This document shows positions 1-59,036 of a stretch of DNA of 59,036 nucleotides, one piece after another. The notes under the pieces were generated by a model that was not told the DNA's origin, did no database searches, and saw only the letters and a list, made by a program, of their open reading frames with translations. The DNA comes from Gemmatimonadota bacterium (GTDB lineage Bacteria > Gemmatimonadota > Gemmatimonadetes > Gemmatimonadales > Gemmatimonadaceae). Made by a program: the position numbers and the translations under genes. The stretch is taken from the NCBI GenBank assembly GCA_947461225.1, contig CANHJV010000003.1, positions 1-59,036 of the forward strand, given 5' to 3'. Each line of letters begins with the position of its first letter. The first letter of the stretch is position 1.

Positions 1-681
1 CTCGCCCATCGCGGGGTGTTGTTTCTCGACGAGCTGTCGCTGTTCCCACGCCACACGTTGGAGTCGCTGCGGCAACCGCTCGAGGATGGCGTCGTGGTCG
101 TCGCCCGCGCGGCGCGCGCCGTACGATTTCCCTCGCGCTTCGCGCTCATCGCCGCCAGCAATCCGTGCCCGTGCGGCTACGCCGGCTGCGATGATCGCCA
201 CTGCCGATGTTCGGTAGCCGACCTCGAGCGGCATCGAGCGCGACTGTCGGGCCCGTTGGCCGATCGCATTGATCTGCATGTGCACGTGCAGCGTGTGCCA
301 CCCAGCGACCTCGCCGCGCACACGCCGCAGGAGCGATCGGCCGACGTGCGTGCCCGCGTGATCGCCGCGCGCGAACGACAGCGTACGCGCTACGCCCACA
401 CGGCCGGCACGCAACCGCTGGCCGCTCTCACCAATGCCACCGCACCGGTGCGACTCATCGCACCCGCCGCACGACTCGAGCCCGACGCCCGTGCCTTACT
501 CGTGCGCGCGGCGGAGAAACTCACCCTCAGTGCCCGTGCGTATCACCGCGTGCTGCGCGTGGCACGCACCATCGCCGACCTCGATGACCTCGAGGTAGTG
601 AACCGCATGCACGTGGGGGAGGCGCTGCGGTATAGGCCGGTCGTTGACGAGACTGCGATGGCAGAACTGCCAACGGCTTAG
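1..681 (+). CDS. YifB/ComM-family Mg-chelatase-like AAA ATPase, C-terminal part (5' truncated by window)
   Basis: Open from base 1; GVLFLDELSLFPRHTLESLRQPLEDG and ASNPCPCGYAGC...CRC motifs typical of YifB/ComM. Confidence 0.9.
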   Translation, partial: LAHRGVLFLDELSLFPRHTLESLRQPLEDGVVVVARAARAVRFPSRFALIAASNPCPCGYAGCDDRHCRCSVADLERHRARLSGPLADRIDLHVHVQRVPPSDLAAHTPQERSADVRARVIAARERQRTRYAHTAGTQPLAALTNATAPVRLIAPAARLEPDARALLVRAAEKLTLSARAYHRVLRVARTIADLDDLEVVNRMHVGEALRYRPVVDETAMAELPTA

Positions 682-725
682 GAGGCAGGGAGGAGGGGGT
701 CAGGGTGGAGGGAGCAGACGGATTC

Positions 726-2315
726 TTACTTCCTCGTCACCACCTTCCCCGCCCTCACTCCCGTCGCCTTTCCGCCGCTCACTGCCACCAACCCATTCAC
801 GATCACCGTCTCGATGCCCACCGGATACTGATGCGGCGCCGCGAACGTGCTCATGTCTTTCACGGTGGCCGCGTCGAACACCACCACATCGGCCACGTTG
901 CCCACCTTCAGCACACCGCGATCGGTCAGCCCGAGTCGCGCCGCCGGCATCTGCGTCATCTTGTGAATCGCCGTGGTGAGCGGCAGCAGCTTTTGATTGC
1001 GCACGTACTCGCCGAGCACGCGCGGAAAGGTGCCGTACGCCCGCGGATGCGGATGGCCGTCGCCGGGGCTCGAGATGCGGCCGTCGCTCGCGATCATGGT
1101 GAACGGCGCCACCATGATGCGGCGCACGTCCTGCTCATCGAGCACGTGATAGATCGCGTTGCCACCGCCGTTCAGCATCGCTTCCAACACGAGCGCGGCG
1201 CCGTTCTCTGGCGTCGGCGCGAGCTTACGTCGTGTGGCCCAGTCTTTCAGCGTCTTCCCTTCGAGGCTCTTGTCCCACGCCACGCGCGAGAATTGGACGC
1301 GCGCCAAATCACCGCCACCGCGATCGTTCAGGATATTGTCGATGATGCCGCGCGTAATGCTGTCCTTGATTGCCGGGACCGCGAGCCGCTTGCGAAACTC
1401 CGCGTCGCCACCGGCCATTGCCCAACTCGGCACCAGCACGCCGATGCCCGTGTGGGTGGCGGTGTACGGATACTGATCCACCATCACGTCCGTGCCGGCC
1501 TTCCGCGCACTGTCCACCATGGCCAACGTGACCGTGCTTTTGCCCCACATCTGCTGCCCCACCGCTTTATGATGGGTCAGTACCACCGGAATGTGCGCAC
1601 GACGTCCGATCTCGAGCGCTTCGGCCACGCCGTCCAGCAGGCCGATGCCTTCTTTGCGCAGATGCGACGTGTAGATGCCACCGCTGTCGCTGGCCACCTG
1701 CGCCAACGCGATCACTTCCTCGATGTTCGAGTACGTACCGGGTAAGTACAACAGCCCTGTGCTCAACCCGAACGCCCCCTGCCCCATCGCCGTCGCCACC
1801 AGCTGCTGCATGTGCGACAGCTCGGCGGCATTCGGCGCGCGCGCGGCCATGCCGAGCACGGCGCGACGCACATCGTTGTGCCCCACGAGGTACGCCACGT
1901 TGATGCCGATAGTCGCGGTGCGCACCGAATCGAGATACGGCGCCAACGGCAGCGGTGAGCCGCCGTCGGGGCCGCCCAGCGCCAGCGTGACGCCCTGCCG
2001 CAGCGCGCTCTCCATGAGTGGGTACTGCAGCAGCGGCTCGAGATGCGCGTGCAGATCGATGAACCCCGGCGACACCGTACGGCCGACGGCATTGATCACC
2101 CGCTTGGCGTTCGCGCGGGAGAGCGTCGGCGCCATCGCGACGATGCGATCGCCGCGAATGCCGACATCGAGTCGTTGCGCCGCGCGCCCGGTGCCGTCGA
2201 GCACCGAGCCACCGGCGATCAGGATATCGAAGCGCTCGACCGCCGGTTGCGCCGGCGCAGGTAGCGGCGAGAGCAGAAGCGACAGAGACAGTGCCAGCAG
2301 AAGTCGTGACATCAT
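726..2315 (-). CDS. N-acyl-D-amino-acid deacylase-like amidohydrolase with signal peptide
   Basis: MMSRLLLALSLSLLLSPLPAPAQ signal; DILIAGGSVLDGTGR, GFIDLHAHLEP, SDGRISSPGDGHPHPRAYGTFPRVLGEYV; start chosen inside the longer ORF. Confidence 0.85.
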   Translation of the reverse strand: MMSRLLLALSLSLLLSPLPAPAQPAVERFDILIAGGSVLDGTGRAAQRLDVGIRGDRIVAMAPTLSRANAKRVINAVGRTVSPGFIDLHAHLEPLLQYPLMESALRQGVTLALGGPDGGSPLPLAPYLDSVRTATIGINVAYLVGHNDVRRAVLGMAARAPNAAELSHMQQLVATAMGQGAFGLSTGLLYLPGTYSNIEEVIALAQVASDSGGIYTSHLRKEGIGLLDGVAEALEIGRRAHIPVVLTHHKAVGQQMWGKSTVTLAMVDSARKAGTDVMVDQYPYTATHTGIGVLVPSWAMAGGDAEFRKRLAVPAIKDSITRGIIDNILNDRGGGDLARVQFSRVAWDKSLEGKTLKDWATRRKLAPTPENGAALVLEAMLNGGGNAIYHVLDEQDVRRIMVAPFTMIASDGRISSPGDGHPHPRAYGTFPRVLGEYVRNQKLLPLTTAIHKMTQMPAARLGLTDRGVLKVGNVADVVVFDAATVKDMSTFAAPHQYPVGIETVIVNGLVAVSGGKATGVRAGKVVTRK

Positions 2316-2345
2316 GCGTCGTCCGGTTTGGGGCCCAATGAAAAA

Positions 2346-2369
2346 GGGAGCGGGGACCTCCCCGCTCCC
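2346..2369 (-). terminator. Rho-independent terminator downstream of the FKBP gene
   Basis: GGGAGCGGGGA-cc-TCCCCGCTCCC perfect hairpin with a T-tract on the minus strand (aaaaa at 2341-2345). Confidence 0.85.
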
Positions 2370-2407
2370 TTCCGTTCCACGTTGGCGACTCGCGTACGGC
2401 GTGGTGC

Positions 2408-2926
2408 TTACTGCACGCCGAGCAGTTCCACGTCGAACACGAGCGTGGCATTGGCCGGAATCGGGCCCGATCCCTGATTGCCGTACCCCAGCGCCGAACC
2501 GATCACGAGCTTCCGCTTGCCGCCTACTTTCATGCCAGCCACACCCTGATCCCACCCCGAGATTACCATGCCGGCGCCCAGCGTGAAGCTGAAGGCGGCG
2601 CCGCCCACGTTCGTGTCGAAGCGATTGCCATTGATCAGGAAGCCCGAGTAGGTCACGCGAATCGTCCGGCCGGCGATCGCTTCGGCGCCGGTGCCGACCA
2701 CCACGTCCTGCACGAAGAGGTTGTCGCTCTTCTTCGTCATGTTGGCGATGTTCACGCCCAGCGACGATGCGTACGTCTCGACGGCGGGATTGGACGGAAT
2801 GTTCGGGGCCGTGCTGTCGGAACCGCAGGCACTCAGCAGCGCCGCTGCACCGAACACCGGCGCCAACAGAGTCTGACGAACCAGCGACGCCGCACGGCGG
2901 TGAAAAGACAGCAGAGATCGGAGCAT
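2408..2926 (-). CDS. FKBP-type peptidyl-prolyl isomerase, probable lipoprotein
   Basis: Lipobox LLSACGSD; VVVGTGAEAIAGRTIRVTYSGFLINGNRFDT...GKRKLVIGSALGYGNQGSGPIPANATLVFDVELL. Confidence 0.9.
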   Translation of the reverse strand: MLRSLLSFHRRAASLVRQTLLAPVFGAAALLSACGSDSTAPNIPSNPAVETYASSLGVNIANMTKKSDNLFVQDVVVGTGAEAIAGRTIRVTYSGFLINGNRFDTNVGGAAFSFTLGAGMVISGWDQGVAGMKVGGKRKLVIGSALGYGNQGSGPIPANATLVFDVELLGVQ

Positions 2927-3009
2927 AGGTCTCGGAGAAGGGGCGAAAATGGGTTCTCCCTAAAGATAAGCCGTTGCGCCCGCCCTCGGCGTCCCCTACG
3001 CTCACCAGT

Positions 3010-4320
3010 ATGGCCCGCCCGAACCTGCCCGACGCCCTCAGCATGGGCGAGAACCCGCTGGACGTGCCGATGGGGACCACCGGCGGCCACTCGGCCGTGT
3101 CCCGCCGGTTCGTGCTGCAGCTGGCGAGGGCGCTGCACAAGCACGGGACGCCCGCACACCGCTTGGAGACGGCGCTGGCCATCACCGCTCGACGGCTCGG
3201 GCTCGAGGCCGAGTTCTTCTCGACCCCGACCAGCATCATGGTGGGCATCGGGAATCTTGACGACCAGCGCGTCTCATTACTGCGCGTGGAACCGGGCGAA
3301 CCAAATCTCGGGCACCTGTCCACGCTGGGCGATATCACGCGCGGCGTCATCGAGGGCACGCTTTCCCCCGCCGACGGCTTGCACCAGGTCGAGGCACTCG
3401 ACTCGCAGCCGCCGCCGTATCCGCAGTGGCTGGTGCTGTTCGCGTTCGTCTGCTCGTCGGCGGCGGTGTCATGCTTCCTCAAGGTCCGCGTGGGCGATGT
3501 GTTCACCGCATCGCTCCTCGGCCTGCTCACCGGCGCCCTCGCGATCGTTACGGGCCGCCGGGACAGCACACGGCACGTCAAGGAGCCGCTGATCGCGTTC
3601 GTCGTTACCACGGTCGCGTTCACCATCGACAGCCTCATGGGCACGCGCAGCGGCTTCGCCACGTCGCTTGCGGGGCTCGTGGTACTCCTGCCGGGCCTCA
3701 TGTTCACGGTGGCACTCACCGAACTCTCCACGCGCCATCTCGCCTCGGGCACGGCGCGGTTGAGCGGGGCGATCGTCGTTTTCCTCGGACTTGGCTTCGG
3801 CCTCGCCCTTGGGGTGCAGACCGGCGGCGCGCTGGGACCGATCCTTCACAAGGCCATGCCGTCGCTGCAAGGACTGTTGTCCCGGGCGACACTGCCGTCA
3901 TGGACGGAATGGGTCGCGCTCCTCGTCGCGCCGCTGTCGTTCGCCGTGTTGCTGAGTGCGAAGCGCCGCGACATCGGCAACATCATCGTGGCCTGCGCAG
4001 CCGCCTATCTCGTCTCCACGATCGCCGGCGCGTCGGTTGGCGAACAGCTCGGCGCGTTTCTCGGCGCGTTCGTGGTCAGCGCCGGCAGTAACCTGTTTGC
4101 GCGACGCAAGCGACGCACCGCGATGGTGACGCAGGTGCCGGGTCTCCTCATTCTGGTGCCCGGCAGTATCGGATTGCGCAGTATGCAATCGCTCATCGGT
4201 CAGGACATTGAGATGGGCATCGCCACCGCATTTCGCGTGGCAATCATCGGCATCTCGCTGGCCGCCGGCTTGTTGGCCGGCAACGTCGTCACGAGCGCCG
4301 GCCGCCGGCTTCGCCGCTAA
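3010..4320 (+). CDS. Threonine/serine exporter family protein (ThrE-like)
   Basis: HKHGTPAHRLETALAITARRLGLEAEFFSTPTSI N-terminal domain plus multi-TM C-terminus; an upstream in-frame start at 2974 is possible. Confidence 0.8.
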   Translation: MARPNLPDALSMGENPLDVPMGTTGGHSAVSRRFVLQLARALHKHGTPAHRLETALAITARRLGLEAEFFSTPTSIMVGIGNLDDQRVSLLRVEPGEPNLGHLSTLGDITRGVIEGTLSPADGLHQVEALDSQPPPYPQWLVLFAFVCSSAAVSCFLKVRVGDVFTASLLGLLTGALAIVTGRRDSTRHVKEPLIAFVVTTVAFTIDSLMGTRSGFATSLAGLVVLLPGLMFTVALTELSTRHLASGTARLSGAIVVFLGLGFGLALGVQTGGALGPILHKAMPSLQGLLSRATLPSWTEWVALLVAPLSFAVLLSAKRRDIGNIIVACAAAYLVSTIAGASVGEQLGAFLGAFVVSAGSNLFARRKRRTAMVTQVPGLLILVPGSIGLRSMQSLIGQDIEMGIATAFRVAIIGISLAAGLLAGNVVTSAGRRLRR

Positions 4321-5711
4321 CGCGCGTCGGCGGTTTCGTCGGTCCCTGCGTCCCGAAGCCGTTGCACGGTGAGGCGGAATGCCGGCCGTCCCCACGCCAG
4401 TAGGGCCATGGCGAGCGTCATACCCACCACGGCTGCGAGCGACAGCGAGTACCGCAGCGCGAGCGGGTCACGAAACACGTGGTCGGTGAGCAGCGCGACC
4501 ACCGTCGGGCCAAGCACGCCCGACAGCAAGTTCACGACGAGCTGATAGACCGCGCTGCCCTGCCCTCGCATGCGCGGCGGCATCGCTTCGGCGATCGCGG
4601 CATTGGCGGCCCCCCACGGCATGGCCGCGAAGATGTTCACCGGAATCAGCAGCGCCGCCGCGAGCGTCCCAGTGGGCACGAGCGGATACAGCCCGGCGAA
4701 GACGAACATGCCAAGCGCTCCCAGCATCCCCACGCGCAGCGGGGCATCGATCTGCCCCTGCTTCGACCAGCGATCGGTGAGCCGACCGCCGAGCATGACG
4801 CCGAGCGGGCCGACGGTAAACGTCAGCACGCCTTGAAGGGTGCCAGCCTCCTGCACGGTCCACGCGTGCGTTCGGATCAGGAACGTGGCCAGCCACGCAC
4901 CCACGCCGTAGTTCACGGACGCGGAACACGCGAATCCGAGCGACAGCGCCCCAACGGTTCGCGCGTTCGCGCGCAGATACGCCATCACCTCGGTGAACGG
5001 CGATTGTGCCGTCGTGCCTGCCTGCGAGGCATGCGGACTCGACGCGCGCGGCTCGCGCATCGTCAGCGCGAGGAGCGCGACCAGCAGGCCCGGCAGGCCG
5101 ACGAAGAAGAATACGAGCTGCCATGGATACACCGCACCGACCAGCGGCACCGTCAGGATTCCCGGTTTGTCCACGCGCCCAACCACGTAGGCACCGAGCG
5201 CATACGCCACACCCGATCCGAGAAACGTGCCCATCATGTACGTGCTCATCGCCACGCCGAGTCGCTTTTGCGGAAATTGGTCCGCAATGATCGACACGGC
5301 GGCAGGGCCGAGTGTCGCTTCGCCCGCGCCCACGCCGATGCGGGCAAGGAACAGCTGCCCGTACGTGCTCGCCGTGCCGGTGAGCATGGTCATCACGCTC
5401 CACACGGCTGCCCCCAGCGCCACGATACGCGGGCGATGGCCTCGGTCCACCCATCGGCCGATCGGCAGCCCCAGCAGCGAGTAGAACACGACGAAGCCCA
5501 GCCCCATCAGGAGGCTCACCTGTGTGTCCGTGACGTGGAGGTCACGCTTGATCGGCTCAACGAGCAACGAGAGGATCTGCCGATCCACGAAGCCCGATAC
5601 GTTAGCGATCGTGAGGATCGCAACGGCGTACCAGGCCTGCGCCGGCGTCACCAGGCGCGCGTGGCCCGATCGGCGATCGGTCGATTCGGAGCGAAGGGGC
5701 GTAGTCACCAC
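4317..5711 (-). CDS. MFS transporter (spinster-like)
   Basis: About 12 TM segments; FVDRQILSLLVEPIKRDLHVTDTQVSLLMGLGFVVFYSLLGLPIGRWVDRGHR. Confidence 0.85.
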   Translation of the reverse strand: MVTTPLRSESTDRRSGHARLVTPAQAWYAVAILTIANVSGFVDRQILSLLVEPIKRDLHVTDTQVSLLMGLGFVVFYSLLGLPIGRWVDRGHRPRIVALGAAVWSVMTMLTGTASTYGQLFLARIGVGAGEATLGPAAVSIIADQFPQKRLGVAMSTYMMGTFLGSGVAYALGAYVVGRVDKPGILTVPLVGAVYPWQLVFFFVGLPGLLVALLALTMREPRASSPHASQAGTTAQSPFTEVMAYLRANARTVGALSLGFACSASVNYGVGAWLATFLIRTHAWTVQEAGTLQGVLTFTVGPLGVMLGGRLTDRWSKQGQIDAPLRVGMLGALGMFVFAGLYPLVPTGTLAAALLIPVNIFAAMPWGAANAAIAEAMPPRMRGQGSAVYQLVVNLLSGVLGPTVVALLTDHVFRDPLALRYSLSLAAVVGMTLAMALLAWGRPAFRLTVQRLRDAGTDETADAR

Positions 5712-5788
5712 TGAAAGCTGGTCGTGCGCGCACAGATTTGCACGTCACGGGCACGGGAATCGGCGGCACGTCGGCAGTAGATTGTCGC

Positions 5789-6595
5789 ATGCCTGACGCG
5801 ACCACTCGTCCCTCAGTACTTCTCTGGCCGGCGCCGCAGTTCGTGCCGGCCCCGAGTGGCGCACCGTCGGCCTTCACGCTGGCACGCGTAGAGGTTCCAC
5901 CGGCGCTCGACGCCGATGCCAGCCGCTGGGTGCCGACGTTGGTCTCAAGCGCCCTACTCCATCCCGAGGAGGCCGCGCTGGTGGAGGCCATGTCTCCCGC
6001 CCGGCGGGCGACCTTCGTGGCGGGCCGGCTCGCCATGCGGGCGGCGATGGGGGTCACCCTCGCCGAGCGGGCGCCACACGCCGGCGTTACCCCGATTCTT
6101 CGGACGGCCCGCGGGGCCCCAGTCTTACCGCACGCCGTCGCCGGCTCGGTCAGCCACAAGCACGATGCCGCGCTCGCGCTCATGGCAGCACGCGGCACGC
6201 GGCCCAGCGGTGCCTCGATGCACGTCGGCGTGGACCTCGAGCATCGCCCCACCGCACGCGACGTCGAACGCCCGTCGATCGCGCGCCGCATTCTGACGGC
6301 ACCGGAGCTCGATGCGCTCTCGGCACTCGACGCCGACCCCCTCGCCCAGCGCGAGCGCGTGATCGTCTCGTTCGCCGTCAAGGAGGCCGTCTACAAAGCG
6401 ATCGACCCCACGGTGCAACGGTACGTGGGCTTCACCGAAGTCGCCTTACAGTTCGGCGACGATGGTGCGGTCGCAGTGTCACTGCTACTGCCGGAGCTGG
6501 CAACTGGTCAGATCACGGTGCGCGCGCATTATTCGCTCGATGAGCGATGGATCGTGGCGACGGCGGTCGCCGAGACTGGATCTGGCGTGATCTAA
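5789..6595 (+). CDS. 4'-phosphopantetheinyl transferase superfamily protein
   Basis: GVDLEHRPTARDVER ... FAVKEAVYKAIDP motif pair; start at MPDATTRPSV. Confidence 0.75.
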   Translation: MPDATTRPSVLLWPAPQFVPAPSGAPSAFTLARVEVPPALDADASRWVPTLVSSALLHPEEAALVEAMSPARRATFVAGRLAMRAAMGVTLAERAPHAGVTPILRTARGAPVLPHAVAGSVSHKHDAALALMAARGTRPSGASMHVGVDLEHRPTARDVERPSIARRILTAPELDALSALDADPLAQRERVIVSFAVKEAVYKAIDPTVQRYVGFTEVALQFGDDGAVAVSLLLPELATGQITVRAHYSLDERWIVATAVAETGSGVI

Positions 6596-6607
6596 CAACG
6601 CAACGGC

Positions 6608-6664
6608 TTGACGCGAAGGTCGCGGAGTCCGCGCCCTCCGCGAAGGTCGCGACCTTCGCGTCAA
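6608..6664. terminator. Large inverted repeat between convergent genes, probable bidirectional terminator
   Basis: TTGACGCGAAGGTCGCG (6608-6624) and CGCGACCTTCGCGTCAA (6648-6664) form perfect 17-bp arms; followed by an A-run. Confidence 0.65.
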
Positions 6665-6709
6665 AAAAGCCCAGCCGTCAGCAGCACGGCGCCGTCAGCA
6701 CGCGCACCC

Positions 6710-7507
6710 TCAAAACGAGTGCGACCCAACCCGCCGCGCCACATGCTGCGCGATGCCGCCGAACAGATAGCGCCGCACACTCACCACCTCGAACCCTTCG
6801 CGACGCAGCAGCGTGGAGAACTCGTCGGCCGTCATGAAATCGCGGATGCTGCGTGCGATGTAGCCGTACACGATCGGATCGCGATGCCACAGCCATCCCA
6901 CCAGGTTGCCGGCCACGCGGAGATACCAGAGGAACAACGCGCGCCAGGGCGCGAAAGCCGGGCGATAGAAGTCGAGCGTGACCAACGCGCCGCCGGGTCG
7001 CAACACGCGCGCCATCTCGCGCACGCACTGCGTGGGATCGGGCACATTCCGCACACCGTAGCTGGCGCTCACCAGATCGATGCTCGCGCGCTCCTGTGGC
7101 AGCGCCATCATGTCGCCCACCATGGGTGTCACGCGACCGGCAACATCCGCGTCGACCGAATCCAGCCGCGTACGCGCCGCGTCGATCATGCGCGGCGAGG
7201 CATCGAGGGCTTCCACCGTCGCCTGCGGCAACGCGCGCGCCACGTGCGCCGCCACGTCGCCGGTGCCGCTGGCCAAGTCGAGCACGCGGCGCGCACCCGG
7301 CGCCACGGCCATCGCGGCGGCGATCGCGCGCCGCTTCCACCCCGCGTCCATCCCCAGCGAGAATAGCTTGGTGAACGCGTCGTAGCGCGGCGCAATAATG
7401 TCGAACATCGGCGTCACGAACGCCTGCTTGCGCGACGGATCCGCGAGATAGGCGTCGACATCGAGGGAGCCGAGCTTGCGTTCAGGCGAACCGGCGGGCG
7501 GCGTCAT
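6710..7507 (-). CDS. ubiE: Demethylmenaquinone/2-polyprenyl-quinone methyltransferase UbiE-like
   Basis: MFDIIAPRYDAFTKLFSLGMDAGWKRRA, DLASGTGDVA, YGVRNVPDPTQCVREMARVLRPGG. Confidence 0.9.
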   Translation of the reverse strand: MTPPAGSPERKLGSLDVDAYLADPSRKQAFVTPMFDIIAPRYDAFTKLFSLGMDAGWKRRAIAAAMAVAPGARRVLDLASGTGDVAAHVARALPQATVEALDASPRMIDAARTRLDSVDADVAGRVTPMVGDMMALPQERASIDLVSASYGVRNVPDPTQCVREMARVLRPGGALVTLDFYRPAFAPWRALFLWYLRVAGNLVGWLWHRDPIVYGYIARSIRDFMTADEFSTLLRREGFEVVSVRRYLFGGIAQHVARRVGSHSF

Positions 7508-7535
7508 TCAGTCGAGGACGGGGTATATTTCACGT

Positions 7536-8147
7536 ATGACGGCACCAGCGCGGACTCCCCGTGGCAGCATCAGTTTCAGCACACTGGCCCTCGTGCTGGT
7601 GGGGCTCGCCTGTACCGTGCTCGTCGCCAGGCGCGCGACCGCCGAGAAGGATGTCGTGAATCTACTGGCCGACCATGGCGTCGTGGCCGGTACGGACACC
7701 GCGCCGTCCACCGCCCCCACGGCGGAGCAGGCCATCGGCACCGTCAGGGTGACCGCCTTGAATGGCAAAGTGATTCCCCTGCACGTCAAAGGCGAACCGG
7801 CCATTCTCATGATCAGCTCGCGCACCTGCAGCTGGTGCAAGCGCGCGCTCAAGGATCTGGGGGTCATGTCGGCCGGGCGGCCGCTGCGGCGGCTCAAGCT
7901 GCTCACCCTCGAGGGCGCGGGCGAAGGCGTGGCCATGCTCGCCAAGGAAAAGCTCACCGGCGCGCAACTCATCGGCCCGGCCGGCAGCTCAGATCAGGTC
8001 CTGCTCACCTTCCGCTATCCCGGCACGCCCACCTTCGTGGCCATCGATCGCAACGGTCGCGTGGTGCGCACGCTCCCTGGGTATCCGATCCCCGACGAGA
8101 TGAAGCACTGGTACGCTGTCATGGTCGGCGATCAGGACGTCCCCTAA
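7536..8147 (+). CDS. Membrane-anchored thioredoxin-like protein (CSWC motif)
   Basis: N-terminal TM, ILMISSRTCSWCKRALKDL, GTPTFVAIDRNGRVVRTLPGYP. Confidence 0.7.
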   Translation: MTAPARTPRGSISFSTLALVLVGLACTVLVARRATAEKDVVNLLADHGVVAGTDTAPSTAPTAEQAIGTVRVTALNGKVIPLHVKGEPAILMISSRTCSWCKRALKDLGVMSAGRPLRRLKLLTLEGAGEGVAMLAKEKLTGAQLIGPAGSSDQVLLTFRYPGTPTFVAIDRNGRVVRTLPGYPIPDEMKHWYAVMVGDQDVP

Positions 8148-8623
8148 CCCAGCGGCTCGGAGGCCTGCTTGGCCAGCCGCTTCCGGTCGAGGGTAACCAG
8201 AATCGCGCACAGCGTGATCGTGACCGCAGAGACCACGCACCACGAGCAGAAGCCCTTCAGCACGATGAATTCGCCGTACTTGAGCCGCAGCGTGAACAGC
8301 ACCGCCGGCCAAATCAGCACCTGCATCAGGGTATTGGGCCAGGTCTCGTCTTCGTACGGCGACATCGTGCCGATCATGGAGACCACGAACAGCATCGCGT
8401 AACCCACGGCCCCGATCAGGGCCACGTCGACCCCCAGGAACCAGCCGTAGCGGCTGCCCTGCACGTACTCGCACCCCCCGGCGCTGCTGCACCCGAGGGA
8501 ACCAGTGAGGCCGAGCTTCCAAAGGTGCAGATAGAGCGCGACCAGCCCCGAGACGAGGCTGCCCAACGCGATGCCCATGCGCTGTGTCACGTGAAACCGA
8601 GGTGAGGGAGACCGAACGACCAA
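8144..8623 (-). CDS. Vitamin K epoxide reductase (VKOR) family protein
   Basis: GCEYVQGSRYGWFLGVDVALIGAVGYA ... VLKGFCSWCVVSAVTI. Confidence 0.85.
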   Translation of the reverse strand: MVVRSPSPRFHVTQRMGIALGSLVSGLVALYLHLWKLGLTGSLGCSSAGGCEYVQGSRYGWFLGVDVALIGAVGYAMLFVVSMIGTMSPYEDETWPNTLMQVLIWPAVLFTLRLKYGEFIVLKGFCSWCVVSAVTITLCAILVTLDRKRLAKQASEPLG

Positions 8624-8667
8624 GGGACTCTACCGCATAAGATGTCCCGCCCGTACCTTCGCGCGCC

Positions 8668-9009
8668 ATGACGCCTTCTCCGACTGATCGTGCGGCCCAA
8701 CTCGCCGCCACTCGCTCCCTCGCACGCGCCCGATGGCGGGTGGCTGCGGTCCTGACCCTGCTCATGGTCGGGGTGTACTTCGGCTTCATTCTCCTGGTCG
8801 CCTATCGCCCGGCCCTCCTGGGAGGCCTCGTGAGCGACGGCCTCTCGCTCGGCATCGTCCTCGGTGCCCTGGTCATCCTCTCCGCGTGGGCGCTGACGCT
8901 GATCTACGTGCAATGGGCCAACCGAGTCTATGACCCAGCGCTGGCCGCCCTCCGCGCGATGCCCGGCGCAGAATCCGCCGCCCGCAACACCCAGGGAGGC
9001 GCCCGATGA
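8668..9009 (+). CDS. DUF485 family membrane protein
   Basis: Two-TM protein upstream of and overlapping an ActP-like symporter; LTLIYVQWANRVYDPALAALR. Confidence 0.8.
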   Translation: MTPSPTDRAAQLAATRSLARARWRVAAVLTLLMVGVYFGFILLVAYRPALLGGLVSDGLSLGIVLGALVILSAWALTLIYVQWANRVYDPALAALRAMPGAESAARNTQGGAR

Positions 9010-10532
9010 CACTCGGCACTCCAGATCCGGTAGCCATCGGCTTTTTTGCCGTGTTTATCGCCATCACCCTTGGCATTACCTACTGGGCAGCCCGGCGCAC
9101 CCAGACCGCCGACCACTTCTACGCGGCAGGCCGCTCCGTCACCGCCGGCCAGAACGGCTTCGCGCTCGCCGGCGACTATATGAGCGCCGCCTCGTTCTTG
9201 GGGATCGCGGGGTTGGTCTCCACCAGCGGCTTCGATGGGTTGATCTATTCCACCGGCTGGCTGGTGGGCTGGCCCGTGGTGTTGTTCCTGATCGCCGAGC
9301 CGCTGCGGAATCTCGGTCGCTACACCTTCGCCGATGTCGTCGCCTCGCGGCTCGACCCGATGCCGGTGCGCATCAGCGCCACCTTCGGCACGTTGGCCAC
9401 GATTGCGTTCTATCTCATCGCGCAGATGGTCGGCGCCGGCAGTCTGATTCGCCTGCTCTTCGGCATTCCGTACGAAACGGCCGTCGTCATCGTCGGCTGC
9501 GCGATGATGGCGTATGTGCTGTTCGGCGGCATGCTGGCCACCACCTGGGTGCAGATCGTGAAAGCGGTGCTGCTGCTCGGTGGCGCGGCCACGTTGGCCA
9601 TCATGGTGCTGGCCAAGTTCGGCTTCGATCCGCGCGCCCTGTTTGCGGCCGCGGCGGCCAAATACGGCGCCGGCGTGCTCGCCCCAGGGAAGCTCGTCAG
9701 CAATCCGCTCGACGCCGTCTCCCTCGGGATGGCGCTCATGTTCGGAACCGCGGGCCTGCCGCACATCCTGATGCGCTTCTATACCGTGCCCGACGCCCGC
9801 ACGGCGCGACGCTCGGTGTTCATCGCCACGGGGCTCATCGGTCTCTTTTACTTGATGACCTTCGTGCTCGGCTTCGGCGCCATGGTACTGGTGACGCCCG
9901 AAGCCATCAAGGCGATCGACGCCGGCGGCAACATGGCGGCACCCATGCTGGCCGAGATGCTTGGGGGACGCGCCTTCCTCGGCTTCATCGCCGCCGTGGC
10001 GTTCGCCACGATTCTGGCCGTCGTAGCCGGCCTTGCCCTCTCGGGGGCCGCGGCGATTTCGCATGACATCTGGGCCAGCGTAATCCGCAAAGGGCATCCG
10101 AAGCCCGGCGAAGAGATTAAGGTGGCGCGGATCGCCACCATCGTGCTGGCCATCGTGGCCATGGTGCTTGGCATCGCCTTCAAGGGGCAGAACGTGGCGT
10201 TCATGGTGGGCCTCGCCTTCGCCATCGCTGCCAGCGCGAACTTCCCGGCGCTGGTACTCAGCGTGTTCTGGCGACGCACCACCACCGCCGGCGCGGCCAG
10301 CAGCATGATCGTGGGCGCGACGTCCACCCTCGTGCTCATCGCGCTGTCGCCGGCCGTGCAAATCGATCTGCTGCACCATGCGACCGCCATCTTCCCGCTC
10401 AAGAATCCGGCGCTGGTCACGATTCCCTTGTCGTTCGCGACGGGCATTCTGGTGTCGCTGTTGCGCCCCGATCCGGCCAGCGAAGCCCGCCATGAAGCGA
10501 TCGAAACACGCCTGCTGCTGGGTGCCGACTAG
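9006..10532 (+). CDS. actP: Cation/acetate symporter, sodium:solute symporter family
   Basis: TYWAARRTQTADHFYAAGRSVTAGQNGFALAGDYMSAASFLGI; ATG overlaps the DUF485 stop. Confidence 0.9.
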   Translation: MTLGTPDPVAIGFFAVFIAITLGITYWAARRTQTADHFYAAGRSVTAGQNGFALAGDYMSAASFLGIAGLVSTSGFDGLIYSTGWLVGWPVVLFLIAEPLRNLGRYTFADVVASRLDPMPVRISATFGTLATIAFYLIAQMVGAGSLIRLLFGIPYETAVVIVGCAMMAYVLFGGMLATTWVQIVKAVLLLGGAATLAIMVLAKFGFDPRALFAAAAAKYGAGVLAPGKLVSNPLDAVSLGMALMFGTAGLPHILMRFYTVPDARTARRSVFIATGLIGLFYLMTFVLGFGAMVLVTPEAIKAIDAGGNMAAPMLAEMLGGRAFLGFIAAVAFATILAVVAGLALSGAAAISHDIWASVIRKGHPKPGEEIKVARIATIVLAIVAMVLGIAFKGQNVAFMVGLAFAIAASANFPALVLSVFWRRTTTAGAASSMIVGATSTLVLIALSPAVQIDLLHHATAIFPLKNPALVTIPLSFATGILVSLLRPDPASEARHEAIETRLLLGAD

Positions 10533-10535
10533 ACA

Positions 10536-10613
10536 AACCGGCAGGAATTGCCGCACCGGTCCCGGCGGGATTGCCCGCGTGGGACCGGTCGCGCCAACCG
10601 GCAAAGACTGCCG
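10536..10613. promoter_or_regulatory. Cluster of three consecutive stem-loops/palindromes (candidate structured RNA or operator array)
   Basis: CGGCA-GGAAT-TGCCG, ACCGGTCCC-N17-GGGACCGGT, CGGCA-AAGAC-TGCCG in 78 bp between actP and a GGDEF gene. Confidence 0.4.
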
Positions 10614-10761
10614 ACTTGCTTGGTGCACCGAGCCCGGCGCCCACGCCCCAAAGACTCCGTAAAAGAAAGATTGACAGTGACTTAACTCACAATAAATGAA
10701 CCCGGCAGCCCGTTGGCTGCGCAAGAATAGATGAGCGGCACGCAGGTTGCACTAGGCAAGG

Positions 10762-12138
10762 ATGCCACACGTGCGGTGCGACGTGGGCGGGAATTCCCCC
10801 GGACCGATGGCGGTTCCGAAATCCCGAAAAGCATCAACCCCTCCGTTCATGCTCGATCGTCTTGCTCTTCGCCCCCCGTTTTGGGGCGTCATCACTCTCC
10901 TCGCGTTCGCGGCCGCCGGATTATCGGCGAGCGCGTCATTCGACGCCGTACCCAACTTCGTCGATGCGGCCCCACTGCTGTCGGCAGCGGCGCTGATGAT
11001 CGCGATCGCCGGCTGGCGCTTGCTGCACCGCGAATTGCTCCGCCGCATGCGGGAAGACGAATCGTTGCGTGATCGCGTCCGCCGACTGCAGGACGCCATG
11101 CAGTCGAACGTGGACGGTATGTTCCTGCTGCGCGCCGTTCGCACCGCCGAGGGCGAGATCACCGATTTCGAAATCGCCGACGTGAACAGCAGCGGCGCCG
11201 AAACGCTCTATCGCACTCGGGAGCAACTGATGGGGCGTCGCATCCGCGAAGCACTGCCCACGCCGATGGCCGATATGCTCTTCGATCGCTACGTCGATGC
11301 GATCACGTTGCGCACCGCCGTCGTGGAAGAGCTGCGCGTGGACCGCCGTGCCGTCGCCGCCGGCTGGCTGTTCCATCAGGCCGCACCGACCGCCGATGGC
11401 GTGGCCGTGACGGTGCGCGACATCTCGCTCCGCAAGCGCGAAGAACTCCGCATGCGGAAGGCGTGTCTGACCGATGATCTCACACGGTTGTACAACCGTC
11501 GTGGCTTCATGGCCCTCGCCGAGCAGCACCTGCGCATTGCCCGCCGGCAAGGCAAGGACTCGGTGGTCATGTATGTCGATATGGACGACTTCAAGCAGCT
11601 CAATGACCACTATGGTCACGCCGCTGGCGATCGTGCCCTGATGGCCGTCTCGCGCCTGCTACAGAGCACGGTGCGCGACTGCGACGTGGTCGCGCGCATG
11701 GGCGGCGACGAGTTCACGATCCTGGCCCTCGACGCCGATGTGATGGGCGCTCGGGCGATTCAGAAGCGGCTCGACGAACGGCTCGCCCTGTTCAATGCGT
11801 CAGGGGAGTTGCCGATGGCGCTCTCCCTCACCGTGGGACACACGCGCGTCCGACCGAGTGACACGTCGTCGGTGATCGAGTTGCTGGCCCGTGCCGACCA
11901 GCTGCTGTATGCTCGGAAGCGTCGTCGGCAGATGACGAAGGCGGCCGAATCGCGTCATCGGGAGCGGACGCCGCAGCGCGCGCCGCGACGCACACCGCAA
12001 CTGGCCCCGGTGCCCATTCCGGCGGAGGTTGCCGCGATCGCCCGCGCGGCCGCGATGGCGCTGCCGAACGTGGTCCCAGCGATGTCGAACACCATCCCGA
12101 CCGTATCCGGCACGTTTCTGCCGACCCACGCGGCATAA
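10762..12138 (+). CDS. GGDEF diguanylate cyclase with PAS-like sensory domain
   Basis: LTDDLTRLYNRRGFMALAEQHL ... VARMGGDEFTIL. Confidence 0.88.
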   Translation: MPHVRCDVGGNSPGPMAVPKSRKASTPPFMLDRLALRPPFWGVITLLAFAAAGLSASASFDAVPNFVDAAPLLSAAALMIAIAGWRLLHRELLRRMREDESLRDRVRRLQDAMQSNVDGMFLLRAVRTAEGEITDFEIADVNSSGAETLYRTREQLMGRRIREALPTPMADMLFDRYVDAITLRTAVVEELRVDRRAVAAGWLFHQAAPTADGVAVTVRDISLRKREELRMRKACLTDDLTRLYNRRGFMALAEQHLRIARRQGKDSVVMYVDMDDFKQLNDHYGHAAGDRALMAVSRLLQSTVRDCDVVARMGGDEFTILALDADVMGARAIQKRLDERLALFNASGELPMALSLTVGHTRVRPSDTSSVIELLARADQLLYARKRRRQMTKAAESRHRERTPQRAPRRTPQLAPVPIPAEVAAIARAAAMALPNVVPAMSNTIPTVSGTFLPTHAA

Positions 12139-12210
12139 GCTCGACGGTACACGCGGCACGGTTCACCTCGGCGCTTGACCCTCACGGGGGCAGGCACCGA
12201 GGTTCTGTAC

Positions 12211-13626
12211 ATGACATTCCGCGCAGTGAATCCGGCGACCGGCGTCGCCGTCCATGAATTTCCACCGCTCTCGACCGCCGAGCGGATCGCCCTGATCGCC
12301 CGGGTGCATGACGAACAGCAGCAGTGGCGCGGCACCGATCACGCGCAGCGTGCACAGTTCGTGACTGCCCTCGGTCTCGCGATGCGGGCCCATCGCGAAG
12401 CACTCGCGGAATGGCTCTCGCTCGAGATGGGCAAGCCGATCGTGGCCGCGCGTGCGGAAGTCGACAAGTGCGTGTCGCTCTGCGAGCAGGCGCCAGCCTT
12501 GGCGCAAGCCGCGCTCGCGGACGACGTGATCCAGCACGATAGCGTGAGCGATACGCGCATTCAGTACGCGCCGCTCGGATCCCTGCTGGCCATCATGCCC
12601 TGGAATTTTCCGTACTGGCAGGCGCTGCGCTTTGCCGTGCCCACGCTCCTGGCCGGCAACGGCGTGTTGATCAAGCCAGCCGGCTCAGTGCCCGGTGGGG
12701 CACGATTGCTCGACGCCTGCTTTACCGAAGCGCGCGCGGCCGTGCGGGCCGACGACGCCTCGATACCCGACGCGCCGTGCCACATGGCATTCATCGAGGT
12801 CGAGGCACTCGACAGTGTCATCGCCGATGATCGCATCACCGGCGTGACGCTCACGGGCAGCGATCGCGCCGGCCGACATGTGGCGTCCGTGGCCGGACGG
12901 TATCTCAAGAAAGTCGTACTCGAATTGGGCGGTAGTGATCCGTTCATCGTGCTTCCCGACGCCGACATTGCACTCGCCGCCACGCAGGCTGTGGCGGCGC
13001 GCACCGTGAACTCGGGACAATCGTGCATCGCGGCCAAGCGCTTCATCGTCTGCGACGCCGTGTACGACGACTTCCTCGATCGGGTCGTACACGGCATGCG
13101 CGCGTTGCGCGTCGGCGATCCGCGCGATGAATCCACGCAGATCGGGCCGATCGCCACCGAAAGCGTTCGCGATGGCCTCGTCAAGCAGGTGAGCGACTCG
13201 ATCGCGGCCGGCGCGCGGGCCCTCGTGGGCGGCTCCACCGACGGACTGCCCGGGTTCTTCTATCCGCCCACGGTACTCGTGGATATTCCCGACGACGCCC
13301 CCGCCGCACGTGAAGAGCTGTTCGGTCCGGTGGCGTCGATGTTCCGCGTGGCGGATGTCGCGGCGGCGATCGCGAAGGCCAACGACACACCGTTCGGATT
13401 GGGCGCGAGTGTGTGGACCCGCGATCCCGCTCTCGCCACGCAGTGCATCGAGGGGCTCGATGCCGGCATGGTGTTCGTGAACGAGATGGTGGTATCCGAC
13501 CCGCGCTATCCGTTCGGCGGCGTGAAGCAATCCGGCATGGGCCGCGAACTCGGCCCACTTGGATTCCGTGAGTTTACCAACCCGAAGACGGTTCGACGGT
13601 CTCGTCTTCCTGAAGTCCCTCGATGA
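12211..13626 (+). CDS. NAD(P)-dependent aldehyde (succinate-semialdehyde-type) dehydrogenase
   Basis: AIMPWNFPYWQALRFAVPTLLAGN, LELGGSDPFIVLPDAD, NSGQSCIAAKRFIV, FGGVKQSGMGRELG. Confidence 0.92.
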   Translation: MTFRAVNPATGVAVHEFPPLSTAERIALIARVHDEQQQWRGTDHAQRAQFVTALGLAMRAHREALAEWLSLEMGKPIVAARAEVDKCVSLCEQAPALAQAALADDVIQHDSVSDTRIQYAPLGSLLAIMPWNFPYWQALRFAVPTLLAGNGVLIKPAGSVPGGARLLDACFTEARAAVRADDASIPDAPCHMAFIEVEALDSVIADDRITGVTLTGSDRAGRHVASVAGRYLKKVVLELGGSDPFIVLPDADIALAATQAVAARTVNSGQSCIAAKRFIVCDAVYDDFLDRVVHGMRALRVGDPRDESTQIGPIATESVRDGLVKQVSDSIAAGARALVGGSTDGLPGFFYPPTVLVDIPDDAPAAREELFGPVASMFRVADVAAAIAKANDTPFGLGASVWTRDPALATQCIEGLDAGMVFVNEMVVSDPRYPFGGVKQSGMGRELGPLGFREFTNPKTVRRSRLPEVPR

Positions 13627-15355
13627 GTCTGCGCCACCACGGACGCTGATCTTCCGCGCGTCGTGTCGCACGCACCACCTGTCGCCACGCCACGCGCATT
13701 TCCAGCGCATCGGCGAACCGATCCTCCACGCGCGCCGCGAGCCCGCGCAGCAGCCAGCCGCCGAGCGCCTCAGGGAAACCATCCGCCTCGAGTCGCGCCG
13801 GCAACGTGTCCGACAGCTGCTGCGTCAGAATCGTCTCCGCCGGTCCATCACCGAACGGCGCGCGTCCGGTCGTCACGAAATACACGATGCTCGCCAGCGC
13901 ATAGCAGTCGGTGGCCGGGCCCTGTGCCTCACCCAGCAGCTGCTCGGGTGCCGCGAACGACGGCGTCCCCGAGGTCCCCGCGCCTTCTTCGCCAAGCGCG
14001 TACGCGATACCGAAGTCGCCGATGCGCCACCGGCGATAGCGATCGATGAGAATATTCTCGGGCTTCAGGTCGCGGTGGATGATGCCGCTCGTGTGCGCCG
14101 CATGCAGCGCTTCGAGCACCTCGTCAACCTGCGGCGCAATCTCTTCGAACGGTCGCGGTCCACTGCGCGACACGAGACTCGCCACCGATCCACCTTCGGC
14201 CAGCTCCATGGTGTACCACACGATGTCACCACGACTGTCGGTATCGTAGATCGGCACGATCGCCGCGTGCGCAAGCTGCGCCGCGAGCCGTGCTTCGCGA
14301 CGGAATCGCGCCACCGCCTGGTCGTCCTTCGCGATGTTCGGATGCAGCACCTTGATCGCGACTTCACGCGAGAGCGAGAGATCACGAGCGCGCCACACAC
14401 TCCCGAACATGCCGGTCCCGAGCGGCGACAGGATCTCGTAGTCGTCCGACGTGGCCCACCGCAAGCGCGCTTCCGCCGAATCCAGCGCGGACGGCAGCTC
14501 GTCACCCTCGGGCGCGATCATCACCTGCCGAACCGACACGTGACGGTCCATATCACGCAGCATCGCCGCGATGCTCGGAAACCGGTCCTCCGGCTTCGGC
14601 GCCAGGGCGCGCTCCATCACGACCGCCAGCGCCTGCGGACAGTCGGGACGCAGCAGGGACATGGGCGGCACGTCGTGCTCGGGCGGCGTCTCGCCCGTCA
14701 GCATGGTGAACAACATCGCCGCGAGCTGCCACTGATCCGACGCGGGCGTAGGACGCCACCCGGTGGCAGTCCACTCCGGCGGCCACGGCGTGTACGCGGA
14801 CTCCGGCTGTAGTCCCGCCGGACGCTGATCGCGCGGCAGCACCCACTCCCATCCGAGCACCCACAACCGCCCACCGGGCGTCAGCCAGATGGTGCTCGCC
14901 GAGATCGCGCCGTGCGAGGCGCCGGTGTCGTGCAGATAGGCCAGCGTGCTCCCGGCCTCGCGCAGCACCTGCAGCGCGAACGGGATCGCTTCCGGGCCGA
15001 GTCGGGTGATGCGCGCATACACCGTTTCCCCGCCGATCCACCGGCGAAGATACCCCGGGCCGCGACGGCTCTCCTGGTACGACGCCCAGAAGTGATACGT
15101 CGTGGGAATCGAGGGGTGATTCCGATGTGCCAGGGCGCGCGCCTCGTTCTTGAGCCACGCATCATGGCTCCCGTCGGGCGCGCTCACGAGCGAAAGCGAA
15201 CGACCGAGGGCGTCGATCACTTCCTGATAGTGCCGGTGCTCGCGCTGAATCGCCTCACTGCCCCATGACCAGCCGGGGGGCAACGACCACGCCTCGAGAT
15301 GTGGAGCCGGCGACGCGGTGTGCCGGTGGTCGGGAGGAGGCGCAGACTGACTCAT
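13574..15355 (-). CDS. Ser/Thr protein kinase with degenerate N-terminal kinase domain and intact C-terminal kinase domain
   Basis: C-terminal: VAIKVLHP, IIHRDLKPENILI, IGDFGIAYA; N-terminal: TGASHGAISASTIWLTPGGRLWVLGWEW lacks HRD and DFG. Confidence 0.85.
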   Translation of the reverse strand: MSQSAPPPDHRHTASPAPHLEAWSLPPGWSWGSEAIQREHRHYQEVIDALGRSLSLVSAPDGSHDAWLKNEARALAHRNHPSIPTTYHFWASYQESRRGPGYLRRWIGGETVYARITRLGPEAIPFALQVLREAGSTLAYLHDTGASHGAISASTIWLTPGGRLWVLGWEWVLPRDQRPAGLQPESAYTPWPPEWTATGWRPTPASDQWQLAAMLFTMLTGETPPEHDVPPMSLLRPDCPQALAVVMERALAPKPEDRFPSIAAMLRDMDRHVSVRQVMIAPEGDELPSALDSAEARLRWATSDDYEILSPLGTGMFGSVWRARDLSLSREVAIKVLHPNIAKDDQAVARFRREARLAAQLAHAAIVPIYDTDSRGDIVWYTMELAEGGSVASLVSRSGPRPFEEIAPQVDEVLEALHAAHTSGIIHRDLKPENILIDRYRRWRIGDFGIAYALGEEGAGTSGTPSFAAPEQLLGEAQGPATDCYALASIVYFVTTGRAPFGDGPAETILTQQLSDTLPARLEADGFPEALGGWLLRGLAARVEDRFADALEMRVAWRQVVRATRRAEDQRPWWRRLIEGLQEDETVEPSSGW

Positions 15356-15394
15356 GCCACACAGTTTAATGCCGCGAGCCACGCCATGCGCTGC

Positions 15395-18300
15395 TCAGCG
15401 GAGAGTTGCGCGTCGAAGCGTCAGACGAACCGTCGTGCCGCCCCCCGGAATACTCGTCAGACCGATCGTCCCGCCCCACCCCTCGATCAGCCGACGACTG
15501 ATCGCCAGCCCCAGACCACTGCCACTGGTTCGGGTCGAGAAGTGCGGCTCGAACACCTGCGGCAGGACATCGGCGGGGATGCCGGTGCCATCGTCGTTCA
15601 CGTCGATCACGACGTGCGTCGCGGTGCCTGTCACCTGCACCGAGACGGTCCCGGCGTCGGCCAAGCGCGCATTCTCAAGCACGTTCAGCAGCACGTCGCG
15701 CAACTCATCCCGCTGGGCCAGCGCAATCACCTGCGCCGCCCCCGGTTCGGGCGCGTCGATGTTCCAGCGAACCCCCGCCTCACGCTCGCCGTCTTCACCC
15801 ATCCGCTCCAACGCCATGACGTCGTGGACCACGGCCGCGACATCCACGGGGACCGCGGGCGTGCGATCCTCAGGCGCGGTGCCATACCGGCTGAACGCCC
15901 GCGCGATCTCGTCGAGATGATCGATCTCGGCCAGCACCCGAGACACGTTGGTGTCGAGGATGTCGCCAAAATCGCCGCGCTTGTCGCGATAGGCGCGCAG
16001 GAGGTGCTGAACCCCGAGCCGGATCGGCGTGAGCGGATTCTTGATTTCATGCGCGACCTGCCGCGCCATCTCGCCCCACGCCAGGACGCGCTGAGCGGAG
16101 GCGAGCTCGGTGACGTCGTCGAGTGTCAACACCGCACCGCTGGGCAATCGCGTGAGTCGTGCGCGCATCTGACGACCGAGCACCATGAGCTCGAACGCTT
16201 CCTCGTCGTGCGTGGCGTCCAGAAACGCCGTGGAACGCTCGACCAGTGGGGCAAGCGTGGCCGGCAGCGACTGCAACGACACCCCGGATGTGCCGAGCGA
16301 CACCCCGAGCATCGCGTCCGCGCGCGGATTGGCGATCAGGATATCGCCGCCGGGTACCGCGCCGTGCGATGCCGATCGCAGCGCGAGGACACCGCTGGCC
16401 ACGTGCTGCAGAACGGCCTCCGTGCGGCGCTGCGCGGCCACGAGCGCGGCGCGACTGATGGCCAAGTCGTCGGCCATCCGCCCGAACGCGCGATACACCG
16501 GCGCAAACTCCGTGGCCGGTGCGGTGCCCAACGCCGGTGCACGCCCACCAGCGGCGATCGCGAGAGCGGCTTCGCGAAGGGCCCCAACCGGGCGCGCCAG
16601 CGACCGGGCCGCCAGTCCGCTCGACCAGAGCGCAGCCAGCGCCCCAAGCATCGTCGCGAACAACAGCAGGATCCCGAGATCCTCGCGACGGGCATCCAGG
16701 GCGAACTCATCGCCACGCGCTGGCGTGGCCAAGACCAACGGACTGGACGGTGCGAGATGACGGAAACCAACGAGCGTTCGCGCGTCACCGACCGCGATAC
16801 GTCGCGTCGTAAACACGTCATCGGTGCCGAAGTCCTCTGTCCGGTAATCACCGGTGCCGAGCGACACCGGCAGCAGTCGACCGAGTGGCGCCAGCGCATC
16901 GATGAGCGAGTCGCTGGCCGTGACCAGCTGCCCATCGCGATAGAGGAACAGCGGCGCGCCGGTACTCGAGGGCGCCGTCCCGACCGCGCGTTGTTCCTGC
17001 TCGGCCGCCGCCACGCGTAAGGTTTCACGCACCAGCAGTTCGCGCGCGGCGCGGTCATCATCCTGCAGGCGATACCAGGCCCAGGCGGCAAAGAGGGTGG
17101 CGGGTACAATGAAGAACGTGAGCAGCGCACCACTCAAGCGCACGCGATACGAACGCGACCAGCGCGCGCGACGCAATCGTAGCAGCCGACCCAGTGCACC
17201 ATCGGCGAGCGCCGTGGCCGACCAGAGGAGCATCACCGCGATGACATCGAGCACGACCAGCAGGGCCCCGCGCGGCAACAACACATCGAGCGCGCGGAGC
17301 TCCACTTCCACATGCACGCGACGCACGTCGATGCCCGCACCCGCCACACCATCGCCATGCATCGCGTCGCCACGGCGACGCCAGGCGAGCGGATGCGCGA
17401 TCGTGTCACCGGCCAGCGGCAGGGCCAGCGGCAGGGCCAGCGCCAGCTTGTACGGCGCCTCCGTGCCGCGTGCACCGGTCACGCCGGTAAACGCCGCAAA
17501 GGGATCGAGCGGCAACAGTCGCGTGCGGGGCGGCACGGCGATGGTCGTCACCACGCTGTCCGGCGCAGGCACCGCTGCCACCAACAACGTGGTTGGTCCA
17601 TCCCCGACGGCGCGGATTTCCACCACGCCGCTCACACGCGCCATCGTCGCGATCACCGCCTGCGCGCCAATCGTGTCGTTCACCGGTGCCAGCGACAGTT
17701 CGGACACCGGCGTCGTGGTGTTGCCCGGTACCCAGCGCGCCAACCGCGCCGGATAGCCGGCCAGCGCGAGTTCGCTCGCCGCGTAGCGGCGCAACAGCGC
17801 GTCGGTACTGCGCACCGGACGCGTTTCCTCGCGCATCGACGCCGCGAACCGTTCGAGCAGGCGATACGCATTCTCGTCGACCGCCTCGATGCGCTCGAGG
17901 TCATGTTGGGCGAGCGCCATCCGCGCGCGCACCGTGGCGCCCCAGGTCAGCGTAGCGGCCCCGGCGCCGGCAACCACCGCGGCCGCCACCACTTGTGCGA
18001 GGCCGCGACGCGTAATCGCCAGCGCGCCGATGGCCGCGACCCACAGGGCCGGGTACCACGCGGGCCATCCGCCCGGTGCATCCCAGAGCATCGGGGCGAA
18101 CACGCCAGTGAGGAGGGCCAGCAGCGGCGCAACGCTGGACGGCAGCCCGCGGCGCGACCCAAGTGCCGCCTGTCCCGCGGCGGCGCCCGCCAGCAGAATC
18201 GACACCCCGGCGAGGGCGAGCGCGAGCTGCCACGCGATCCACAACCCGAAGCCCGCGCCGGCCGCCGGCAGCGCAATCCCACGCGCCAGATCGCGTAACA

Positions 18301-19471
18301 GAAACGGTCCGCCCGACGCCACGAGGATCACGACCGCCGCCGCAATCCAGCGCGACGGTTTCTGAAACGACGTGCGCAGCACGAGCAACAGCACGGCCAG
18401 CGCCAGCGCGGCGGTCATCAGCAGCGCGGCCACATTCGACGTGAGCGGTCCACCCATGGCCGCGAAGTAACTCGCCGGATCAAACAACGACGACACGTTC
18501 GAGAGCGCGGTGAGCGGCGCCACCGCGATCGCGAGCACGGCCGCCGCCGCGGCCGCCACTCGCTGTCCCGTGCGCGCCGGTCGGCGCCACGCACCGATCA
18601 ACATGCCGAGCAGCGCGAGGCCGAGCGACAGATTGGTGCGAGCCCGCGCGCGCTGCAGCAAGGCCAGCTGCGTCTCGCCCTCCGAGAAATCGAGAGCCCG
18701 CACCCGCGCCAAGCGATTCGGCCCGTCAGGCACCACGACGACGGTCGACGAGCTCGCGACACTCGTCGAATCGGGGGACTCGATGATCGTGTGCGCCACA
18801 TCCACGCGACCGGAGAGCGTGCCCAGCAAGGGCTTGGCGAAGCGATCGGCGGGCGGCGCCGACGACACCAGCGCCACGGCCACGACCTCGACCCGTCCGT
18901 CGGCCGAGCGCGCGCGTGCCACGAGTGACGTATGGAACGCGCCGTCCACCAGGCGCACACCGACCGGTGCCCCAGCCATGACCGGCGTACGGGTCTGCCC
19001 CGCGCGCGCGATCAGCGTTCCATCGTGGAACACGAGCAGCGCCGACTCCACGCCCTGCTCCAACGGCACCGTGGCGACACCCAGGGAATCCAGCACGCGC
19101 TCCTCGGCCACGCGACGCAACGTCGACGCCACCTCGGTGAGGCGTGCCGCCACGCGCTGCGCCCGATCCTCTCGTTCGCCCGCCGACCACGTCGCCCAAT
19201 CCCGGCGAACCGAGAACAGTGTGGCCGTTTCACCGACCGCGACCGTGACCGTAATCGCGAGCAAAACGACCGTGACCGCCGGGATGCCTCGCGGACGCCG
19301 CAGCGTGGGGAGCATCCACCCCGCGGCGACGCTCGCGACGAGCGCGACGGCCAACGACGCCCACCCCGGCGCCTGTTGCCAGAGCGCGCAGGCGACGATG
19401 GCGGTGCTGGTTGCCGCGACCCATCCCAAAGGCCACGAATCGGCGCGCGCCGCGCGGGGTGTGGAGACCAT
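15395..19471 (-). CDS. Large NtrY-like membrane sensor histidine kinase
   Basis: Many TM segments, HAMP-like region, EMARQVAHEIKNPLTPIRLGVQHLLRAY, NDDGTGIPADVLPQVFEPHFSTRTSGSGLGLAISRRLIEGWGG. Confidence 0.9.
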   Translation of the reverse strand: MVSTPRAARADSWPLGWVAATSTAIVACALWQQAPGWASLAVALVASVAAGWMLPTLRRPRGIPAVTVVLLAITVTVAVGETATLFSVRRDWATWSAGEREDRAQRVAARLTEVASTLRRVAEERVLDSLGVATVPLEQGVESALLVFHDGTLIARAGQTRTPVMAGAPVGVRLVDGAFHTSLVARARSADGRVEVVAVALVSSAPPADRFAKPLLGTLSGRVDVAHTIIESPDSTSVASSSTVVVVPDGPNRLARVRALDFSEGETQLALLQRARARTNLSLGLALLGMLIGAWRRPARTGQRVAAAAAAVLAIAVAPLTALSNVSSLFDPASYFAAMGGPLTSNVAALLMTAALALAVLLLVLRTSFQKPSRWIAAAVVILVASGGPFLLRDLARGIALPAAGAGFGLWIAWQLALALAGVSILLAGAAAGQAALGSRRGLPSSVAPLLALLTGVFAPMLWDAPGGWPAWYPALWVAAIGALAITRRGLAQVVAAAVVAGAGAATLTWGATVRARMALAQHDLERIEAVDENAYRLLERFAASMREETRPVRSTDALLRRYAASELALAGYPARLARWVPGNTTTPVSELSLAPVNDTIGAQAVIATMARVSGVVEIRAVGDGPTTLLVAAVPAPDSVVTTIAVPPRTRLLPLDPFAAFTGVTGARGTEAPYKLALALPLALPLAGDTIAHPLAWRRRGDAMHGDGVAGAGIDVRRVHVEVELRALDVLLPRGALLVVLDVIAVMLLWSATALADGALGRLLRLRRARWSRSYRVRLSGALLTFFIVPATLFAAWAWYRLQDDDRAARELLVRETLRVAAAEQEQRAVGTAPSSTGAPLFLYRDGQLVTASDSLIDALAPLGRLLPVSLGTGDYRTEDFGTDDVFTTRRIAVGDARTLVGFRHLAPSSPLVLATPARGDEFALDARREDLGILLLFATMLGALAALWSSGLAARSLARPVGALREAALAIAAGGRAPALGTAPATEFAPVYRAFGRMADDLAISRAALVAAQRRTEAVLQHVASGVLALRSASHGAVPGGDILIANPRADAMLGVSLGTSGVSLQSLPATLAPLVERSTAFLDATHDEEAFELMVLGRQMRARLTRLPSGAVLTLDDVTELASAQRVLAWGEMARQVAHEIKNPLTPIRLGVQHLLRAYRDKRGDFGDILDTNVSRVLAEIDHLDEIARAFSRYGTAPEDRTPAVPVDVAAVVHDVMALERMGEDGEREAGVRWNIDAPEPGAAQVIALAQRDELRDVLLNVLENARLADAGTVSVQVTGTATHVVIDVNDDGTGIPADVLPQVFEPHFSTRTSGSGLGLAISRRLIEGWGGTIGLTSIPGGGTTVRLTLRRATLR

Positions 19472-19538
19472 GGCCCCACAATACCCCGAGAACCCCACCA
19501 TGGCGAAGGGCCGCGCCTGGTCTGGTTATCTTTCCCCG

Positions 19539-20309
19539 ATGCCACCGTTTCGCCGATCCCGGCGTCTTTCGCCCCGCATGCTACCACTCGTCGCCGCGAT
19601 GCTCGCCGCCCCCCTGCTGGCGGCGCGGTGGCCGACGCCCGTGGGATCGACACAGCCCACGCAACCGCCGGCGCAACTCCGGCTCGACGTGGGCAGCTTT
19701 ACGCTCCTCGTGAATGGACAGCGCGCCGGACGCGAGCAGTTCTCGGTGCAGCGGGTGACGTCACAGGACGGCGGCACCCTCGAAGTCCGATCGGAATCGG
19801 CCCTCGGCGACCGACGCGTCGCCATGCGACTCGAGACGGATTCCGCCGGTACGCCCGTCCGGTATTCCGTCGAGGAGCGGCGCGGTGCCGACGTCACGCT
19901 GCGACTCGGTGGCCAGCGTGTCCGCGGCCGTTTCGCGACGCTGGCCCGCAGCTCGACCGGCGAGGCGGCGCGCGAGTATCTGCTGCGTCCCGGTGCCGTC
20001 GTCATCGAGGACGACGGGATCGTGCAGTACGCCGTGCTCCTGCGCGACCGCACACTGGGCGAAGGCGCCGGGATCACGCTCCCCAGCCTCACCCCGATCG
20101 CCAATGCCCAAGGCGCCGTTCGTCTCGTGCTCGAAACCAGTGCCGACACCATCGTCGTCGCCGGTGCGCGCCGAGCCGCGCGCCGGTGGCGCGTAACGGC
20201 CAGCAGTGGGGACCCCCGGCTCGTGTGGGCGGACCTCGAGGGTCGGCTGCTCCGCCTCACCATCCCCGCCCGTAACCTCGAGGCCCTCCGCGACGACGTC
20301 CCCCGATGA
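19539..20309 (+). CDS. Hypothetical secreted protein
   Basis: N-terminal hydrophobic segment, LDVGSFTLLVNGQRAGREQFSVQRV; start chosen at MPPFRRSRRL. Confidence 0.6.
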   Translation: MPPFRRSRRLSPRMLPLVAAMLAAPLLAARWPTPVGSTQPTQPPAQLRLDVGSFTLLVNGQRAGREQFSVQRVTSQDGGTLEVRSESALGDRRVAMRLETDSAGTPVRYSVEERRGADVTLRLGGQRVRGRFATLARSSTGEAAREYLLRPGAVVIEDDGIVQYAVLLRDRTLGEGAGITLPSLTPIANAQGAVRLVLETSADTIVVAGARRAARRWRVTASSGDPRLVWADLEGRLLRLTIPARNLEALRDDVPR

Positions 20310-20425
20310 GGTGCGCAATGCACGCGGTCGGCGTACGTCCGGACTCACGGGTCTCATTGAATGAAACCATAACGCCTCGGGGTGCGTACACCCCTAAGAC
20401 TTTGTCCTCTACCCGCTTCGTCCCC

Positions 20426-21913
20426 ATGAGAATTCACGCTTTCGCGCTCGCGCTCGGTCTGGCCGTGGTCGGCACCGGTCCGACGCTTTCCTTTGCGCAG
20501 CCCGCCCCTGCTCCGGGGGCTACGATCACGCTCACGGACGCCTTGGCGCTCGCGCGGCGGAACAATCCCGCGCTCCAGAGCTCAACGAATGCCCGCCGCA
20601 CGGCAGCGGCGGCGGTTCGCTCCGCCAAAGGTGCGTTCCTCCCCAGTGTGAATTCGAGCATGGGCGGTGGCTACCGCGAAGGACGTCAGACCTTTTTTCA
20701 GGGTCAGGCCTTCGGTTCAACCAACGATCAGCTCTCGACCGATGCCTCGGTGAACGCCAGCTTGCAGCTGTCGCTCGCGACCCTCAATGACAAGCGCGCC
20801 GCGCAGGCCAACCAGAATGCGACCGAGGCGGACATCGCCACCGCCGAACAGCGCGTGCGGAACGAGGTCACCAACCAGTACCTCACCGCGCTACAGGCGC
20901 AGGCCCGCGCGTCGCTGCAGGACACGTTGCAGGCGACCACGCAGACGCAGCTCCAGTTGGCCCGTGCGCGGCTTCAGGTCGGCTCCGGGACGCAGCTCGA
21001 CGTGCAGCGCGCAGAAGTGGCCGATGGGCAGCAGCGCGTCGCGTCGCTGAACACGCGGAATCAGGCCGCCATCGAAATCGTCCGGCTGTTTCAGGCGATC
21101 GGGATCGAGGCGACGCCCAACGCCAAGCTCGACGCCAACCTCGCGGCCCCGCCGACCATCGAGCTGTCGGCCATTCTCGAGATGGCTCGCCGAACCAACC
21201 CGGCGCTGGGCTCCTTCCGTGCCCGTGAAGAGTCGGCCCGCCGTTCGCAGGCGTCGGCCCGCAGTGCCTACTTCCCGACCTTGTCGCTGCAGGCCGGTGT
21301 CTCAGCCTTCACGAATCGCTTCACCAACACGGGACTCCTGATCAGCCAGAGTCAGGCCAGCACACTCAGCGCCCAGGCGTCGTGCATCCGCACGGAAGAA
21401 GTGCGCGATCGCCTCGGCCTGCCCAACCGGCTCAACCAGTGCAACGCGCTCGTCTTTTCGCCGGCACAGGAAGACGCCATTCGCGCCAACCAGAGCAAGT
21501 ATCCGTTGGACTTCACGCGCAATCCGTACTCACTGTCGGCGTCGTTTTCCCTGCCGATCTTCAACGGCTGGCGTCGTGAGCAGCAGATCGAACAGGCCAG
21601 TGTGCAGCGCCGCAACGCCGAGAATGATGTGCGGGGGCAGGAGCTGCGTGTCACGGCCGATGTCACGTCGGCGTACCTGTCACTCAGCACCGCGCAGCAA
21701 ACCGTGGCGTTGCAGGAGCAGAACGTGCGCACGGCCCGCACCGCCCTCTCGCTGGCGCAAGAGCGCTATCGCGTCGGTGCCATCAGCATCGTCGACCTCG
21801 TCCAGGCCCGTGGCGACTACGAGCGCGCCGAGACCGACCGCATCACCGCGGTCTACGATGTACAACGGGCATTCGCGGCGCTGGAAAACGCCGTCGGCCG
21901 ACCCATCCGCTAA
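20426..21913 (+). CDS. TolC family outer-membrane efflux protein
   Basis: Signal peptide MRIHAFALALGLAVVGTGPTLSFAQ; ITLTDALALARRNNPALQ; coiled-coil repeats; AFAALENAVGRPIR. Confidence 0.9.
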   Translation: MRIHAFALALGLAVVGTGPTLSFAQPAPAPGATITLTDALALARRNNPALQSSTNARRTAAAAVRSAKGAFLPSVNSSMGGGYREGRQTFFQGQAFGSTNDQLSTDASVNASLQLSLATLNDKRAAQANQNATEADIATAEQRVRNEVTNQYLTALQAQARASLQDTLQATTQTQLQLARARLQVGSGTQLDVQRAEVADGQQRVASLNTRNQAAIEIVRLFQAIGIEATPNAKLDANLAAPPTIELSAILEMARRTNPALGSFRAREESARRSQASARSAYFPTLSLQAGVSAFTNRFTNTGLLISQSQASTLSAQASCIRTEEVRDRLGLPNRLNQCNALVFSPAQEDAIRANQSKYPLDFTRNPYSLSASFSLPIFNGWRREQQIEQASVQRRNAENDVRGQELRVTADVTSAYLSLSTAQQTVALQEQNVRTARTALSLAQERYRVGAISIVDLVQARGDYERAETDRITAVYDVQRAFAALENAVGRPIR

Positions 21914-21925
21914 CAGAGACCAGTC

Positions 21926-23212
21926 ATGACGAAAGGCGTAAAGTTCGGGATCGGCGGCACAGTAGTTATCGCCGTTGCCGCCCTTGCAGTAATCAGCGCG
22001 AAGAAGAACAGCACGAAGCCGGTGGAAGTGCGTACCGAAGCCGTGGAGGCTCGTGACCTCGTGGCCTCCGTCACGGCCAGCGGACAGATTCAGCCGCGAA
22101 CCAAGGTCGACGTGTCGGCCGACGTGACGGGCAAGATCGTGCGCCTCTCCGTGAAGGAAGGCGATGTCGTGAAGAAGGGGCAGTTCCTGCTGCAGATTGA
22201 CCCCGAACAGGTCACCGCTGCCTTGCAGCGCTCCGAGGCGTTTCTGGCGTCGTCCCGCGCGCAGGCCGCGCAGTCGCGTGCCAGCCTGCTGCAAGCCCAG
22301 CGTAACTACGAGCGTTCGCTCAAGATCAAGCAGCAGTCGCCGGAACTCGTCAGCGACGAGCAGCTCGAGCAGCTCAAGACGCAGGCCGACGTGAACAAGG
22401 AATTGGCGGCGGCCGCCAGCTTCAGCGTGGATCAGGCCGTGGCCTCGGTGCGCGACGCACGTCAGGCGCTCAACCGCACCACGATCATCGCCCCCATGAG
22501 CGGCAAGATCACCCGCCTCAACGTGGAAGAAGGCGAAACGGCGATCATGGGTACGCTAAACAAGGACGCGGCGACACTCATGACGATCAGCGACATGAGC
22601 GTGCTCGAAACCAAGGTGAAGGTCGACGAAACCGATGTCGCGCGCATCAGCGTCGGCGACTCGGCGCTCATCCAGATCGACGCCTTCCCCGACACCACGT
22701 TCGTGGGACGCGTTGTCGAAATCTCGAACAGCTCCGTCACGAAGTCGGCTGCCGCGAACACCGGCGATCAGGCGATCGATTACGAAGTGCGCGTCGAACT
22801 CGTGAACCCGCCGCAGGACACCCGCCCCGACTTCTCGGCCACCGCCAAGATCGTCACGGCGTCGCGGGTCAAGGTGCTCAGCATTCCGATCATCGCGCTC
22901 ACGGTTCGTGAGAATGAAGACATCCCGAACGGAGACTCGGCCGTCACGGTGGGGCGCCAGCCAACCAAGGAAGTCGGCAAGCGCGACGTGGAAGGCGTCT
23001 TCGTCGTGGGGACCGATAACAAGGTGAGCTTCCGCCCCGTAAAGGTCGGGATCGCCGGCGAGCGTCATTTTGAAGTGCTCGACGGCCTGAAGAGCGGCGA
23101 GACCATCGTGGCCGGCACGTATCAGGCGATTCGCGAGCTCAAGGACGGCGCCCTGATCAAGACGGCGAAGGTCGAAGACAAGAAAACACCGGCAGCCGGC
23201 AAGAAGCCGTGA
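21926..23212 (+). CDS. HlyD/MacA-type periplasmic adaptor
   Basis: [44 protein letters not shown]. Confidence 0.92.
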
Positions 23213-24015
23213 GCCGCACACTCGACGAGATCGGACTCAGCACCACCGGGGAGCGCCAGGCGGTCACGACTGCCGCCGGCGCCGCTCCGGGACAGGACTG
23301 GGTCATCGTGACGCGACAGCTCAAGCGACAGTACGATATGGGTGGCGAAATCGTCCGCGCCCTCCGCGGCGTCGATCTCGCCATCCGCCGCAACGAGTAC
23401 GTGGCGATCATGGGGCCGTCGGGATCCGGAAAGTCGACGCTCATGAATCTCATCGGCTGCCTCGACACACCAAACGAAGGCGAGTACTGGCTGAACGGCA
23501 TGCTGGTCAGCACGATGTCCGACGATGCGCTCGCCCGCGTGCGCAACAAGGAAATCGGATTCGTCTTCCAGACGTTCAACCTCCTGCCCCGCGCCTCGGC
23601 GCTGCAGAATGTTGAACTCCCGCTCGTGTACGCCGGCATCTCGGCCGACGAACGGAAGAAGCGCGCCACCGAAGCACTGGAGCGTGTGCAGCTCGGCCAG
23701 CGCATGCATCACCGGCCGAACGAACTTTCCGGTGGTCAGCGCCAGCGTGTCGCCATCGCGCGCGCGCTCGTGAATCGTCCGTCCATTCTGCTTGCCGACG
23801 AACCGACGGGTAACCTCGACTCGCAGACCTCGGAAGAAATCATGCGCGTGTTCGAAGAGCTCGCCGCGCAGGGGCAGACCGTCGTCATGGTCACCCACGA
23901 ACCGGATATCGCCGTGCACGCCAAGCGCGTCATCGTGCTGCGTGACGGCGTCATCTCGAGCGACGAAACACGTGCGCAGTATGCGCTCAAGGTCTCGGGC
24001 GAGCGCGTACACTGA
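23209..24015 (+). CDS. MacB-type ABC transporter ATPase
   Basis: [54 protein letters not shown] start overlapping the adaptor stop. Confidence 0.95.
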
Positions 24016-24059
24016 GCGGTTCGGTACAATCCGGTCGGTACTCACCGGCCGGACCTGCA

Positions 24060-25322
24060 GTGGCTGTCATTCAAACCAACGTGAAAACACGAGACGCGAT
24101 CGGTCTGGCACTGACCCAGATTCGAGTTCAGAAACTCAAGAGCGCCTTCACCCTGCTTGGGGTGACCATTGGCGTCATGTTCCTCATCGCCGTGGTCTCC
24201 ATCGTTGAAGGGATGGGGCGCTACGTCGAAGAAGATTTTGCCGCACGACTGATCGGCAGCAACACCTTTACGCTGCGGCGATTCAGCAATGTCGGCCCCG
24301 GGGGGAATCGCGGCTTTGACGCCCGTTCTGCGCAGCGACGACCGCTGATCAGAATGCCGGACGTCGAGGCCGTTCGTGCGGCGATTCCTGCCACGATGAA
24401 GTCCAGCATCGCGAGCGAGACGTTCAAGTACGCGTCGGCGCCGGGTGCCCGACCGCGCCAAGTGCAGGCCGTCGCCACGGATGCGAACTATTTCGACATC
24501 AAGAATTTCCCGGTCACGGTTGGGCGGGCGTTCACGGATCAGGAAGTTCGCGCCGGCGCGCGTGTGATCGTGATCGGCACGGAAGTCGCCGAACACTTTT
24601 TCCCGGGGCTCAATCCAGAAGGACGGCAGCTGCGTGTCTCGGGCGTCCCGTTCACGGTGATCGGTGTCATCGAGAAGCAGGGATCGGTATTCGGATTCTC
24701 ACTCGACCGGAATGCCATCGCGCCATACACGTCACCCATGGGGCGCATCATCCGCCCGCTTCGCGACGTGTCGTCGCTGATCGTGCAGGTCCCGACCCAA
24801 GCGGATCTGCCCGACGGCATGGAAGCGGCGCGCGGCGCCCTCCGCGCGCTTCGCGGTCTTCGTGCGGGAGAGCCGGACGACTTCGGTCTCATCACGCAGG
24901 ACGCCGCGTTTGGCTTCATCAAGCAACTCAAAGGGCGTCTCGTGCTGTTCGGCACCGCACTGCCCGCCATCAGTCTCGTGGTTGGTGCCATGGTGATCAT
25001 GAACATCATGCTAGTGGCCGTGGCTGAACGCACGCGTGAAATCGGTGTGCGGAAGGCACTTGGCGCCAAGCGTGCGGACATCATGTCGCAGTTCCTCGTT
25101 GAGGCAGCGACACTCAGCACGATCGGCGCCGCCATCGGCATTGGCTTGGGGATCGGACTCGCCGAAATCATCGCCGCCCTCACGCCGCTTCCCGCCGCCG
25201 TGGCACCGTGGTCTATCGCCGCAGCGCTCGTGACCGGAGCGGGCGTCGGGATTGCCGCCGGCCTGTATCCGGCCAGTCGCGCGTCGCGACTGGACCCCAT
25301 CACCGCGCTGCGCCAGGACTGA
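24060..25322 (+). CDS. MacB-type ABC permease, copy 1
   Basis: FtsX-like: VVGAMVIMNIMLVAVAERTREIGVRKALGAKRADIMSQFLVEA. Confidence 0.92.
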   Translation: MAVIQTNVKTRDAIGLALTQIRVQKLKSAFTLLGVTIGVMFLIAVVSIVEGMGRYVEEDFAARLIGSNTFTLRRFSNVGPGGNRGFDARSAQRRPLIRMPDVEAVRAAIPATMKSSIASETFKYASAPGARPRQVQAVATDANYFDIKNFPVTVGRAFTDQEVRAGARVIVIGTEVAEHFFPGLNPEGRQLRVSGVPFTVIGVIEKQGSVFGFSLDRNAIAPYTSPMGRIIRPLRDVSSLIVQVPTQADLPDGMEAARGALRALRGLRAGEPDDFGLITQDAAFGFIKQLKGRLVLFGTALPAISLVVGAMVIMNIMLVAVAERTREIGVRKALGAKRADIMSQFLVEAATLSTIGAAIGIGLGIGLAEIIAALTPLPAAVAPWSIAAALVTGAGVGIAAGLYPASRASRLDPITALRQD

Positions 25323-25326
25323 TCAT

Positions 25327-26583
25327 ATGAATCGATTCTTACTGGTCTTCGAAGGCGTCGGGATGGCACTGGAGTCCATCCGCTCGAACAAAGTGCGCGC
25401 CGCCCTGACCATCGCCGGTGTGGCGATCGGCGTATTCGTCGTCGTCGCCATGGGCGCCGTCGTGAATGGGATCCGCGCCTCGTTCCAGCAGGACCTCGAA
25501 CAAATCGGCGCCACCACCTTCATCGTGCAGCGTCGGAGCTCGGGGATCAGCGGCTGCGATGGCACCGATGAGAAGTGTCCGGATCGTAGCAACCCCCCGA
25601 TTTCGTTTGCCGAGTGGGAGATGATCAAGCGCATCCCCGGCGTGGAGAATGTGATCGGCGTGCTTGGTGGCCAGGGCAACTTCGCGTATCGCAACAGCCG
25701 CGTGGACAACGTGGGCTATGACGCCTACAGCGTGGAATGGCCGTCCGTCGATGCCTCCGACATTTTTCCGGGGCGCAACTTTACGCGGACGGAGTACGAC
25801 GCCGGGCAGCCGGTGGTGCTCGTCAATGACACGCTCAAGGCGCAATTGTTCGGCGACTCGGAAGCGATCGGCAAGCAGATCATGATCAGCGGTCGGCAGT
25901 TCACCGTGATCGGCATCTACGCACCCAAAGCCGGTTTCTTGAAATCGTTGGAGGGGAAAGGCCCTGACACCCCCCGGGCAATCATTCCCATTCAGGCGGC
26001 GGTGCGCACGCTCGATGCGTCGCGCAACAGCCTGAGCCTGATGGTGCGTCCGTCGAAGACGGTGACGCAGGGCGAGGTCATGGACGAGGTGCTGGCGTCC
26101 ATGCGCGCACGCCGTGGCCTCCGTCCCGGCGACCGCGCCACGTTCTATCTGGTCGAGCAGGATCGCTTGATGGACACCTTCAACCAACTGTTCGGCGCCA
26201 TCTTTGCCGTCGGCCTGGCGCTGTCGGCCGTCGCCCTACTCGTGGGCGGTGTGGGTGTCGTGGCGATCATGATGATCTCGGTGACCGAGCGCACGCGCGA
26301 AATCGGCGTCCGCAAGGCCCTCGGTGCCACGTCGGGCACGATTCGCTGGCAGTTCCTGGTTGAAGCCTCGACCATGACCAGCATCGGCGCATTCGTCGGA
26401 CTCGCCCTCGGTGCGCTGCTCGCGTGGGTCATTCGGACGAATACCACGATCCCCGCCACGCTCCCCGGCAGTATCGTGGCAACCGCCCTGATCGCCAGCG
26501 CGGTCACCGGCGTGGCCTTCGGCATGCTCCCCGCCATGCGCGCATCGAGGCTCGATCCGGTGGAGGCGCTCCGGCACGAGTAG
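25327..26583 (+). CDS. MacB-type ABC permease, copy 2
   Basis: ISVTERTREIGVRKALGATSGTIRWQFLVEASTMT. Confidence 0.92.
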   Translation: MNRFLLVFEGVGMALESIRSNKVRAALTIAGVAIGVFVVVAMGAVVNGIRASFQQDLEQIGATTFIVQRRSSGISGCDGTDEKCPDRSNPPISFAEWEMIKRIPGVENVIGVLGGQGNFAYRNSRVDNVGYDAYSVEWPSVDASDIFPGRNFTRTEYDAGQPVVLVNDTLKAQLFGDSEAIGKQIMISGRQFTVIGIYAPKAGFLKSLEGKGPDTPRAIIPIQAAVRTLDASRNSLSLMVRPSKTVTQGEVMDEVLASMRARRGLRPGDRATFYLVEQDRLMDTFNQLFGAIFAVGLALSAVALLVGGVGVVAIMMISVTERTREIGVRKALGATSGTIRWQFLVEASTMTSIGAFVGLALGALLAWVIRTNTTIPATLPGSIVATALIASAVTGVAFGMLPAMRASRLDPVEALRHE

Positions 26584-26592
26584 GACGGCACC

Positions 26593-27837
26593 ATGCGTTT
26601 CTCCGACATCATCCGCCTCTCGCTGGTACAGCTCCGCGTGAACCCCATGAGAACGGCGTTCACGCTGCTGGGGATCGTGGTGTCGGTCGGCTTTCTCGTG
26701 GTGGTCGTGGCGATCATCCAGGGGATGAACGCCTACGTGAAGGAAAACATTGCCGACGCCATGATCGGCATGAACACCTTCCAGGTGCGACGGCTGCCCA
26801 TCAGCCTTGGCCTGTTTACCGACGACCAGTTTCGCCTGCTGCAGCGTCGGCCGCGCGTCGATGAGCGTGATGCCGACGCGGTTCGCGAGGCACTCCCCAA
26901 CGCACAGGCGATCGCGCTGCAAAGCGGCTGGCCCACGCCGCAAGCCGATGTCGTGTGGCGCGACCGCACCCTCGGCAGCGTGCTGATCTTCGGCGTGACG
27001 GCGGGATATCAGGTCGTCCAGGATTATCGGTTCACCGAGGGACGACCGCTAACCGACATCGATGTACGCGAACGGCGCAACGTGATCGTGGTGGGCGCTG
27101 ACGTGGCGCAGAAGCTCTTTCAGGGGGCGTCGGCCATCGACAAAGATGTGCGAGTGATGGGGCAGCGCTACACGATCGTCGGCGTGGTGGCGCGGAAAGG
27201 CCGCGTGTTGGGTCAATCGTTCGACGGCTTTGCCTTGATGCCCATCTCGGCCTTCGAAGCGACCTACGGACGACGTCAGAACACCACGATCTCGATCAAG
27301 ATGCGCGAGGCGGCCGAGGTCGGACCCGCCATGGCCAAGGCGCAGGAAGCCATGCGCCTCGCGCGACGACTGCGACCGTCGGATCGCGACAACTTCGATG
27401 TCGGGACCGCCGAGGCGCTGGTCGATTTCTGGAAGCAGCTCACCAGGGTACTGTTTGCGGTCGTGCCGGCCGTCGTGGCAATTGGCGTGCTCGTGGGGGG
27501 CATCGTGATCATGAACATCATGCTCATGGGCGTCACGGAGCGCACACACGAAATCGGCCTGCGGAAAGCGGTGGGCGCCACGTCGGCGGACGTACGACGT
27601 CAGTTCCTCGCCGAAGCGGTCGCACTGGCCACGTGTGGTGGCCTGCTCGGCGTGGCGGCAGGATGGGGACTGGCCGCGGCCGTGGCCGCGTTCTCTCCCC
27701 TGCCGGCCCGGGTGTCGCTCTGGAGCGTCGCCCTCGCGCTGACGCTTGGCGCGGGGATCGGCGTGCTGTTCGGCGTATATCCCGCCTCGCGCGCAGCCAA
27801 GCTCGATCCGATCACCGCGATGCGCGCGGAGACCTAA
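26593..27837 (+). CDS. MacB-type ABC permease, copy 3
   Basis: GIVIMNIMLMGVTERTHEIGLRKAVGATSADVRRQFLAEAV. Confidence 0.92.
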   Translation: MRFSDIIRLSLVQLRVNPMRTAFTLLGIVVSVGFLVVVVAIIQGMNAYVKENIADAMIGMNTFQVRRLPISLGLFTDDQFRLLQRRPRVDERDADAVREALPNAQAIALQSGWPTPQADVVWRDRTLGSVLIFGVTAGYQVVQDYRFTEGRPLTDIDVRERRNVIVVGADVAQKLFQGASAIDKDVRVMGQRYTIVGVVARKGRVLGQSFDGFALMPISAFEATYGRRQNTTISIKMREAAEVGPAMAKAQEAMRLARRLRPSDRDNFDVGTAEALVDFWKQLTRVLFAVVPAVVAIGVLVGGIVIMNIMLMGVTERTHEIGLRKAVGATSADVRRQFLAEAVALATCGGLLGVAAGWGLAAAVAAFSPLPARVSLWSVALALTLGAGIGVLFGVYPASRAAKLDPITAMRAET

Positions 27838-27840
27838 GTC

Positions 27841-29088
27841 ATGGGACTTCGCGTTGGTTCGTTTGGCGAGAATGTGCTCATCGCCTTCGATGCGATCCGC
27901 GTGAACAAGCTGCGTTCGTCACTCACGATTCTGGGCGTGGTGATCGGCGTCGCGACCGTTATGGCGATGGCGGCAATCGTGGAAGGCATCCGTTCGCAGA
28001 TCGTGACCACCATCGAGGTCGCCGGACCCACCACGTTCTACGTGCTGAAGAAGTTTTCGCAGACGCCGCTCAATCCGGACAATCTGCCCAAGGACGTCCG
28101 CATCCGTCCGGATCTTTCGGAGTCCGAGGCCGAGCGGCTGCGTCGCCTGCCGGAGATCGCCTACGCGTCGCTCTGGGCACAAACACTGGCGCGCATCGAG
28201 TCGGACGGGGTGCGGTCGCAATCCATGGCCATCTTTGGCGCCGACGACGGCTTCACCCGCATTCAAGGGGGCGAGCTGCTGGAAGGACGCTGGTTCACGC
28301 GCAACGAACTCAGTGCGGGCGCGCCCGTGGTAGTCCTGCAGGAGGAAACTGCACGCCGGCTGTTCGGACGGGAGCGGATGCTGGGCCGTCAGGTCCAGGT
28401 GGGCGGGCGACCGCTGATCGTGATTGGTCTCTGGCAGGAACCCGGTAACATCTTCGCGCCACCCGGGCAGGCAGTCGGTGCGGTCGTGCCGTACAAGTTC
28501 ATGGAACGCAGCTACACCATCGACAAAACGAACGCGCTGTGGATCCCCGTGAAGCCGCGCGCGGGCGTCAGTGTCGCGGACGCCCAAGGCGCCGCGGTGA
28601 TGGCCCTGCGCGAGATGCGTGGTCTTCGGCCCGGGAGCAGCAACAGCTTCGACCTCGTCACGCAGGACCAAATTCTCGACACGTTCAACGGGATCACGAG
28701 CGTCTTCTTCCTCGTGATGATCGTGCTGTCCGGCGTCGCCCTCCTGGTGGGCGGCATCGGGGTCATGGCCATTATGACCGTGTCGGTGACAAGCCGCACA
28801 CGAGAAATCGGTGTGCGGAAAGCACTCGGCGCCACTCGCCACGACATTCTGCTGCAATTTCTCATCGAGGCCTGCACACTCACCGGAATCGGCGGGCTGA
28901 TCGGCATTCTCGTGGGCCTCGCCCTCGGCCGAGTCGCGTCGTTTGCGCTCGACATCGCGGCACCGGTACCAGTGTCGCTGACCGCGATCGCGGTGGTGGT
29001 CTCGGTCGGCATCGGGATCATTTTCGGCATGGTACCCGCACGCCGGGCGGCCCGCCTGGACCCGATCGAAGCGCTGCGCTACGAGTGA
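27841..29088 (+). CDS. MacB-type ABC permease, copy 4
   Basis: GVMAIMTVSVTSRTREIGVRKALGATRHDILLQFLIEACTLT. Confidence 0.92.
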   Translation: MGLRVGSFGENVLIAFDAIRVNKLRSSLTILGVVIGVATVMAMAAIVEGIRSQIVTTIEVAGPTTFYVLKKFSQTPLNPDNLPKDVRIRPDLSESEAERLRRLPEIAYASLWAQTLARIESDGVRSQSMAIFGADDGFTRIQGGELLEGRWFTRNELSAGAPVVVLQEETARRLFGRERMLGRQVQVGGRPLIVIGLWQEPGNIFAPPGQAVGAVVPYKFMERSYTIDKTNALWIPVKPRAGVSVADAQGAAVMALREMRGLRPGSSNSFDLVTQDQILDTFNGITSVFFLVMIVLSGVALLVGGIGVMAIMTVSVTSRTREIGVRKALGATRHDILLQFLIEACTLTGIGGLIGILVGLALGRVASFALDIAAPVPVSLTAIAVVVSVGIGIIFGMVPARRAARLDPIEALRYE

Positions 29089-29097
29089 GGGTGGCGC

Positions 29098-29970
29098 TCA
29101 GTAGCCGCGGACATCGAGAAACGCTTGCCAGAACGGAAGCGTCACGGGCATCCCCAGCACGGACAGTTCGAGGACGCCAAGGACGCCGAGCACCGACAGC
29201 AGCATCATGCCCTGCCGACGCACGGGCGCGGCATCACGAAGGGCGTGGATGATCGTACGCAGCGTGAAGACGATCAGCAGCGCAATACTGATCGGCAACA
29301 GCAAACTGTTGCGCTGCGGACCAAAGTACGACTCGAGATAGGTGAGCGACTCTGGAAAGAATCCCCGGCCCGGATTCTCAACGCCAAGGAAGATGTTGAT
29401 GCTGGCCGCCTGATGAGTCACCCAGAACAGCACGAGTGACCACCACCCGGCGCGGTTGGCCCGACGGGCCGTGAGCACACCGGTGACGATCAGCACCGCG
29501 ACCATGGCGAGTTGATACCACAGCATCGACAGCACCGACTGCACCGCGAACGCCCAGCTGGGTGATTGCGCGGGCACCGGGACCATGAGCGATGGCGGAC
29601 CGACCAGCCATCCGCCGTAAAAGGCGACTTGCACCCACGTCCACAGAAACGCCGAGCCCAGAAAGCTGCGTCGCGCGCCCGAGGCGGTTCCGCGGTCACG
29701 CTCGAGATACAAGAGCCACGCGCCCCAGATGGCGAGCGCGCTGGCCAGCACCAAACCCAAGGCGCGCGTCGCCTCGCTGCGCTCGAGGGCGAAGATGATG
29801 CCGGTGGCACTCCACCAGAAGAACACGACCACCATGAGCGAGCGCAGGGCGACACGCAGCGAGGTCTCGCGCGTCGCGATGTCCGTGTCGTACAGCATGG
29901 ACGGATGCCGCACCCGTACCAAGGACTGCCACGGCCACATGGTGCGCGGGACTACGGGGGACTCATGCAC
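29098..29970 (-). CDS. puhE: Photosynthetic complex assembly protein PuhE (DUF3623-like)
   Basis: WVTHQAASINIFLGVENPGRGFFPESLTYLESYFGPQRNSLLLPISI; multi-TM; overlaps the 3' end of bchD. Confidence 0.8.
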   Translation of the reverse strand: MHESPVVPRTMWPWQSLVRVRHPSMLYDTDIATRETSLRVALRSLMVVVFFWWSATGIIFALERSEATRALGLVLASALAIWGAWLLYLERDRGTASGARRSFLGSAFLWTWVQVAFYGGWLVGPPSLMVPVPAQSPSWAFAVQSVLSMLWYQLAMVAVLIVTGVLTARRANRAGWWSLVLFWVTHQAASINIFLGVENPGRGFFPESLTYLESYFGPQRNSLLLPISIALLIVFTLRTIIHALRDAAPVRRQGMMLLSVLGVLGVLELSVLGMPVTLPFWQAFLDVRGY

Positions 29971-31816
29971 GATCAGCTCCTTCTGCCATGTTCATCGCAG
30001 TGCGCACCAGCCCACCGAGCGCCTTCGCATTCGCCGCCGGCAACAACACATAGCGCGCGCGCATCGCCTCCGCGACACGTCGCGCCACCGGCTCACCTCG
30101 TGAGGACGTATCCACGAACATCGCCGGTATGCGCTGCTGCGCGAAGCGCGCGCTGGCCATGAGCGCGTCGCGTTCGGCACCCGGGCGGCCCGGCGCCCCG
30201 TCACGCGCAATGTTGGCACGACCATCCGTGAGCATCACCACCAACGGCGCACTCCCCGCACGCTTGGCCGCCAGCGCTTGCTCGAGCGCCGCATCGATGG
30301 CGTGTGCCAGCGGTGTCCCGCCGCCGCCGGGCAGCGCGGCCAACACTTTTTTCGCGCGCGCGAGCGCCCTCGTTGGCGGCAGGAGGAGCTCAGTACCCTG
30401 CCCTCGGAACGCGATCAGACTCACACGATCGCGCCGTGCATAGCTCTCAGCCAAAAGCAGCTCGACCGCGCCTTTGGCTTCGGACAGACGATTGACGGCC
30501 GAAGACCCCGAGGCGTCGACGACGAACAGCACCGTGGTGCCGGTCTTCTCGATGAAGCGACGAATCCGGAAGTCTTCGCGACGGATGTTGACGCGCGGAC
30601 GCTGGTGCGCAGACGAGTCCGCGGCCGCCGACGCGGCATGTGCGAGTCGAGCGCGCTGCCACGGCGCCGCGGCGCGCAACGTCTCGAGCAAGTGCAAGCG
30701 CGCCCCGCCGCGCGGGAGTCCACTGCGCGCACCGCGCGGACGACCACGCATCATGTTCTGCTTCTCGGCGCCCACACGTCCCTGCATCGTGCCACCGTTC
30801 GCCTTCTCCAGCAGCTGCGCGAGCATGCCCGGTGGCAGGGCCGACGTCACCGCTTCCCGCAACACGTCCGTATTGCTCGACGGCGGCGCCGGGGCGTCGT
30901 CATCCGGATCCGCGTCGGGCGGCTCTGGCGGCGGCGTGTTCTCCGGCGGCGACGGGGCGGGCTCGCTCGGGGGCTCGCCCGGTGGCTCGTTGTCGTTGGC
31001 CGGCTCTTCGGGCGGCGGCGGCACTCGCGTGGCGCGTGGCGCGAGCACCAGTGCCGCTGCCATTTCCGCATCGGCCTCGATCAGCATCAGCCGGCCGTGC
31101 AACGCGGCGTGCGCCCGCGCGCAGCGCAGGGCCATCAAGGGCGCGCGCACCGAGTCGATACCGAACGCGTCGGCCGTTTCACAGATCGCAACGATCCAGG
31201 ATTCATCAACGCTCACCGACATCAGCCGATGTCGCGCGTCTCGCGTCTGGCGCTCCCACGAGGCGAGATCCTGATCATCGGGGGCCTCGAGCAGCGCGTC
31301 AGCGGCCGAGCCGCTCATGCGGACGACGAACGCGAGTCGGTCGCGCAAGGCGTCGTGCACCGTCTCATCGTCGACCGACTCATCCATGATGACGGCACAG
31401 ATGCGCGCCGCGTGCTGTTCGCTGATGCCATCGCGCGCCACCTGCACTTCGGCATGATCGAGCACTTCGCACAAGGCCGTGCGCGCCGCGACGGAGAGCC
31501 GTTCGGCCATCGGCACGACGATGACACCGCCGTCGGCTGACGCCAGGACACCACGTTCTGCCACGAGGCGCCCAGTGGACAGCGTCGCGGCGAGATCGAC
31601 GCCGCCGTACAAACGATCCGGCGTCACGCTTGAGGGCACCCGTCGCAACGGGGCCCCCTGCGGGAGGACCCGTTGTACGAGTGACGAGAAGGCGCGGGCC
31701 TGCTCATGCAGCGGATGATCAAGCATCGCGCCTCCGAGTCCGCGGGCATCGACTGCCAGGAGTAACGCCGTCAGCGCGGGGCCACCGCGCGGCAGATCAG
31801 CGACTGCCGGCGACAT
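29963..31816 (-). CDS. bchD: Magnesium chelatase subunit D
   Basis: Pro/Asp-rich acidic linker, C-terminal vWA: TVLFVVDASGSSAVNRLSEAKGAVELLLAESYARRDRVSLIAFRG; next to bchI. Confidence 0.93.
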   Translation of the reverse strand: MSPAVADLPRGGPALTALLLAVDARGLGGAMLDHPLHEQARAFSSLVQRVLPQGAPLRRVPSSVTPDRLYGGVDLAATLSTGRLVAERGVLASADGGVIVVPMAERLSVAARTALCEVLDHAEVQVARDGISEQHAARICAVIMDESVDDETVHDALRDRLAFVVRMSGSAADALLEAPDDQDLASWERQTRDARHRLMSVSVDESWIVAICETADAFGIDSVRAPLMALRCARAHAALHGRLMLIEADAEMAAALVLAPRATRVPPPPEEPANDNEPPGEPPSEPAPSPPENTPPPEPPDADPDDDAPAPPSSNTDVLREAVTSALPPGMLAQLLEKANGGTMQGRVGAEKQNMMRGRPRGARSGLPRGGARLHLLETLRAAAPWQRARLAHAASAAADSSAHQRPRVNIRREDFRIRRFIEKTGTTVLFVVDASGSSAVNRLSEAKGAVELLLAESYARRDRVSLIAFRGQGTELLLPPTRALARAKKVLAALPGGGGTPLAHAIDAALEQALAAKRAGSAPLVVMLTDGRANIARDGAPGRPGAERDALMASARFAQQRIPAMFVDTSSRGEPVARRVAEAMRARYVLLPAANAKALGGLVRTAMNMAEGADRA

Positions 31817-32840
31817 CGCCCCACAGCTCCGCGATGGCGCGCTCCACTCGGGTCGTCGACCCGGCGTCGTCGAGCACATTGCGGCGCAGGCGATGACGGA
31901 GCGCCATGGGCGCGATCCGGCGCAGGTGGGCGAGCGTCACCTCATCGTCGCCGTCGTAGGCCGCCATCGCGCGCGAGGTGCGCAGCAGCGTGAGCTCACC
32001 ACGCAGTCCATCGGTGCCGAGCTGCGAGCAGAGCGTCGCCGCCCGCTCGAGCACCAGGTCGGAGACGACGAGCGTATCGAGGCGCGTGCGCGCCTTCTCG
32101 AGATGGCGGCGCACTTTCGCGTCGGCCTTGTGCCAGTGCGTCATGAACGCCACCGGATCCCGGTCGAACGCGTCGCGGCGCTTAATGACGTCGATGCGCG
32201 TCGCGATGACCGTGGGCGTGCGCACGTCCACCGCGAGCCCGAACCGATCGAGCAGCTGCGGACGCAGCTCCCCTTCTTCCGGATTGCCGCTGCCGACCAG
32301 CACAAAGCGCGCGGGGTGGCGAATGCTCACACCTTCACGCTCGACCACGTTCTCGCCGGTGGCGGCCGCGTCGAGCAGGAGATCGACGAGGTGATCCTCG
32401 AGCAGGTTCACTTCGTCGACATAGAGGAACCCACGATGGGCACGCGCCAGCAGGCCTGGCTCGAACGCCTTCTCACCGGTGGTCAATGCCTTTTCGAGAT
32501 CGAGGGCACCGACCACGCGGTCTTCCGTGGCGCCCAGCGGGAGATCAACCACCGGTACGGGCGCCAGCACCGACTTGGCGTGCCCACCGGCCTCGGCCCG
32601 GGCGCGACACTCGTCGCAGCGCCCGCCATTGGCCTGCGGGTCACATCCGTAGCGACACCCCGCCACCACCTTCATGGGCGGCAACAGCCCGGCCAGCGCG
32701 CGCACGGCCGTGGACTTTCCCGTGCCGCGGTCGCCAAAGACCATGACCCCGCCGATCGAGGGATCGACGGCCACCAGCAACAGGGCCAGCTTCATTTCAT
32801 CCTGGCCTACGATCGCGCTGAACGGAAATACCGGTCGCAT
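31797..32840 (-). CDS. bchI: Magnesium chelatase ATPase subunit I
   Basis: FPFSAIVGQDEMKLALLLVAVDPSIGGVMVFGDRGTGKSTAVRALAGLLP; YVDEVNLLEDHLVDLLLDAAATGENVVEREGVS. Confidence 0.96.
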   Translation of the reverse strand: MRPVFPFSAIVGQDEMKLALLLVAVDPSIGGVMVFGDRGTGKSTAVRALAGLLPPMKVVAGCRYGCDPQANGGRCDECRARAEAGGHAKSVLAPVPVVDLPLGATEDRVVGALDLEKALTTGEKAFEPGLLARAHRGFLYVDEVNLLEDHLVDLLLDAAATGENVVEREGVSIRHPARFVLVGSGNPEEGELRPQLLDRFGLAVDVRTPTVIATRIDVIKRRDAFDRDPVAFMTHWHKADAKVRRHLEKARTRLDTLVVSDLVLERAATLCSQLGTDGLRGELTLLRTSRAMAAYDGDDEVTLAHLRRIAPMALRHRLRRNVLDDAGSTTRVERAIAELWGDVAGSR

Positions 32841-32941
32841 GCGGGCTCACAAAGGTTCGTGCGGTGGCCTCGTCTAGGCCAATCCACCGTTGACGACGAT
32901 AGAATCGGGGCGGCAGGGTCGCAAGAGCTGTACACTTAATG

Positions 32942-32959
32942 TGTACACTTTTCTTGACA
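32942..32959. promoter_or_regulatory. PpsR/CrtJ-type operator TGT-N12-ACA overlapping a TTGACA -35-like element, bchI/crtF divergent region
   Basis: TGTACACTTTTCTTGACA; preceded by a second TGTACACTT at 32929-32937. Confidence 0.65.
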
Positions 32960-32988
32960 CTCCCGTTTTCTCTGCTTATCGTCGGCCG

Positions 32989-34224
32989 GTGAACCCTCCC
33001 GAGCATGCCCTGACGGCCCCCCAGGTCCCGGCCGTGGCGACTGAGCGCGCCAAAACGCCAAACGCAGCCCAGCCCGCCCACGGACTCGGCGCTGCGGCCA
33101 TCGCGCACCCCTCCGCCTGGCACGAGCGCATCCGTGATCGGTGGAACGCGCTCGTTGCCACCGACAAGTTCCAGCGATGGAGCGCGCGATTCCCGCTCAC
33201 GCGAGCGGTGACCATGCGGCGATCCCGGGCCCTGTTCGACATTGTGTCAGGGTTTGTGTACACCCAAACCCTGCTCGCCTGCGTCGAACTCGACCTGTTC
33301 GAGTACCTCGCCGGCGGCGCCCGCACGCTGGACGAGATTGCCGAGCAGACGAACCTGTCGCGGGCCAGCACCGAGCGGCTGCTGAACGCGGCGGTGTCGC
33401 TCCGCCTCATGATGAAGCGACGCCATGGACGCTACGCCCTTGGGGCACTGGGGGCCCCGCTCGTCGGCAACACCGGCGTGCTGGCCCTGATTCGGCATCA
33501 TCGCATGGCCTATCAGGACCTCAGCGATCCCGTGGCGCTCCTCCGCCAGGGCGCCGATTTCCGGACGGAGCTCTCGCGCTACTGGTCGTACGCCGACGCG
33601 CCGCGGCCGCAGCAAATCGACGGCGCCCGCGTCGCCGCGTACTCGGAGATCATGGCGGATACGCTCCCGCCTGTCGCGCACGACGTGCTCGACGCCTACG
33701 ACCTGACGAAGCATGCCTGCCTGCTCGACGTCGGGGGGGGCGAGGGCGTGTTCCTGTCACTCGTGGGACACCGACACGCCCACCTGCAGCTACGTCTGTT
33801 CGACTTGCCGGCCGTAGCCGCCCGCGCGAAAGCGCGTCTCAGCGCGGCCGGTTTCGCCGATCGCGTGGACTGCCACGGGGGCAACTTCCACGCCGATGCC
33901 CTCCCCACCGGCGCCGACGTGATTTCGCTGGTCCGCGTCCTGCTGGACCACGACGATGAGTCCGTCCTGCGCCTGCTCAAGCGGGTCCGCGCCGCACTCC
34001 CCAGTGGCGGCGTGCTGCTGATCGCCGAAGCGATGGCCGGCGTCCGTGGCGCCGAAACGGTCGGCGACGCCTACTTCTCTTTCTATCTAATGGCGATGGG
34101 GAAAGGCCGCGCCCGGCGAGCCTCCGAGCTCCATCAGATGCTGCAGGCGGCCGGCTTCCGGCGCAGCCGCGAAATCGCCACGCGCTTTCCGATTCAGACC
34201 GGCCTGATCGTCGCCGAAGCCTGA
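32989..34224 (+). CDS. crtF: CrtF-like carotenoid O-methyltransferase (demethylspheroidene O-methyltransferase family)
   Basis: SAM-dependent MT with LLDVGGGEGVFL; position upstream of bchCXYZ as in purple-bacterial PGCs; GTG start proposed. Confidence 0.78.
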   Translation: MNPPEHALTAPQVPAVATERAKTPNAAQPAHGLGAAAIAHPSAWHERIRDRWNALVATDKFQRWSARFPLTRAVTMRRSRALFDIVSGFVYTQTLLACVELDLFEYLAGGARTLDEIAEQTNLSRASTERLLNAAVSLRLMMKRRHGRYALGALGAPLVGNTGVLALIRHHRMAYQDLSDPVALLRQGADFRTELSRYWSYADAPRPQQIDGARVAAYSEIMADTLPPVAHDVLDAYDLTKHACLLDVGGGEGVFLSLVGHRHAHLQLRLFDLPAVAARAKARLSAAGFADRVDCHGGNFHADALPTGADVISLVRVLLDHDDESVLRLLKRVRAALPSGGVLLIAEAMAGVRGAETVGDAYFSFYLMAMGKGRARRASELHQMLQAAGFRRSREIATRFPIQTGLIVAEA

Positions 34225-34307
34225 CGGCGGCGCGACCGTTCATTGTCCTGGGTGCGCGTCAGCACCAATGCCGACAATTCCGCGCATCCAATGTTGACAG
34301 CCTCTGG

Positions 34308-34325
34308 TGTCAACATCACGTTACA
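34308..34325. promoter_or_regulatory. PpsR/CrtJ-type operator TGT-N12-ACA upstream of bchC
   Basis: TGTCAACATCACGTTACA, 8 bp downstream of TTGACA (34294-34299). Confidence 0.65.
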
Positions 34326-34329
34326 CCTC

Positions 34330-35298
34330 GTGAAGACCACTGCCGTCGTTTTCGAACAGCCCCAGCAGCTTTCCGTCCGTGAGCTAACCCTCGTCCCCGC
34401 CACTGACGCCGACGTGCTGGTGGCGATGCGATGGTCCGGCATCAGTACCGGTACGGAACGCATGCTCTGGACCGGCACGATGCCTCCCTTCCCCGGGCTC
34501 GGCTATCCCCTCGTGCCCGGGTACGAAGGGGTCGGCGAGATCGTCGAGGCGGGTCCCGAGTCCGGTCGTACCGTCGGCGACCTCGTCTACATCGCCGGCT
34601 CGCGCGGCTTCACCGACGCGCGCGGCCTCTTTGGCGGGCAAGCCTCGCTAGTGGTGGTGCCCGGCACCAAAACCGTGGTGCTCGCCCCCGCGCTCGGGGA
34701 GAACGGCGCCCTGTTTGCCTTGGCCGCGACGGCGCACAATGCGCTCTGTGCCGTGGCCCCCGGCGTGTCGCCGCGCGACGTGCCGGAGCTGTTACCGGAA
34801 CTGATCGTCGGCCATGGGGCACTGGGTCGGCTCATCGCGCGCTTGGTGGTGCTCTACGGCGGCAAACGACCGACCGTGTGGGAAATCAACCCGGTGCGCA
34901 TGGACGGCGCGCGTGACTACGACGTGATCCACCCGGATACGGATACGCGCCGCGACTATCGCACGATCTGCGAAGTGAGCGGGGCCAATGGCTTGATCGA
35001 CTCGCTCGTGGGCCGCATGGCTCCGGGCGGGGAGATCTGCCTCGCCGGTTTCTACAGCGAACCAGTCAGCTTCATTTTCCCGCCCGCGTTTATGCGACAG
35101 GCGCGTTTTCGCATTGCGGCGCAGTGGAAAGAGTCCGACCTGCAGACGATCGCGGCGCTGGCCAACTCGGGGGCGCTCGCGCTCGACGGGTTGATCACGC
35201 ACCGCGAAGCAGTATCCCGTGCGGCCGACGCCTACACCACGGCGTTCGGCGATCCTCACTGTGTCAAGATGATCCTCGACTGGAGAACGGTTGCATGA
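34330..35298 (+). CDS. bchC: 3-hydroxyethyl bacteriochlorophyllide a dehydrogenase
   Basis: MRWSGISTGTERMLWTGTMPPFPGLGYPLVPGYEGVGEIVEAG; GTG start proposed; ATGA overlap with bchX. Confidence 0.93.
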   Translation: MKTTAVVFEQPQQLSVRELTLVPATDADVLVAMRWSGISTGTERMLWTGTMPPFPGLGYPLVPGYEGVGEIVEAGPESGRTVGDLVYIAGSRGFTDARGLFGGQASLVVVPGTKTVVLAPALGENGALFALAATAHNALCAVAPGVSPRDVPELLPELIVGHGALGRLIARLVVLYGGKRPTVWEINPVRMDGARDYDVIHPDTDTRRDYRTICEVSGANGLIDSLVGRMAPGGEICLAGFYSEPVSFIFPPAFMRQARFRIAAQWKESDLQTIAALANSGALALDGLITHREAVSRAADAYTTAFGDPHCVKMILDWRTVA

Positions 35299-36311
35299 GT
35301 GAAGACGGTATCAGCTCCGCCAACGGCGCCCTGCATCAGTTGCACTCGAGCGTGCGCGATGAAGCCGCCACTGCGCCCGATGCGGTGCACACCGGTCCGG
35401 TCACGAAGGAAACACAGATCATCGCGATCTACGGCAAGGGCGGCATCGGCAAGAGCTTTTCGCTCGCGAATTTGTCGTACATGATGGCGCAGCAGGGCAA
35501 GAAGGTGTTGCTCATCGGCTGCGACCCGAAGAGCGACACGACCTCCTTGCTCTTCGGCGGACGCGCCTGCCCCACGATTATCGAAGTGTCGTCGCGCCTC
35601 AAACTGGCCGGCCAGCAGGTCTCCATCAGCGACGTCTGCTTCAAGCGCGACGGCGTGTTTGCCATGGAGCTCGGCGGCCCGGAAGTCGGCCGCGGCTGCG
35701 GCGGACGCGGCATCATTCACGGCTTCGAAATTCTCGAGAAGCTCGGCTTCCATGAGTGGGGCTTCGACTTCGTCCTGCTCGACTTCCTGGGCGACGTGGT
35801 GTGCGGCGGATTCGGCTTGCCGATCGCGCGCGACATGTGCCAGAAGGTGATCGTGGTCGGCTCGAACGATCTGCAGTCGCTCTACGTGGCCAACAACGTC
35901 TGCTCGGCCGTGGAGTACTTCCGCAAGCTCGGCGGCAACGTCGGTGTCGCCGGTATCCTGATCAACAAGGACGACGGCACGGGCGAAGCCGAAGCCTTCG
36001 CCGAGAAGGCGGGCATCCCGATTCTGGCGAAGGTTCCGGCCAACGACGACATCCGCAAAAAGAGCGCGAACTACGAGATCATCGGCTTCCCCGGTGGTGA
36101 GTGGGGCCCGTTGTTCGGTGAACTTGCGCAGGCCGTGGCCGACGCGCCGCCGGTACGCCCGAAGCCGCTCACACAGGACGAACTGCTCGGCCTGTTCGCT
36201 GCCAGTCAGGTCGGGGGCAACGTGGTGCTCGAACCGGCCACGATGTTCGATCTCGTTGGACGGGAAGATGTGACCAAGCCGTCGCTCGAAGTCGTGTACG
36301 ACACCGTTTGA
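35295..36311 (+). CDS. bchX: Chlorophyllide reductase iron protein subunit X
   Basis: [53 protein letters not shown]. Confidence 0.97.
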   Translation: MSEDGISSANGALHQLHSSVRDEAATAPDAVHTGPVTKETQIIAIYGKGGIGKSFSLANLSYMMAQQGKKVLLIGCDPKSDTTSLLFGGRACPTIIEVSSRLKLAGQQVSISDVCFKRDGVFAMELGGPEVGRGCGGRGIIHGFEILEKLGFHEWGFDFVLLDFLGDVVCGGFGLPIARDMCQKVIVVGSNDLQSLYVANNVCSAVEYFRKLGGNVGVAGILINKDDGTGEAEAFAEKAGIPILAKVPANDDIRKKSANYEIIGFPGGEWGPLFGELAQAVADAPPVRPKPLTQDELLGLFAASQVGGNVVLEPATMFDLVGREDVTKPSLEVVYDTV

Positions 36312-36324
36312 TCACGAGATCGCG

Positions 36325-37938
36325 ATGAGCAATCCTTCGAGCGGCGAAGTCATCTACGACGGCGCGGGCAGCACGCCCACGGCGAACGATGCCGACCAGC
36401 CCACCTCACGTGCGTTGCCTGTGATCGACGGCAGCGCGATCAACACCGCCGCAACCACCGCCGACGGACTCGGATGTCACGCCGGCGCCGACGAGATGCT
36501 GGCGGCCGCGAAGGCCGCGGGGAAGAGCGAGACGCTCGACCGCTACGCCGCCGATTATCCGAAGGGTCCACACGATCAGCCCCAGAGCATGTGTCCCGCC
36601 TTCGGCTCGCTGCGCGTGGGACTGCGTATGCGCCGCACGGCGACGATTCTCTCAGGCTCGGCGTGCTGCGTGTACGGCCTCACGTTCACGTCGCACTTTT
36701 ACGGCGCGCGACGCACGGTCGGCTACGTACCGTTCAACTCCGAGAGCTTGGTCACGGGGCAGCTGTTCGAAGACATCCGCGATGCGGTGTACAAGATGGC
36801 CGATCCCGCGTTGTACGACGCCATCGTGATTACGAACCTCTGTGTCCCAACGGCGTCGGGCGTGCCACTGCAGTTGCTGCCGAAAGAGATCAACGGGGTG
36901 CGCATCATCGGCATCGATGTGCCGGGCTTTGGTGTGCCCACGCACGCCGAAGCGAAAGACGTGCTGGCCGGTGCGATGCTGCGCTATGCGCGCACCGAAG
37001 CCGAACTCGGACCCGTGGCCGCACCGCGCGGTGGCGTGAGCGAGAAGCCCACGGTCACGTTGGTCGGGGAGATGTTCCCCGTCGATCCCATCGGCATCGC
37101 CATGATGCTGGAGCCGATGGGACTGGCCGCTGGGCCCGTGGTCCCCACGCGTGAGTGGCGCGAATTGTACGCCGCGCTCGACTGCGTGGGTGTGGCGGCG
37201 ATTCACCCGTTCTACACCGCGTCGTACCGCGAATTCAGCGCCGCCGGCCGCCCCATCGTGGGCTCCGCCCCCGTGGGCTACGACGGCACCGAAAGCTGGC
37301 TCGAATCCATCGGACAGATGGCCGGCGTATCGCGCGAACACATCGACGCTGCCAAGAACAAGTTCCTGCCGATGATCAAGGGCGCGCTAGCCAAGATGCC
37401 GATCAAGGGACGCATCACGATGTCCGGCTACGAGGGCTCGGAGCTGCTGGTGGCACGACTGCTGGTGGAAAGCGGCGCCGATGTGCGCTACGTGGGTACG
37501 GCGTGCCCGCGCACCCCCTACAGCGAAGTCGATCGTGAATGGCTCGCGGCGCGGGGCATTCACGTGCAGTATCGCGCCTCACTCGAACAGGACCTCGCGG
37601 CGCTGCACGAGTTCACGCCCGACCTCGCCATCGGTACCACGCCGGTCGTGCAGAAGGCGAAAGAGCTGTCGATTCCTTCGTTGTACTTCACGAACCTGAT
37701 CTCGGCGCGCCCGCTCATGGGACCGGCCGGTGCCGGTTCGCTCGCCACCGTCGTGAACGCCGCGCTCGGCAACAAGGCGCGCTTCGACACCATGACGGCG
37801 TTCTTCGAGGGCGTGGGCACGGGTTTCGCGAGCGGCGTGTGGGAAGACGTGCCGCAGGATCATCCCGAGTTCCGCGATCACTACAAGCGCCATCTGGCCA
37901 AGCTGGCCAAGGCGCGCAAGGCGCAGGAGATGGTCTGA
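36325..37938 (+). CDS. bchY: Chlorophyllide reductase subunit Y
   Basis: [60 protein letters not shown]. Confidence 0.97.
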
Positions 37939-39392
37939 TGCTGGTGCTCGATCATGATCGCGCGGGTGGCTATTGGGGCGCGGTGTACGTGTTCACCGCG
38001 ATCAAAGGCCTGCAGGTCGTTATCGACGGACCGGTGGGGTGCGAGAACCTTCCGGTCACGTCGGTGCTGCACTACACCGACGCGCTGCCGCCGCACGAGT
38101 TGCCAATCGTCGTCACCGGACTCGGCGAAGACGAACTCGGACGGAATGGCACCGAAGGCGCCATGCGCCGCGCGCACAAGACGCTCGATCCCGAACTCCC
38201 GGCGGTCGTGGTGACGGGATCGATCGCCGAGATGATCGGCGGTGGCGTCACGCCGGAAGGCACGAATATCCAGCGCTTCCTGCCGCGCACCATCGATGAA
38301 GATCAGTGGCAGGCAGCCGAACGCGCGCTGTACTGGCTGTGGACCGAGTACGGGTTGAAGAAAGGCATCGCCCCGAAGCGGCGCGAGAAGAAAGAAGGCG
38401 ACAAGCCGCGCGTGAACATCGTGGGCACGATTTACGGCTACTTCAATTCGGCCAGCGATCTCGCGGAGATCCGTCGGCTGGTGGAAGGGATCGGCGCCGA
38501 GGTGAACATGGTGTTCCCGATGGGCAGCCACCTGGAAGAAGTGCCGCGCCTGGTCGATGCCGATGTGAACGTCTGCATGTATCGCGAGTTCGGCCGCATG
38601 CTGTGCGAAGCGCTCGACCGTCCGTACTTGCAGGCACCGATCGGCTTACACAGCACGACGAAATTCTTGCGCACGCTGGGTGAGATGCTGGGGCTCGACC
38701 CCGAGCCGTTCATCGAAAAGGAGAAGCACACGACGATCAAACCGTTGTGGGATCTCTGGCGCAGCGTCACGCAAGACTTTTTCGGCACCGCGAGCTTCGC
38801 GATCGTGGCCAATGAAACGTACGCCCGCGGGGTGCGCCATTTCCTGGAAACGGAGATGGGGCTGCCCTGTACGTTCGCGTTTTCGCGGCGTCCCGGCGTG
38901 AAGCCCGACAATGAGGCCGTACGCGACGCGATCCGCACCACGCCACCGCTCATGATGTTCGGCAGCTACAACGAGCGCATGTATCTGGCAGAAACCGGCG
39001 CGCGATCGATGTATATCCCGGCGTCGTTCCCCGGTGCGATCATCCGACGCCATCTGGGCACCCCGTTCATGGGGTACTCCGGCGCGACCTACTTGATTCA
39101 GGAAGTGTGCAACCAGTTGTTCGATGCACTCTTTCATATCCTGCCGTTGGGCACGGACATGGACAAGATCGACGCCACCCCCGCGCGCATGCACAAAGAA
39201 CTGCCGTGGGACGACGAGGCCAAGAGCACGTTTGATGAAATCGTGGAGACATTCCCCATCCTGATCCGCATCAGCGCCGCCAAGCGCCTGCGCGATCTGT
39301 CGGAGAAGGACGCCCGCGAACTCGGCGACGGCACGGTCACTCGCGACCACGTGCTGGCCTCGCGTCGTGGGTTGGCCGGCGCCACGGCGTAA
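37938..39392 (+). CDS. bchZ: Chlorophyllide reductase subunit Z
   Basis: [67 protein letters not shown] overlap with bchY. Confidence 0.97.
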
Positions 39393-39437
39393 CGGCGCCA
39401 CACCCGCCCCACAGGCGCGGCCCGCACCATTACGCGC

Positions 39438-39468
39438 AACGCCACCGGATGACGTCTCCGGTGGCGTT
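39438..39468. terminator. Bidirectional hairpin terminator between convergent bchZ and bchO
   Basis: AACGCCACCGGA-TGACGTC-TCCGGTGGCGTT, perfect 12-bp arms; no T-tract. Confidence 0.6.
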
Positions 39469-39473
39469 ACGTG

Positions 39474-40355
39474 TTAGGGCCCCTCGATCCGGGCCAGCAC
39501 CTCGTCGGGATGCTCCTCGGGCAGGAGATGCCCGCCCGGCACGTCAACCAGCGTTGCCGCGGGGAGCCGGCTGGCGGCGCGCCGGAGCGCCGGTAACGGC
39601 ACCCAGCGATCGGCCCGCCCCGCGAGCAGCGTGAGAGGCGTGCGCAGGGTGGCCGCTTCCCGCATCAACGCGGGAAGATCCCAGCGGGACATCATCGACA
39701 GCGCGGCCTGCACGTGGTCGGGCTGCCGGCAGAGCCACTCGTAGCGCGCGCGTTGCGACGCGGTGAGGGGGGACCCCGCGCTCTCGAGCATCCGTCGCAC
39801 GAGCGGCGTGCGCTGCGCGACCCAGGCGCCGCTCGCGGCCACGGCGTCCGACTCCACCACGGCCGCGAGCACCGGCGCGACGAGTTGGACATACCAAGCC
39901 GGCGGGGCCACGAGCGCCGGACAGACGCCGAGCAGATGCTGCGGTGCGATGTCCTCCTGCAGGGTGAGTTGCATGAGGACGGGCATCCCGGCCGAGTGTC
40001 CCACGGCGAACTGGGGGCGCACGTCGAGATGGCGCAGCAGCGCCGCTATGGCCGTCGCCATCTCCCTGAGGGCGAAGGGCTGCCGCGCGCGGGCGTCGCG
40101 GTCGGCCGCCCGCGTAAATCCGTGTCCGGGCAGATCGATGGCGACCACACGGTACCGGCGTGTCAACGAGGCGGTACAGGCCGCCCAGGAGTGCGTGGAT
40201 CCACCGGTGCCATGCAGCAGGAGGACGGTGGGCCCCTCCCCTTGTTGCTGCACGTGCCAACGCACGGCACCCACCGTGTGGAACGAGGAGCAGTCTCGAT
40301 CCGGCCACCCTTCCGGCAGGCGATCGAGCGGCGACGAGGCCGAATTCAAGGCCAT
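39474..40355 (-). CDS. bchO: Alpha/beta hydrolase BchO (Mg-chelatase accessory)
   Basis: VRWHVQQQGEGPTVLLLHGTGGSTHSWAACTASLTRRYRVVAIDLPGHGFT ... VGHSAGMPVLMQL. Confidence 0.85.
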   Translation of the reverse strand: MALNSASSPLDRLPEGWPDRDCSSFHTVGAVRWHVQQQGEGPTVLLLHGTGGSTHSWAACTASLTRRYRVVAIDLPGHGFTRAADRDARARQPFALREMATAIAALLRHLDVRPQFAVGHSAGMPVLMQLTLQEDIAPQHLLGVCPALVAPPAWYVQLVAPVLAAVVESDAVAASGAWVAQRTPLVRRMLESAGSPLTASQRARYEWLCRQPDHVQAALSMMSRWDLPALMREAATLRTPLTLLAGRADRWVPLPALRRAASRLPAATLVDVPGGHLLPEEHPDEVLARIEGP

Positions 40356-40399
40356 GGGATCGTGATTACGGGAGTGAGACAGAAAAAAACGCGGATTAG

Positions 40400-40443
40400 T
40401 GTAAGTTTTCCTTGACGCTGCGGGGTGTCAGGCACAGTTTACA
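40400..40443. promoter_or_regulatory. Tandem PpsR/CrtJ-type operators in the bchO-pufB intergenic region
   Basis: TGTAAGTTTTCCTTGACG (40400-40417, TGT-N12-ACg), 8-bp gap, TGTCAGGCACAGTTTACA (40426-40443, TGT-N12-ACA). Confidence 0.65.
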
Positions 40444-40493
40444 CCCGTCTTAAAGAGGTTCCTGCCGTCTCCCACTCGGGGGACGACTCCCCA

Positions 40494-40514
40494 GCCGCGC
40501 GGGACGAGCGCGGC
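40494..40514 (+). other. Stem-loop in the puf 5' leader
   Basis: GCCGCGC-GGGACGA-GCGCGGC, perfect 7-bp arms, upstream of the pufB ribosome-binding site. Confidence 0.5.
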
Positions 40515-40539
40515 AGCTCGAAAACACTCGGAGGTTTCG

Positions 40540-40683
40540 ATGTCGATGTACGAGAAGAGCGGCGGAATGACGGAGGAAGAAGCGATCCGCTTCAACAAGT
40601 ACTGGATCGCGGGCACGGGCGTGTGGGTGATGGGCGCTGTGATGGCGCACCTGTTGGCGTGGTCGTGGCGTCCCTGGTTCTAG
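40540..40683 (+). CDS. pufB: Light-harvesting beta subunit (47 aa)
   Basis: MSMYEKSGGMTEEEAIRFNKYWIAGTGVWVMGAVMAHLLAWSWRPWF; AHLLAWxWRPWF is a beta hallmark; GGAGG RBS. Below the ORF-track size cutoff. Confidence 0.95.
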   Translation: MSMYEKSGGMTEEEAIRFNKYWIAGTGVWVMGAVMAHLLAWSWRPWF

Positions 40684-40727
40684 GCTTCGCCGGACCTTCC
40701 CTCTCAACAGCGCATTAGGAGACCAAT

Positions 40728-40898
40728 ATGTATCGCATTTGGATCGGGCTGGATCCTCACCTGATTATGGGCGGCATCGGCTCGTTCATCGCGGGCGCGG
40801 TGTTGTTCATGCATCTGTTTGCGTTTAGCCAGCTGAACTGGCCGTCGTCACTGAAGGCCACATACGCGAATACGGCCGCACCTGCCGCCACCCGTTAA
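40728..40898 (+). CDS. Light-harvesting alpha-type subunit, first copy (56 aa, divergent)
   Basis: MYRIWIGLDPHLIMGGIGSFIAGAVLFMHLFAFSQLNWPSSLKATYANTAAPAATR; AGGAG RBS; TM with a single His. Not in the ORF track. Confidence 0.9.
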   Translation: MYRIWIGLDPHLIMGGIGSFIAGAVLFMHLFAFSQLNWPSSLKATYANTAAPAATR

Positions 40899-40907
40899 GG
40901 AGCTGTC

Positions 40908-41123
40908 ATGCATCGTATTTGGCTGATGTATGACCCGCGTCGAGTGATGGTTGCCGTCGCCGGCTTTGTAGGCGCACTCGCGTTTGTCATTCATTTCATC
41001 CTGCTCAGTTCGCAGCGGTACTCGTGGATTGAGAACGGGACGCTGTCCGCCGTGCAGGCACCCGTTGGCGCTTCGGCTCCGGCGATGGCGGCAGAGATGT
41101 CGCCGCTCCCGCCCGGCCGGTAA
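40908..41123 (+). CDS. pufA: Light-harvesting LH1 alpha subunit, second copy (71 aa, canonical LH1-like)
   Basis: MHRIWLMYDPRRVMVAVAGFVGALAFVIHFILLSSQRYSWIENG...; DPRR and HFILLSxxRxxW match LH1 alpha; AAGGAG RBS. Confidence 0.93.
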   Translation: MHRIWLMYDPRRVMVAVAGFVGALAFVIHFILLSSQRYSWIENGTLSAVQAPVGASAPAMAAEMSPLPPGR

Positions 41124-41139
41124 TTCTTCGCGCGTCCAC

Positions 41140-41184
41140 GCCGGAGTGGCGATTCGCACGTGTCGGTGCGAAGCCATCTCCGGC
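41140..41184 (+). other. Intercistronic stem-loop between the LH alpha gene and pufL
   Basis: GCCGGAG-TGGC-ga-TTCGCAC / GTGCGAA-GCCA-t-CTCCGGC, 18 paired positions with two small bulges. Confidence 0.65.
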
Positions 41185-41228
41185 CGACGCCAGCCTTGGC
41201 CCTCGACGCTCGCTTGGAGAAATCGCCC

Positions 41229-42053
41229 ATGGCGATGCTCAGTTTTGAGAAGAAGTACCGTGTACGCGGCGGAACGCTGATCGGCGGAGATCTGTTCGAT
41301 TTCTGGTTCGGTCCGTTTTACGTAGGGTTTTTCGGCGTCTCGGCCATCTTCTTTATTGTCCTTGGCACGGTGCTTTGTGTCTGGGGCGCAGCCATGGGTC
41401 CGACGTGGAACCTCTGGCAAATCTCTATTGCACCGCCTGACCTGAAGTATGGTCTGGGCTTCGCTCCGCTCCGCGAAGGCGGACTCTGGCAGATCATCAC
41501 GATTTGTGCGATTGGTGCGTTCGGCAGCTGGGCGCTCCGACAGGCCGAGATCAGCCGGAAGCTGGGCATGGGCATGCACATCCCCTTTGCTTACGGCGCG
41601 GCCGTGCTCGCGTACGTGACCTTGGTGGTGATTCGGCCGGTGTTGCTCGGCGCCTGGGGACACGGCTTCCCGTACGGCATCTTCTCCCATCTCGATTGGG
41701 TGTCGAACGTCGGGTATCAGTACCTGCACTTCCACTACAATCCGGCGCACATGATCGCCGTGACGTTCTTCTTCACGAACTGCCTCGCCTTGGCGATGCA
41801 TGGGTCACTGATTCTGTCAGTGACGAATCCGAAGAAGGGCACGCCGGTTGGCACGAGCGAAACGGAAAACGTGTTCTTCCGCGATCTCCTGGGCTACTCG
41901 ATCGGCGCGATTGGTATTCATCGGCTTGGGATGTTTTTGGCCATGGGCGCGGCGATTTGGAGCGCGATCTGTATCGTGATCTCGGGCCCCTTCTGGTCGT
42001 CAGGGTGGCCGGAGTGGTGGGGCTGGTGGCTTAATCTTCCGATTTGGCGCTGA
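41229..42053 (+). CDS. pufL: Photosynthetic reaction centre subunit L
   Basis: [68 protein letters not shown]. Confidence 0.98.
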
Positions 42054-42067
42054 GGAGAATCGACCTG

Positions 42068-43237
42068 ATGCTTGAGTACCAGAATCTCTTCACGCGCGTC
42101 CAAGTCCGCACCGTCCCCGAGGCGGGCATCCCGATCGAGGATTCGCCGGGCGGACGCTTGGGCACCGGCACCTTCTCGTATCTCGCCGGTAAGCTCGGCG
42201 ATGCGCAGATCGGCCCGATCTATCTTGGAACCGCGGGCACGTTCTCCCTGCTCTTCGGATTCCTCGCCTTCGAGATCATCGGCCTCAACATGTGGGCCTC
42301 CGTGGGCTGGGATCCGGTCGAATTCATTCGACAGCTGCCGTGGCTGGCGCTCGAACCGCCGCCACCACAGTACGGGCTGCATCTTCCGCCACTGCAACAA
42401 GGTGGCTGGTATCTGATGGCCGGGTTCTTCCTCACGGTCAGCATTCTGCTCTGGTGGCTGCGCGTGTACCGTCGGGCCACGGCGTTGAACATGGGCACGC
42501 ATCTGCCCTGGGCATTCGGCTCGGCGATCTTCCTGTACTCCACGTTCTTCTTCCAGCCGCTGCTGGTGGGCAGCTGGAGTGAGATGGTGCCCTTCGGCAT
42601 CTTCCCGCACCTCGATTGGACGTCGGCCTTTTCGATTCGCTACGGGAACCTGTACTACAATCCGTTCCACGCGCTCTCGATCGTGTTCTTGTACGGCAGC
42701 GCGGTGCTGTTCGCCATGCACGGCGCGACGATTCTGGCCGTAGCCCGTCTCGGCGGTGAACGCGAGATCGAGCAGATCACCGATCGTGGTACGGCGGCCG
42801 AACGCTCCATGCTCTTCTGGCGCTGGACGATGGGTTTCAACGCGACGATGGAGTCGATCCATCGGTGGTCCTGGTGGTTCGCCGTGCTCACCACGTTTAC
42901 CGGCGGTATCGGTATCCTGCTCACGGGCACCGTGGTGGACAACTGGTATCTCTGGGGTGTCAAACACGGTTTGGTCTCGCCCTATCCGGCGCAGAACAAC
43001 CTCACGGCCGAACAGCAGGAACTGCTGCGTGGCCGGTATCAAGGAACCGCCCCGGACTCATTCCCCACGTACGTGGCGCCGCAACCTGCGATGATGCTCG
43101 ACTCGACGGCCCTGATGACGCCAGCAGATTCGCTGACGGCAGACTCGACCCGAGTCGACTCCCTCGCGACGCCGGCAGCAGCCGGTCCCGCTACCGCAAA
43201 GCCGACCGCCGCCCCTGCTGGAGGAAAGTCACCGTGA
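42068..43237 (+). CDS. pufM: Photosynthetic reaction centre subunit M with C-terminal low-complexity extension
   Basis: [85 protein letters not shown]. Confidence 0.98.
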
Positions 43238-44358
43238 GTTTCCTGACACCCACGTGCCGCCGCCTCGTCGCGGCGGCCATCCCCTTGGCGATGTTGTCGT
43301 TGGGGGGGTGTGGCGATGCACGAACGGACTCGGTTCAAGTCGGGTACCGTGGAACGGCGATGGAGCAGAATTACGACCATGGCGATCTGAAGGCGAAGTT
43401 CGCGCAGGTGAAGATCCCCACGCCGCTCCCCCCAGCGGGTGCGTCACCGCCGGGTCCACTCCCCTGGCAGAACGTACAGGTGCTGAACGACATCTCGGTC
43501 GGTGAATTCAACCGCACGATGGTGGCGATGAGCACCTGGGTGGCCGGCACCGGCAACTGCGCCTACTGTCACAACATCGCCAATCTCGCGTCCGACACGC
43601 TACCGAACGGCAAACCGCTGTACACGAAGCTCGTGGCCCGTCGCATGCTGCAGATGACCCGCCAGATCAACGGCCAGTACTCGCAGCACGTGAAGAACAC
43701 CGGCGTCACCTGCTACACCTGTCACATGGGCAAGCCGCTGCCGAATGGCCTCTGGTTCTACTCCAACCAGACCGACTATCTCCGGCACTATCTCGATCGC
43801 GACGGAGCTCGGGTCGTCACGCAGCAGATGTCGCCGACGAACATGAACCGAAGCTCGGTGAAGCAGACGGAGTGGACGTATTCGCTGATGATGTCCCAGT
43901 CCCGGTCGTTGGGCGTCAACTGCACCTATTGCCACAACAGCCGTCAGTTCGCCAGTTGGAAGGAAGCGCCGCCGGCGCGCGTGACCGCGTATCATGGCAT
44001 TCTCATGTTGCGCGACGTGAATCAGAACTACCTGTCGCCGCTGCAGCCGGTGTACCCCGCGGTGCGCTTGGGCGCTCAGGGCGATGCCCCGAAGGCCCAG
44101 TGTGTAACCTGCCACAACGGGGCCTACAAGCCGCTGTATGGCGCGCAGATGGTGAAGCACTATCCGGCCCTTTGGGGTCGGTCGGATTGGAACGGTGTGC
44201 CCTTCCAAGGGCTGGGGACACCAGCCGTTGCACCGACGGCAACCGACAGCACGGCGAAGCCCGCGATGCCGGTGCCACCGCAGGTGAAGGCCACCAGCAG
44301 TGCCGCCCCGTCGACGGGAGCCGCGACGGTGGGTGCTGGCAACGTGAATCGGCAGTAG
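43234..44358 (+). CDS. pufC: Reaction-centre tetrahaem cytochrome c subunit, lipoprotein
   Basis: Lipobox LSLGGCGD; four CxxCH (CAYCH, CYTCH, CTYCH, CVTCH); GTGA overlap with pufM. Confidence 0.96.
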
Positions 44359-44411
44359 TCTCGCCGCGACACTGGAACTGCGCATCGGGCTCTTGTCCAC
44401 CGCGCAACCCA

Positions 44412-44440
44412 CCCCGTAATGCCGATTCGGCATTGCGGGG
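44412..44440 (+). terminator. Terminator of the puf operon
   Basis: CCCCGTAATGCCGATTCGGCATTGCGGGG followed by TTT. Confidence 0.7.
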
Positions 44441-44571
44441 TTTCGCGTTCCTCCCGGACTGTTCGGCCATTCGTACCCACGTGTGCGAAACCGAAGCGCA
44501 TGGCGGCGCGTTGAACGTGCGACCGCCGGAGTACCGGACTTCCCGCCTCTCGCCTTCTTATCACGACACCG

Positions 44572-45213
44572 ATGTCTACACGTCGCCTTCCCGTTTACAT
44601 CCTCGCCGACGTCTCAGGATCAATGCAGGGGACTCCCATCGAGTCGGTGAAGTCCGGCATTCGCCAGTTGCATCGCGATTTGTTAGGCGATCCGCAGTCC
44701 ATCGAGAGTGCCTATCTGTCGGTGCTCACGTTCGGCAACGACGCGCAGCAACTCGTCCCGCTCACGGAGGTGGCGATGTTCAATCCGCCGGAACTCTCGG
44801 CGAGCGGAACCACCAACTTCGGCGCCGGGTTGCGCCTCCTGCTCGACTCGTTCGAGCGTGAGTTGGTTCGCACGACGGCCGAGCAGAAGGGCGACTGGAG
44901 ACCCCTCGTGTTTATTCTCTCCGATGGAGCGCCCACCGACGCCGAGTGGCCGATGTACGCGCAACAGCTTCGGGAACGCCGGCCGGCCAACATCATTGCG
45001 GTGGCCTGCGGCGATCAAGCCGATGTGGAAGCCCTCAAGCAGGTCACCGAAATCGTGATCAAGATGCAGGACATGTCGCCAGATGCGTTCAAGTCGTTCT
45101 TCCGGTTCGTGTCGGCGTCCATCAAGCAAACCAGCGCGAAGGTCGGCGCCGTGGCGGATGGCGGCGGCATTACCCTGCCCCCGCCGCCGCCTGGCATCAC
45201 GATCGTTCCGTGA
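44572..45213 (+). CDS. vWA-domain protein, TerY-like
   Basis: LPVYILADVSGSMQGTPIESVKSGIRQLHRDLLGDPQS; MIDAS DVSGSM; FILSDGAPTDAEWPMYAQQL. Confidence 0.9.
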   Translation: MSTRRLPVYILADVSGSMQGTPIESVKSGIRQLHRDLLGDPQSIESAYLSVLTFGNDAQQLVPLTEVAMFNPPELSASGTTNFGAGLRLLLDSFERELVRTTAEQKGDWRPLVFILSDGAPTDAEWPMYAQQLRERRPANIIAVACGDQADVEALKQVTEIVIKMQDMSPDAFKSFFRFVSASIKQTSAKVGAVADGGGITLPPPPPGITIVP

Positions 45214-46247
45214 GTGACGAGTCAGTCACATCACCCGAGAGCGTCACGGCGCCGGCGCTTCCGCCGCGACCCGTGTGGACCGTGGTCACGCCGTCCGTAG
45301 CCTGGTGCCCCGACGAGTGGCGTGAGCATCTCGAGGCAATCGCCCCGGGCGTCACCAACGGGCATGGCGCGCCACAGCACGAAGAAGCCGTCGGAGCGCA
45401 GGCGCAACGCAGCGACTGGGATCTGCTGCTGGCGTCGCGACGTGGGCGTTTACACGCGCATCGCGGCGAGCATCGGGAGGATGCCGGTACCGTGCTGCTC
45501 TGCGAGCACGGATGGTGCGCCGCCGTGGCCGACGGTGCGGGATCCGCGCCGTACAGCCGGCTCGGTGCCGCGATCGCCGTGCACGCCGTGACGCATGCGC
45601 TCAGAGACCTGCTGCAGGCCTCGCCGCCACGCGGTGGCGTGTTGCCGGCAACCGCCCTCCACACCGCGCTCCTGACTGCCGCCAGCGACGTACAGCAGGC
45701 CATGCAGGCGTTTGCCGACCGCACAGGATGTGCGCCCCGGGCGCTGCGCACCACCCTGCTGGTGGCCGCCCTGCATCATGACAACATCGGCCTCCTGCAA
45801 GTCGGCGATGGCGGGATCGTCTGGTTGCACGACGACGGTCGGACGAGTCAACCGATGCAGGGCGACGCCGGCGAGTTTTCCGGCGAAGTCGCCCATTTCT
45901 TGCCCGACGCCGGCGCCTTGGCGCGGCTGCAGCAGTCGGTGTTGGTGCAACCCGCGGCGGGATGCGCCGCGGTGCTGCTGGCGAGTGATGGCGTGGAGGA
46001 TCCCTGGTATCCGCTGCCGCGCCATGCGGCCGCGCTGTATCAGCAGTTGCAGCACGGGGTCTCGTCCGAGCAGGCGACCGCCGCCGGCGTGTCGCCCGCA
46101 CACACCACGACGGTGCTGAACGCGCCCGATCCGGTGCGTGCATTGGTCGACTGGCTGTCCTTCGAGAAGCGCGGCGAAAATGACGATCGTACGCTGTGCG
46201 TGGCCCGCAGAGTGGGGAGTGTATGGGCGCCGTTAGCTGCCGCCTGA
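45210..46247 (+). CDS. PP2C-type protein phosphatase
   Basis: WCAAVADGAGSAPYSRLGAAIAV, LLQVGDGGIVWL, AAVLLASDGVEDPW, RGENDDRTLCVA; GTG start overlapping the vWA stop. Confidence 0.87.
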   Translation: MSDESVTSPESVTAPALPPRPVWTVVTPSVAWCPDEWREHLEAIAPGVTNGHGAPQHEEAVGAQAQRSDWDLLLASRRGRLHAHRGEHREDAGTVLLCEHGWCAAVADGAGSAPYSRLGAAIAVHAVTHALRDLLQASPPRGGVLPATALHTALLTAASDVQQAMQAFADRTGCAPRALRTTLLVAALHHDNIGLLQVGDGGIVWLHDDGRTSQPMQGDAGEFSGEVAHFLPDAGALARLQQSVLVQPAAGCAAVLLASDGVEDPWYPLPRHAAALYQQLQHGVSSEQATAAGVSPAHTTTVLNAPDPVRALVDWLSFEKRGENDDRTLCVARRVGSVWAPLAAA

Positions 46248-47656
46248 CGGACGGGCGCGTTCTCCAGTTGGAGGACGAGCCCGTTGGTACCGGCGCCGAG
46301 AAGCGTGTCTTCCTCACGAAAGACCGGCGCTACGCCGTTGGCTTCTACTACGGGAGCCTCCGCGACCGACGCGAACGCGTGGAGCGCCTCACGCGCATCC
46401 TCACCACGTACAATCCCACGCTTGCCACGAACGGTGCCTATTGGGCGCCGTACTTCTGCTGGCCCGTCGGGATGATCGATGGTCCGCAGAGCATTTCGCG
46501 CGACTTCGCCATGCGGCACCAATTGGTGTGGCCCGCCATCGGCGTCGTCACACCGACCTATCGCAAGAACTTCTACTTCACGGATCGGTTTGGTCAGGCG
46601 CAGGAGAAGGAGGTGCGCTGGTTCACAGGCGGCAAGGCCTCCAAGTTCGTCCCGCAAGCCGAAAGCGGCTCGTTGTTGACCCGTTTGCAGATCGCCGTGC
46701 GTCTGACGCGCGCGGTGCGCCGGCTGCACATGGCCGGCCTCGCGCATGCGGATCTGTCAAACAAGAACGTGCTCGTCGATCCAAAGGGCGGCGAGGCGTG
46801 TATCATCGACATCGACTCGCTGGTCGTTCCGGGGATCGCGCCGCCGTCGGTGCTGGGGACGCCGGGCTACATCGCCCCGGAAGTGCTGGCGAACAAGGCA
46901 CAGCCCTCGATCGCGACGGACAAACACGCACTCGCCGTACTGCTGTACGAGCTGCTGCTCCAGCGGCATCCGTTACAGGGGAAGCGTGTGAACAGCACGC
47001 GCTCCGCCGAGGAGGACGAGCAACTCTCGATGGGCGCCAAGGCGCTCTTCGTGGAGCACCCCACGGATCGGCGTAACCCCTCCGTCAAAGCGATCGAGGT
47101 GGCCTGCACCCGTCTCGGGCCTGCGTTGGCGCACTGCTTCACGCAAACCTTTGTGCATGGCCTCCACGCCCCGTCGCAGCGTGCTGACGCCGCGGAATGG
47201 GAAGTCGCGCTGTATAAGACGATGCGCCATCTCTTCCCGATGTCCTCTGGCAAGTGGACGATTCTCGGGAAGGGGTTACCGATGACAAGCTTACGCGGTG
47301 ACGAACGGACCGCCGCACCGGTGCTCGTGGCCGAGCTCCATCAGGACACCGGGGAGAAAGTCATCTCGGAGCAGGACAGCCTCGTGCTGTGGCATCATCT
47401 CACCCTGCACGACTGGCACGTGCTGGTCGGCGCGTTGCCGGACGAACGTGCGGATCGCGCCGCGCGCGGCTACGTGGCGCAACACCAAGGGAAGTGGTGG
47501 CTCGTGAACACCAGCGACGTGCCATGGTACATCGTGGACGGCGACACCAACGTGCCGGTCGGTCGGAATGCGTCGGTGGAATGCATCGTGGGTCGTAGTG
47601 TTCGGATTGGCGACGCGAGGCCCGCCCGCGTCCTCCGTTTCGACGCCCTGCGCTGA
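46223..47656 (+). CDS. Protein-kinase-fold protein of TerY-P-type triad
   Basis: LAHADLSNKNVLVDPKGGEACIIDIDSLVVPG ... LGTPGYIAPEVL; overlaps the PP2C ORF. Confidence 0.85.
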   Translation: MGAVSCRLTDGRVLQLEDEPVGTGAEKRVFLTKDRRYAVGFYYGSLRDRRERVERLTRILTTYNPTLATNGAYWAPYFCWPVGMIDGPQSISRDFAMRHQLVWPAIGVVTPTYRKNFYFTDRFGQAQEKEVRWFTGGKASKFVPQAESGSLLTRLQIAVRLTRAVRRLHMAGLAHADLSNKNVLVDPKGGEACIIDIDSLVVPGIAPPSVLGTPGYIAPEVLANKAQPSIATDKHALAVLLYELLLQRHPLQGKRVNSTRSAEEDEQLSMGAKALFVEHPTDRRNPSVKAIEVACTRLGPALAHCFTQTFVHGLHAPSQRADAAEWEVALYKTMRHLFPMSSGKWTILGKGLPMTSLRGDERTAAPVLVAELHQDTGEKVISEQDSLVLWHHLTLHDWHVLVGALPDERADRAARGYVAQHQGKWWLVNTSDVPWYIVDGDTNVPVGRNASVECIVGRSVRIGDARPARVLRFDALR

Positions 47657-47664
47657 ATCCGACG

Positions 47665-48912
47665 GTGTCTGCGTCGACTGATGCCTTTGCGCGTGCCGCG
47701 ACGGCGCTCGCGGATGCGTGGCGACGCGATGCGTCCCGGTTCGAGACGTCGCCGACACGTGTCATCAACGAATTGTTGGATGCGTGCGGGAGCGATCACC
47801 GGCCGCTCGTGAATCTGTTGCTCTCCGTGGACGCCACGTTTCGTGCACGGTTCACCATCGGATCGACGAACGACGCGTGGGAGATGCGGCGCGCGCCCAT
47901 GGTGCACCATCTCGTCGCGACGCGATACCTGCAACCCGACGTGGCACGATGGGTCGTGGACGCCTGGGGTGCAGCGTTGGCGGTCGGACCTGCTGTCGTA
48001 ACAGGTCCTGCCCTGTCGCACGAGCTCGAGCCCGCGGGCGCTTCGCGCACCGCCACGTCGTGGGGGGGCGCATCGACGCACGGCCACGGCGCGGTGTTGC
48101 CGGCACCACCGCCCACAACCACCCGTGGCACCAACGCGATCATGGCGGCACCTCGAACGGGTGGACGGTCCCTGGCGACCACGCGGCCCTCGGGGAACAT
48201 CGCCACGGCGACGGCTCGGCCCGTACCGCGTTGGCGCAGCACGGGTATTGGCGTCAGCCCCGCACAGGCGGCGCAAGCGCAGCGAACCGAGCGCATCTGG
48301 TTTGGCGTCATGGCCGCCACCGGCCTCATCGTGTTCGTGGCGGGCGCGATCGGCATTGCCAATCGGAAGTCGCAGGCCGCAACGGCCGCCGCGATTCTGC
48401 CGGCCGTCACGCCCGCCGTGCGCGCGATCGATGGACAATCGATGCGCCAACTTCCGCCTGCCGACCCCCTGACGGCGCCGGTCGTGGTCGCGGACGCCGA
48501 CCGGGGGCCCGACGGATCGTTGTCGGCGGTGGCCTCCGGCTTCCGCGGCGTGTACCGCGTGCACCAGAAGGTACGCGTCGTGGACGGGAGTGCGAGTTGC
48601 TCGCGCCTTGCGGCCGTTCTGGCGCCCGGCCGAACCAGTATCGAACGCATTGAGCACCAGCCGGGATCGCGCGATTTCGCGCTGGCAACCCGCGCCGTGA
48701 ACGGAACGGTCGACGCCAACGGCGCGTTCGAGATCGGTCCAGCCGGTGGCACCACGGACGGCATCCGATGGCAGTTTGCAATGCGCGGACGATTTACCGC
48801 GACCGGCTTTATCGCCGAAACTCAAACGAAAACCAGTGCCATCATCCGGTGGGGTCGAACACAGCAGTGCATAACGCTGGCCGATCTGGTCGCCGAGCGC
48901 ATCACCCAATGA
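47665..48912 (+). CDS. Hypothetical single-TM protein A (helical N-domain, TM, extracytoplasmic C-domain)
   Basis: Contiguous with the triad; ARWVVDAWGAAL N-domain motif; TM FGVMAATGLIVFVAGAIGIA; GVYRVHQKVRVVDGSASC C-domain. Confidence 0.75.
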   Translation: MSASTDAFARAATALADAWRRDASRFETSPTRVINELLDACGSDHRPLVNLLLSVDATFRARFTIGSTNDAWEMRRAPMVHHLVATRYLQPDVARWVVDAWGAALAVGPAVVTGPALSHELEPAGASRTATSWGGASTHGHGAVLPAPPPTTTRGTNAIMAAPRTGGRSLATTRPSGNIATATARPVPRWRSTGIGVSPAQAAQAQRTERIWFGVMAATGLIVFVAGAIGIANRKSQAATAAAILPAVTPAVRAIDGQSMRQLPPADPLTAPVVVADADRGPDGSLSAVASGFRGVYRVHQKVRVVDGSASCSRLAAVLAPGRTSIERIEHQPGSRDFALATRAVNGTVDANGAFEIGPAGGTTDGIRWQFAMRGRFTATGFIAETQTKTSAIIRWGRTQQCITLADLVAERITQ

Positions 48913-48961
48913 CAGGACAGGTCGCGCGCCGGCGCGAAACCTGGCGGGAAGCGCAGCACCG

Positions 48962-50608
48962 ATGAGCCTCGATTCGCGAGAGCTGGTGCAGCGCGCGCTC
49001 TGTCGCTTGGTTGCCGAGCAACCGCCCGAGTGGGAGGAGACAGCACTGCTGCGCTTTCGCAATCGTTTGCTCGACGAAACGGGCAGTGCAACGCGTCCGC
49101 TCGCCGAACTCCTGCTGGAAGCGATCCGTCGCGGATTGCCTCACCGGCTCCCAACCGCGCCGGTGGAACGCGCCGAGTGGGACACACTGGCGTCGTCGTT
49201 CGCGATGCAGTGGTCGGCCGAACGCTTTGTCGCGACGGATATGGCTCGCTGGGCGATCGATGCGTGGGGCGCGGCATTCCGTCTCGTTGAAGACGTGGCG
49301 CGCCCCGCAGCGCCGCAGCGGTCGTCGCCACCGGCTGCGTTCCCGCCGTCTATTCCGGTCGTATCGCCCCCGATATCGGCGGCACCTCCGCGCGTCGTCA
49401 CCGGCACCAGCACAGGCACTCGGCTAGCCGTCACGCGCGTACCCGTCGCGCGTCCGTCGCCCGGTCCATCGCAGACCACCGTGAACCGGAGCCTCGTGAG
49501 CCGGAGCGTCGTGAGCCGGAGCCTCGTGAGCCGGAGCACCACGGCCGGCGCCCGCGGCCCTAGCGCGTCTGTCGCGCCTCGTCGCTACGGCACGCCGGCG
49601 CCATCCTTCACGCCGGCATGGAGTGGCAGGGCGCGTCTCGCGATGGGGGCTGGGCTGGCGGTGTATCTGTTGGTCATGGCTCGCGTCGCGTGGTCCATTC
49701 AATCGCGGAAGCCACCGGCGACGACGGCGTCGAGCGCGACCCAGGCGTCGGTCGCGGCCGCAGGGCTGTCCGCCGCGCCGACCCGTGCCGCCGGCCGGGT
49801 TGGGGTCCCCTCGCTCACGCTCAACGCATTACCGCGAACGAACCTCGACTCGAGCCAGCTCGTTGTGGTGGAACCCGCGCGCCGGGCGACTGGAAGCGCC
49901 CGTCCGCTCGTGCCATCGGCTCGCGCGGCCGCAAGCCGTCCCGACCTGCGCTTCGACGAGGTGCACCTGAGCGACGGCTCACGCATGCAAGGACGCGTCG
50001 ACATCGTGCGCGCGGGCGCGGTCGTGTTCCTCGACATGCGAACCGGGCTTCGTCACGAGCTGCGCAAGGAAGTGATTGATCACATCGTGACGGAATTCGG
50101 CACCACGGTACAGTTCCGACCCAACGCGACCGGCACGTCGGTGTCGGCCTCGACACCCGTCGCCGCCGCACGTACCCCGCGCGGCGGGGCGACCCAAACG
50201 CTGCGCGCCCGCGGCGTCAGCGGTCGCTACCTCATTCGCTATGGCGACGCCGTGGCGACGGGCTCCGCCACCTGTAAGGAGATCTGGTCGAAGACGCCGC
50301 AGACATCGGACTGGGCGATTGTACGCCATGCGCCGGGCGCCGACACATTGACGATCGCCTTCGAGGCGGGCGACCGCTTCCCCACGGTGATTGACCAAGA
50401 AGGAGCGTTCGCCTCGTCGCCACGCATCATGCCCGATCAAGCGCGAACCAGCACGGCCCTCACCACGCGGCTGAGTGGACGATTCGGGACCGATGGAACG
50501 ATGGCGTTGACCGTCAACATCCTGCTCTTTCGTCGACTGCGCGCCGCGGCGGCCGATGTGTCGTGCGCGATCGAAGTGAAGGGCACGGGGCTGCTGAGTA
50601 CACCGTAA
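48962..50608 (+). CDS. Hypothetical single-TM protein B, paralogue of protein A
   Basis: MARWAIDAWGAAF; TM LAMGAGLAVYLLVMARVAW; GRYLIRYGDAVATGSATC. Confidence 0.75.
   Translation: MSLDSRELVQRALCRLVAEQPPEWEETALLRFRNRLLDETGSATRPLAELLLEAIRRGLPHRLPTAPVERAEWDTLASSFAMQWSAERFVATDMARWAIDAWGAAFRLVEDVARPAAPQRSSPPAAFPPSIPVVSPPISAAPPRVVTGTSTGTRLAVTRVPVARPSPGPSQTTVNRSLVSRSVVSRSLVSRSTTAGARGPSASVAPRRYGTPAPSFTPAWSGRARLAMGAGLAVYLLVMARVAWSIQSRKPPATTASSATQASVAAAGLSAAPTRAAGRVGVPSLTLNALPRTNLDSSQLVVVEPARRATGSARPLVPSARAAASRPDLRFDEVHLSDGSRMQGRVDIVRAGAVVFLDMRTGLRHELRKEVIDHIVTEFGTTVQFRPNATGTSVSASTPVAAARTPRGGATQTLRARGVSGRYLIRYGDAVATGSATCKEIWSKTPQTSDWAIVRHAPGADTLTIAFEAGDRFPTVIDQEGAFASSPRIMPDQARTSTALTTRLSGRFGTDGTMALTVNILLFRRLRAAAADVSCAIEVKGTGLLSTP
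49486..49537 (+). repeat. 15-bp tandem repeat (about 3.5 copies) inside protein B gene, encoding (SLVSR)n
   Basis: ccggagcctcgtgag / ccggagcgtcgtgag / ccggagcctcgtgag / ccggagc. Confidence 0.9.
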
Positions 50609-50620
50609 TGCGTGGAGTGA

Positions 50621-51247
50621 CTAGACCTCTGACGTATTCACGGCGCTCGTTCCTGCTGACGCAGCCAGAGGCATGGGGCCGGGATTCACCATCACGGGAT
50701 ACTCGCGTCGCCAGTAACGCCCGTCGGTGAGCGTGACCGCCGCGGTCACGGTCCAGGCGCGCATCCACTGGTCGTCGTACCGAGAGGGCGGTACACCCAG
50801 CGGCAGCACCACGTCGATCGTGACATCGCAGCCCTGTTGTGCAGCGAGCGTGGGCGCAGAGATGACCGCGTCCACCTCCCACACCGTGGCGCTCGGCTGA
50901 CTGCGGGACTCGCGATACGCGAAGTGCAGCGTGATTGACTGCAGGTGTCCGACGCGGCGCGGCACGAGGCGAACCACGTACGGTGTTCCCTGTCCGGGCA
51001 CGAGGTCGATGGTGGGCACCTCAAGCCGGATCGATCCGATGGTGCGCCACGCGTGCCAACGGTCTCGGAACGGCCGCAACTCCATCGCGGTGTGGAGGAG
51101 GAGCAAGCTGCCGACGCCCAGCGCCGTGGGGTCGGCGGTCCAGATCAGCGAGGGGGCGGCCGCCAGGAGCATCAGCACGGCGCAGACACCCGTGATGGTG
51201 GCCAATCGGACCTCGGTGCGTTGCCGCAACGGTCCCCACTGCTCCAA
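50621..51247 (-). CDS. Hypothetical membrane protein
   Basis: MEQWGPLRQRTEVRLATITGVCAVLMLLAAAPSLIW; two N-terminal hydrophobic segments followed by a beta-rich-looking domain. Confidence 0.65.
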   Translation of the reverse strand: MEQWGPLRQRTEVRLATITGVCAVLMLLAAAPSLIWTADPTALGVGSLLLLHTAMELRPFRDRWHAWRTIGSIRLEVPTIDLVPGQGTPYVVRLVPRRVGHLQSITLHFAYRESRSQPSATVWEVDAVISAPTLAAQQGCDVTIDVVLPLGVPPSRYDDQWMRAWTVTAAVTLTDGRYWRREYPVMVNPGPMPLAASAGTSAVNTSEV

Positions 51248-51405
51248 CGCAAGACGGCGGTACGTGCCCGCCTTTATCCCCAGCGGATCGATATGCGCCT
51301 CAACAGAGAACGAAAGGAATGCGCGGGATCATCGCCCGCCCCGTGAACCTTGTGCCGGTGCGACGCGCGTCGGCACTCTTGATTTTGCCGCGCGCGCGCG
51401 CGAAC

Positions 51406-51873
51406 ATGCTCCCCATGCAATCCGTGTTTTGTGACCGACTGCGCGTTGTTGCCTCGCGCGCCTGGCCCGCCACGCACCGTCGCCCGCGCCATTGGGCAGG
51501 AATACTGGTCTTCGGGCTCGCTGGCTGCGGTGGCACGCTCGCCGGCAAGATCGATCAAGCGATGATCGGCTGTATCGGGCACCGCAACGCAGACTTCGTG
51601 GGCGGCCGTGGGGCAACGTCGCTCGACCGGCCGCTCCCCGAGGGGCTGTCGAAGTTGGCCGACCGCATCGCGTATATCCGATCGCTCCGCGCGTTCGAGT
51701 CCATCGTGAAATCCGCCCCCGACCAGGTGACGCTCGTGTGCGCGCTCGAGCTCGCGTCGCATCTCAATCATCCCGAGGTTGCGCACCTATTGACGCAGTA
51801 TGCGTCGCACCCGGATGCGGCCGTCGCCGCTAGCGCGAAGCGACTCCTGCCTACACAGAAGCCGATTCGCTAG
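51406..51873 (+). CDS. Hypothetical probable lipoprotein
   Basis: HWAGILVFGLAGCGG lipobox-like; helical C-terminus; start uncertain (51319-51415). Confidence 0.55.
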   Translation: MLPMQSVFCDRLRVVASRAWPATHRRPRHWAGILVFGLAGCGGTLAGKIDQAMIGCIGHRNADFVGGRGATSLDRPLPEGLSKLADRIAYIRSLRAFESIVKSAPDQVTLVCALELASHLNHPEVAHLLTQYASHPDAAVAASAKRLLPTQKPIR

Positions 51874-51877
51874 CCCG

Positions 51878-52387
51878 CTACGGTTGTTTGACGGTGGCCG
51901 AGCTCGCCATGGGACGCAGAAGCCGATCGAACGACTCGACCTGGGTAGACCCGAAGCTCGTGACCGTCACCGAGCGTTTGGTCGTCGGATCGATCAACAC
52001 CAGCCGTCCGTCCGCGTAGCGCACCAACCGAAACGGCACCGTCTGTCCGATTCCAGCACGGGTACGTCCTCGCGTGAGCGCGCGCACTGCGCCGCGGAGA
52101 AATCCGTTGGTGCCGGGCGCCAGCGACGCGGCCAGGCCCTGCGTAGTCGCATCGACGACGCGGATGCCGCCGTTGCTCTCATCGATGAACAACAGCTGGC
52201 GCTCAGCGATGACCGCGGATTGCCGTTCGGCGAACGCACCGAATCCGAAGATGCGCGCGGCGATGCAGAGCAGGAAGACCACGGTGATGAGTGCCGCGGC
52301 TGTCACGAGCGCCGCCTTCGGAACCTCCAGCGGCCGTGCATCCGGACGTGCGCCGGGTTCCGCCTCAAAGTGCACAGGACCGGTCAT
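51878..52387 (-). CDS. puhC: Photosynthetic complex assembly protein PuhC
   Basis: N-terminal TM plus FIDESNGGIRVVDATTQGLAASLAPGTNGFLRGAVRALTRGR; synteny with puhB/puhA. Confidence 0.85.
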   Translation of the reverse strand: MTGPVHFEAEPGARPDARPLEVPKAALVTAAALITVVFLLCIAARIFGFGAFAERQSAVIAERQLLFIDESNGGIRVVDATTQGLAASLAPGTNGFLRGAVRALTRGRTRAGIGQTVPFRLVRYADGRLVLIDPTTKRSVTVTSFGSTQVESFDRLLRPMASSATVKQP

Positions 52388-52400
52388 GCAACGCCCTCGT

Positions 52401-53069
52401 TCATGCCACGACCGGTTGTGCGGCCGTAATCGTTTCAGCGGGGGCAGTGCCCCGCTCTCCCGTCCGCTCGATGCGAACGTTCTGCTCAGCGACCGCGGCG
52501 ATGGCGTTCACGAGCAACGCGCTGACCGCCTTGGGATCCAGCAACGCGCGGAGTACCGGTTCCGGATGCGTGAATCGAAACACCTGACAGTGCGGCCACA
52601 GCGCGATGTATGCGAGTCGATGCGCCTTCCCGAGGGTGAGCACCAGCTGACCGGTCCCGTCACTGAAGGTACCGATTCGTGCGCCATCGATAATCGAGAA
52701 CGGAATATTGATGGACATCGGGAACACCACACCGAGACGCATCACGATGCGCCGATTCGTGATGGCGTACCACGAGGTCCGAGCCGACGCTCTGGCGAGC
52801 ACTTCCGCGATCGCCAACACGATGAGCGTCAACGCCAGCCGGATGCCGAAGCCGACGGCGAACGCCCGACTCAGCACCGGCTCCACCGTCGCGATTCCCC
52901 ACCACGCCAGCATGGCCGTGAAATACATCGCCACCAACCGGCGATGGAAGACGTGCGTCGCGAGTGCGCGCGCATCGGGAGCCGCCTCCCACAGCACGTG
53001 CTCGCCGGCGGGAAGCGGATGGGGGACTCCCTTGATGTACTCGGCGTTCCCCACCTCGTTGCGGCTCAT
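52401..53069 (-). CDS. puhB: Photosynthetic complex assembly protein PuhB
   Basis: VPHPLPAGEHVLWEAAPDARALATHVFHRRLVAMYF; TNRRIVMRLGVVFPMSINIPFSII. Confidence 0.9.
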   Translation of the reverse strand: MSRNEVGNAEYIKGVPHPLPAGEHVLWEAAPDARALATHVFHRRLVAMYFTAMLAWWGIATVEPVLSRAFAVGFGIRLALTLIVLAIAEVLARASARTSWYAITNRRIVMRLGVVFPMSINIPFSIIDGARIGTFSDGTGQLVLTLGKAHRLAYIALWPHCQVFRFTHPEPVLRALLDPKAVSALLVNAIAAVAEQNVRIERTGERGTAPAETITAAQPVVA

Positions 53070-53608
53070 ATGATCGGCTCGCTCCGGTCGGCCGTCGCGT
53101 ACAGATGCCCACCGGCGAAGTACGCCATGATCTTGTCCTCTTCCAGCAACGTGATCTGGTCGTCGCGACGGATCGCTGGCACATTGGCGAACTGCGCCGC
53201 GGTGATCGACTTCACGAGCAGACGGTCATTGCCCCACAGCCCGAAATTCGGCCACTGCACGAAGCCGGCGGGCAGCATGATGCGTCGTTCCGTGCCCGAG
53301 AGCTGAACCTCGTAGTACCGAACCTGCGGTTCGGCGCGATCGACCCACAGTTCGATCACGGTTCCAGCGGTCACCTTGTCCACAGCTTCGACCGGCAACC
53401 CACGCGGATCGGGATCGCCCTTGGCGACGGAGAACGTGGGATCGAGACGCATCGGCACAATCTTCGGCGTGCCATGGAACGTGCGATCGGGCTCATCGGC
53501 ACGATCCGCCCACGCGGCCGGGCCAACCCCATCGATCATCGGGTTTCCGGTAGGAACCAGCGGCGACCCATTGAAGCCGTCAGCCGGCACCGCTTTGATG
53601 TCGGACAT
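53066..53608 (-). CDS. puhA: Reaction centre H subunit, cytoplasmic domain only (split PuhA, C-part)
   Basis: GNPMIDGVGPAAWADRADEPD...GLPVEAVDKVTAGTVIELWVDRAEPQVRYYEVQL...VTLLEEDKIMAYFAGGHLYA-like PuhA C-domain; TGATG overlap with the upstream ORF. Confidence 0.93.
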   Translation of the reverse strand: MSDIKAVPADGFNGSPLVPTGNPMIDGVGPAAWADRADEPDRTFHGTPKIVPMRLDPTFSVAKGDPDPRGLPVEAVDKVTAGTVIELWVDRAEPQVRYYEVQLSGTERRIMLPAGFVQWPNFGLWGNDRLLVKSITAAQFANVPAIRRDDQITLLEEDKIMAYFAGGHLYATADRSEPII

Positions 53609-53808
53609 CAGTGCGTCTCCTCGCCGCTGTGCGGCCGATGAATGAAGGTCTTCGGGCCGGCCGACTTGGGCCACCCATCACGCGGACCCTGCGGTGATTC
53701 GAGGGGATAGCCTTCCCGCTTGTCTTCGCGTCGAATGTAGATGATCAGCCCTGCGAAAAATATCCAGAACGCATACAGGGCGATCTGAGCTCCGTCGATG
53801 TACTGCAT
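53608..53808 (-). CDS. puhA: Reaction centre H subunit, transmembrane segment only (split PuhA, N-part, 66 aa)
   Basis: [66 protein letters not shown] matches the PuhA N-terminus. Confidence 0.92.
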
Positions 53809-53836
53809 CGCTACGGCTCCGAGTGTTGAAGAATGG

Positions 53837-55288
53837 TCAAGCGGGAATGTCGGCCAGTCCGAACGATCGGCTGGTTTGATCGCGCTCGGCTTGACCGGCG
53901 ACGCGACGGGCAACGAGAGGTCCTAGTGCCACCAGGGTGGCGAACAGCATCAAAATCTCGAGGTGATACACGGCAGAGTACGGGACCGACGGCACGTTCA
54001 AGCCCGGGCTGAGCGCGCCTTGCTGCACCAAATGCGAGAGCCAGTCCTTCATCACGCCGCTCAGCGCAAACGACAGCCCTTCCGCCGTCGCGAAGACCGC
54101 GCCCCACGCGCCGAGGGCAATCCCATGCTGCGAGGGATCGCGCAATTGCATGGCGAAGGACAACGTGCCAACACCGAAGAAGCCTTCCCCGAGGCCGATC
54201 AGCCCAACACCGAGGCGGAACATCCCCGCCGATTCCAGTGGACTGGCGAACACGATGCCGGCAAATCCGAGAATGCCGATCAGTGCCCCGAGTGCGGCGA
54301 GGCGAATCGGATCCTGCTGGCGGCGCAGCATCGACGCGGAGAGCCCAAACGCGATGACCGCGCCAACGGCCATGATGGCGGTGAGCATCGTGGTCTGCGA
54401 CACGGAAAGGCCGAGCACCTCCCCACCGTACGGTTCGAGCAGGACATCCTGCAGATTGAACGCGAAGAAACCGAGCCCCGACGCGACGAGCAGACGGACC
54501 GCCTGCCCTCCGCTTGAGAACGTGCGCCAGGCCTCGCGGAACATCGGACGGCGCTCACCCTTCGCATACTCGACCACACCGCGGACACGCGCTTCCTGCT
54601 TCCACAGGGAGATCATGTTCACCAGGATGGTGAAGACGGCGGTCCCCTGAATGACCTGAATGAGGCGCAGGGGTGTGAAGTCGCGTAACACCGACTCCAA
54701 GAAGAGCGCGCTGATCAGCGTCCCCATGAGCATCATCAGATACATCAGCGCGATCACGCGCGGCCGCTTGTCTTCGGACACGACATCCGTGGCCAACGCG
54801 AGCCCCGCCGTCTGTGTGGTGTGCGCGCCGGCACCCACGAGCAGGAAGGCGAGCGCCGTGCCGGCATGGCCGATCCACGATGGCCCGACTCGTGGGCCAT
54901 CAGAAAGCACGAGCAAGGCGAACGGCATGATCGACAGCCCCGCGAACTGCAGCATGGTCCCGCCCCAGAGGAACGGCACGCGCTTCCAGCCCAAGAGACT
55001 CTTGTGGGTGTCGGACTTGAAGCCGATCAACGCACGGAACGGGGCGGCCAGCAACGGGATGGCCAACATGATCGCGACCAGTGACGCCGGAACGCGCAGC
55101 TCGAGAATCATCACGCGATTCAACGTGCCGACGAACAGCGTCTGCACCATCCCCACGGACAGCTGAAACAGGGACAGGCGCAACAGTCGGCTTAACGGCA
55201 TGTCCGCGGTCGCGACATCCGCAAACGGCATGAACCGCGTACCGAGCGTCAGCCAGACGCGCACAGAAACCCCAGGCTTCGGTGCCAT
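53837..55288 (-). CDS. lhaA: LH1 assembly protein LhaA / PucC-family (BCD) transporter
   Basis: [66 protein letters not shown]. Confidence 0.93.
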
Positions 55289-55293
55289 CGACC

Positions 55294-56379
55294 CTACCAG
55301 ACCGGCTGCATACGGACATCCGCTGGCAACGCCTGACGATGCGGCGTGCGCAGGAACAGCTGCACGAACGTCAGCGCGTTGGCGGCCTTGAGCAACACGA
55401 CCTTGACGCCCGACAGGAACCCGCCGCCCGTTTCATGCTTCCGCATGGCGTCCGTGTTCTTCCACATCCGATCCATCAACGCCCAGAAGGCTTCGCTCTC
55501 AGTGTCGATCGTGTCCGGAAACACTTGCCGGCAGATCAGGTTCGTGAGCTTGATGACGCGCCGATCGTAGTCGTCTACGTCAATACCCATGTACCCAAAA
55601 AATGGCGCACGCGCATGATCACGCACGTACATCGTGCAGAACACCGCCAACAGGAAGAAGCGAATCCAGAGCTTGTTCCGCCCCTCCAACAGTTCCGGAT
55701 TGGAGCGCATCAGCACGGCGAACGCCTCGCCGTGGCGGAACTCGTCGAGACACCAGTTCTCGAACCACTTGAAGATGGGGTGGAATCGCTTGTCGGGTTG
55801 CTTCTCGAAGTTGCGGAAGATCGTCACATAGCGCGCGTACCCGATCTTCTCGGACAGATAGGTGGCGTAATAGATGAACTTCGGCTGAAAGAACGTGTAC
55901 TTCTTGGCCTTCGTGAGGAAGCTGAGATCCACCGCTACGTCAAAGTCGTTGAGCGTGTGGTTGATAAAGCCCGCGTGCCGCCCTTCGTCACGACTCATGA
56001 AGCCAAACAGCTCGCGCACTTCGGGGTTCTTGATCCGCTTCTTGATTTCCGCATAGAGAATGCAGCCACTGAACTCGGCGGTAACCGACGACACCAGAAA
56101 CTCGATGAACTGCTCGCGCAGCGTCGGGTCCATCGAGGCGAAGTCCGCATCAAACTCTTCGTTCCGTTTGAAGTGGTTCTTATTGGGATCGCGCCGGAAC
56201 TCGGCGAGAATATCATCCCACATCTGCTGGTGTTCGGGCTTGATGCGGAGCGCGTCGATCTTGGCAAAATCCGTGGTATAAAACCGCGGATTCAGCATGG
56301 CATCCTGCTGCGCGTTCTTGGTGCTGTCGTTCACGTTGTCGTACGCGCGAACGGGCAACTCAGTAGCGGTCGGGTACAT
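55294..56379 (-). CDS. acsF: Oxygen-dependent Mg-protoporphyrin IX monomethyl ester cyclase
   Basis: LNPRFYTTDFAKID...EFSGCILYAEIKKRIKNPEVRELFGFMSRDEGRHAGFINHTL. Confidence 0.97.
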   Translation of the reverse strand: MYPTATELPVRAYDNVNDSTKNAQQDAMLNPRFYTTDFAKIDALRIKPEHQQMWDDILAEFRRDPNKNHFKRNEEFDADFASMDPTLREQFIEFLVSSVTAEFSGCILYAEIKKRIKNPEVRELFGFMSRDEGRHAGFINHTLNDFDVAVDLSFLTKAKKYTFFQPKFIYYATYLSEKIGYARYVTIFRNFEKQPDKRFHPIFKWFENWCLDEFRHGEAFAVLMRSNPELLEGRNKLWIRFFLLAVFCTMYVRDHARAPFFGYMGIDVDDYDRRVIKLTNLICRQVFPDTIDTESEAFWALMDRMWKNTDAMRKHETGGGFLSGVKVVLLKAANALTFVQLFLRTPHRQALPADVRMQPVW

Positions 56380-56396
56380 AGGTAGTCTGTCTCTCC

Positions 56397-56732
56397 TCAG
56401 CCTTCGAAGCCGACGTCGTACAGTTCATACAGTTCCGTGCCGCCGGTGAGCTTCACGAACTGCCGACGCAACCAACTGGCGCGCTGTACCGTAGCCCGTG
56501 AGGCATACGTACGCTGCGTCCCGAACGGAATGTGCGTCGGCGCATTGTGGACCAGCACCTGGTCGCCTGGGTCAACGTCAACGCCGTCGAGATCGACGTG
56601 CGCGTGGAAGTGGTCGTGCGTCGACTCGAGGTCGATCGTGCACGCGACCTCAACCCGTCGGCGCATCACGAACCACGCACCGACGGCGGCGACCCCAACG
56701 CCTGCGATCATCCATCCCATAACATCCATCAC
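56397..56732 (-). CDS. Hypothetical single-TM protein (111 aa) inside the bch/puh operon
   Basis: MMDVMGWMIAGVGVAAVGAWFVMRRRVEVACTIDLESTHDHFHAHVDLDGVDVDPGDQVLVHNAPTHIPFGTQRTYASRATVQRASWLRRQFVKLTGGTELYELYDVGFEG. Confidence 0.85.
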   Translation of the reverse strand: MMDVMGWMIAGVGVAAVGAWFVMRRRVEVACTIDLESTHDHFHAHVDLDGVDVDPGDQVLVHNAPTHIPFGTQRTYASRATVQRASWLRRQFVKLTGGTELYELYDVGFEG

Positions 56733-56756
56733 GTCGATCCTTGAAAACGGTAGGCG

Positions 56757-57559
56757 TCAGCGCCGCGAAGGGTTCGTTGTCCCGAGCGAGCTGTGATGCA
56801 ATGCGATGGCCATGGAGCGATAAAAACCGCGTTCCACCAGCCGTGTCCCAACCATACCCCATGTATCGAGGACTGGCGAGCCCAATAGCGCCGTTCTGAA
56901 CGCCCGCTCAGAGACGGGAACGATCGCCGGCGCCCGGTCCGATTTCGGGAATAGGCGCCCGACGGCGCGCATGGCCACGAGCATGGGCGTCCCCGGCACC
57001 ACCGTGATCAACATCTTCTCGCGGACCCGCGGCGCCAGCGTGCCAAGGGCGGCCACCAGGTCCGGCAAGTCGTAGTGGATGAGAGAGTCCATCGCGACCA
57101 TATGATCGAACTCGCCAAGGGCGGGGTCGAGCATGTCCCCCGATCGGAAATCAATCTCCACGCCTTCGGCCTCGGCGCGTTCGCGCGCATGCTCCACCAG
57201 CGTGGGCGACAGGTCAATCGCGACCACCTCGGCACCGCGCTTCGCGAGATCGATCGCCAACGTGCCGGTCCCACAGCCCGCGTCGAGAATCCGCACGCCG
57301 TGCAGGTCCGGCGCCATCCACCGGAGGAGAGTCCCGCGCATCTGATCGCGGCCAGCACGGACCGTGGCGCGGATGCGAGACACCGGTGCATCCGAAGTCA
57401 GCGTTTTCCACGCGGCCGAGGCCGTGCGGTCAAAGTATTCCCCGATCCAGGCCCGCCGCTCGAGGTACGACACCGATGTGGCGTGCGAACCCCCAGGCGA
57501 CGTTCCATCGAACGACGGACCCGGATTCGTGGGAATTTCAGTGAAGAGTTGAGGAGACA

Positions 57560-57560
<1 letters not shown>
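56757..57560 (-). CDS. bchM: Mg-protoporphyrin IX methyltransferase
   Basis: VSYLERRAWIGEYFDRTASAAWKTLTSDAPVSRIRATVRAGRDQMRGTLL; DAGCGTGTLAIDLAKRGAEVVAIDLSPTLV; TGATG overlap with bchL. Confidence 0.94.
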
Positions 57561-58471
<911 letters not shown>

Positions 58472-58481
58472 TTAGGGCAAA

Positions 58482-59036
58482 TCATGCGAACACCCCCTCC
58501 AGACGATCTTCGAGGTCCGCTGCCGCATTGCGCAGCGCCTCGAGCGTCTCTTCATCGGGGGCCCAGAACCCGCGATCGTTCGCTTCCAACAAACGTTGGG
58601 CAAGCCCCGAGGCGGCATCCGGATTGGCCTGCGCGAGACGCTCGCGCATGGCATCATCGAGCACAAACGTCTTCGTTGCTTCTGCGTACACCCACGCCGG
58701 CACGGCACCCTTCCCGCCCGTGGCCGACCATCCAAACGTCGTGATGACGTGCCCGGCGATATTCCGGGCGCCTTCGTAGCCGTACTCGAGCTGACTCTCG
58801 TACCAGCGCGGATTGAGCAGCTTGGTGCGCGACTCGAGTTCGACCTGCTCGGTGAGCGTGCGCACCTTGCCCTGCGCGTTGTTGTAATCGCCCACGTACA
58901 CCGCCGGCGCGTCACCGCCACGCTGCTGCGCGATCACGCGGGTCATCCCGCCCAGCGACTCCACGTACTGATCGATGTCGGTGGCGCCGAGGTCGACCGA
59001 GTCGAGCCCTTGGAACGACAGGGTGGCTTGCCCGAG
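58482..59036 (-). CDS. bchH: Magnesium chelatase subunit H, C-terminal part (truncated by window)
   Basis: GQATLSFQGLDSVDLGATDIDQYVESLGGMTRVIAQQRGGDAPAVYVGDYNNAQGKVRTLTEQVELESRTKLLNPRWYESQLEYGYEGARNIAGHVITTFGWSATGG. Confidence 0.95.
   Translation of the reverse strand, partial: LGQATLSFQGLDSVDLGATDIDQYVESLGGMTRVIAQQRGGDAPAVYVGDYNNAQGKVRTLTEQVELESRTKLLNPRWYESQLEYGYEGARNIAGHVITTFGWSATGGKGAVPAWVYAEATKTFVLDDAMRERLAQANPDAASGLAQRLLEANDRGFWAPDEETLEALRNAAADLEDRLEGVFA

Follow-up and report, generated by a model that had tools for sequence, protein, structure and literature searches.

In a stretch of 59,036 nucleotides from a Gemmatimonadota genome (hereafter the window), one LH beta gene is followed by two dissimilar LH alpha genes. 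This arrangement raises the question of which antenna the three polypeptides build and at which wavelengths it would absorb. The first-pass annotation had proposed two antenna rings that perhaps draw on the single local beta. That double-ring inference is correct and was already in print; the colour rule attached to it is not sustained.

The genome from which the window comes (as contig 3) is 88.7% complete and congeneric with genomes G039 and G074. The PufA2 sequences of these two are letter-identical to the LHh chains of Gemmatimonas phototrophica and G. groenlandica, respectively. The nearest relatives of the window are uncultured freshwater MAGs.

Antenna genes and operon layout

The photosynthesis features of the window are as follows, with coordinates counted from its first nucleotide.

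40426..40443, plus strand: weak palindrome TGT-N12-ACA of the PpsR/CrtJ type, 97 bp 5' of pufB
40540..40683, plus strand: pufB, LH beta, 47 aa (PDB, Pfam LHC)
40728..40898, plus strand: pufA2 (alpha-1), predicted outer-ring LHh alpha, 56 aa; Gly15, His29, Phe31, Phe33, Trp38
40788..40877, plus strand: pufA2 segment that recombination has apparently exchanged in G362 (= L009), the relative closest to the window; includes residues 29, 31, 33, 36 and 38
40908..41123, plus strand: pufA1 (alpha-2), predicted inner-ring LH1 alpha, 71 aa; His29, Trp40 (+11)
41132..41190, plus strand: conserved RNA hairpin in the pufA1-pufL spacer, without a T-run (z=-5.1; covariation)
41229..42053, plus strand: pufL (TIGR01157, 419 bits)
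42068..43237, plus strand: pufM (TIGR01115, 514 bits)
43360..44358, plus strand: pufC, tetraheme cytochrome subunit (NF040706, 329 bits)
53066..53608, minus strand: puhA2, cytoplasmic part (Hc) of a split RC-H, overlapping puhA1 by 1 base (9h22_K, 4.5e-100)
53608..53808, minus strand: puhA1, transmembrane part (Ht) of the split RC-H (7o0u_H1, 1.5e-33)

The tandem of pufB (47 aa), alpha-1 (56 aa) and alpha-2 (71 aa) in 40540-41123 was recovered as originally annotated. Each gene follows a Shine-Dalgarno-like sequence (GGAGG, AGGAG and AAGGAG, respectively), and the Trp offsets from His29 (+9 in alpha-1, +11 in alpha-2) were likewise confirmed. The beta polypeptide carries His37 with Trp at +4, +6 and +9. 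Best PDB matches are Gemmatimonas photosystems, and E-values of 8e-14 (beta), 8e-20 (alpha-1) and 6e-38 (alpha-2) indicate that these matches are not due to chance. Against Pfam LHC, beta and alpha-2 score above the cut-off and alpha-1 slightly below it (19.6 vs 23 bits). All three genes are under purifying selection relative to their relatives, with dN/dS mostly 0.02-0.2.

The bchC-X-Y-Z genes lie 5' of the puf genes, and pufL, pufM and pufC lie 3' of the antenna genes. On the opposite strand, bchO (39474-40355, minus) sits between bchZ and pufB and splits the bchCXYZ-puf superoperon. RC-H is divided into Ht and Hc, as in G. phototrophica and G. groenlandica. PDB comparison of the cluster ORFs, including two hypothetical ones, returned RC-H chains only; the genes for the linker subunits RC-S and RC-U may be located elsewhere. 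Beside the photosynthesis cluster, positions 24177-29088 (plus) hold a tandem of four MacB/FtsX-like ABC permease genes of ~400 aa each. Upstream of pufB, only the position of the PpsR/CrtJ-type palindrome is suggestive, the motif being as frequent in the window as chance predicts (7 vs 6.7 expected). A sigma-70-like promoter was looked for and none was found.

The pufA1-pufL spacer forms a hairpin of ~-40 kcal/mol (z=-5.1 vs shuffles). Seven of its pairs show two-sided compensatory changes over 13 distinct sequences, vs 1.9 in shuffles, and sliding controls score much lower. A terminator scan did not flag this hairpin, and its lack of a T-run leads us to read it as a stabiliser rather than a terminator. 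In Rhodobacter, the hairpin between pufBA and pufLM keeps antenna mRNA in excess over RC mRNA. By analogy, the spacer hairpin of the window probably protects antenna mRNA, which would help to supply some 40 alpha-beta pairs per RC. In addition, coupled translation of both alphas is suggested by the overlap of the pufA1 Shine-Dalgarno sequence with the stop codon of pufA2.

A probable double ring with a common beta

A two-ring complex was proposed in 2017 (PMC5749889). The Gemmatimonas RC-dLH has been solved in two species, with 24 outer and 16 inner units, a common beta and PufA2 as the outer-ring alpha (PMC12817894); the shared beta is also stated in a review (PMC10214105). PDB chain counts agree: each complex has 24 alpha chains of LHh, 16 of LH1 and 40 beta chains (48, 32 and 80 chains over the two entries 9h19 and 9h22). 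The RC-dLH of G. phototrophica AP64 (PDB 7o0u-7o0x) has the same gene set, gene order and split RC-H as the window, and that of G. groenlandica TET16 (PDB 9h19, 9h22) has the same architecture and gene order.

Alpha-2 is ~90% identical to the LH1 alpha of 7o0u (AP64) and 9h19, in line with its earlier assignment to the inner ring. The assignment of alpha-1 to the outer ring is borne out by PDB matches to the LHh chains of the solved Gemmatimonas complexes, at 63% identity for G. phototrophica AP64 and only 46% for G. groenlandica TET16. The former value rules out that the window is G. phototrophica itself. A single beta common to both rings, also part of the original proposal, had already been seen by cryo-EM in two relatives. 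By homology, a concentric double ring with a common beta is thus very probable in the source organism. The three genes would be the antenna part of a Gemmatimonas-type RC-dLH photosystem, in which PufB and PufA1 would form an inner 16-unit LH1 ring absorbing at ~868 nm, and PufB and PufA2 an outer 24-unit LHh ring. Energy would flow one way, from the outer to the inner ring and on to the RC.

The first-pass annotation had pointed to extra antenna beta genes or a separate outer-ring operon as the features that would bear on sharing. Neither these nor separate LH2/puc genes were found in the window's genome (88.7% complete) or in the 23 phototrophic genomes of the genus; two single-contig relatives agree. 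Each of these 23 genomes holds exactly one beta and two alphas, and their extra LHC matches fall far under the cut-off and within long frames. For a broader view, puf operons were gathered at three levels, covering 400 sampled genomes of the phylum, 181 of the family and 30 of the genus, and 51 loci were read. Among them, two-alpha operons are confined to the window's family, and a single alpha is the rule in the remaining Gemmatimonadota lineages. Every two-alpha locus keeps the order beta, LHh alpha, LH1 alpha, pufL, pufM, and an extra beta-alpha pair ahead of it occurs in G424 only.

Co-variation among the subunits provides supporting evidence for the shared beta. Distance correlations were computed over 34 two-alpha genomes, partial on the RC and the other alpha, with 2000 permutations. 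Partial r was 0.57 between beta and outer alpha and 0.58 between beta and inner alpha, each exceeding all permutations (0/2000 as high), although partial Mantel-type tests inflate significance among related sequences. The partial correlation between PufA1 and PufA2 was -0.01. Since the alphas are uncorrelated though their genes lie 9 bp apart, linkage is disfavoured as the cause. The pattern persists after dereplication and inside the genus; in other genera (11 genomes) the beta-PufA2 correlation holds and the beta-PufA1 partial correlation vanishes. A beta that co-varies with each alpha, the alphas not doing so with each other, would be expected if one beta serves two rings.

Several loci depart from the common layout. 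In G424 (Gemmatimonadaceae MAG Prado131), two contigs ~80% identical to each other (L093:3107-4172, on the same contig as L024, and L094:39-1070) both carry a beta-alpha-beta-alpha-alpha block before pufL; its two betas are distinct, and its three alphas comprise two of LHh type (Phe31/Phe33/Tyr38) and an LH1 alpha. Such a block could add a third ring, give outer rings of two kinds or supply a beta reserved for the outer ring, and the MAG may mix two species. At L119 (G247:C1:288800-292400), a second LH1-like alpha (~290433-290591; 52.6 bits, above the LHC cut-off) lies inside a 225-aa frame; the puf operon of G247, which has a single alpha, is ~1.9 Mb away. A contig named 'Candidatus Kuenenia stuttgartiensis' (L017) bears a Gemmatimonas puf operon and is probably a misnamed bin. 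Finally, beta ends at RPWF or RPWL in all two-alpha operons and extends C-terminally past the RPW motif in several single-alpha lineages (L088, L102, L089-L091); fitting between two rings may require a short beta.

Predicted colour of the outer ring

The first-pass annotation had linked colour to the Trp offset, with +11 marking the red-shifted ring and +9 the bluer one. Trp38 (+9) is present in both blue (816 nm) and red (860 nm) outer rings, and therefore cannot be the colour switch. The +9 vs +11 rule was rejected in favour of the published determinant, residue 31 (His+2), which is Phe in the window. In the outer alpha, Trp31 is hydrogen-bonded in G. groenlandica (outer ring ~860 nm) and unbonded in G. 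phototrophica (816 nm), and Ser15 makes the sole hydrogen bond to B800 (PMC12817894). According to the same study, the 816-to-860 nm shift is not wholly accounted for by hydrogen bonds and excitonic coupling alone (PMC12817894).

In an alignment with both solved LHh chains, the outer alpha of the window carries Gly15, Ser19, His29, Phe31, Phe33, Gln35 and Trp38. Ser19, Gln35 and Trp38 are common to G. phototrophica AP64, which differs in having Ser15 and Trp31/Tyr33; G. groenlandica TET16 has its hydrogen-bonded Trp31 and SITGW at 34-38. His29, which binds the paired pigment, is invariant among two-alpha loci. The Trp31 of both solved members is missing, and residues 15 and 31, the two positions for which bonding to pigment has been published, are occupied by amino acids whose side chains cannot serve as hydrogen-bond donors. 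Because both donors are absent, the outer ring is predicted to be blue and its B800 weak or absent. Phe would substitute for the sole residue reported to hydrogen-bond and redden the outer-ring bacteriochlorophyll, and a second Phe for Tyr33, the companion of Trp31 in both solved species, fixing the ring in its blue state. B800 would be weaker or absent, its sole hydrogen-bond donor, Ser15, being Gly.

The predicted near-infrared spectrum has two bands, one at about 810-820 nm and the other at about 868 nm, and the 800 nm shoulder would be slight or missing. Since Trp31 is already unbonded in G. phototrophica, the window is expected to resemble that species except for the 800 nm shoulder, which it would lack; G. 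groenlandica TET16, like the window, is expected to have no B800 or a weaker one. On present evidence, we favour an outer ring locked in the blue with weak or absent B800, with the step from Phe31 to colour drawn from one published structure pair. Loss of a Trp31 that is unbonded in G. phototrophica may nonetheless matter little, and hydrophobic contacts also hold B800, so Gly15 may leave it in place. As a whole, the arrangement of a double ring, a common beta and a locked-blue outer ring is judged likely from the sequences.

A precedent for such tuning exists in purple bacteria. There, the peripheral ring is blue-shifted in LH3 relative to LH2 (B800-820 vs B800-850) by loss of aromatic hydrogen-bond donors to the paired bacteriochlorophylls, located at His+13/+14. 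The window resembles this pair in the predicted blue shift of a peripheral ring through aromatic-donor loss. In contrast, LH2 and LH3 are separate rings with their own beta and pucBA genes, whereas the window would form a concentric ring with the LH1 beta in common and the site at His+2/+4.

Among rival readings, a double ring whose outer ring is red, with a single band at ~860 nm maintained by another donor (Trp38 or a beta Trp) or by tighter packing, is improbable. Residue 38 is always aromatic (Trp or Tyr) across two-alpha loci, and models account for the 860 nm shift only in part, but G. phototrophica has the same Trp38 with an 816 nm outer ring, and SQLNW at 34-38 of the window resembles the blue GQFNW rather than the red SITGW.

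Less plausible still is a vestigial or unassembled outer ring, in which the LH1 ring alone is made. While PufA2 is the most variable antenna subunit of the genus (mean identity 67% vs 89% for PufA1), strong purifying selection on pufA2 (dN/dS 0.02-0.3), invariant His29, Ala32 and Pro39, retention of the Shine-Dalgarno sequence and gene order, and co-variation with beta all argue against this reading. A single heterogeneous LH1 ring containing both alphas, comparable to the ring with multiple alphas of Alc. tepidum, is the reading we credit least: in the two solved species the orthologues strictly segregate, one to the inner ring and the other to the outer, even though heterogeneous LH1 rings with several alphas are known (PMC11764377). 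The double ring with a locked-blue outer ring is retained as the preferred reading.

Switching at residue 31 and probable exchange of a pufA2 segment

The 37 two-alpha loci encode either Trp or Phe at residue 31 and either Tyr or Phe at residue 33; Phe31 is invariably paired with Phe33 and never with Tyr33. Phe also occurs in about half of the other two-alpha loci, which makes residue 31 a variable, non-defining site. On the PufL+PufM tree, the Phe31/Phe33 state requires at least 6 changes, whichever their direction (bootstrap range 6-7; well-supported branches alone force 6); residue 31 is therefore a repeatedly switched site. The PufA2 protein itself is too short for its tree to be resolved. 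Pseudogemmatithrix spongiicola, which is in culture, is probably also a Phe31 species; its PufA2 is aligned in PMC12817894, where the text is silent on its residue 31, and no absorption spectrum was found in the species description. In another genus, L084 (G245) has a G. groenlandica-like outer alpha (LWAYSITGWPK), and its puf-tree sisters G186 and G414 are of the Phe31/Tyr38 type; another transfer of a pufA2 type is possible there.

By PufL+PufM, no relative is closer to the window than G362 (99% identical), which belongs to the Phe31 clade (99/99 support) but whose PufA2 carries Trp31/Tyr33. The window and G362 show 68 differences over pufB-pufL (1514 bp), and 17 of these lie within a single 90-bp stretch (40788-40877), a clustering matched by 0/5000 shuffles; nothing comparable appears in other close pairs without L009. 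Identity is 80% inside this tract and 96.4% outside, and synonymous divergence reaches 0.41 in pufA2 vs 0.06 in pufA1, 0.16 in pufB and 0.20 in pufL. No donor was found among the sampled genomes (best 84-85%). With one MAG as support, the simplest reading is that the pigment-binding end of the outer alpha underwent allelic replacement in G362. More speculatively, freshwater Gemmatimonas populations might retune the outer antenna by homologous recombination of a pufA2 cassette of ~85-90 bp (residues ~22-50) between a hydrogen-bond-capable Trp31/Tyr33 and a locked-blue Phe31/Phe33 form, which would replace absent light regulation.

An outer alpha without these donors, the repeated switching at its residue 31, the apparent replacement of the cassette and the co-variation of beta with each alpha go undiscussed in the published accounts consulted, such as PMC12817894. 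For the ~45 nm gap between two near-identical Gemmatimonas complexes, the published account rests on one Trp rotamer, which is explained neither by neighbouring residues nor by AlphaFold 3. Nature has removed Trp31 many times, in the window among others, and a Phe31 strain constitutes a natural test of the rotamer model. The window and G362 form an almost isogenic pair (PufL+PufM 99% identical) that differs mainly at the pufA2 tract. If the rotamer model is true, a Phe31 strain must be two-banded and never red.

Follow-up and report, generated by a model that had tools for sequence, protein, structure and literature searches.

A reaction-centre H subunit encoded by puhA1 and puhA2 in a Gemmatimonadota genome, and the distribution of the split gene in the phylum

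The two genes and their structural relatives

In the window, i.e. the whole stretch of 59,036 nucleotides that was analysed (contig CANHJV010000003.1 of the Gemmatimonadota draft genome GCA_947461225.1), the H subunit of the type-II reaction centre was encoded by two adjacent genes, and it is very probably assembled from two chains (probability about 0.95). This subunit is usually regarded as a single chain, which anchors and caps the bacterial reaction centre. The first gene, puhA1 (RC-Ht, 53608..53808, minus strand), encoded the transmembrane half of 66 aa, with the ATG at 53808..53806 and the stop TGA at 53610..53608, and the second, puhA2 (RC-Hc, 53066..53608, minus strand), encoded the cytoplasmic half of 180 aa, between the ATG at 53608..53606 and the stop TGA at 53068..53066. 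On direct reading, the interval 53066-53808 given in the original prediction was exact.

Both halves were identified by Pfam and PDB chain matches. Ht matched Pfam PRCH (PF03967) only at model positions 5-65 (E 1.2e-20), and Hc took the remaining part at model positions 82-133 (E 3.8e-19) and also matched PRC-barrel. Since the PRCH model was divided in this way, the gene break falls inside the linker, and the alignment to PuhA of Thermochromatium tepidum (PDB 3wmm_H) agreed, with residues 7-73 corresponding to Ht and residues 87-258 to Hc. Ht was a separate ORF with only the transmembrane helix and proximal segment of the H chain, and Hc was a separate ORF with the cytoplasmic domain beginning in the linker, which bore out the parts and the place of the break that had been assigned to the 66-aa and 180-aa ORFs beforehand. 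In proteobacterial PuhA, such as the T. tepidum chain, homologous domains stood in the same order, but were joined by an intact linker into a single chain of about 250-260 aa, whereas the H subunit of the window was in two chains. From KREGYP to GVGP, the fused chains that were measured had 72-77 residues, and the H subunit of the window had about 66 over its two chains together.

The two-chain H subunit is already known from close relatives. Ht was matched over its full length by the chains 7o0u_H1 (E 2.2e-36) and 9h22_H (E 2.9e-35), and Hc by 9h22_K (E 3.8e-102) and 7o0u_H2 (E 1.8e-99). The RC-dLH complex of Gemmatimonas phototrophica (PDB 7o0u, 7o0v, 7o0w and 7o0x) had the identical two-chain layout and break, with H1 (Ht) of 67 aa and H2 (RC-Hc) of 181 aa, both within 1 aa of the lengths in the window. 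Its Hc was 79% identical to that of the window, so this other species differed only by sequence divergence. The two chains that the original prediction gave for this species are thus real and deposited. In the complex of another species, Gemmatimonas groenlandica (PDB 9h19 and 9h22), Ht had 66 aa and Hc 180 aa, with 81% identity to Hc of the window; chain 9h22_H was labelled 'Ht' and chain 9h22_K 'reaction centre Hc sub unit'. Locus L131, whose Ht and Hc N-terminal sequences equalled those of G. groenlandica, had the TGATG junction, as in the window. The H subunit of G. groenlandica has been described as divided into a transmembrane Ht and a cytoplasmic Hc modelled as separate chains, and the presence of puhA1 and puhA2 in place of one puhA as a Gemmatimonadota-specific modification (PMC12817894, mSystems 2025). 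The stable two-polypeptide H subunit that had been proposed therefore exists in close relatives (7o0u, 9h22), and is very probable in the window organism.

Distribution of the split gene

A PRCH profile match was obtained in 45 of the 400 Gemmatimonadota genomes sampled, window genome included, and on inspection of the loci the H gene was split in all 45 (46 loci, 15 genera, 3 families). Loci with diverged motifs were settled by profile HMMs, except L015, the contig of which begins inside Hc. Five genomes were apparently unsplit, each with a single full-length PRCH match, but an in-frame stop and then a start were found on reading. The junction was TGATG in 34 of the 46 loci, ATGA in 5, an in-frame stop followed by one codon and then ATG in 5, a 14-nt gap in 1 and a 19-nt gap in 1, so that the overlap was of 1 nt or 4 nt, and TAA, TAG and TGA were all used in the in-frame class. 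Whether all phototrophic Gemmatimonadota share the junction of the window had been raised in the original prediction; the split was shared by all PRCH-bearing genomes, and the TGATG form was not. This phylum-wide distribution, the turnover of the junction and the tails of family f5 (below) are the new part, the split itself being published.

Genes for type-II reaction-centre L/M were over the cut-off in 46 of the 400 genomes. Genome G245 had full pufL and pufM without a PRCH match, and since it was 88% complete it was counted as missing data, probably an incomplete bin. In genome G390 (L127, L128, L244 and L249), a split puhA set and a pufLM set each occurred twice, on separate contigs; either a second photosynthesis cluster or mixing of the bin would account for this. 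In addition, a 73-kb contig titled 'Candidatus Kuenenia stuttgartiensis' (L012, CALQGY020000004.1) carried a Gemmatimonas-type split puhA; it is apparently contig G220:C4, placed in the genus of the window, and the record title is probably wrong.

The pattern search of named genomes gave 80 loci, and the 62 related loci outside the Gemmatimonadota-like group (L020-L081) were all single ORFs. PRCH was over the cut-off in 31 of 399, 78 of 197 and 36 of 300 genomes of the Pseudomonadota samples, every one with a single uninterrupted match; two genomes occurred in two samples, giving a total of 143. Thus no split H gene was found outside Gemmatimonadota in the 62 related loci and 143 Pseudomonadota genomes, and no Hc relative was among the 128 pattern matches of viral contigs. 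For Myxococcota phototrophs a single pufH(puhA) has been named, and a split was not discussed (PMC10576062). Split puhA serves as a marker of Gemmatimonadota photosynthesis clusters in metagenomes, and a two-chain H throughout the phylum would show that anchor and cap need not be covalently joined.

Junction, selection and expression

At the TGATG junction (53606..53610, minus strand, direct reading), which was as the original prediction had described it, the A at 53608 was both the last base of the Ht TGA and the first base of the Hc ATG, and the Hc frame was -1 relative to Ht. A Shine-Dalgarno-like GAGGAG for Hc (53617..53622, minus strand) was read within the coding sequence of Ht, 8 nt upstream of the Hc ATG, and the junction region reads CGGCGAGGAGACGCACTGATG. 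In most of the 46 loci, a purine-rich site resembling GAGGAG was present upstream of Hc.

As the draft genome that holds the window consists of 264 contigs, one intact gene might have been broken by a sequencing or assembly error, and as the frame is interrupted compared with proteobacterial PuhA, the locus might be a decaying puhA pseudogene. The arrangement recurred, however, in 46 loci, one-contig genomes (G039, G074 and G130) among them, and two chains were also present in the solved structures. Both Ht and Hc were full-length domains, Hc possessed a start codon and a Shine-Dalgarno-like site of its own, and no second Hc-like gene besides the locus at 53066..53608 was found in an Hc search of the draft genome. 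Pairwise dN/dS (Nei-Gojobori) between the window and seven relatives of the same and the sister genus was 0.00-0.30 for Ht, a range based on few changes, and 0.04-0.23 for Hc, with several dS values near saturation; both Ht and Hc are under purifying selection. This selection, together with the turnover of stops and junctions, rules out error and decay for practical purposes, each being left with a negligible probability, and the earlier view of two intact domains instead of a decayed gene is upheld.

Fusion of the halves, at least in part, by a programmed frameshift or by stop readthrough would suit the adjacent frames of Ht and Hc at most junctions, and readthrough would suit the genera g18, g31 and g35, where the two were in frame with one stop between. 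But the junction type and the stop varied, from overlaps to gaps of 14-19 nt and among TAA, TAG and TGA, therefore no single slippery or readthrough signal can be common to the loci. A good internal start was also retained in most loci, and two chains were listed in the deposited structures, with 9h19_K beginning immediately after the initiator Met. Such fusion is very improbable, if slightly less so than error or decay.

For the two-chain subunit the following route is proposed. Ht and Hc would probably be translated from a single puh message, and the overlap together with the internal Shine-Dalgarno-like site points to translational coupling, in which ribosomes finishing Ht at the TGA would probably reinitiate at the overlapping ATG, aided by GAGGAG; this would hold Ht and Hc near 1:1. 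Ht would then provide the short-tailed helix that anchors the subunit in the membrane, and Hc the cytoplasmic PRC-barrel domain that covers L and M on their quinone side, and both would associate non-covalently on the L/M core, as in the cryo-EM structures of relatives and here by homology. The natural junction variants could be used as material for assembly studies.

Origin of the split and neighbouring genes

Gemmatimonadota were on one side of a branch both in the PuhA tree (65 rows, 230 columns, support 63/72), from which L050 and some near-duplicates were left out, and in the PufL+PufM tree (58 rows, 585 columns, support 74/94). The trees are thus weakly consistent with a single origin of the split, the support being moderate or weak. 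In f2 and the majority of f1 loci, Ht ended in the His codon CAC directly before the stop (CAC TGATG or CAC TAG GAC ATG), and this terminal His pattern was absent in f5, g22 and g28; the position of the His would fit one ancestral stop position.

The split may instead have arisen several times or come by separate transfers from split donors, given that junction types differed among genera, that monophyly of the phylum was only moderately supported for PuhA and PufLM, and that it was broken in a quick tree, where L050, a fused Sulfitobacter PuhA on a very long branch, fell among the f5 split sequences. This placement was probably caused by long-branch attraction, and it was discounted because the split group was unbroken once L050 and near-duplicates were removed. 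Two findings speak against several origins: every sampled H gene was split inside the phylum and fused outside it, and the His position before the stop was common to most f1 loci and f2 whatever the start arrangement; several origins are accordingly rather unlikely.

We infer that the sampled families diverged after the split had arisen, or that it arrived with a split donor. With a single origin, the common ancestor of the sampled phototrophic Gemmatimonadota probably already had the split, and the junction would have drifted later. A small number of independent events, or passage of the cluster from one family to another, may also account for the pattern. The published placement is 'relatively recent', after transfer and before the divergence of Gemmatimonas and Pseudogemmatithrix; since the split was in all 45 genomes of 3 families, our data suggest an earlier age. 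The Ht tails in f5 were about 25-60 residues longer than those in Gemmatimonas and were Ala/Pro-rich, and the motif [KR]HPAL was present in 9 of 9 f5 loci (L113, L116, L120, L125, L126, L140, L142, L145 and L149) and in none of the remaining Ht or fused PuhA sequences that were examined. It seems somewhat more probable than the contrary that the split is an old phylum-wide trait (at least 3 families, two orders) which was selectively kept while the junction turned over, and that the f5 Ht tail became longer by about 25-60 residues and acquired [KR]HPAL, which could make a new contact within the complex.

Downstream of Hc, a puhB-like gene (52401..53069, minus strand) was assigned from its place after puhA, with a weak sub-threshold bPH_2 match. 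Its start overlapped the Hc stop (ATGA), reading ATATGAGC, so the puh operon continues and is tightly packed. The gene directly upstream of puhA1 was lhaA of the PUCC family (53837..55288, minus strand; PF03209, E 1.1e-129), and a Rubrerythrin-family ORF upstream of lhaA was read as acsF. The gene order around puh agreed with that of a typical Gemmatimonadota photosynthesis cluster, where acsF lies between bch and lhaA-puh (PMC7844134). A pufLM match was also present within the window (41316-42973, plus strand). The open frame of PufM in the window was about 400 aa and extended beyond the usual end with an Ala/Pro/Thr-rich tail, and an extended frame was also seen in most Gemmatimonadota matches.
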